From a virus: a DNA stretch of 21,093 bases. Each line of letters starts with the position of its first letter. Within the stretch, counting starts at the first letter, position 1. The stretch is from the IMG/VR virus record IMGVR_UViG_3300025137_006726, positions 1-21,093 of that record. The stretch is one strand, 5' to 3'. This document shows positions 1 through 21,093 of this stretch, piece after piece. The notes under the pieces are model-generated. The model made no database searches and was not told the DNA's origin. It worked only from the letters and a program-made list of their open reading frames with translations. The position numbers were made by a program, and so were the translations under genes.

Positions 1-338
1 AGTAAGACATCATGTTCAAATTGTAACTTGGCTTCATAGTATGAGCACTCACCTTTTGTCTTACATAATTTTAATATATCTCTATGGAAGTTGTCAACAC
101 CTTTTTGCTCAACTAACATCTGAACATCTGTAGAAGAGCCATAGTACTTACGCCAATCACTCTCTACGCGGGTTCTGCTACGTCTCTTACGTGTTTTTGT
201 TTTAGGAAGTATTTTTGGTTTCCAGAAGAACTTCTTACCAATATATTTTTTGTTTGTGTCTAACTCAGTTATCTGATAGACGAACCCCTGATACTCTTCA
301 GGAGTTTGATTAAATTCTTTATCATTATAAAACCACAT
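1..338 (-). CDS. SegE-like GIY-YIG family protein (3' end outside window)
   Basis: Incomplete protein; the first 112 codons are present and the reading frame runs off the left edge of the window. It reads MWFYNDKEFN..., and residues 18-34 contain the GFVY...KKYIGKKFF arrangement, which corresponds to the two short strands (GIY and YIG) of GIY-YIG nucleases. A basic stretch follows (around residues 44-58), then the SDWRKYYGSS segment near 60-69 and a candidate catalytic Glu at 102 in YYEAKLQ. This pattern matches the SegE-type GIY-YIG family common in T4-like and marine myoviruses, where members are annotated as putative homing endonucleases. Nuclease activity is inferred and many family members are uncharacterised. 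The start codon lies 8 nt beyond the stop of the zinc-ribbon gene, so the two are probably co-transcribed. The Shine-Dalgarno sequence is weak. Confidence 0.75.
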   Translation of the reverse strand, partial: MWFYNDKEFNQTPEEYQGFVYQITELDTNKKYIGKKFFWKPKILPKTKTRKRRSRTRVESDWRKYYGSSTDVQMLVEQKGVDNFHRDILKLCKTKGECSYYEAKLQFEHDVL

Positions 339-346
339 ATAGTTAC

Positions 347-514
347 TTATATGTCTATTGTATCCCCATCATCTTTGTCTTCTTCAAGCTCTTCAAACTC
401 ACAAGGTAATCCACACATAGGGCAATATCTAGGTTGCTCATACTCTTCGTTGATCACCATCACTTGAGTTTCTGTATCACAGGCTGGACACTCTGCCCAA
501 TATTCTTTTTCCAT
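347..514 (-). CDS. 55-aa zinc-ribbon protein
   Basis: Small protein beginning MEKEYWAECPACD. It has a CPAC knuckle (C9, C12) and a second CPMC knuckle (C31, C34) about 20 residues later, the spacing of a zinc ribbon. A third Cys (C38) and a strongly acidic tail (EFEELEEDKDDGD) follow. The start is supported by an AAGGAG Shine-Dalgarno sequence 5 nt upstream of the ATG. The beginning overlaps the 3' end of the 68-aa frame by 55 nt, which is long even for a phage. Zinc binding is a firm inference from the Cys pairs. The role is unknown; such phage ribbons may bind nucleic acid or act as small protein adaptors. It sits between the reductase and the SegE-like gene. Confidence 0.75.
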   Translation of the reverse strand: MEKEYWAECPACDTETQVMVINEEYEQPRYCPMCGLPCEFEELEEDKDDGDTIDI

Positions 515-666
515 TTCTTCTCCTTGAGTTTCATTCCATATGGCCAGGTGCCTTCAGGATCCCACGTTTTATAATTATAGAGTGCTGATTCAAAACTTTT
601 TCTCACTCCATATCCTTTAGACCTTAAAAACTTGTACCAATCAAAAAGTGATTTCACACGCTCCAC
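460..666 (-). CDS. Small protein of unknown function overlapping the reductase 3' end
   Basis: A 68-codon frame that opens with GTG inside the last codons of the ribonucleotide reductase and ends inside the zinc-ribbon gene. An alternative GTG lies three codons on, giving a protein starting MKSLFDWYKFLRSKGYG. The frame fills the 127-nt gap that otherwise separates the reductase from the zinc ribbon, and its composition (aromatic and basic, SLFDWYKFLRSKGYGVRKSF) looks like a real protein. The AAGGTGG just ahead of the start could serve as a ribosome site. I do not recognise the family. The 55-nt overlap with the zinc-ribbon gene counts against the C-terminal portion, so this is a moderate call. 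Confidence 0.5.
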   Translation of the reverse strand: MERVKSLFDWYKFLRSKGYGVRKSFESALYNYKTWDPEGTWPYGMKLKEKKWKKNIGQSVQPVIQKLK

Positions 667-2869
667 CTTGACAGGCTACTGCACCCATTGTATCAATATC
701 AGTAAACTCTTTTTGGTTCAACTGAGATATAAAATCTACCGCTACTATGTTCTGTTGTATCTTTTCCCATTTATGTAGTAAAAATACATCTTTGAGACAG
801 TACTCTGTTTGTTTTAATTCACCTTCAAAGTAGTTGTCTGCAAACTTGTTAAAACGTCTGATCCATTCTTTGTTTAAATCAGACACTTCGCCTCGATATT
901 CATCTGGCATTTGTGCTTGCATAGTTGCATCCCACAAATCTCTAAAGCCAGACTTACGAGTATCTACTATCAAACCAGATGCAAATAATGCAGCTTTGCC
1001 ATACTTAGTAACTATCTCTTCTTCAGATAGTACTTCTGTGTTTGGTGCCTGGGCAAAGTCTTTGTCTCCGCTCCCAGCAAGGAATGAAATACCTGCAAAA
1101 GAATGACGATTTTCATATACATAATCCTCTACTTCAGTCCACATATGTGGTAATACTGTTACTGTGTTTGACACGTTATGACGAATATCTGGATTAGCGC
1201 AAAGCTCAGGATTAGTTCCAGCCTCGACCCAGTTGTTCTGAACTAAACTAACTTTTTCCAAAAGATCTATACCATAAGTCTCTTCTCTGAATAAAGAACT
1301 ATCGGGTGAAATAATTGGAAAGGCTACACAATAATCTGTACCGTTAGCTGACCATACTGATTCTTCCACCATGTATGGATTGGACTCAGCAATAAGCTGT
1401 GCCACTTCTGTATCTTTGTTTAACTGAATATGACGAAGATAGCGAGGAGAATGCTCAGCATGGATACCGCTAGCAGTCTGTAAAAGAACTGAAGCGTTAC
1501 CTGATGGCTTGACACACGTCGTTCTAGCTGCTGGATTGATTCCGATAAGTCCTGCAACTTCTCTGTTAACTTGTTTGACAATCTCTGCCCCTTCAATTTG
1601 AATTTCTTTATTGAATAACACATCTGGATTATTCATCCAGCCTGTTATGGAAACTCCTAATAAAGCTTCTCTTTCAAATATTTTCTTGGTGTTCTTATCG
1701 AGATATCTAAAGTCTGTGTAACCTGCTTGTAGTGTTCCCATGATAGAAGCTGCTCTGCATGCTTTGAAGAACTCTGCAGATGATGTACACTTACCACCAT
1801 TGATCTCTGTAAGGTTACAACCTTGCCATCCTGACTTACCGTTTATCTGTGGATACATTCCAATCTCAACACAAGGGTTAGTTGTGAAGTCTTTATCTTC
1901 AACAAAGTAAAAACCTGGTTCTCCAAATTCTTTTATTGATCCCATAATCTTCTTGAATTGTTCTTTTGTAATCTCATCTCGTACCATTACAGCAGAGTTG
2001 TTAGAACGACCACGCTGTGGATTATCAATAAACCAATTTCCTGTTTTGGCATTTATCATTTCTTCATCTTCGGGTGAAAACAGACAAATGGTTGCAGAGC
2101 GACGAACTCCACCAGCAAGAACAGCATCTGATGCATGCATAGCAATATCGTACACATCAATAGCTCTCAAACGAGAATGGCCATGGAGAACTCTGGATTG
2201 AATAAGATGTTCAATTTTATCTAAGGACTTTCTTAATGGCTCTGGGCCTGGTGCTTTGAACCCACCCGAAATCATTGCTCCTTTTGGACGTACATTATTA
2301 AGATCAAAATATATTTTACGTCCTTCCATTTCAGGAAACTGTCCACCACCAACAAAGTATGATGACATTAATGCCCCTAATGCATCTGCCCAGCCTTCAA
2401 CTGAATCTTCTACAACCCAACCTTTAGCTTGCTTCTTTCTATCTGAGATATCTGGGAGTTTATCTGTATGATGTTCTTGCACTGAGAACCCCGCTCCAGC
2501 GCCGCAGAGAAGCACGTAGAAGAGTTCTGAGAAGAACCTTGGTCTATCAGCATAGGTTGATGTGCAGTTGTACATTCTCATCTGGTGTTTACGTAGTTGC
2601 TCTCCACCAAACTGTAATGCTCTTTGAGCACCTAGTGCATACTTTAGTTTATATAATGATTCTGCTTCATCTATTAACAGAGATAGCTCAGGTGTCATTT
2701 TCTTTGAGTAATATTCTCTATGCATATCCATAACTCTTGATACAGACTCTTCCCAGTTCTCATATCTTTCCTTACTTTCATCCCAACGAGAATACCCTTC
2801 ATAAAATTTAGTCTCTGACATTAATGATCTTAAATCTGTGTCTTTTCTATTTGGGATTACTTTTAGCAT
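641..2869 (-). CDS. rtpR: Adenosylcobalamin-dependent (class II) ribonucleoside-triphosphate reductase
   Basis: Reduces ribonucleoside triphosphates to deoxyribonucleotides for phage DNA synthesis using a B12-generated thiyl radical (EC 1.17.4.2). At 742 aa it is close in length to the monomeric Lactobacillus leichmannii RTPR. Visible active-site elements are C102 in NCTST (redox Cys), NPCVEI with C333 (thiyl) and E335, C351 in QGCNLTEING (second redox Cys), and the C-terminal CQGGAC pair (C733, C738), which re-reduces the active site. No separate small subunit is seen nearby, as expected for class II. The start is supported by AGAGG 7 nt upstream. The enzyme makes the phage dependent on host cobalamin or its supply. 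The family call is secure. Choosing the RTPR type over dimeric NrdJ rests on length and the CxxxxC tail. Confidence 0.93.
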   Translation of the reverse strand: MLKVIPNRKDTDLRSLMSETKFYEGYSRWDESKERYENWEESVSRVMDMHREYYSKKMTPELSLLIDEAESLYKLKYALGAQRALQFGGEQLRKHQMRMYNCTSTYADRPRFFSELFYVLLCGAGAGFSVQEHHTDKLPDISDRKKQAKGWVVEDSVEGWADALGALMSSYFVGGGQFPEMEGRKIYFDLNNVRPKGAMISGGFKAPGPEPLRKSLDKIEHLIQSRVLHGHSRLRAIDVYDIAMHASDAVLAGGVRRSATICLFSPEDEEMINAKTGNWFIDNPQRGRSNNSAVMVRDEITKEQFKKIMGSIKEFGEPGFYFVEDKDFTTNPCVEIGMYPQINGKSGWQGCNLTEINGGKCTSSAEFFKACRAASIMGTLQAGYTDFRYLDKNTKKIFEREALLGVSITGWMNNPDVLFNKEIQIEGAEIVKQVNREVAGLIGINPAARTTCVKPSGNASVLLQTASGIHAEHSPRYLRHIQLNKDTEVAQLIAESNPYMVEESVWSANGTDYCVAFPIISPDSSLFREETYGIDLLEKVSLVQNNWVEAGTNPELCANPDIRHNVSNTVTVLPHMWTEVEDYVYENRHSFAGISFLAGSGDKDFAQAPNTEVLSEEEIVTKYGKAALFASGLIVDTRKSGFRDLWDATMQAQMPDEYRGEVSDLNKEWIRRFNKFADNYFEGELKQTEYCLKDVFLLHKWEKIQQNIVAVDFISQLNQKEFTDIDTMGAVACQGGACEITF

Positions 2870-2949
2870 ATATTACCTCTTTTTACAATATCTATGGGCA
2901 TGCATAGTCGTATTACCATACATGTACGTTTCTTTTCTTTTTGGATAGG

Positions 2950-2978
2950 ATTATATAGGATTTCTCAAATATGGGAAA
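2950..2978 (-). promoter_or_regulatory. Possible promoter for the reductase gene
   Basis: The 145-nt gap between the o-spanin stop and the reductase start contains a perfect TATAAT on the minus strand (2950-2955). The segment 17 nt upstream (TTTCCC) is a poor -35, so the match rests on the -10 alone. Next to it is a small palindrome-like element, CGGGAAATCCCG (2980-2991). The predicted leader of about 75 nt carries a short CTATG/CATAG hairpin and then the AGAGG ribosome site. No clear intrinsic terminator for the upstream late unit is visible here, so read-through is also possible. Confidence 0.35.
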
Positions 2979-3014
2979 CCGGGAAATCCCGCATTAGACA
3001 TAAAAATATTTTTT

Positions 3015-3389
3015 TTATTTAGTTAATGCTTCTTCATAGTAACCTATGATAGCTTGAGAGTCTTTTATGTATCTCCGTAAGTCTCCAATACCGAGTGCTA
3101 GGTTCTCATAGCCCTTTGGAGTGATAGCAAAAAATACACTGTTGCCAGTATCATTGTCTAATCTCTCCATAAACTCTTCTAAGTTATCGTTAGTTACAAC
3201 ATACCAGTCGACAGGAGGATAGACTACTTTCTTAGGTCTTTCCTGGATAGGTATATTCTGTTTTTGGTATTCTGTTTGTACTACTACTTCAGCTTCCGGA
3301 GTCCTCAGACACCCCGTCAGTAACATTGCTGTCATCACTAGGAGGAGTAGTTTCAAGTTCAATCTGGTTAATGAGTTTAGAAACTGCAT
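3015..3389 (-). CDS. Putative outer-membrane spanin (Rz1-like lipoprotein)
   Basis: A 124-aa protein with a basic N-terminus, a hydrophobic stretch (LKLLLLVMTAMLL) and a lipobox LTGC with Cys at 27, so a lipoprotein signal peptide processed by signal peptidase II is expected. The mature part starts with an extended Pro-containing segment (PIQERPKKVVYPPVDW), typical of o-spanins, and continues for about 60 residues. Its first 101 nt overlap the upstream coiled-coil membrane protein in another frame, the classic Rz/Rz1 architecture. It would act in the last lysis step by linking outer and inner membranes. It is longer than lambda Rz1. The assignment rests on topology and gene overlap, not on recognised homology. 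Confidence 0.65.
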   Translation of the reverse strand: MQFLNSLTRLNLKLLLLVMTAMLLTGCLRTPEAEVVVQTEYQKQNIPIQERPKKVVYPPVDWYVVTNDNLEEFMERLDNDTGNSVFFAITPKGYENLALGIGDLRRYIKDSQAIIGYYEEALTK

Positions 3390-3717
3390 TGTCTACCCTT
3401 TCTTCAAGTCCATTAGCATTAGTTAATGCTTCCATAGTCAAATCAATCTTTGCAAATGTGTTTCGTAGTTTATCCAAATGAATGTTTGACTGTTGTAGTC
3501 GTTTAGTCAGGTTTTGGTTAAGCTCCTCAGCTTTTTTCATATCAGCTTGCATTGATTCAACTGTGTTTTGTAATGTCTCTGTAGCTGATTTTAATTTTAC
3601 ATTATTCTCTCTAAGAGTACCAATTGTTTCTTCTGACCATTTGTAGTATGAATATCCAGCATACCCTACTCCACCAAATAATCCAACAATTAATAAAAAT
3701 AAATATACTTTAGCCAT
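3289..3717 (-). CDS. Putative inner-membrane spanin (Rz-like)
   Basis: A 142-aa protein with one N-terminal membrane segment (residues about 4-25, VYLFLLIVGLFGGVGYAG) followed by a long heptad-like helical region (about 30-110) rich in Leu, Asn, Glu and Lys. It ends in an acidic, Ser/Thr-rich tail (TTPPSDDSNVTDGVSEDSGS). One membrane anchor plus a periplasmic coiled coil is the i-spanin plan. The 3' 101 nt are shared out of frame with the downstream lipoprotein gene, which supports a spanin pair. It overlaps the preceding gene by 8 nt (ATG inside the end of the 137-aa gene). No endolysin or holin is visible in this window. Confidence 0.62.
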   Translation of the reverse strand: MAKVYLFLLIVGLFGGVGYAGYSYYKWSEETIGTLRENNVKLKSATETLQNTVESMQADMKKAEELNQNLTKRLQQSNIHLDKLRNTFAKIDLTMEALTNANGLEERVDNAVSKLINQIELETTPPSDDSNVTDGVSEDSGS

Positions 3718-4123
3718 CCATATGACTCCTAAATCTTTTCAATAAGACAGGTTGCTTATTTTTTTTCCTACGACGATCGGTGACATTTATTGGCACGCCA
3801 GTTCGCCTTCTTAAAATATTCTTTGGTAACCTTGGTCCCATGTTCTTTGTATCTTGAGGTATTCCAGCATCGGCAGCTGTCATAGCCTCTTCAGTTATAT
3901 CAGCAGTTTCACATTCACCACAACAGTCCGGGGTACCACAGTCTACGTGATCATGCATGTTGATAAAAAAGTTTGCTTGCTTTTTATCCAATGTAGTAGC
4001 TCCTGGTTTACTTTTTAATGCTCTAGCTTTTGCTACTGTCATCTTTCCTTTTACTTTAGCCTTTAATGTTCCTGGCTTTCCTCTTTTAGAATGACTCTTC
4101 TTTATCAAATCTGAAGTCTTCAT
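3710..4123 (-). CDS. Basic protein with a Cys/His cluster, function unknown
   Basis: A 137-aa protein. The first 45 residues are very rich in Lys/Arg (KKSHSKRGKPGTLKAKVKGK). The middle carries a compact His/Cys cluster, HDHVDCGTPDCCGEC (H57, H59, C62, C67, C68, C71), that could bind a metal. The C-terminal third is again basic (RRRTGVP...RRRKKNKQP). I do not recognise the family. The start overlaps the stop of the 188-aa gene by 4 nt (ATGA), so translation is probably coupled. Position in the late unit and charge are compatible with a nucleic-acid-contacting virion or head protein, but that is a guess. Confidence 0.7.
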   Translation of the reverse strand: MKTSDLIKKSHSKRGKPGTLKAKVKGKMTVAKARALKSKPGATTLDKKQANFFINMHDHVDCGTPDCCGECETADITEEAMTAADAGIPQDTKNMGPRLPKNILRRRTGVPINVTDRRRKKNKQPVLLKRFRSHMDG

Positions 4124-4686
4124 ATCATAAGTTCTCCAGCTGTTGCGTAAACTTTTTGGTTAGTTCTTTTGTGTGTAACTTCATATATGGATAGACCAAA
4201 AATATCACCAACCGGATAACATTTTTTATCTACACTAATAAAATCTCTTTTCCTTACAATATCTTCACAAGTAGAATTAAGTACTTTGTCATTCATTAAT
4301 TTATAGTCACCAGGAGATAATCTTCCATCTTCCAGTACGAACCATTTACTATCTTCAACCAATAAGTCCAAATGGTCAACACCTAACTTATTCAACCCTT
4401 CTACTATTTTGTTTTCAGATATTGTAAATTGTTCTTTAATTAAATATAATGCAGAGGCATACGAACCAATCTTGCCGCCAGGGATAAGCTTCTTAATATT
4501 GAAGACCAGCCGATGGAAAGGAGTGTACGCATTGCGTTCCTCGGCTGTATCTGGTTTTTGTAATCTCTTACCCTTAGCGTCTATAAGGCCCAACTTAAAC
4601 GCACTTGTATCCTCAAAGTTGGTTGTCAACAACTTGAGGAACCTAAATGTATAAACTAGATCACCAGCTCGTTTAAGTATTCCCAT
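4120..4686 (-). CDS. Conserved T4-like phage protein of unknown function
   Basis: A 188-aa protein beginning MGILKRAGDLVYTFRFLKLL, followed by FEDTSAFKLGLIDAKGKR and a TPFHRLVFNIKKLIPGGK segment around residues 55-72. From memory, this N-terminal half resembles a protein conserved in marine T4-like myoviruses next to head and tail genes; no function is established as far as I know. Its SYASALYLIKEQF segment and C-terminal half show no catalytic motif I can name. No signal peptide is evident, though the N-terminus is hydrophobic. The start overlaps the preceding stop by one base (TAATG), and its stop overlaps the next start by 4 nt. Confidence 0.75.
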   Translation of the reverse strand: MGILKRAGDLVYTFRFLKLLTTNFEDTSAFKLGLIDAKGKRLQKPDTAEERNAYTPFHRLVFNIKKLIPGGKIGSYASALYLIKEQFTISENKIVEGLNKLGVDHLDLLVEDSKWFVLEDGRLSPGDYKLMNDKVLNSTCEDIVRKRDFISVDKKCYPVGDIFGLSIYEVTHKRTNQKVYATAGELMI

Positions 4687-5048
4687 TATATTTTCCTTAG
4701 TGCCTCTACTATGTTTGGATCCATCGCGATGTTTGTAAACTCATCATTATGAATATATTTTAAATATATTAGAAAAGGTTTTATCATTGGCCAATGCTTT
4801 TTATCTAGTTTTAGCTTTAACATATTTAATGTCGGTTCTGTTCCAAAAACATTAAATAAAACTATAACATGATTTAGTATTAGTCTTTCTGATATTCTAC
4901 CAGATTCCATATATCTATTCAATAATCTTTTTATATACTTAAATCTTTTTAGATCTTCTTCAAACTCCTCAGCATCAATGTACTTTGGATTGTAATAATA
5001 TCTAGCTGCATATAAGAAGAGATTTTCATCAGTTAATTCAATTTTCAT
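4686..5048 (-). CDS. Conserved T4-like phage protein (DUF7207-like)
   Basis: A 120-aa, mostly helical protein. It starts MKIELTDENLFLYAARYYYN and contains the run RFKYIKRLLNRYMESG, then RISERLILNHVIVLFNVFGTEP. This matches my recollection of a short family found across T4-like cyanophages and pelagic myoviruses (DUF7207), with no known function. It has no membrane segment and no metal or nucleotide motif. The gene is followed with a one-base overlap by the 188-aa conserved phage gene, a neighbourhood I also associate with other marine myoviruses. The family name comes from memory and is less certain than the gene itself. Confidence 0.75.
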   Translation of the reverse strand: MKIELTDENLFLYAARYYYNPKYIDAEEFEEDLKRFKYIKRLLNRYMESGRISERLILNHVIVLFNVFGTEPTLNMLKLKLDKKHWPMIKPFLIYLKYIHNDEFTNIAMDPNIVEALRKI

Positions 5049-5057
5049 ATTAATCCC

Positions 5058-5079
5058 AATAAGGCTGTTTAACCTTATT
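5058..5079 (-). repeat. Intergenic hairpin without U-tract
   Basis: A perfect 7-bp inverted repeat, AATAAGG/CCTTATT with an 8-nt loop, fills the gap directly after the stop of the 175-aa gene and before the DUF7207-like gene. No run of T follows the stem, so it is not a standard intrinsic terminator. It could be an RNA processing or stability element, or a weak attenuator. Confidence 0.5.
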
Positions 5080-5606
5080 TAGGCAGCTTTTGTAGTATCC
5101 TTTGGAGCCTGCATAGAATCTTTCTGTGCATTATCACCTTTTCTCAAAGGAGCTTTTTTTGAAGGATCCTTAAGCTTTTCTGATTCAGGATTATCTACAA
5201 TCTCTTTAGGTGTGTTTAACATATCCATTGCACCTTTAGAAGACTTAGACTTATCATGCATACCTTCAGGTGGCGTTGCACCTTTCATATGCTTGTCACG
5301 GTTCTCTAAGATTCTAGCATATACTGGAGGCAATACATTTTCCATTGTATCAGACATAGATTTTCTATCGTCCTTTTTCTTAGGATTCATTTCTATGTCG
5401 CCTTCTTTGGCCATAGCTTTTTTGACAGTCTTGCGGCGCTTGTGTAGATATTCATCAGACTTATCTACATCTCCATCATTGTCAATATCTTTATCCTTGC
5501 GATCTTTATGTGAACCTTTCAGCGCACTATGATCGACAGGATCCATGTGTTTCTTTTCATTAACTTCGGCATATGCCTCAGATAATTTCTTTATCCATTT
5601 GCTCAT
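5079..5606 (-). CDS. Charged phage protein with an EF-hand-like calcium loop
   Basis: A 175-aa, highly charged, low-complexity protein. Residues 40-51 read DIDNDGDVDKSD, with acidic residues at loop positions 1, 3, 5, 7, 9 and 12 and Gly at 6, a good EF-hand/dockerin-type calcium-binding loop. It is followed by EYLHKRRKTVKKAMAKEG. The rest is Lys/Asp/Ser/Pro-rich and probably disordered, with no other recognisable domain. Similar 'DIDNDGDVD...DEYLHKRRK' proteins occur in marine T4-like phages. AAGGAG lies 8 nt upstream of the start. A structural or scaffold-associated role in the late unit is plausible but unproven. Calcium binding is inferred from the motif alone. Confidence 0.75.
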   Translation of the reverse strand: MSKWIKKLSEAYAEVNEKKHMDPVDHSALKGSHKDRKDKDIDNDGDVDKSDEYLHKRRKTVKKAMAKEGDIEMNPKKKDDRKSMSDTMENVLPPVYARILENRDKHMKGATPPEGMHDKSKSSKGAMDMLNTPKEIVDNPESEKLKDPSKKAPLRKGDNAQKDSMQAPKDTTKAA

Positions 5607-5618
5607 TGTGTGTACTCC

Positions 5619-5921
5619 TTACATCCACATTTGGGCTGCGATTGATCCAGCGATAGCCACCACAGCTACCCAGAATAGTTTATTTATAATACTTACTGTA
5701 TTTGCATTATCTCTTACTTGATCTTCTATGCTATCAAGCTTTTTGCTGAAATGATTCATACGTTCCCAGCCATTATCCTGGGCCTCTTTTATAGTAACAA
5801 TCTTCTCTTCAGCGCGAGCTAAAGAGATCATAGCATCGGTAAGATTATCCAGCTTTTCCTCAATTCTGTCAAGTCGTGCTGCTGTTGTCATACTTATTTC
5901 CGGTGTTAGAGATGGTTTCAT
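5619..5921 (-). CDS. Small tail-anchored coiled-coil membrane protein
   Basis: A 100-aa protein with a helical, heptad-like region (about 14-75, ARLDRIEEKLDNLTDAMISL and similar) and a single C-terminal membrane segment (about 83-98, FWVAVVAIAGSIAAQMW). This predicts a tail-anchored inner-membrane protein with its coiled coil in the cytoplasm or periplasm. Met11 is an alternative start with a slightly better GGAA upstream. The topology resembles phage membrane proteins near lysis genes, but nothing specifically identifies it as a holin or antiholin. I do not recognise a characterised homologue. Confidence 0.7.
   Translation of the reverse strand: MKPSLTPEISMTTAARLDRIEEKLDNLTDAMISLARAEEKIVTIKEAQDNGWERMNHFSKKLDSIEDQVRDNANTVSIINKLFWVAVVAIAGSIAAQMWM
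5681..5688 (-). promoter_or_regulatory. Possible internal T4-type late promoter
   Basis: An exact TATAAATA octamer on the minus strand, inside the 100-aa gene and about 75 nt upstream of the EF-hand-like gene start. It could reinforce late transcription of the lysis-proximal genes. Being inside a coding region of an AT-rich genome, it could also be chance. Confidence 0.3.
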
Positions 5922-5924
5922 AGT

Positions 5925-6203
5925 TTAACAATTCCAACGTCTACGAGCTGCTTTGCCTCTTTCTCCTGTCCAACTTTTTGAACGAGAACAAAAGGCCTTC
6001 CTTCGGTTTGCTGCTTTGCTTCCCGGCTTCAATTTACTTGGCTTAGTAGTAACAGCTGTTTGTAACTTACTTCCTGGATTACGTCTACGATATGCCGCTA
6101 CACCTTTTTGAGTCATACCTGCGCCTTTGTCCACTGATCTTTTGTGACCAGATCCGACTGACATACCAGACATATCTTCTAAAAATGCAGTAAACCTTAT
6201 CAT
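5925..6203 (-). CDS. Small basic phage protein (DUF6321-like)
   Basis: A 92-aa protein. Following a short variable start it has the pattern MTQKGVAAYRRRNPGSKLQT, then KPGSKAANRRKAFCSRS and a C-terminal SWTGERGKAARRRWNC. This matches a small Arg/Lys/Gly/Ser-rich family widespread in phages (DUF6321 as I recall it), usually of unknown function. Cys72 and Cys92 are the only cysteines. The start overlaps the stop of the preceding 437-aa gene by 4 nt (ATGA). High basic charge and late position suggest contact with DNA or RNA, which is inference. Confidence 0.78.
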   Translation of the reverse strand: MIRFTAFLEDMSGMSVGSGHKRSVDKGAGMTQKGVAAYRRRNPGSKLQTAVTTKPSKLKPGSKAANRRKAFCSRSKSWTGERGKAARRRWNC

Positions 6204-7513
6204 GACATTCCTATATTTTTCTTTCTATAATCTGCAAGATCTTTCTCAGCTGCTTTGCGCTTTTCTGTTGCTTTCTTAGCATCAGCTTCACGATCAGCCA
6301 TTGTTCTGTTTCCAGCTTTATTTACAATAGCCATCAATCTATCTCTTGCACTACCTTCTTCGACATTTTCATTAGCACGTTTACTAATGGCAGCTAAAGA
6401 GTTCTGAGTAGATGTCATTGTTTTCATTCTTTTCTTTATTGCTTTTTTTGCCTTAGGAGCCAAACTCTTAAATCCACCAGGGCCTTGTTGCTTCATCATG
6501 TCTGGATTATCTTTATACATTCTTGCACCAGCATCATCTTCATTCATACCTGCAGATACTTTTGCAGAAGAACTTTGTCCCATTTTCTTACGAATTTTAT
6601 CATCAGCCATCTTCTGGCCACCGATTCGTTTATCTTGTGTACGAGCACTGGCTCCAGGCTTTCCAGCCGCAGCGGCAGATTTTCTCATATAGTTGCCTAA
6701 AGTATTTGAAGAGACTTCGTTAACACCTTTTTTCAATCTTTCCAGATCTTTTTTAAGTTTGTCTTTGTCAACTGAACTCGCTTTTTTGTTTAGACCAGTT
6801 TTAGAAATATCTTTCATACTCATTGATAGTTCATTCATATCTGGTTTATCGTGAGTGTATCCCATCTTATCATACTTATTATGATCTGCTGGTGACTTAG
6901 CCATTACCTTTTTACCAGTCTTGGGATCGTACATTGGATGTGGATATTCAACTTCTTCTGCTACTTTCTTGGCAGCCGCAGTTGCAATAGCCATCTTCTT
7001 GGCCATAGGCATATCGGGATTGTCACGTTTCATCGCTTGAGCTATTTCTTCTCTCTTCTTTTTTTCATTAGAAGTAAGATGTTTTTCACCCATGGGTTTT
7101 TGTTTAAGATATTTTTCTCGAGATATGGGGGGGCCACCGTATTCCTTTACCGCTTTTTTATCTTTTTCCCAAGGAGCTTTAGCAACTGAAACCTGGTCTT
7201 TAGGTTTAGCTTTAGCTGAACCGATAGCTGCTGCACGAGCTATTTGCTTACGAGAAAGCACTGCTTCGTCCATTTTCTTTTTCATCTTCTTGTATGTTTC
7301 CATACCTTTTTTCTTTGCTGGCTTAGGTTCAGTTTCAGCGGTTGCCATACGTTTCATAGCGCCTTCACCCATATGTTCTGTATGCTCTTGCTGAGCAGTT
7401 CTACGCCTATCCATTATAGACTTTGCATGGGTATGCAAAGGGTGCTTTGGATTGCTAGCAATAGCAGCTAATCTTCTATTATCTAAACTATCTGGATCTT
7501 GATTAATTGACAT
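6200..7513 (-). CDS. Long Lys-rich phage protein, probably virion or head associated
   Basis: A 437-aa, strikingly Lys/Ala/Met-rich protein with little predicted globular structure. Recognisable pieces are KRDNPDMPMAKKMAIATAAA (about 160-180), a DPKTGKKVMAKSPADHNKYD segment (near 198-218), RMYKDNPDMMKQQGPGGFKS (about 331-350), and a C-terminal helical Lys-rich tail. NPDMPMAKK-type segments recur in marine T4-like phage proteins of unknown role. TAGGAG precedes the start. It lies between the DUF5824 fusion and the DUF6321-like gene in the late unit. Composition fits a DNA-condensing or scaffold-like protein, but no function can be assigned. Confidence 0.75.
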   Translation of the reverse strand: MSINQDPDSLDNRRLAAIASNPKHPLHTHAKSIMDRRRTAQQEHTEHMGEGAMKRMATAETEPKPAKKKGMETYKKMKKKMDEAVLSRKQIARAAAIGSAKAKPKDQVSVAKAPWEKDKKAVKEYGGPPISREKYLKQKPMGEKHLTSNEKKKREEIAQAMKRDNPDMPMAKKMAIATAAAKKVAEEVEYPHPMYDPKTGKKVMAKSPADHNKYDKMGYTHDKPDMNELSMSMKDISKTGLNKKASSVDKDKLKKDLERLKKGVNEVSSNTLGNYMRKSAAAAGKPGASARTQDKRIGGQKMADDKIRKKMGQSSSAKVSAGMNEDDAGARMYKDNPDMMKQQGPGGFKSLAPKAKKAIKKRMKTMTSTQNSLAAISKRANENVEEGSARDRLMAIVNKAGNRTMADREADAKKATEKRKAAEKDLADYRKKNIGMS

Positions 7514-7522
7514 TGTTATCTC

Positions 7523-9640
7523 CTAAGCTAAATCTTTGTCGTGATTTAAATTACCTTTTTTCTTTTTTGCTATGAATGCATTTACTCTTGCATGACCCCA
7601 CTGAGATGAAGTTGTTCCTGGTCTATGACCAGTCTTCCAAGCTGCTACTCCTCTTTGATACACTTTCTTCAATGTACCTGTTGATATGCCTGATGCCTTT
7701 GACTTATCTGCAAAGCTTGATTCTGTTTGCATGTTCTTAGCTCTAGTATCTCTCAAACGAGCTCTATCCATCATACGATCATGCTTTGCTTTATCTAATT
7801 CTTTTTCTCTAGATATTCTATCTTTAGCCGCGGTCTGGTTTTTCTTTTCGTGTAAAGAACAACCACAGACGTTTAAATGGTTACCTTCAGCATAGTATTT
7901 GTTTTTAGGATCTGCATCTCCAGATTCATCAGGCCACCAGTCTGTTGTATACTTTTGACCTTTTTCAAACATATCTTTCATTCCTAAAATACGTTTTTCA
8001 TATTCTTTCTTAGATGGAGTTACTCTTCCAGCTACAACATCTAATACATAGTTTAGTGTGGTAGCATTAGCTGTTATAGAACCACATCGTGCTCCTACTT
8101 CACCTTTTAGATAATCAACCATTATACTACCACTTGACTCAGCTAACACATTTCCAAACTTTTCTGGTACTTTGAGATCAATATAACAATAGATAAAGTC
8201 ATAGTGAGGTGCTGGAGATCCATGTAAAATATATTCGTCTTTAATTACTATTCTTTTGAATCCATCCTTTGCAAACCAACACAGTTGACTATCTGTCATC
8301 TCATCAGGTTTACCAAGTGTTTTTTCTAAATGTTTTGCATACTCAACTGGTTCAGAATGTGTCCAATTAGAGTAACTTTCACCCATTAATCTTTTTACAA
8401 ACTTTGTGTACTTGGATGGTTTAGTTTTTGCTCCTGAGTCACCTGGAGCTGGTTTGTATGCAGCTGGATTACTATCTGACATCTTAGATTGTTTCTTAAA
8501 TTGTCTGTCTCTTGCAATCTTTGTTGCTTTTTTTAGGCCTTTATGATACTTGGCTGGTTGTGTTCCTTTACGATCAGCTATGTCTGAATCTTGAGATACT
8601 GTAGCTTCTGATGCAGACTGAGCTCTCTTAATTTGATCAGGAGTAGGAGCGCCTTTTGCACCTTTCTTTCTCATCTTTTCTCCACGAGCACGTTTAGCAT
8701 GAATGTTTGCCCACAATGATTCGTTTTTCATATCTTCTCCTGGTGTCATCTTTTTGGCTTTTTTAGTTGCTTCTGGAGTGCCTTCTTCAGGTTGATCTTT
8801 GTAAAATCTATCTGTTTTTTCTTGTAGTTTAGTAACATCTGTTAACCAACATCTCCAGGTTTGATTGTTAGCTTCAACTATTACATAGTTTGCACCAAGA
8901 TGTTTAATGCTACCTATCACATCTTTTTTAACTATATGAACTTTGTCACCTGTTTGAAATATACCTTCGTTCACATATTTTTCTCTCAATTGAGAAACTG
9001 GTTTAAGTTGAACGTGATTCTTAAAATCAGTAGCTTCTTTAAGACCCATACCTTTTCTAACATCATTGTACAATCTTTTTGCATTGGCATTAGACATTGT
9101 GTTAGGAAGACCTTGACCAAATGTAGTAAAGTCATTTTCTTTTGCGGCTTGTCTTTGTTTAGTAGCTGATGCTCCATCCGCTCCTTCAGAGTCAGGATCT
9201 CTTTGCCCAGCTGATACTACTTTAATTGATTCAAAGTTATAAAAACCATGACGAGATTTTTTACCATTGTATTTGTTGATAAGAACATCAAACTCTCTAA
9301 CTCTATCTTGACCAACAATCATTACAACTCGTCTGAATCCTTCATCATATAATGTAACTATAGCGTCCATCGCTGTCTTGACTTTTTTGTTTATCATAAC
9401 AGAACGAGCATGCTTAGGGAACATCTTCCTCACATGCTTTACTTTATCAGGGTAAGCTAAAGGATTTTTTTTATTGTCAGTTGATTGGGATAAGAATACC
9501 TTATATGGATTACGTCCTGACTTAGTGGCAAGACTATCCAATAATTTTCCATGACCAATAGTAGGCGGGTTCATTCTACCGAACGTAAAATAAACTGCGC
9601 GTTCCTCTTCAACAAGGTATTGTGAGAATGAGTTAATCAT
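7523..9640 (-). CDS. HIGH-type nucleotidyltransferase fused to a middle domain and DUF5824
   Basis: A 705-aa multidomain protein. The N-terminus (about 14-200) has AVYFTFGRMNPPTIGHGKLL with the T-x-G-H signature of the cytidylyltransferase/NMN adenylyltransferase superfamily, plus VVMIVGQDRVREF around 105-117. The middle (about 420-535) is a separate globular unit (WFAKDGFKRIVIKDEYILHG, SGSIMVDYLKGEVGARCGS) that I know only as a conserved phage domain. The end (649-705) matches DUF5824 (KKVYQRGVAAWKTGHRPGTT). Lys-rich linkers join the parts. The start at 9640 is chosen over a further upstream ATG because it overlaps the preceding stop by 8 nt and leaves the conserved core complete. The substrate is unknown; NMN adenylyltransferase-like chemistry is possible. 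Confidence 0.8.
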   Translation of the reverse strand: MINSFSQYLVEEERAVYFTFGRMNPPTIGHGKLLDSLATKSGRNPYKVFLSQSTDNKKNPLAYPDKVKHVRKMFPKHARSVMINKKVKTAMDAIVTLYDEGFRRVVMIVGQDRVREFDVLINKYNGKKSRHGFYNFESIKVVSAGQRDPDSEGADGASATKQRQAAKENDFTTFGQGLPNTMSNANAKRLYNDVRKGMGLKEATDFKNHVQLKPVSQLREKYVNEGIFQTGDKVHIVKKDVIGSIKHLGANYVIVEANNQTWRCWLTDVTKLQEKTDRFYKDQPEEGTPEATKKAKKMTPGEDMKNESLWANIHAKRARGEKMRKKGAKGAPTPDQIKRAQSASEATVSQDSDIADRKGTQPAKYHKGLKKATKIARDRQFKKQSKMSDSNPAAYKPAPGDSGAKTKPSKYTKFVKRLMGESYSNWTHSEPVEYAKHLEKTLGKPDEMTDSQLCWFAKDGFKRIVIKDEYILHGSPAPHYDFIYCYIDLKVPEKFGNVLAESSGSIMVDYLKGEVGARCGSITANATTLNYVLDVVAGRVTPSKKEYEKRILGMKDMFEKGQKYTTDWWPDESGDADPKNKYYAEGNHLNVCGCSLHEKKNQTAAKDRISREKELDKAKHDRMMDRARLRDTRAKNMQTESSFADKSKASGISTGTLKKVYQRGVAAWKTGHRPGTTSSQWGHARVNAFIAKKKKGNLNHDKDLA

Positions 9641-10118
9641 TTTTTGTTGTTGTTCTATCCAGCTTTGCAGACTTGTTTCCTCGTCTACGTTCTTGTTCCA
9701 ATTTCCGCATTTTAGGAAGCAGTTTTTTTGCGATCCTATCCACACGAGGTTTCATTCTATCTAATCTTTTTTCTATTTCTTGCTTTCTGGAAAAGGACAA
9801 CTCGCTATAATTAGCCTTGGCTAATTTTTTAGCTAACATATTTCGGGCTTGTTTACGTGCACGTTTCTTGAGCCTCTTAGGATCAGCCATCTTACGTGCT
9901 GCACGTTCTCTACCAATCTTCATACGGGATTTGTATTTACGCATTTGACGAGAACGTTTTTGTCTCTGCTGAAGTGTAAGTGCTTCGTCTACAGTAGATT
10001 CAGTAGTAGCTTCTCCTGAATCTTTCTTACGTTTCTTAGCGTTGAGTTTAGTTTGCTCAGGTTCTCCTGGAGCATAGTCAACAGTCAAATAGTCTTTGAA
10101 GCTTAATTTCTTAGCCAT
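9633..10118 (-). CDS. Very basic helical phage protein
   Basis: A 161-aa protein, overwhelmingly Lys/Arg with alternating Ala/Leu/Met. After a 45-residue leader (MAKKLSFKDYLTVDYAPGEP...) comes LTLQQRQKRSRQMRKYKSRM, then a long amphipathic basic helix and RMKPRVDRIAKKLLPKMRKL. The same layout recurs in marine T4-like phages directly before the nucleotidyltransferase gene, with no assigned function that I know of. The start shares one base with the preceding stop (TAATG), and the end overlaps the nucleotidyltransferase start by 8 nt. An internal head protein or nucleic-acid-binding role would fit the charge; this is inference. Confidence 0.75.
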   Translation of the reverse strand: MAKKLSFKDYLTVDYAPGEPEQTKLNAKKRKKDSGEATTESTVDEALTLQQRQKRSRQMRKYKSRMKIGRERAARKMADPKRLKKRARKQARNMLAKKLAKANYSELSFSRKQEIEKRLDRMKPRVDRIAKKLLPKMRKLEQERRRGNKSAKLDRTTTKND

Positions 10119-11344
10119 TAGTTTCTTCCCGGTTTATCCCATCCTTTTAATATATCGGGTGAAAAGTTGTTATATGAAAATTCCATACGATCAACAATTT
10201 TCACTGCATCACCACCAAGTTTGTCAATAGCAACGTAACCTTCTTCTCCAGTTACTTTGTATCCATTACCAGTTCTGACAAAAGTCTTTACTTTACTCAG
10301 TTTATTAAGAGTATTTATAAGTTTTAGTTTGGCCAATACAATAAGTTTTTGTAAGTCAAATATCTTTTTTAATCCTACTTTATTACTTGTAGAAAAGAAT
10401 TCTAGTATATTATCTAACCGCTGCTGCTGAGCTTTCTTCCCTCGTTCCGACTTACGCGAGGATATCTCTTTTGCGTATCGTAGTTTAATCCAACGTATGA
10501 GCTGGGATACGTGTCGTCCTGTGTCTCCAACAACTTGTCCTTTTCGGACATAGGTATTATTGAATGTTTCAATGAGGCGCGATAGCTCATCCGATTTCTC
10601 GAGCGTCCTGAGTGTTGATCCTGAGATTTGGTTAAATAGTTTACCAGCTTGCGAAAGATATTCATTGACTTTCTCCGTATCACTTTTTGACATAGTTACA
10701 TTTGTTAGATCCCTGAGCATTGCGTCTTGCGACCACACAGCTCTGGTTGACTTGAACTTGGAAACGTCAACTCCGTATGAAGCTCGCATAGAAGGGAAGG
10801 TGTTACCTTTATAGGTTGTATGCCAGACAATTCCAATTTTTGATTTCTTAATAGCTGCAGCTCCAGGCGACTTGCTTGGCACCGCATAAACGATAGTGTT
10901 AGGATGAAATGTAAGATATTCTTCTCCATTTATTTTTTTCTTTTTGACATCACCAGGTCCATAAAGAAAGTCTCCTTGTACAACATCTTTGATTCCTAAT
11001 GCAGGAAGAAGCTTTAGTGCGGTGCGAAGCTTATCAGCCAGATCGCCTGAAGTATCAGCATCCACGTCAGCGGGAGTTTTATATACTTTTGGATTCTTAT
11101 TGAATATTCCTTTTTTAGCGACAAAGAACTTTCCATCAGATGGATCAATGCCAGCAAAGATAGCAGGAGCGCCATCCCACTTAACAGATACACTACCATC
11201 GTGTTCTCCTCTCAACATATCTCTTAGCTCTCTGAGAGCCAGTATAGCTTGACGGGTTCCATTGACTCCACCATAGATAACTTTATCCTCTATGTGTGTC
11301 ATATGAGTATTTTTTTCTTCGGTTATATATTCAGCAAAACGCAT
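10118..11344 (-). CDS. Ligase-like covalent nucleotidyltransferase (DUF6267-type)
   Basis: A 408-aa protein conserved in marine T4-like phages. Residues 52-62 read VSVKWDGAPAI; the KWDG at 55-58 matches motif I (KxDG) of the DNA/RNA ligase and capping-enzyme superfamily, with K55 as the candidate AMP-accepting lysine. Later conserved-looking strands are GKFFVAKKGIF (71-81), VVQGDFLYG (121-129) and KIGIVWHTTYKG (169-180), in an order compatible with ligase motifs III-V. The C-terminal 200 residues are helical and Lys-rich. Ligase or related activity is inferred from motif I and has not, to my knowledge, been shown. Overlaps by one base at both ends place it in the late unit. Confidence 0.78.
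   Translation of the reverse strand: MRFAEYITEEKNTHMTHIEDKVIYGGVNGTRQAILALRELRDMLRGEHDGSVSVKWDGAPAIFAGIDPSDGKFFVAKKGIFNKNPKVYKTPADVDADTSGDLADKLRTALKLLPALGIKDVVQGDFLYGPGDVKKKKINGEEYLTFHPNTIVYAVPSKSPGAAAIKKSKIGIVWHTTYKGNTFPSMRASYGVDVSKFKSTRAVWSQDAMLRDLTNVTMSKSDTEKVNEYLSQAGKLFNQISGSTLRTLEKSDELSRLIETFNNTYVRKGQVVGDTGRHVSQLIRWIKLRYAKEISSRKSERGKKAQQQRLDNILEFFSTSNKVGLKKIFDLQKLIVLAKLKLINTLNKLSKVKTFVRTGNGYKVTGEEGYVAIDKLGGDAVKIVDRMEFSYNNFSPDILKGWDKPGRN
10312..10319 (-). promoter_or_regulatory. Possible internal T4-type late promoter
   Basis: An exact TATAAATA on the minus strand inside the ligase-like gene, about 190 nt upstream of the basic helical protein. Position and sequence would allow late transcription of the following genes. 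Its intragenic location and the AT-rich sequence make chance occurrence a real alternative. Confidence 0.25.
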
Positions 11345-12681
11345 TAGCTTACCTTTAAAAACATAGAACTTATTTCTGTTGAAGATGCTGCATAAGATAT
11401 AACAGCAGCGAGTATTTCATCCCTTTTCTTCTTAGTCAGTTTTGAAATAGCTGTAACCACATCAGAAGATTGTAATTTAGATATTACATAAGTCAGAGCA
11501 TTTGGTTTGGATTCTATTGCTTTACCAAGAGTTACTGCATTAAATCTTTTAGCTTGTTGTGGTTCTAATCTTTTCATTCTATCATATAACATTTCATAAA
11601 CTTGGGATGGTTTACTTTTATACAATGCAGATATCTGTTGATGAGTCATTGGATTAAATCTTCTGTCAAATCTTCTAACAATATTAAACAATGGACCTGA
11701 ACCAACTTTACCACCTTGAGCTAGCGCGCCGTTTATTTCTGCACTAATACTTTCTGGTCTTCCAAATGATCTTAGCACAAACGATCCTGTGCTATCACCT
11801 TTAAAGTGAACTGTAGCGTTAATAGCTTTCTCGAATCCTGTTTTGCCAGTATCAAATCTCAAATAAAATATATCAGTTTTCTGACCATCATTATATATTT
11901 CTGTCTTAGCAGTCCTTCCAACTTGTTTTAAAGAAACCCCCATCACGGTTTTCTTTCTAAAGTTTTCTGCGATCCATTCATTGAGATCTAATATACTTTT
12001 AAATTGATTGAAATTAGTATTAGCAAAAGAAGGTTTTACTAACCAAATGTCTGCTGGATTCCATTTATCTAAACCCATCACATGACCAGATTCTTTTATA
12101 AGTTGTTTGGCTCTTGTAGAAATAGCCCGCTCAAACTTGCTTCCAGATCTTTGGTGAACTTGTAGCTTTGAGCTCTTGAGCATAGGATATAGTTTTTCAG
12201 CAATCACAGTAGAACTACTCACCCAACCAGGACTTGCTTTTTGTAACAATGCAGAAGCTTTGTGTTTTGAAAAAGTAACACTCTCTCCAAATTTTGTTAA
12301 ATCCTCTTCTGAAAAATCTGTATTAGGATTACCTAACTTAGTGACTATGAAAAGACCTGCTAAGGTTTCTTGCTCATCGGTTGTTAATCCTTTTGATTGG
12401 TCTGGTTTTACACCAACTAATATATCTTTGTAAGGACCTTTATCAAATCTTATTCCACCCATGGAGGATATAGCTCTCATGACCTCAGGACTTTTATCCA
12501 CAAACCCACCTAGTTTTTTTTCTAAGTTTGCCATAGCTGACATTCTATCTGATTTAGGAACGTAAACAAGTACTTTTTTTCTGGTGGGTGTCTGAAATTT
12601 ATTATAACCAATCTTTTTAAGATGGCTAAGTAACTTATCCATGTCTGTACTTTCTTTAAGATATTGATCTAGTCGAATCAT
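11344..12681 (-). CDS. Phage protein with a possible PD-(D/E)XK-like core
   Basis: A 445-aa protein, first gene of the late unit. The central part has TTDEQETLAGLFIV (about 100-113), then WNPADIWLV with D211, then MGVSLKQVG with K252 (247-255). A helix Glu followed by a D and an x-L-K strand is the order expected of PD-(D/E)XK nuclease folds, with Ser in place of the usual second acid. I also associate 'PADIW...GVSLK' with conserved phage proteins. No helicase or HNH motif is seen. The C-terminal 130 residues are helical. Nuclease function is a tentative inference. AGGTG 7 nt upstream supports the start, which lies just below a late promoter box. Confidence 0.72.
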   Translation of the reverse strand: MIRLDQYLKESTDMDKLLSHLKKIGYNKFQTPTRKKVLVYVPKSDRMSAMANLEKKLGGFVDKSPEVMRAISSMGGIRFDKGPYKDILVGVKPDQSKGLTTDEQETLAGLFIVTKLGNPNTDFSEEDLTKFGESVTFSKHKASALLQKASPGWVSSSTVIAEKLYPMLKSSKLQVHQRSGSKFERAISTRAKQLIKESGHVMGLDKWNPADIWLVKPSFANTNFNQFKSILDLNEWIAENFRKKTVMGVSLKQVGRTAKTEIYNDGQKTDIFYLRFDTGKTGFEKAINATVHFKGDSTGSFVLRSFGRPESISAEINGALAQGGKVGSGPLFNIVRRFDRRFNPMTHQQISALYKSKPSQVYEMLYDRMKRLEPQQAKRFNAVTLGKAIESKPNALTYVISKLQSSDVVTAISKLTKKKRDEILAAVISYAASSTEISSMFLKVS

Positions 12682-12703
12682 TTTTACACCTAATAGTTTC
12701 TAC

Positions 12704-12711
12704 TATTTATA
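12704..12711 (-). promoter_or_regulatory. T4-type late promoter of the long minus-strand unit
   Basis: An exact TATAAATA octamer lies 22 nt upstream of the 445-aa gene start, in a true intergenic gap and immediately after the terminator of the DUF932 unit. This is the T4 late consensus recognised by gp55/gp33-modified RNA polymerase. It is well placed to drive the tightly overlapping genes down to the spanins. Confidence 0.75.
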
Positions 12712-12737
12712 ATAAAAAAAGGAGCCGGAGGCTCCTT
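12712..12737 (-). terminator. Intrinsic terminator of the DUF932 unit
   Basis: On the minus strand the sequence folds as AAGGAGCC-TCC-GGCTCCTT, an 8-bp stem with a 3-nt loop, followed directly by seven T residues. The stem overlaps the stop codon of the 62-aa gene. It separates the early-type unit from the late promoter that begins one base further on. Confidence 0.88.
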
Positions 12738-12924
12738 AGATTCTTCTTATGTAAGCCTTATTACCTCTCTTCTCAGCTTTGTATTGATACTTCTCAAATC
12801 CACTATCAATCAAATCTTGATTAAGGTTATTAACTATCTTACTAATGTGGACAAATTCATCCTTAGTTTCCACAGTCCCAACAAGATCTGGGTTCTCTTT
12901 ATCATTTATCAGCTTCACTTTCAC
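12736..12924 (-). CDS. 62-aa protein of unknown function
   Basis: A GTG-initiated frame encoding a small soluble protein (KVKLINDKENPDLVGTVETK at the start, KYQYKAEKRGNKAYIRRI at the end). The early part suggests a small beta structure and the end is basic. It overlaps the 34-aa gene by 23 nt and ends inside the terminator stem, so it is the last gene of the DUF932 unit. I do not recognise a family. The well-placed terminator supports it being translated. An alternative GTG two codons in would make it slightly shorter. Confidence 0.65.
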   Translation of the reverse strand: MKVKLINDKENPDLVGTVETKDEFVHISKIVNNLNQDLIDSGFEKYQYKAEKRGNKAYIRRI

Positions 12925-13006
12925 GTTCCTCTTTCATTGCTTCTTTAAACCGTCGAAGCATATATGCATAATATCTTTCATCGTTTGGTTGATCACTATC
13001 CTTCAT
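12902..13006 (-). CDS. 34-aa charged microprotein
   Basis: A tiny frame starting MKDSDQPNDERYYAYMLRRF and ending in an acidic/basic helix (KEAMKEERESEADK). It fills the space between the zf-CHCC gene (11-nt overlap) and the 62-aa gene (23-nt overlap). GAGAG 5 nt upstream is a usable ribosome site. Translation is inferred only from this tight packing. Function is unknown. Confidence 0.5.
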   Translation of the reverse strand: MKDSDQPNDERYYAYMLRRFKEAMKEERESEADK

Positions 13007-13172
13007 TATCTCTCATCCTGAATCTAATATCGCAATATCCACACTTTACTTCACCACCCTTTGGTATTGTGTAATATACTAAGGGGTGGTCAAAGTTTTC
13101 TCCGCTACAGCTGACACGATCGGTGTCGCTGTAGACTATAACATCTTCATATCCATCAGGCCGCTGTTGCAT
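12996..13172 (-). CDS. 58-aa zf-CHCC zinc-finger protein
   Basis: The protein starts MQQRPDGYEDVIVYSDTD and has C22 in VSCSGENFDHPLVYY, H29 in the same stretch, and C44 and C47 in EVKCGYCDIRFRM. Cys, then His after 6 residues, then a CxxC followed by an aromatic, is the CHCC pattern seen in zf-CHCC domain proteins, a family that includes the mitochondrial complex I subunit NDUFS6 and small bacterial proteins. Zinc binding is therefore well supported. The role in a phage is unknown; an adaptor or nucleic-acid-related role is possible. The start lies inside the end of the DUF932 gene (17-nt overlap), so translation is probably coupled. Confidence 0.75.
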   Translation of the reverse strand: MQQRPDGYEDVIVYSDTDRVSCSGENFDHPLVYYTIPKGGEVKCGYCDIRFRMRDNEG

Positions 13173-14127
13173 ACTCCACAGCCTTATTTACTGCCTTGAC
13201 TTTACGTGCTTGGTTCTGACCAAACCATGCAGATTGTAAACGTGTCTCAGCATTACGACCCATCGTATGATCAGTCATATATGTTACGGAGTTAAGTGCT
13301 TGCCACCAAGTTCCTTCACCAAAGTTTGCACCAGGCTGAGTATAGAGAACATCCATAGCAGCTTTGGCATTCTTAGTTAAGTCTTCAATAGCTTTGACTT
13401 CTTTGCCTTTACTGTATGTGTGTGGGAATACTTCATTGTAATAGTTAATAAGAGACTCTACAGAGAACTTCTTAGTAGATAAGAACTCAGCCATTTCTTT
13501 ATACTTTGCAAACTTCTCAGATGCAAGACCCATTTGTTGCTTAACCATATCAGCATCAAACTTACTACGGTGGTTTAACTTTACAAAGTTCTTAGACGCA
13601 GCCTGCAAAGAGAATGTCAAAGTATTGTTACATACAACTCGAACAGGAGTAAAGCGAACATCAATAGCCTTACCATACTCATGTGGGTTTGAGAACAACA
13701 AATAAGAATCCACTTGATCTTCACCAAGGATAGAGAAGGACTCTTTTACCTTAGCAAGAGCAAATACATTCTTACCACCTTTGAGTGAACCTGCTGTATT
13801 CATTTCCATATCGCCAGCAAGAACATACTCTGAGAAGAACTCAAAGGCATTTTCGTTTTGAACAGGATTCCAATCATCACCAATAACATCTAGTACTTTT
13901 TGATCTGTAGAGCGTACTAGGGCTTGCTTGTTAACACTAACAGCTTTACCTCCACGATTAGTAAAGTATAAAGGTACTTTTTCTACTGACCAATCAAGCC
14001 CAGCTTTTTTCATAATCTGATTGGGAGTAAGATCATTAGATACTTCTACACCAAGACCATGCCAAGGCTTCTCGCCTGCATAAGCCATTTGTGCTACTCC
14101 ATTAACCATTTCAACTTCATGTGACAT
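13156..14127 (-). CDS. DUF932 (phage/plasmid-like) protein
   Basis: A 323-aa protein. The N-terminus (MVNGVAQMAYAGEKPWHGLG) and later RFTPVRVVCNNTLTFSL (about 158-174) and FAKYKEMAEFL segments are characteristic of DUF932, a family spread through phages and plasmids and often called phage/plasmid-like protein. No enzymatic function is established. It is full length for the phage branch. It is the first gene of a four-gene early-type unit whose promoter lies in the 3' end of the PEP carboxykinase gene. AAGGAA 8 nt upstream is the ribosome site. The remaining genes of the unit are a zf-CHCC protein and two tiny proteins. Confidence 0.9.
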   Translation of the reverse strand: MSHEVEMVNGVAQMAYAGEKPWHGLGVEVSNDLTPNQIMKKAGLDWSVEKVPLYFTNRGGKAVSVNKQALVRSTDQKVLDVIGDDWNPVQNENAFEFFSEYVLAGDMEMNTAGSLKGGKNVFALAKVKESFSILGEDQVDSYLLFSNPHEYGKAIDVRFTPVRVVCNNTLTFSLQAASKNFVKLNHRSKFDADMVKQQMGLASEKFAKYKEMAEFLSTKKFSVESLINYYNEVFPHTYSKGKEVKAIEDLTKNAKAAMDVLYTQPGANFGEGTWWQALNSVTYMTDHTMGRNAETRLQSAWFGQNQARKVKAVNKAVEYATAA

Positions 14128-14154
14128 AATATAATTCCTTCTTTTGATTCCCTT

Positions 14155-14183
14155 AGTATAGTATATTCTTAAAGTAAGGTCAA
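14155..14183 (-). promoter_or_regulatory. Early-type sigma70 promoter of the DUF932 unit
   Basis: TTGACC and TATACT are separated by exactly 17 nt on the minus strand, upstream of the DUF932 gene. The -35 and spacer lie in the last codons of the PEP carboxykinase gene. The whole segment (CTGTTGACCTTACTTTAAGA...) closely resembles the promoter at 17640-17668, suggesting a shared phage early promoter. Confidence 0.75.
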
Positions 14184-15362
14184 CAGTTTATTTTGAATTT
14201 CTTCAGAAATATCTTCTGCATCTAAATCTATTGCCGACTTCACACAAGTTCTAGTAAAGTCTAATGGAAATCTATTACCGTTAGGATCCATGCCAGAATT
14301 AATTAAATATACATTGCAGTTATTCTTCTCAATCTTTTCCATTAACAGATCACTATAAACATTTATATGTCTTGGCATAAATGGGGATCCATAACAAGGA
14401 GAAAAGATCTTTTTAATTTCAGTAGTGCCAGCTTCAGTACCTGGCATCTGACTTGTATAACCAGTCTCAAAAAACTTACGGACAGTCTCTCCACTTATCT
14501 TGGATGATGGAGGAAAGACACCTTGAGCGTCCATAGTTAGAAAGAATATATTATTTGGATGAGAAAACTGTTGTTGACTGACATGAGCATTCATAACACA
14601 ATTTAAAGGATAGCTCAGACGAGCATTAGCCGCACCAGGATTCTCAACAACTAACGTCTCTCTTTGTTTAGCAAGTTCTACTGCTTCGAATATAGTAGAG
14701 TGAGTTTCTGGAGTTAACCCTTCGCTCTTAGCATAACAACCTGTTTCAATCATTGCTATGCCTTTTTTATTCCACAACACTTCATCATCCGATATCAAAC
14801 CATATTCTGGATCGCTACTAAGTGTGGTCTTGCCAGTACCAGATAACCCAAACATAAGATTAGTTGTATCTTTGTAAGTAAAAGCTGAGCAATGCATAGG
14901 AAGAATATTTTCATCAGGAAGCTCGAAACTGATAATACCAAACACACCTTTTTTGATCTCACCCAGAAAGGTTGTTCCTCCTACCAACATTATCTTTTGA
15001 TCAAGATGAACAAATATTCTAGGAGGGCAATCAATCTCAGTATTATGAATTATCTTCCAATCAGATAAGTGTTCATTAGGATCATCAGGATCAGAAACAA
15101 CAGGAAACATATTACGAACAAACTGAGCATGTCTATCATCATTTGTCATTACACTAAAACATCTACCAGATGAATAAAACTTTAGATAATGTTTGTAATC
15201 ATAATCATTTAGATCTTCAAAGAATTCCCAATAGTCAGCTTCTTTTCCAACCTTATTGTACTTTGGTCTACTCAGATCTAACAGTCTTGTTTTGTTACCA
15301 AAGTAGAATTTGTTTTCAGGACTGCGGCCTGTAGGATGAGTAGTTATTTCAATGTTGGGCAT
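14169..15362 (-). CDS. pckA: Compact phosphoenolpyruvate carboxykinase (ATP)
   Basis: Catalyses oxaloacetate + ATP to PEP + CO2 + ADP (EC 4.1.1.49), the entry step of gluconeogenesis. Visible elements are TGRSP with R13, GEIKKG (K137, K138), MHCSA with H157, the P-loop GLSGTGKT (172-179), SDDE (D192, D193) for the second metal motif, the ETGCYAK segment, ARLSYP with R248, and NRFPLDFTRT, the counterpart of the nucleotide-binding GKRISIKDTR of E. coli. At 397 aa it is far shorter than the usual 520-540 aa: both the N-terminal region and roughly 90-100 residues at the C-terminus are missing, yet the active-site set is retained. The residue matching E. coli Tyr207 appears to be Phe132. It overlaps kdsA by 14 nt. 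Confidence 0.93.
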   Translation of the reverse strand: MPNIEITTHPTGRSPENKFYFGNKTRLLDLSRPKYNKVGKEADYWEFFEDLNDYDYKHYLKFYSSGRCFSVMTNDDRHAQFVRNMFPVVSDPDDPNEHLSDWKIIHNTEIDCPPRIFVHLDQKIMLVGGTTFLGEIKKGVFGIISFELPDENILPMHCSAFTYKDTTNLMFGLSGTGKTTLSSDPEYGLISDDEVLWNKKGIAMIETGCYAKSEGLTPETHSTIFEAVELAKQRETLVVENPGAANARLSYPLNCVMNAHVSQQQFSHPNNIFFLTMDAQGVFPPSSKISGETVRKFFETGYTSQMPGTEAGTTEIKKIFSPCYGSPFMPRHINVYSDLLMEKIEKNNCNVYLINSGMDPNGNRFPLDFTRTCVKSAIDLDAEDISEEIQNKLLTLL

Positions 15363-16131
15363 AATTGAATTCCATTATATTATCTACGACTTGATCAAAG
15401 TCTTCTAGTTTAAGCATGTTGGGTCCATCCGATGGGGCATTGTCTGGATCAGAATGCACTTCTAAGAAGAAGTTAGATATGCCCAAAGCAGAAGCAGCAC
15501 GAGTAAGCCCTGGGACCCAAGCACGATTGCCACCTGAACTTTCACCGCTTCCTCCAGGTTTCTGGCAGGAGTGTGTTGCATCAAATACAATCGGAACGCT
15601 ATAGTTATCAAGCATGTACTGCAAACCATTAAAATCGACAACAAGATTATTATAACCAAAACTAGTACCTCTTTCAGTTATCCAGACTTCTTTTGCTTTC
15701 TTTGTTTTACTTAGTATACCATTAACATCCCATGGAGCTAAGAACTGACCTTTTTTAATATTAACAATACAATCTGTTTTACATGCTTCAAGTATCAAGT
15801 CTGTTTGTCTACAGAGAAAAGCAGGTATCTGTAATACATCTACTGCACTATAATATCCATAACATAATGCTCTAATTTGATCAACCGTATGGACATCAGT
15901 AAGAATTTTAAGACCTGATAGTTCATTTTTAAGGTCTATAAAAGCATGGTGAGTTGGTATTAATCCTAATCCTCTTTCACCATCCATAGATGTTCTATTT
16001 GCCTTATCAAAGCTAGCCTTGAAGTAATAATCAACACCATACTTATCACATACTTGCTTACAATGCTCAGCGATCTCACCTGATCTTCCTATGCTTTCAT
16101 GTTGGCAAGGGCCAGCAATAATTCTAACCAT
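15349..16131 (-). CDS. kdsA: KdsA, 3-deoxy-8-phosphooctulonate (KDO-8-P) synthase, metal-dependent type
   Basis: Condenses PEP with arabinose 5-phosphate to KDO-8-phosphate (EC 2.5.1.55), the first committed step to the LPS sugar KDO. Signatures are IIAGPC (C9), FKASFDKANRTS (37-48), LTDVH (77-81), QIPAFLCRQTDL (101-112), NIKKGQFLAPWD (124-135), ERGTSFGYNNLVVD (153-166), DATHS with H187, and E224 and D235. C9/H187/E224/D235 match the four metal ligands of the Aquifex-type enzyme, whereas the E. coli enzyme has Asn at the first position. At 260 aa it is normal length, apparently complete and probably functional. It overlaps aldolase (8 nt) and pckA (14 nt), so the three are probably translated together. 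DAHP synthase is unlikely given the KANRTS motif. Confidence 0.94.
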   Translation of the reverse strand: MVRIIAGPCQHESIGRSGEIAEHCKQVCDKYGVDYYFKASFDKANRTSMDGERGLGLIPTHHAFIDLKNELSGLKILTDVHTVDQIRALCYGYYSAVDVLQIPAFLCRQTDLILEACKTDCIVNIKKGQFLAPWDVNGILSKTKKAKEVWITERGTSFGYNNLVVDFNGLQYMLDNYSVPIVFDATHSCQKPGGSGESSGGNRAWVPGLTRAASALGISNFFLEVHSDPDNAPSDGPNMLKLEDFDQVVDNIMEFNYAQH

Positions 16132-16921
16132 TAGAAGCAGTCTTTATCATAACAATGTTCTCTCCAATAGTATTATTGAAAGTTTTTTCATCCATATCTT
16201 TCATGAGCCTTTCACTTAACGCTCTAGAAAAGCTTGCTGTCATTCCATTGTTCACCACTAATCTTCTACATGCTTGCTTAGTAGTGTAACCTCCACTAAG
16301 ACCGACTACTTTCTCAATACGATCGTGACTCATCAATGGTTTGTATAAGTTGGGAACTTCTGGTAGTGTAAGTTTAAGAATACATCGTCCTTTAAATATT
16401 TCTAGTTTTTCTCCCAACTCATGAAGTAATGCTTCCTCCAGATATTTTTTTTCTGGATGGTTAATTGGGATCTCAGGTTCAACAATGGGCATAAGTCCTG
16501 CCTCGGATACCACCTCTGCAATAGCTAATTGCTGAGTTAATATCATATCCATATCTTTTACGTCTTTAAGAATACTGCGCATCTTAGTACCATTGCAGTT
16601 ATGTTCTTGAGCGTAATTAACCATGTCGCTCCATCTAAAATATTTTAGATAGCCATTTTCCTCTACACCACTATCAATTTTTAAATAAGACTGAATTCCT
16701 TTTTGTTTTAATATTGGTACCATACCACGATCGACAGTATCTTTGTACAAGATCGCTGCCCAGATGTTATCAGATACAAACATGGGAGAGTTTACCATAC
16801 GAAGTCTCATCTGATGAACTTTATCCATCTTATCATCTTCTGTAAACTCTTCACCATATCTTTCTAAAACACCTCCGGTAGAACCTCCAGAGTGATCCAT
16901 TGCTGCAATGAACTTACTCAT
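16124..16921 (-). CDS. fda: Class I fructose-1,6-bisphosphate aldolase
   Basis: Reversible cleavage of fructose 1,6-bisphosphate to DHAP and glyceraldehyde 3-phosphate (EC 4.1.2.13). This 265-aa protein follows the bacterial class I type known from Staphylococcus. Its motifs are FIAAMDHSGGST (4-15), LKID (80-83), NGTKMRSIL (110-118), PIVEPEIPI (145-153) with the catalytic Glu pair, ILKLTLPEV (181-189) with Schiff-base Lys183, VGLSGGYT (206-213) and TASFSRAL (228-235) for phosphate binding. It is somewhat shorter than the roughly 295-aa bacterial enzymes, mainly by compaction. No metal-dependent (class II) motifs are present. Its start overlaps the 51-aa membrane protein gene by 8 nt. In this operon it sits upstream of kdsA and pckA. 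Confidence 0.92.
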   Translation of the reverse strand: MSKFIAAMDHSGGSTGGVLERYGEEFTEDDKMDKVHQMRLRMVNSPMFVSDNIWAAILYKDTVDRGMVPILKQKGIQSYLKIDSGVEENGYLKYFRWSDMVNYAQEHNCNGTKMRSILKDVKDMDMILTQQLAIAEVVSEAGLMPIVEPEIPINHPEKKYLEEALLHELGEKLEIFKGRCILKLTLPEVPNLYKPLMSHDRIEKVVGLSGGYTTKQACRRLVVNNGMTASFSRALSERLMKDMDEKTFNNTIGENIVMIKTASNG

Positions 16922-17069
16922 TTGGCATGGCTTCTAATGCAGCTTCAATTTTATCTAAGTTATTCTCTATGCTAGTAAGTCTATTTTCTATTTCATCTGC
17001 TACTATAAAAGATAGTACCAAAGCAACAGCTAGCATACTCCAAAAAATATATGGAAAATATTTACTCAT
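16914..17069 (-). CDS. 51-aa single-span membrane protein
   Basis: A small frame with a very strong ribosome site (GGAGG, 8 nt before ATG). The sequence begins MSKYFPYIFWSMLAVALVLS, giving one membrane segment at about residues 6-24, then a short charged heptad-like helix (NRLTSIENNLDKIEAALEAM). It overlaps HAD by one base (TAATG) and aldolase by 8 nt. The family is not recognised. It could be a membrane-anchored partner of the neighbouring enzymes, or unrelated and inserted into the operon. Confidence 0.75.
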   Translation of the reverse strand: MSKYFPYIFWSMLAVALVLSFIVADEIENRLTSIENNLDKIEAALEAMPNE

Positions 17070-17395
17070 TAATAACCTCCTGTATCTCTAAAAAAGTCTT
17101 CGGACCAAAATGCTTTATCATCAATCCAAATGTCATAGTTTTCTTTTTGACCAACGCTGAGTTCATGATACTTACATCCCCATGCCCACAATTGTTCTTT
17201 AGTAAGATCGTAATAGTCAACACCACTAACACATCCTCTCGCAGTCATATACTTGATTGTGTGTCCTAATGTATACAATCTATTAACTTTACGGATTCGT
17301 TTCATAATAGGTATATGGTTTGCATAATCCTTTTTACCATTTTCAAGAAGTACTTCTTCACAAATGGTTCCGTCAATATCAATTACATATTTCAT
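17069..17395 (-). CDS. HAD-superfamily phosphatase (sugar-phosphate type)
   Basis: A minimal 108-aa haloacid dehalogenase-fold phosphohydrolase. Motif I is VIDIDGTIC with nucleophile D6 and acid/base D8, motif II is YMTARG (T51), Lys84 is the likely motif III residue, and motif IV is WIDDKA (D92, D93). It lacks a cap domain. Very similar small HADs occur in phages and in bacterial capsule or LPS gene clusters next to sugar nucleotidyltransferases. The location two genes upstream of kdsA makes KDO-8-P or another sugar phosphate a reasonable substrate, but KdsC itself is larger, so this is only a hypothesis. It could equally be a 5'-nucleotidase-like enzyme. Confidence 0.85.
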   Translation of the reverse strand: MKYVIDIDGTICEEVLLENGKKDYANHIPIMKRIRKVNRLYTLGHTIKYMTARGCVSGVDYYDLTKEQLWAWGCKYHELSVGQKENYDIWIDDKAFWSEDFFRDTGGY

Positions 17396-17613
17396 TACGT
17401 CCTTTCCAATCTATTAGCGCAATATTCCATGTCCATGTAGTCATTCATTTCACGCTCTTCACGCTCAATGTTTTTTTCCAGTTCTTCACAAAGCTCAAAC
17501 AACTCGATAACAATCGAAGTGCGAGTCTTGCCGTACTTATGAGCTCTGCGAGCTAGACTAGACAATTTCTTTTTCATTGTCATTGCATCTTGAATATCTC
17601 TAACTATAATCAT
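17395..17613 (-). CDS. 72-aa helical protein of unknown function
   Basis: First gene of the metabolic operon. The product is predicted to be all-helical with a basic N-terminal half (MKKKLSSLARRAHKYGKT) and a very acidic middle (ELFELCEELEKNIEREEREM). The chosen start at 17613 has AAGGAG 6 nt upstream; in-frame ATGs at 17616 and 17628 are alternatives giving up to 77 aa. The stop shares one base with the HAD start. No family is recognised. A regulatory or adaptor role cannot be excluded. Confidence 0.65.
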   Translation of the reverse strand: MIIVRDIQDAMTMKKKLSSLARRAHKYGKTRTSIVIELFELCEELEKNIEREEREMNDYMDMEYCANRLERT

Positions 17614-17639
17614 CATAATCTCCTTCATTTCCTAACACC

Positions 17640-17668
17640 CTTATCGGATATTCTAAACATAAAGTCAA
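17640..17668 (-). promoter_or_regulatory. Early-type sigma70 promoter of the carbon-metabolism operon
   Basis: TTGACT and GATAAG with a 17-nt spacer lie on the minus strand in the 72-nt gap after the GAPDH stop. Sequence around it (CTGTTGACTTTATGTTTAGA, then ATATCC...AAGGG) closely resembles the DUF932 promoter. It would drive the 72-aa, HAD, membrane, aldolase, kdsA and pckA genes. Confidence 0.65.
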
Positions 17669-17685
17669 CAGTTAATTTACTTTTA

Positions 17686-18648
17686 TTACAAATAACCTAT
17701 GTATGATGCTGTATCAGCCATTCGACAACTAAATGCCCATTCATTGTCATACCATCCTAACACACGACCCATATGTTTATCAATTACTTGTGTTTGATCT
17801 GAAGCAATAATACAACTCTCAGAAGTGTGATTATAATCAATACTTACTAATGGCTGAGTCTCATATCCTAAGACACCGTTCATATAATGATGAGAATATT
17901 TGGCAAAGGCTAGATTAACTTCTCTTTCAGTTAATTCAGTTTCTGATTGGAAAGTAAAATCTACACAGCTCACATTAGCTGTTGGAACTCTGATAGCACT
18001 GCCTGTTAGTTTACCTTGCAGTTCAGGTATTATCTTTCCTATGTTTTTTGTAGCACCAGTGCTGGTAGGTATCATACTCATACCTGCTGTTCTTGCTCGA
18101 TAGGGATCTTTGTGTCTACGATCAACTGTACTTTGATCTCCAGTGTATGAATGCACAGTTGTCATTACACCTCTTTTTATTCCAAACTCTTTATGCAATA
18201 CTAAGGCCATAGGCGCAAGACAATTTGTAGTACAACTGGCATTACTAATGATATTTTCACTAGGTAACACTTCTGTATGGTTAACTCCATACACTACAGT
18301 TCTATCTACATTTTTTGCAGGAGCGCTGATTAGAACTTTGCTTGCACCATTGCTAATATGTGCCTTTGCGAGCTCACCATCATTGAACGCTCCTGTGCAC
18401 TCCAATACTATATCTACTCCACTCCAGTCACACTTCTTTATATCTCTTGTATGACTCCACTTTACTTTATCACTAAGCTTACCTCTCCATCTTCCATGTA
18501 TACTATCATAATGTAAAAGATGACTATTGGAATCATAATCACCTGAAGCATTTATCTTAACAATTTCTAAATCGTTTCGTTCATCTAAGATGTGACGAGC
18601 AACGCATCGACCTATCCTACCAAATCCATTTATACCAATTCTTACCAT
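17686..18648 (-). CDS. gap: Glyceraldehyde-3-phosphate dehydrogenase
   Basis: Interconverts glyceraldehyde 3-phosphate and 1,3-bisphosphoglycerate (EC 1.2.1.12/13). At 320 aa it is near full length. Visible elements are the Rossmann start MVRIGINGFGRIGR, the catalytic SNASCTTN with C139, the active-site H166 in TTVHSYTGDQ, the IPTSTGATK segment (193-201) and the C-terminal GWYDNEWAFS. The position after the second strand, usually Asp in NAD-specific enzymes (IND), is Ala34 (KINASGD), and the usual Pro of the DLPHKD segment is Arg178 (DRRHKD); both changes suggest relaxed or NADP(H) specificity. A TATATAAAATA stretch (18663-18673) in the divergent gap is a possible promoter element. No strong Shine-Dalgarno is seen. 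Confidence 0.93.
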   Translation of the reverse strand: MVRIGINGFGRIGRCVARHILDERNDLEIVKINASGDYDSNSHLLHYDSIHGRWRGKLSDKVKWSHTRDIKKCDWSGVDIVLECTGAFNDGELAKAHISNGASKVLISAPAKNVDRTVVYGVNHTEVLPSENIISNASCTTNCLAPMALVLHKEFGIKRGVMTTVHSYTGDQSTVDRRHKDPYRARTAGMSMIPTSTGATKNIGKIIPELQGKLTGSAIRVPTANVSCVDFTFQSETELTEREVNLAFAKYSHHYMNGVLGYETQPLVSIDYNHTSESCIIASDQTQVIDKHMGRVLGWYDNEWAFSCRMADTASYIGYL

Positions 18649-18687
18649 AAACTATCATAACCTATTTTATATAATATGTCTACAAAT

Positions 18688-18695
18688 TATAAATA
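18688..18695 (+). promoter_or_regulatory. T4-type late promoter of the plus-strand oxidative unit
   Basis: An exact TATAAATA in the 74-nt divergent gap, 27 nt upstream of the first plus-strand gene, which has AAGGAG 7 nt before its ATG. Being intergenic and correctly placed, it is a good T4-type late promoter candidate. The surrounding sequence is extremely AT-rich, so chance is not excluded. Confidence 0.6.
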
Positions 18696-18722
18696 TATAT
18701 ATTACAAATAAGGAGTAAGATA

Positions 18723-19304
18723 ATGAGTAGATTTGTCAAATCCCTAGAAAATAATAAAGATGCAATTGAAGTATTTGATACAATAAAAGAAATGTATTAT
18801 TTTATAAAAGACTGGGAAGGATTTAGAGCCTCAAAAAGTCAGTTTACTGTAACAGATGACAATCATCATATTGTAGATCAGGAATTTCCTCTTATTGCTG
18901 AGTTTAGAGAAAAGTATAAAATGTCTAACTTTATGCTAGTGATGGAATATTCCAATCCAAACTTCTATACTACCAAGCCTCATTCTCACAATATTGAAAA
19001 TACAACAGGTTCAATATTTTGGCCTATTGTTTATTCTAAATATGCTGCTACATCATTTTATCTACCACCAGAAGAAACTATTGTTGATAGAAATGTCAAA
19101 GGCGCAAATTTTAAACTAAAAGAATCTAATTGGGATAAACCTGAAGAAACTGTTCAACTTCAATATCCAACTGTATTTCATATGAATCATTTTCATAGAC
19201 CTGTAGCATTAGAAGACCACGCTGACAATGCTAAGCGGGTTGTATGCAATTGGGAAGCGAAAAGTGGAGTTTCATATGAAGAATTATCAGAGTTGTTAAG
19301 TTAA
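18723..19304 (+). CDS. Putative double-stranded beta-helix (cupin/2OG oxygenase-like) protein
   Basis: A 193-aa protein leading the plus-strand unit, with a strong AAGGAG site. The first 65 residues are helical. The middle and end look like a beta-rich core: LVMEYSNPNFYTTKPHSHN (72-90) with H87 and H89, SIFWPIVYSKYAATSFYLPP (97-116), and FHMNHFHRPVALEDHADNAK (152-171) followed by RVVCNWEAK. A strand ending in xHxH, and a later His-rich segment next to an Arg-containing strand, are the general pattern of cupin or Fe(II)/2-oxoglutarate folds. No exact HxD...H set can be fixed by eye. The family is therefore tentative; the gene itself is solid. Confidence 0.65.
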   Translation: MSRFVKSLENNKDAIEVFDTIKEMYYFIKDWEGFRASKSQFTVTDDNHHIVDQEFPLIAEFREKYKMSNFMLVMEYSNPNFYTTKPHSHNIENTTGSIFWPIVYSKYAATSFYLPPEETIVDRNVKGANFKLKESNWDKPEETVQLQYPTVFHMNHFHRPVALEDHADNAKRVVCNWEAKSGVSYEELSELLS

Positions 19305-20053
19305 TGAATCACAATACATTAGTGCGCGCGACACAAATACTTAATCACATTTTACTATTAGTGGGATTAAGTTTGATCTTCTTTTATGAGGTTTCAGCTA
19401 TATATCTTTTGTACAGCTTATTCATCTATTGGTTCATAGGTGTGATGGGTATTAACGTAGGATATCATAGACTTATTAGTCATAGAAGTTTTGAAACATA
19501 TAAATGGCTAGAATATACTTTAGGATTGATTGGTTGTATTACAATGATAGGTAGTCCGATTGCATGGACTGCGATACATAGACAACATCATGGCCATGCT
19601 GATACTGATGAAGATGTACACAGCCCTTACAAATTAGGTTGGGTAAAAGCATGGTTTGGTTTTTGGAACATACAACACATTCATCCAAAATATATAAAAG
19701 ATATACGTAAACAAAGTTTTTACAAACTTACACACAAATATTATTTTTTAATTAATATAGTATACGCCGTTACCCTATTTGCGATAAATCCATTACTTGT
19801 AATATTTGCTTATGCTATCCCAACAGTATTAGTATTACACAGTACAAGTGCTATTATTGTAATAGCACACATACATGGATATAAAAATCACAATGTAGAT
19901 GATGAAAGTAGAAATAGTTGGATTGCAAGTTTAATTACGTTAGGAGAAGGTTGGCATAACAACCACCATGCAAATAGTAAAGCATGGAATAATCAAGAAC
20001 GTTGGTGGGAACTTGATCCGCCTGCATGGATAATAAGAGTAATAAAAAAATGA
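19304..20053 (+). CDS. Membrane fatty-acid desaturase (acyl-CoA/acyl-lipid delta-9 type)
   Basis: Diiron integral-membrane desaturase that introduces a double bond into fatty-acyl chains. It has all three histidine boxes: HRLISH (55-60), HRQHH (92-96, followed by GHAD) and HNNHH (218-222, within GEGWHNNHH). Membrane segments lie at about 12-29, 33-50, 70-90, 145-162 and 165-188. At 249 aa it is compact but complete for bacterial and phage desaturases. Related desaturases are known in marine cyanophages. The start shares one base with the preceding stop (TAATG) and the end overlaps the diiron gene by 4 nt. Chain position and lipid substrate cannot be told from the sequence. It could change membrane fluidity during infection. 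Confidence 0.92.
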   Translation: MNHNTLVRATQILNHILLLVGLSLIFFYEVSAIYLLYSLFIYWFIGVMGINVGYHRLISHRSFETYKWLEYTLGLIGCITMIGSPIAWTAIHRQHHGHADTDEDVHSPYKLGWVKAWFGFWNIQHIHPKYIKDIRKQSFYKLTHKYYFLINIVYAVTLFAINPLLVIFAYAIPTVLVLHSTSAIIVIAHIHGYKNHNVDDESRNSWIASLITLGEGWHNNHHANSKAWNNQERWWELDPPAWIIRVIKK

Positions 20054-20631
20054 CAAATGATGATTACTATATGAATCATGTTTACATGAGTGAGTACTGG
20101 CTCTGGCAATACATGTTAAAACATTTTAACAACCATGATAATCCTAGATGGCTTAAACAACTGAGAGACGAAAAAAAGCACAGTGCTATGGCAAGAGGAG
20201 CTTTACGTAAATGTATTCCATTAGATAGCATTATTACAGACCCATCGATAAGTATTGAGAAAGCTATGTTTGAAGGTATTGGAAAACTAGACGTTGACAA
20301 TATTCCAGTAGATCACTTTCCTGCATTTGTGTATGTTGTTGAGAGAAGGGCATGCATGTTATTTAAAGCCTATGTCCGTAAGGGATCAAACGAATATTAT
20401 AAAAAAATGACTAAAAGACTTTTGCATGATGAAGCTGACCATTTAGATATTCACAAGCAATCTGCACAACAGTTAGGTGTGTATGAATACTACTACGAAC
20501 TAGATAAAAAAATATGGAAGGGAATAAGTGAAGCATATTCAGATGGAAAAACCGCATTTTTTGATAACACTCAATACTGGAAAGACTTATTTGCAAATAA
20601 GTTAAAGGATAATGTAAATGTCTTATGTTAA
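20050..20631 (+). CDS. Ferritin-like diiron-carboxylate protein
   Basis: A 193-aa helical protein with the ligand spacing of a diiron four-helix bundle: E15 in YMSEYW, E41xxH44 in DEKKH, E98 in VVERRAC and E128xxH131 in HDEADH. The intervals (26, 3, 54, 30, 3) are close to those of aldehyde-deformylating oxygenase and related ferritin-like oxidases. Which substrate it acts on is unknown; a tRNA hydroxylase (MiaE-like), a fatty-acid or aldehyde oxidase or a simple iron protein are all possible. The start at 20050 is chosen because it overlaps the desaturase stop (ATGA). It overlaps the next gene by 14 nt. Being next to a desaturase hints at lipid-related oxidation. Confidence 0.75.
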   Translation: MTNDDYYMNHVYMSEYWLWQYMLKHFNNHDNPRWLKQLRDEKKHSAMARGALRKCIPLDSIITDPSISIEKAMFEGIGKLDVDNIPVDHFPAFVYVVERRACMLFKAYVRKGSNEYYKKMTKRLLHDEADHLDIHKQSAQQLGVYEYYYELDKKIWKGISEAYSDGKTAFFDNTQYWKDLFANKLKDNVNVLC

Positions 20632-21093
20632 ATTTGCAACAGAAGCAAGTTGGGTAGATCTATCTCAATTTTTTAAAGTACCTGTTGATGAGATACTGAA
20701 TGAAATAATTTTAGTTGAAAGTATGTTTAATGAAGAAAGAGATCAAGTACAGAACAAAAAAATGAAAGAAAGTGGTACCATTGGAATTGGAACTGAAGTC
20801 GATGGCCAGAAAGCTTGGAGTGCAATATCTTTATTAAGTAGATCAGGTAATTATACTGACATATTAACTCAGGGTGTGTTTACAAATGAAACCAAGCAAT
20901 CGTACTTAGGATCGTTTAGAAACATAAGAAGTCATAGTTGGACATCAATATGTGAATATATGCCAATAACAACAAAGTTTATTAAAGAAGAACTTGGATC
21001 ATATATGAAACTTAGTTATGCTAAGATAGCTAAGTTAGAAGCTGGTGGTAACATTCCTATGCATGCTGATCTTCCAGAAGTTGATTTTGATTT
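20618..21093 (+). CDS. 2-oxoglutarate/Fe(II) oxygenase, Asp/Asn beta-hydroxylase-like (3' end outside window)
   Basis: The first 158 codons are present. The N-terminal half is helical (MSYVKFATEASWVDLSQFFK). Near the edge, SYAKIAKLEAGGNIPMHADL (133-152) has an HxD motif (H149, D151) after a Leu-x-x-Gly-Gly-x-Ile-Pro segment. This matches the first metal-ligand strand of aspartyl/asparaginyl beta-hydroxylase-type dioxygenases. The distal His and the Arg that binds 2-oxoglutarate would lie beyond the window. AAGGA 8 nt upstream supports the start, which overlaps the diiron gene by 14 nt. Such oxygenases are common in marine T4-like phages; substrates are mostly unknown. Confidence 0.75.
   Translation, partial: MSYVKFATEASWVDLSQFFKVPVDEILNEIILVESMFNEERDQVQNKKMKESGTIGIGTEVDGQKAWSAISLLSRSGNYTDILTQGVFTNETKQSYLGSFRNIRSHSWTSICEYMPITTKFIKEELGSYMKLSYAKIAKLEAGGNIPMHADLPEVDFD

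Follow-up and report, generated by a model that had tools for sequence, protein, structure and literature searches.

A putative gluconeogenic operon with a KDO-8-phosphate synthase gene in the DNA of an uncultured T4-like phage

Introduction

The viral DNA considered here, a stretch of 21,093 nucleotides from IMG/VR record IMGVR_UViG_3300025137_006726 (hereafter the window), raises the question of what a phage would gain from clustered genes for GAPDH, class I aldolase, KdsA, PEP carboxykinase (PEPCK) and a small HAD phosphatase. The reading favoured here, which we hold to be moderately likely, is that of a phage auxiliary-metabolism operon serving gluconeogenesis during infection, with part of the carbon passing to KDO. 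Gene content, order, overlaps, recurrence and kept active-site residues form its observed basis, and from these we infer which reactions the enzymes catalyse and with which cofactors, what HAD acts on, which way the flux runs and what KDO is used for.

Results and Discussion

Phage origin

The operon is embedded in T4-like DNA of an uncultured phage. Phage genes identified in the window by PHROG matches include RNR, spanin-like genes and a cytidyltransferase block, and a complete circular phage record (C48C1) contains an equivalent of the orf408/cytidyltransferase region, with orf408 being 64% identical. On the far side of the operon, on the plus strand, phrog_35201 (unknown function) is the sole phage match. 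Host or chimeric DNA, which a preliminary description made from the sequence had named as a finding that would undermine it, was rejected on the strength of the phage matches across the genes downstream of the operon and of the C48C1 counterpart. A host origin is also countered by the cellular aldolases kept for comparison (the best 80 of 158), 77 of which were without the HAD gene in the fetched stretch. Identity among these 80 was at most 41% except for three (L211–L213), which alone reach 55% and all carry the same HAD; L213 also holds T4-type clamp loader-like and dUTPase-like genes (named by sight).

Gene order and borders

A single operon-like run was found on the minus strand, starting with GAPDH (17686..18648) and continuing through orf77 (17395..17628), HAD (17069..17395), a 51-aa ORF (16914..17069), aldolase (16124..16921), KdsA (15349..16131), PEPCK (14169..15362), a DUF932/TIGR03299 phage-plasmid protein (13156..14127) and the short orf62 (12736..12924), the last ORF ahead of an intrinsic terminator-like hairpin of 8 pairs and a T-run (12719..12737, minus strand) which closes the run. 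The successive junctions from HAD through the 51-aa ORF, aldolase and KdsA to PEPCK overlap by 1, 8, 8 and 14 nt. The preliminary description had placed the five enzyme genes at 14169–18648 with short overlaps between aldolase, kdsA and pckA; position and strand are borne out for all five, the overlaps are real, and the enzyme families it named are supported by Pfam and NCBIfam profile matches. The 51-aa ORF bridging HAD and aldolase was absent from its gene list; this ORF, called from sequence and translation, has a hydrophobic stretch (by eye) and is preceded by AGGAGG. No family match was found for orf77 in Pfam, NCBIfam or PHROG, and its partial relatives (53–74% over 54–57 aa) lie near phage PEPCK (L088) or GAPDH (L116, L118).

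Six terminator-like sites were found in the region against 3.0 expected by shuffling. The AT-rich divergent gap (18649..18722) between GAPDH on the minus strand and orf193 on the plus strand is a possible promoter region on consensus matches only, of which the region has 35 against 27.6 in shuffles. A late-promoter scan with TATAAATA did no better than chance (4 matches, 2.56 by chance).

PEP carboxykinase and KdsA

The product of the PEPCK gene, a compact ATP-type enzyme of 397 aa, matched PF01293 with an E value of 9e-90 (score 302, gathering 26.5). Its best NCBIfam score of 299.6 bits is far below the cut-off of 636, and in comparison to the E. coli enzyme some 50 N-terminal and 65–70 C-terminal residues are missing (full length being about 530–540 aa); both points count against the gluconeogenesis-KDO reading. 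The alignment with E. coli Pck showed the GLSGTGKTT P-loop, the kinase-2 Asp pair, Arg65, Lys212, Lys213, His232 and Arg333 to be identical, which we take to be the active-site residues, while Tyr207 of E. coli is replaced by Phe in the window protein and in 30 of 31 phage PEPCK representatives overall (dereplicated at 97%, with partial proteins of 370 aa or less dropped). The structural model has a pLDDT of 88.5, with Foldseek TMq values of 0.80–0.87 to ATP-PEPCKs among the matches listed. A broken remnant was considered and rejected, the compact form being common to all 31 representatives and the active-site residues being kept.

KdsA, the KDO-8-phosphate synthase (260 aa), scored 322.2 bits against NF003543 (cut-off 242), slightly below the cut-off for TIGR01362 (308.8, cut-off 314) and 209 against 457 for NF009109; its nearest solved structure is 3fs2 (E 1e-78). 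The motif KAS[FY]DKANR is kept and Cys9, His187, Glu224 and Asp235, presumably the metal ligands, are invariant in seven phage KdsA rows, residues that predict a metal-dependent type. Profiles for KdsC and KdsD found no match in 40 contigs of a set of 49 (at least 40 kb each, drawn from contigs fetched by one of four genes), so both steps would fall to the host.

Aldolase and HAD phosphatase

The class I fructose-bisphosphate aldolase (265 aa) belongs to a phage clade. Its best profile, NF003784/PRK05377, gave 232.6 bits, below the equivalog cut-off of 392, which counts against the gluconeogenesis-KDO reading; PF00274 scored 23.3, just above its own cut-off of 22.2, and the profile match to solved 2iqt had an E value of 8e-69. 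Asp9, Lys81, Arg115, Glu148, Lys183 and Arg233, which we take to be the Schiff-base lysine and the phosphate and acid-base residues, are invariant in 11 phage rows aligned with 2iqt. A search of viral DNA with the single window protein as query gave no match; with an alignment as query 201 stretches were found, the best 80 of which were kept. Dereplication at 95%, with proteins of 230 aa or less dropped, was used for the aldolases, which are represented by 52 sequences below.

The HAD phosphatase (108 aa) matched phrog_1238 (E 3e-18) and scored 20 bits against TIGR01689 (EcbF-BcbF type, cut-off 162); its DxDGT, TARG and DK pair motifs are kept across a 36-row alignment. The nearest solved structure is 9iqw, the phage D-arabinose 1,5-diphosphate phosphatase AfhF (hmmsearch E 8e-13; Foldseek E 6e-7, TMq 0.71), likewise a phage protein of the same small HAD fold, with 34% identity over the alignment. 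The gene lies near aldolase in 34 of the 52 representatives; the other 18 are without a called HAD nearby, some having been missed by the ORF caller, and are a point against the gluconeogenesis-KDO reading. Only 2 of 68 KdsA loci hold it, and L150 and L173 have HAD, aldolase and KdsA on one stretch (raw counts, near-copies and repeatedly fetched contigs included).

The preliminary description was read as hinting that this protein is the KDO-8-phosphate phosphatase, which its distribution makes unlikely. KdsC was tried as an identity and rejected for that distribution and for the empty KdsC profile search, and the protein itself did not match TIGR01670 (KdsC) at E 0.001. As it tracks aldolase and the closest solved structure is that of a phage phosphatase for a sugar diphosphate, HAD is probably not KdsC, is a probable sugar-(bis)phosphate phosphatase and is possibly an FBPase. 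The last assignment draws on the pairing with aldolase and on the profiles for GlpX and Fbp, which, as did that for PGK, gave no match in nine of the 49 contigs, each carrying two or more of the grouped genes. It should also be noted that AfhF acts on an aldose diphosphate, a point against FBPase.

GAPDH and direction of flux

The GAPDH (type I, 320 aa) passed the TIGR01534 cut-off (372.8 bits, cut-off 367.2), and its catalytic Cys and His segments align with solved GAPDHs. Asp32 with non-basic residues at 187/188 is, we assume, the mark of an NAD-specific glycolytic GAPDH, and the window protein departs from it with Ala at position 32 and Arg-Arg at 187/188 (read against 1gd1). Asp32 is replaced by Ala and 187/188 are two basic residues (Lys/Arg) in 21 of 22 phage representatives, the window included (dereplicated at 95%, proteins of 290 aa or less dropped). 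By contrast, Asp32 was present in all eight cellular controls (those of 10 GAPDH-bearing cellular loci with a match over 300 residues), and none of these has two Lys/Arg at 187/188. In 1dbv and 3dbv, which we understand to be mutants engineered for NADP use, differences from wild-type 1gd1 lie at 32 and 187/188 and at 33–35 and 187/188, respectively. Since Asp32 is lost and two basic residues are present, the phage GAPDHs are predicted to use NADP(H).

Loss of Asp32 and/or a change at 187/188 is also found in the gluconeogenic NADP-dependent GAPDHs Bacillus GapB and plant GapA; the resemblance of the phage proteins to these is one of sequence signature only, and the paired Lys/Arg is absent from the eight cellular controls. 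The signature suggests that the operon enzymes would run in the sugar-building direction, and the gluconeogenic role proposed in the preliminary description gains support both from it and from the repeated grouping of PEPCK, GAPDH, aldolase and HAD described below. The opposite direction, in which the enzymes run glycolytically for ATP, NADH and pyruvate, is very improbable: GAPDH and aldolase can in principle work either way, but aerobic glycolysis makes no use of PEPCK, and both the NADP-type signature and the phosphatase beside so many aldolases argue against it.

Recurrence and gene linkage

Neighbour counts within 3.5 kb of PEPCK or 2.5 kb of aldolase, and the distance background, rely on our own ORF calling, which overlooked some genes, such as the HAD of L084. 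Two separable modules meet in the window, one of PEPCK, GAPDH, aldolase and HAD and the other KdsA-KdsB. The first quartet occurs together on eight further contigs in four other orders (L078; L103, L104 and L123; L119; L101, L102 and L084). On 21 aldolase-fetched contigs of at least 40 kb, PEPCK and GAPDH gave counts of 6/2/1/12 (Fisher p 0.003, a value made optimistic by near-copies). Of the 31 dereplicated phage PEPCKs, 12 have KdsA no more than 3.5 kb away, arranged as KdsA-PEPCK, KdsA-KdsB-PEPCK or PEPCK-KdsA, and the PEPCK tree requires at least three changes of KdsA linkage. The tie between PEPCK and KdsA drawn in the preliminary description therefore holds, and their recurring proximity in several orders supports a supply of PEP to KdsA. 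The recurrence of this adjacency and of the quartet on other contigs suggests more than chance. All five genes together were seen in the window only, among the contigs found. This counts against the gluconeogenesis-KDO reading, as do the 8 of 31 PEPCK representatives that have none of KdsA, GAPDH, aldolase or HAD within 3.5 kb.

The preliminary description was read as proposing one dedicated KDO pathway, and in its strict form (oxaloacetate to KDO, a changed LPS that excludes other phages, HAD as KDO-8-phosphate phosphatase) this is improbable. The aldolase-KdsA-PEPCK overlaps, the proximity of PEPCK to KdsA and the presence of KdsB in 51 of 68 phage KdsA loci speak for it. On the other side, no KdsA was found on the eight quartet contigs in the sequence searched, including all five of at least 40 kb (which may be fragments), and the fetched stretches of the 68 KdsA loci held PEPCK in 10, aldolase in 3 and GAPDH in 1 (all 68-locus counts being raw, with near-copies and repeatedly fetched contigs). 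The association of HAD with aldolase and the empty KdsC and KdsD searches also stand against it; KpsC/S gave one match below the cut-off and none above in the 40 contigs, and no LPS transferase was identified.

Nucleotide genes are commoner beside aldolase than KdsA is (22 and 4 of 52, respectively, within 2.5 kb), which further weakens a dedicated KDO pathway and raises a different one, with nucleotides as the main output: phage DNA would draw on pentose phosphates and PRPP from the quartet, with KdsA an unrelated insertion in the same hot spot. The 22 aldolases have PRPP synthetase, phosphoribosyltransferase-like (weak Pfam match), IMPDH-like, DHODH-like or RNR genes nearby (RNR, dCMP deaminase and similar clusters identified by sight). 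Their density is 1.18 per 10 kb within 2.5 kb, 0.30 at 2.5–5 kb and 0.15 at 5–8 kb; for PRPP synthetase and phosphoribosyltransferase-like genes taken together, the counts are 16 in the inner 2.5 kb and 1 between 2.5 and 8 kb. This enrichment is partly built in by a gene list compiled from these same neighbourhoods. PRPP synthetase stands immediately ahead of HAD or aldolase in L101, L157, L164 and L180, among others (near-copies included), and PRPP synthetase, GAPDH and PEPCK abut in L095 and L097. Against this, the KdsA-PEPCK linkage recurs in several orders and in the window the KdsA gene overlaps the module gene on either side of it, and we regard nucleotides as the main output as rather unlikely.

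A further alternative is that KDO or another arabinose-5-phosphate-derived sugar decorates phage DNA or virions instead of the cell surface. KDO on DNA has, to our knowledge, not been reported. KdsA-KdsB lies amid DNA polymerase, primase-like, UvsX/UvsW and helicase genes (primase by PHROG, the rest by sight), and tandem c3 proteins beside UvsW in 15 KdsA loci, without a match in Pfam, PHROG or PDB, are possibly glycosyltransferases. The relationship of HAD to AfhF points the same way; a relative in HX01, a Mosigvirus, lies near an arabinose-5-phosphate isomerase, whereas the HAD subfamily of the window sits with class I aldolase. Mosigvirus is described as a genus with arabinosylated DNA (PMC13390438). 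As no DNA glycosyltransferase was identified, and the replication region is perhaps merely where such phages hold extra genes, decoration is the least probable of the readings considered.

Proposed pathway

In the favoured gluconeogenesis-KDO reading, PEPCK would convert host oxaloacetate to PEP, some of which the KdsA of the overlapping gene would join with host arabinose-5-phosphate to give KDO-8-phosphate. For the remaining PEP the host would provide enolase, phosphoglycerate mutase and PGK, and the phage GAPDH would then use NADPH to reduce the 1,3-bisphosphoglycerate so formed. Aldolase would join the triose phosphates, and HAD would take a phosphate off the sugar so made, for which fructose- or sedoheptulose-bisphosphate is the simplest choice; it is proposed that this removal makes the flux to hexose and pentose phosphates one-way. 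From these could come PRPP and nucleotides, as well as the arabinose-5-phosphate that KdsA needs. A broader and more tentative proposal is that phages of heterotrophs carry their own NADPH-driven gluconeogenesis, consisting of a compact PEPCK adapted to PEP production, an NADP-type GAPDH, the phage-clade aldolase and a new AfhF-like class of HAD fructose-/sedoheptulose-bisphosphatase, regrouped many times with PRPP/nucleotide or KDO outlets as each phage needs.

Were this true, phages of marine heterotrophs would make cells that live on organic acids turn to sugar synthesis, giving carbon for viral nucleotides and surface sugars where glucose is absent. The NADP-type GAPDH would be a marker, open to testing, of the direction in which a viral enzyme carries flux, HAD a candidate new bisphosphatase class, and the link between PEP production and KDO synthesis one that has been selected repeatedly.

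Relation to known systems

Such phages would be a heterotroph counterpart of the cyanophage takeover of carbon (pentose-phosphate) metabolism. The cyanophage genes talC, zwf, gnd and cp12 (PMC4053976) are also central-carbon genes of marine phages, with a supposed role in supplying pentose phosphates and dNTPs. Unlike that set, the window has oxaloacetate as entry via PEPCK, an NADP-type GAPDH and a class I aldolase with HAD, and the excerpted text mentions neither PEPCK nor gluconeogenesis. Surface-ocean viruses carry kdsA and kdsB, and one environmental genome has T4-like structural genes with KdsA and aceBA; the excerpts of these sources (PMC10653327, PMC5332604) do not describe kdsA joined with pckA, aldolase and GAPDH as in the window. 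In trench sediments viral pckA and ALDO have been annotated as gluconeogenic AMGs (PMC12448302), in the excerpts as separate annotations without the operon, KdsA link, HAD partner and cofactor signature that the window has.

Among isolate phage records, PEPCK matches were found in seven and aldolase matches in two; judging from host and length alone, we have the impression that most of these records hold bacterial DNA under a phage label. An exception may be an uncultured 636-kb phage (H10), whose PEPCK match (41%, covering 68% of the query) is perhaps a true distant phage copy. KdsA matches were found in six isolate phage records (best 43%), including Synechococcus phage S-SCSM2R, in which both KdsA and KdsB are annotated.

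Operon organization

A single run of genes occupies the minus strand of the window from 18648 to 12736, in the order GAPDH (17686–18648), orf77, a small HAD-family gene (17069–17395), an ORF of 51 amino acids, class I aldolase (16124–16921), KdsA (15349–16131), PEPCK (14169–15362), DUF932 and orf62, with a terminator-like hairpin (12719–12737) after orf62 at the end of the run. Overlaps were present at the junctions orf77/HAD and HAD/51-aa ORF (1 nt each), 51-aa ORF/aldolase and aldolase/KdsA (8 nt each) and KdsA/PEPCK (14 nt), and because of these the genes from HAD through PEPCK could be translationally coupled. The preliminary description, which reported the five enzyme genes as a cluster for gluconeogenesis and KDO synthesis with overlaps between aldolase, kdsA and pckA, was correct as to the cluster; the 51-aa ORF is shorter than the usual listing length and lay outside its gene list. 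Two modules meet within this one operon, which is real, recurrent (related groupings occur on other contigs) and richer than that description stated.

The record (IMG/VR, 21,093 bases) is probably a fragment. An AT-rich gap of 74 nt lies between GAPDH and a divergent plus-strand set (18723–20631) of orf193, a DesA-like fatty acid desaturase (19304–20053, by family match) and orf201, with neither orf193 nor orf201 giving a match in the family profile searches. Distant desaturases (29–30%) were also seen near HAD-aldolase in the fetched relative loci L193, L194, L195, L197, L199 and L200. Directly after the module lies the DUF932/TIGR03299 gene (13156–14127), which is also found in fetched stretches near KdsA (L013, L043, L044), PEPCK (L088), GAPDH (L108, L110, L120–L122) or aldolase (L155, L162) and may mark an insertion hot spot.

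Recurrence of the gene set

The scan gave 36 viral GAPDH loci, and an alignment search with aldolase gave 201 viral stretches, of which the best 80 were kept. Among the 79 aldolase loci tabulated from these best 80 of 201, HAD was present in 60, PEPCK in 14, GAPDH in 9 and KdsA in 5; with repeated contigs included, 68 of 94 aldolase loci had HAD, directly before aldolase in 41 of the 68. Dereplication at 95% left 52 aldolases and 22 GAPDHs as representatives. Neighbours within 2.5 kb of these aldolases were HAD (34), a nucleotide gene (22), PEPCK (8), GAPDH (6) and KdsA (4), and those within 3.5 kb of the GAPDHs were PEPCK (9) and aldolase (6). On 21 aldolase-fetched contigs of at least 40 kb, PEPCK and GAPDH were both present in 6, singly in 2 and 1, and both absent in 12 (Fisher p 0.003, an optimistic value given the near-copies among these contigs).

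The quartet of PEPCK, GAPDH, aldolase and HAD was found on eight contigs other than the window, in four further gene orders (L078; L103, L104, L123; L119; L101, L102, L084). All five genes were together in the window only, the near misses being L013/L074 (PEPCK, HAD, aldolase, KdsA), L022 (KdsA, PEPCK, KdsB, aldolase), L005 (KdsA, PEPCK, KdsB, GAPDH), and L150 and L173 (HAD, aldolase, KdsA, KdsB). Across 49 contigs of at least 40 kb, PEPCK was present on 17, aldolase on 24, HAD on 18 (one weak), GAPDH on 14 and KdsA on 19. KdsA was not found on the five quartet contigs of this size (G014, G035, G036, G038, G040), nor in the fetched stretches of the remaining three, L103, L104 and L119.

It should also be noted that in L136 and L139–L141 a Capsule_synth-like protein directly precedes HAD-PEPCK-aldolase (L139 4163–5044; PF05159, a weak match with E 0.005, below the gathering score), and that in L135 (1040–2997) and relatives a BMP-type solute-binding protein and a 2OG-oxygenase-like protein, both named by sight, lie directly before HAD-aldolase on phage contigs.

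Individual viral kdsA, kdsB, pckA and ALDO are already known as AMGs. Passages of the published reports place kdsA and kdsB in viromes (PMC10653327) and KdsA in one viral genome (PMC5332604), give viral pckA and ALDO as AMGs (PMC12448302), and name talC, fba and others (Hurwitz, 2013; PMC4053976). In searches of open PMC papers, no report was found of a pckA-kdsA link, of the PEPCK-GAPDH-aldolase-HAD set or of an NADP-type phage GAPDH.

KdsA and its link to PEPCK

A KdsA relative was detected at 68 loci in the IMG/VR scan, accompanied by a cupin in 53 and by KdsB in 51, the best KdsB family score being 160 against a cut-off of 193 bits. The phage KdsA-KdsB pair is common, and its neighbours often resemble DNA polymerase, primase, UvsX or UvsW genes. 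PEPCK of the window type was present in 10 of the 68 loci, directly 3' of KdsA in eight.

Viral PEPCK loci numbered 26 in the scan, and PEPCKs pooled from all scans were dereplicated at 97% to 31 representatives. Within 3.5 kb, 12 of these had KdsA and 13 had GAPDH, aldolase or HAD; 23 had at least one such neighbour and eight had none. When KdsA linkage was mapped onto the PEPCK tree, three changes were needed, forced by well-supported branches, against an average of 9.8 in shuffles, and the window PEPCK was placed inside the main KdsA-linked clade. As the gene orders differ (KdsA-PEPCK-KdsB, KdsA-KdsB-PEPCK, PEPCK-KdsA), the link outlasts rearrangement. This makes a good case that supplying PEP to KdsA is under selection.

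Two further observations concern the KdsA loci. An S-adenosylmethionine synthetase, named by sight, lies directly upstream of KdsA in L025, L026 and L027 (cluster c63). A protein of about 285 amino acids with an RPHP motif occurs as 51 copies in 15 KdsA loci (among them L010, L011, L016, L028 and L045), in runs of two to four beside UvsW; the copies tested had no Pfam, PHROG or PDB match, and these proteins are possibly unknown glycosyltransferases.

Enzyme residues and predicted direction of flux

In the window GAPDH the Asp32 of NAD-type enzymes is replaced by Ala, and positions 187 and 188 are both Arg. In alignments with wild-type 1gd1, changes are found at 32 and 187/188 in 1dbv and at 33–35 and 187/188 in 3dbv, two solved GAPDH mutants reportedly engineered to accept NADP. 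Ala32 and two basic residues at 187/188 were each present in 21 of the 22 phage representatives, with L124, a 43% relative, the exception at both sites; Asp32 was retained in all eight cellular GAPDHs near cellular aldolases. These residues are consistent with an enzyme that reduces 1,3-bisphosphoglycerate with NADPH, as GapB of Bacillus does.

The window PEPCK, predicted to adopt a trimmed ATP-PEPCK fold, retains Arg65, Lys212, Lys213, His232, the P-loop, Asp268/269 and Arg333 of the E. coli enzyme. Tyr207, which is thought to help CO2 binding, is replaced by Phe in 30 of the 31 representatives, and for that reason the reverse reaction might be weakened.

The small HAD protein

The HAD protein (108 aa; model pLDDT 91) has as its closest solved match, by both sequence and fold, 9iqw, titled phage HY126 D-arabinose 1,5-diphosphate phosphatase AfhF, with 1xpj, T4 Pnkp phosphatase and heptose bisphosphate phosphatases ranked lower. 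One relative lies near an annotated arabinose-5-phosphate isomerase (coliphage HX01), and others have neighbours annotated as sugar kinase, nucleotidyltransferase and class II aldolase (cyanophages P-SSM2 and S-SM2). From these solved relatives and neighbouring genes, the family seems to act on sugar phosphates and diphosphates. In all three isolate phages the gene is annotated as 'phosphoheptose isomerase' despite the match of the family, by sequence and fold, to HAD phosphatases.

The preliminary description may be read as hinting that the HAD is a KDO-8-P phosphatase; the usual partner of the window-type subfamily is aldolase, not KdsA. Since HAD pairs with aldolase and GlpX or Fbp profiles had no match on nine contigs with at least two genes of the set, FBP or SBP would be the simplest substrate.

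Proposed metabolic outlets and host-supplied steps

As to the function and outlet of the operon, we infer rather than observe. Aldolase neighbours included, by Pfam, PRPP synthetase, a phosphoribosyltransferase-like gene (weak match) and IMPDH/GMPR-family and DHODH-family genes and, by sight, RNR-like and dCMP deaminase-like genes; PRPP synthetase, GAPDH and PEPCK abut in L095 and L097. Nucleotide genes per 10 kb around the 52 aldolases fell from 1.18 (up to 2.5 kb) to 0.30 (2.5–5 kb) and 0.15 (5–8 kb), a rough test of distance enrichment, as the gene list came from the same neighbourhoods. PRPP synthetase and the phosphoribosyltransferase-like gene together numbered 16 near aldolases (within 2.5 kb) and one far.

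KdsD and KdsC profiles each matched none of 40 contigs of at least 40 kb, on which no KDO transferase passed the cut-off either, and the PGK profile matched none of the nine contigs. Given this, KdsD, KdsC and PGK would have to come from the host, barring genes on missing contig parts.

Origin, lineage and host

Judged by its sequence, the window is phage DNA. PHROG matches identified T4-like phage genes (RNR, two spanin-like genes and a cytidyltransferase block); the RNR shares 65% identity with that of Rhizobium phage RHph_I1_18, and orf408 has a 64% identical counterpart in C48C1 (a complete circular phage), a cytidyltransferase lying close by in both. No close copy was found in isolate-phage records, where the best KdsA match was 43%, and PEPCK and aldolase matched seven (about 31–41%) and two (37%) records, respectively. 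Most of these PEPCK or aldolase records look bacterial; one uncultured 636-kb phage is a possible real PEPCK carrier.

Among the best 80 of 158 cellular aldolases, 77 were at most 41% identical to the phage aldolase, and three cellular-labelled ones at 55–65% carry the same small HAD. One of these three, L213, comes from a Rhodobacteraceae bin and resembles a contig of a T4-like phage. The phage aldolases thus seem to belong to an old viral lineage. From that bin and the RNR the hosts are guessed to be Alphaproteobacteria. In L213 a cytosine/purine permease-type transporter, named by sight (5877–7286), directly follows the phage aldolase.

Follow-up and report, generated by a model that had tools for sequence, protein, structure and literature searches.

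Single fatty acid desaturases are a described class of auxiliary genes in viruses (PMC7300359, PMC7678222, PMC7029224). The class includes lipid desaturases of cyanophages (Roitman et al. 2018, as cited in PMC11480375 and PMC7300359), the vFADs of sea-ice phages (PMC7300359) and a stearoyl-CoA desaturase of a freshwater pelagimyophage (PMC7029224). The sections of these accounts used here describe them as single membrane-fluidity genes and mention no partner pair of the kind reported below. Islands of surface-modifying genes are likewise known, as host-recognition clusters of pelagimyophages contain glycosyltransferases and radical SAM cassettes for which alteration of the host surface has been proposed (PMC7029224). 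Among enzymes, the Asp/Asn beta-hydroxylase family PF05118 includes the acyl hydroxylases LpxO and OlsC (PMC5767591). Possibly related to the cassette described here is a plus-strand unit in the cultured Pelagibacter phage Mosig EXVC030M (Mosig_00081-00074; L027), in which an Asp_Arg_Hydrox gene, a desaturase and an aminotransferase are joined with further redox genes next to tail fibres. Viral desaturases are usually read as lone membrane-fluidity genes, whereas a conserved unit of three iron enzymes, as found here, suggests a dedicated chemical pathway.

A gene cassette at the end of a marine phage contig

The stretch of DNA analysed here (the window) is IMG/VR record IMGVR_UViG_3300025137_006726, 21,093 bases long, whose end truncates the cassette's final gene. 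Among the matches listed for the protein encoded at 11344-12681, annotated phage relatives were nearly all from Synechococcus or Prochlorococcus phages (21–28% identity), indicating that the virus is a divergent marine T4-like phage of cyanophage type. RNA families and tRNAs were not found within the window, and a search for membership of the cassette in a defence system gave none. As the first-pass annotation had claimed, four plus-strand open reading frames touch or overlap one another (18723-19304, 19304-20053, 20026-20631 and 20618 to beyond 21093). They diverge from a GAPDH gene (17686-18648) across a 74-bp intergenic stretch, and their G+C content is 31–33% versus about 34–40% in most neighbouring minus-strand genes, with a 156-bp open reading frame at 16914-17069 (30%) as an exception.

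The first gene (gene 1, 193 aa; 18723-19304, plus strand) is preceded by an AAGGAG Shine-Dalgarno-like site read from the sequence (18710-18715, plus strand) and overlaps the second gene, DESAT (249 aa; 19304-20053, plus strand), by 1 nt (TAATG). The stop codon of DESAT overlaps the start of the third gene, FERR, in a 4-nt ATGA, and FERR overlaps the fourth gene, OXY, by 14 nt. Related cassettes were found in two further lineages, B (contigs L011-L015 and L032) and C (L029). ATGA likewise links desaturase and FERR in L013 and L029, where the FERR/OXY overlap is 17 nt.

The cassette had also been proposed to be a late unit, because of the T4-type late-promoter-like octamer TATAAATA in front of it. 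The octamer is an exact match (18688-18695, plus strand) and begins 35 nt upstream of the gene 1 start codon (ATG), but it is not over-represented in the window (4 copies versus 2.56 expected, that is, no enrichment) and none was present before the cassette in lineages B and C. Another copy lies 30 nt before a minus-strand gene (12681). In Mosig, the octamer stands 24 nt before the first gene of the oxygenase-desaturase unit and 24–27 nt before tail-fibre genes as well. Late expression of the cassette is therefore plausible on positional grounds.

Products of the cassette genes

For gene 1, the suggestion of a cupin-type protein was backed by none of the libraries searched, as no significant match was obtained in Pfam, PHROG, NCBIfam or PDB profile searches. 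Its AlphaFold model (pLDDT 36) was too poor for a judgement of fold. A putative ligand pattern (HSH87-89 ... H158 ... R172) has HxH where HxD would be expected, and gene 1 is marginally linked to HxD...H...R proteins. At best, it may be a divergent member of the double-stranded beta-helix class. A single-sequence scan with gene 1 was empty and revealed no phage relative. The nearest analogue, in lineage C (L029:9281-9925), is only marginally similar (E 0.003; hhalign 0.013) and lies downstream of OXY, so that gene 1 was rejected as a conserved module member. With a clear counterpart in no other lineage, this orphan does not share the place in the cassette that it had been given.

The second gene was correctly recognized as a three-His-box desaturase. 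DESAT matched PF00487 (E 8.6e-17; 62.2 bits versus a gathering cut-off of 29.7), and its best PDB relative was the stearoyl-CoA desaturase 4ymk (1e-13). All histidine boxes are intact (HRLISH, HRQHH and HNNHH), and H55/H60, H92/H95/H96, H189 and H218/H221/H222 were conserved at 92–100% in 25 viral desaturases. Three hydrophobic stretches (9-53, 73-91 and 147-190) correspond to transmembrane segments. By these features, DESAT is an SCD-like, membrane-embedded fatty acid desaturase, with acyl desaturation as its predicted activity. It has the PF00487/SCD family, the His boxes and the marine phage setting in common with known viral desaturases.

FERR (193 aa; 20050-20631, plus strand) is a ferritin-like diiron protein, as proposed, although its start had to be corrected: the mechanical start at 20026 is too early, and all homologues begin at the Met equivalent to 20050. 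The motif E..ExxH..E..ExxH was invariant in five sequences (E23, E49/H52, E106 and E136/H139 in the numbering from 20026), and the AlphaFold model is a four-helix bundle (pLDDT 86, pTM 0.84). The nearest solved folds are those of the diiron oxygenases ADO, PaaA-like and R2, none of which was significant alone. Against Pfam, FERR reached no named family above cut-off, the best weak matches being Rubrerythrin, DUF455 and Ald_deCOase. The family was absent above cut-off from the profile libraries searched, a single-sequence scan found nothing, and a plasmid relative was not found. FERR and ADO share the ferritin-like diiron fold with the same motif and show weak similarity in sequence and fold. 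However, assignment of FERR as ADO was rejected, since the FERR of L029 scored far under the curated cut-off of the NCBIfam equivalog TIGR04059 (16.8 bits versus 222.65), and an acyl-ACP reductase partner was not recognized. We counted the presence of ADO, a fatty-aldehyde oxygenase, among the nearest folds in favour of an acyl substrate.

OXY (20618-21093, plus strand) is present with its first 158 codons. Two full-length relatives matched PF05118 (E 3.6e-9 and 2.4e-8; 37.1 and 34.4 bits versus a cut-off of 22.6) and have HxD...H...R, which supports reading the fourth gene as a 2OG/Fe(II) oxygenase of the Asp/Arg-hydroxylase (Asp_Arg_Hydrox) type. The fragment in the window, 51% identical to OXY of L013, scored 20.1 bits (E 0.0006) and has only the HxD, because the contig ends before the second His and the Arg. 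Its sole NCBIfam match was weak, to a ‘sporadic carbohydrate cluster’ 2OG oxygenase (E 0.0045), and there was none among whatever acyl-hydroxylase models NCBIfam holds. PDB profile searches gave chance aminopeptidase matches, which were discarded. LpxO and OlsC belong to the same family as OXY and hydroxylate membrane acyl chains, those of lipid A and of ornithine lipid, respectively, but OXY is too remote for a specific match to either, and ornithine-lipid synthesis genes were not recognized in the unit. PF05118 also includes amino-acid and protein hydroxylases. DESAT, FERR and OXY thus carry metal ligands for three kinds of non-haem iron chemistry, in line with the first-pass annotation, and neither FERR nor OXY falls in a family whose substrate is known. 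For neither gene did two GTDB scans return a bacterial homologue; the scans used short patterns that reach only fairly close relatives, and within that reach a bacterial origin was set aside.

MiaE, a ferritin-like tRNA hydroxylase, was among the weak fold matches of FERR, and 2OG hydroxylases of nucleic acids and proteins exist. As PF05118 includes protein Asp/Asn hydroxylases and the lineage B cassette adjoins a tail-fibre gene, FERR and OXY might modify a macromolecule, for example a nucleic acid (tRNA or DNA) or a protein of the tail. We consider this very unlikely: NCBIfam and PDB profile searches gave no specific similarity of FERR or OXY to such enzymes, and coupling to a membrane desaturase would be left unexplained.

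Conservation of the FERR-OXY pair and its desaturase slot

Profile scans with FERR and with OXY, based on different sequence patterns, returned the same 7 other IMG/VR contigs. In whole-record searches of 24 records, the two genes were found together or not at all, the one exception being a weak match to OXY in a record of 364 kb. Mosig, searched in the same way, is without orthologues of either, and its desaturase is only 28% identical to DESAT. As some of the 7 contigs are near-duplicates (L013/L015, L014/L032 and L011/L012), the independent evidence amounts to three lineages, with three variants within lineage B. The order DESAT-FERR-OXY and the overlaps were kept in the window, in lineage B with its three distinct variants and in lineage C. 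Specifically, L011-L015 have a desaturase, a second desaturase, in L011 and L012 a gene weakly matching SGNH/GDSL-like proteins, and then FERR, OXY and a gene for a 186-aa protein, termed c26. L029 has an oxygenase-like gene, a methyltransferase, DESAT, FERR, OXY, a gene for a 215-aa protein and c26. A desaturase therefore lies directly upstream of every FERR-OXY pair found, except in L011 and L012, where the small SGNH-like gene intervenes.

The c26 protein (uncharacterized, about 187 aa) is encoded in all 7 of these contigs. It showed no similarity to c7, a protein found beside lone desaturases, and a resemblance to GNAT acetyltransferases was seen by eye only, with no library match; neither assignment was kept.

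The window and the lineage B stretches tested have nothing in common besides the cassette, and window and lineage C share in addition only KdsA and one small lipoprotein-like gene. The conserved order is therefore not leftover synteny. Of the unit of four genes originally proposed, FERR, OXY and an upstream desaturase hold together in fixed order across three lineages, whereas gene 1 does not, and the desaturase does so only in part because it is also common alone. The co-occurrence check suggested at the first pass, run here, was thus passed by three of the four genes. As far as the libraries and the portions of the literature searched show, a FERR-OXY-c26 unit with an exchangeable desaturase has no previous description.

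A scan of IMG/VR with DESAT gave 25 viral loci, most of them without FERR and OXY. As desaturases of this kind are common in other marine phages without the pair, alone or as tandem desaturases, DESAT may act alone. The desaturases that precede FERR (or the SGNH-like gene) belong to three subfamilies, with identities of 39% between window and lineage B, 35% between window and lineage C and 28% between lineages B and C. They fall in separate tree groups, in which long branches limit fine resolution. Recurrence of such different desaturases in the same place suggests the slot is functional. DESAT of the window has 91% protein identity to the desaturase of L002, a locus that lacks both FERR and OXY; the DNA identity of 86% spans 19302-20048, that is, the DESAT gene only, stopping at the gene boundaries. 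This indicates a single-gene exchange that affected the desaturase upstream of an old FERR-OXY pair.

FERR and OXY of the window are about 40–51% identical to their relatives. This difference from the exchanged desaturase, the wide occurrence of DESAT alone and the description of viral desaturases as an auxiliary class in their own right (in the sections cited above) would all fit two unrelated functions on one transcript, namely a mobile membrane-fluidity desaturase and a separate FERR-OXY pair doing something else. Nonetheless, we regard this as unlikely, as chance would not be expected to place desaturases from three subfamilies upstream of every FERR-OXY pair in three lineages, and DESAT and FERR overlap by ATGA in the window, L013 and L029. 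The single-gene exchange itself supports a desaturase being required in that position, yet it also shows that the desaturase exists independently of the pair.

Candidate substrates and genomic setting

Together, these data suggest DESAT, FERR and OXY probably form a real phage pathway that remodels a molecule, most likely a lipid or some other part of the host envelope. The first-pass annotation had suggested that one substrate, perhaps a lipid, is modified stepwise; among the products of the unit, only DESAT points to acyl chains. As DESAT is membrane-embedded, we infer that the substrate is membrane-associated. Our tentative model, to which we give slightly less than an even chance, is that DESAT-FERR-OXY, followed in relatives by c26, constitutes a tailoring module for successive O2-dependent steps on one envelope molecule. 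Most probably, the steps would target acyl chains of a lipid in the outer membrane, be it lipid A, an amino-lipid or a glycolipid. In this model, the membrane-bound His-box diiron desaturase DESAT would act on the envelope molecule, the soluble ferritin-like diiron oxidase or oxygenase FERR would act on the same molecule in succession, and the soluble 2OG/Fe(II) hydroxylase OXY would hydroxylate the acyl chain, as LpxO and OlsC do. Made probably late in infection, the enzymes could change the surface of the infected cell, for example against superinfection or readsorption. Counted against the acyl reading were the breadth of PF05118, the carbohydrate-cluster match of OXY, the failed ADO cut-off, the lone desaturases and the sugar-rich island of lineage B.

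In this island of more than 20 kb, the cassette comes directly after a gene for a tail-fibre-like protein with an Mtd_N domain. StrB/SxtG-like amidinotransferases (1bwd, 3.8e-20), ATP-grasp genes and several further 2OG oxygenases were found there, together with radical SAM, glycosyltransferase-like and sugar-nucleotide genes recognized by eye; genes for sugars and small molecules, rather than for lipids, are abundant. The island matches the host-recognition clusters of pelagimyophages and cyanomyophages in combining a tail fibre with surface-modifying genes, although the portion of that account used here (PMC7029224) describes no FERR-OXY-c26 module. No tail fibre was identified in the window, where the sequence stops within the cassette. 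The island and the faint similarity of OXY to a carbohydrate-cluster oxygenase make a glycan, or a small molecule derived from amino acids or sugars, the strongest rival substrate. FERR, OXY and c26 would then be the core of a module tailoring, for instance, the O-chain or core of LPS or a decoration of it, with the desaturase-like membrane protein either recruited for C-H oxidation or working alongside. A KDO-8-phosphate-synthase-like (KdsA) gene near the cassette in both the window and lineage C fits such a substrate, as does an invariant FERR-OXY pair with exchanged desaturases. In contrast, every pair has upstream of it a membrane desaturase in which the His boxes of lipid desaturases are complete, translational coupling is seen in most cases, and neither FERR nor OXY showed a sugar-binding feature. 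We therefore consider a glycan or small-molecule substrate possible, if on the unlikely side.

Returning to the envelope-lipid model, its furthest extension is that FERR-OXY-c26 and an exchangeable desaturase represent a phage-specific pathway with no earlier description, which would make a new, modified envelope lipid in infected marine bacteria and so exclude competing phages, with FERR and c26 each founding a new protein family. We hold this extension to be rather doubtful. In either case, the cassette offers a handful of testable genes with which to ask what the many oxygenases beside phage tail fibres modify. The weakly matching SGNH/GDSL-like insertion in L011 and L012 and the nearby KdsA-like gene were counted in favour of an envelope-tailoring module.

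Desaturase exchange and tandem copies

Similarity between the window (19302-20048) and L002 (9993-10739), a viral locus with a desaturase relative and neither the ferritin-like nor the oxygenase gene, ended at the desaturase gene boundaries. Judged from these sequences, this desaturase was swapped as a single gene between unrelated viral contexts. Divergent desaturases were also found in tandem pairs, several overlapping by 4 nt, in viral records that lack the ferritin-like gene and reach 364 kb in length (L019-L024, L026).

Possibly related units in other phages

In the cultured Pelagibacter phage Mosig EXVC030M (L027), a plus-strand oxygenase-desaturase unit (11366-17619) adjoins the tail fibres and encodes two Asp_Arg_Hydrox proteins, a desaturase, an aminotransferase, an FMN reductase, a peroxiredoxin, a TauD-like dioxygenase, a methylase and an acetyltransferase. 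It offers an accessible system for testing. The large island around the lineage B cassette (L056:215-14000, L057, L032:4083-8370) carries two StrB/SxtG-like amidinotransferases, ATP-grasp and several 2OG oxygenases. PP-loop-like genes recur in it, as do radical SAM genes recognised by eye; glycosyltransferase-like genes were likewise assigned by eye. As a whole, the island resembles a natural-product or glycan pathway carried by a phage.

Metabolic genes and remaining ORFs of the window

Library matches assigned an ATP-type PEP carboxykinase, a KdsA/DAHP-synthase-family enzyme, a small HAD-like protein, GAPDH and, weakly, a class I fructose-bisphosphate aldolase to one operon-like run (14169-18648, minus strand). 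By gene content, the run looks like a gluconeogenesis-like set that would supply PEP to a probable KDO-8-phosphate synthase, a combination that is, to our knowledge, unusual in phage. KdsA relatives were detected in 4 of the 21 viral records searched: lineage C (L029; L047:2861-3631, 61% identity) and three other desaturase-bearing records (L043, L044, L045), one of them 364 kb long (48%). KdsA is also annotated in Synechococcus phage S-SCSM2R.

Elsewhere on the minus strand, a 742-aa protein (641-2869) resembling class II ribonucleotide reductase by eye had no relative among eight related records, and an ORF cut at the contig start (3-338) resembled, by eye, a GIY-YIG endonuclease.
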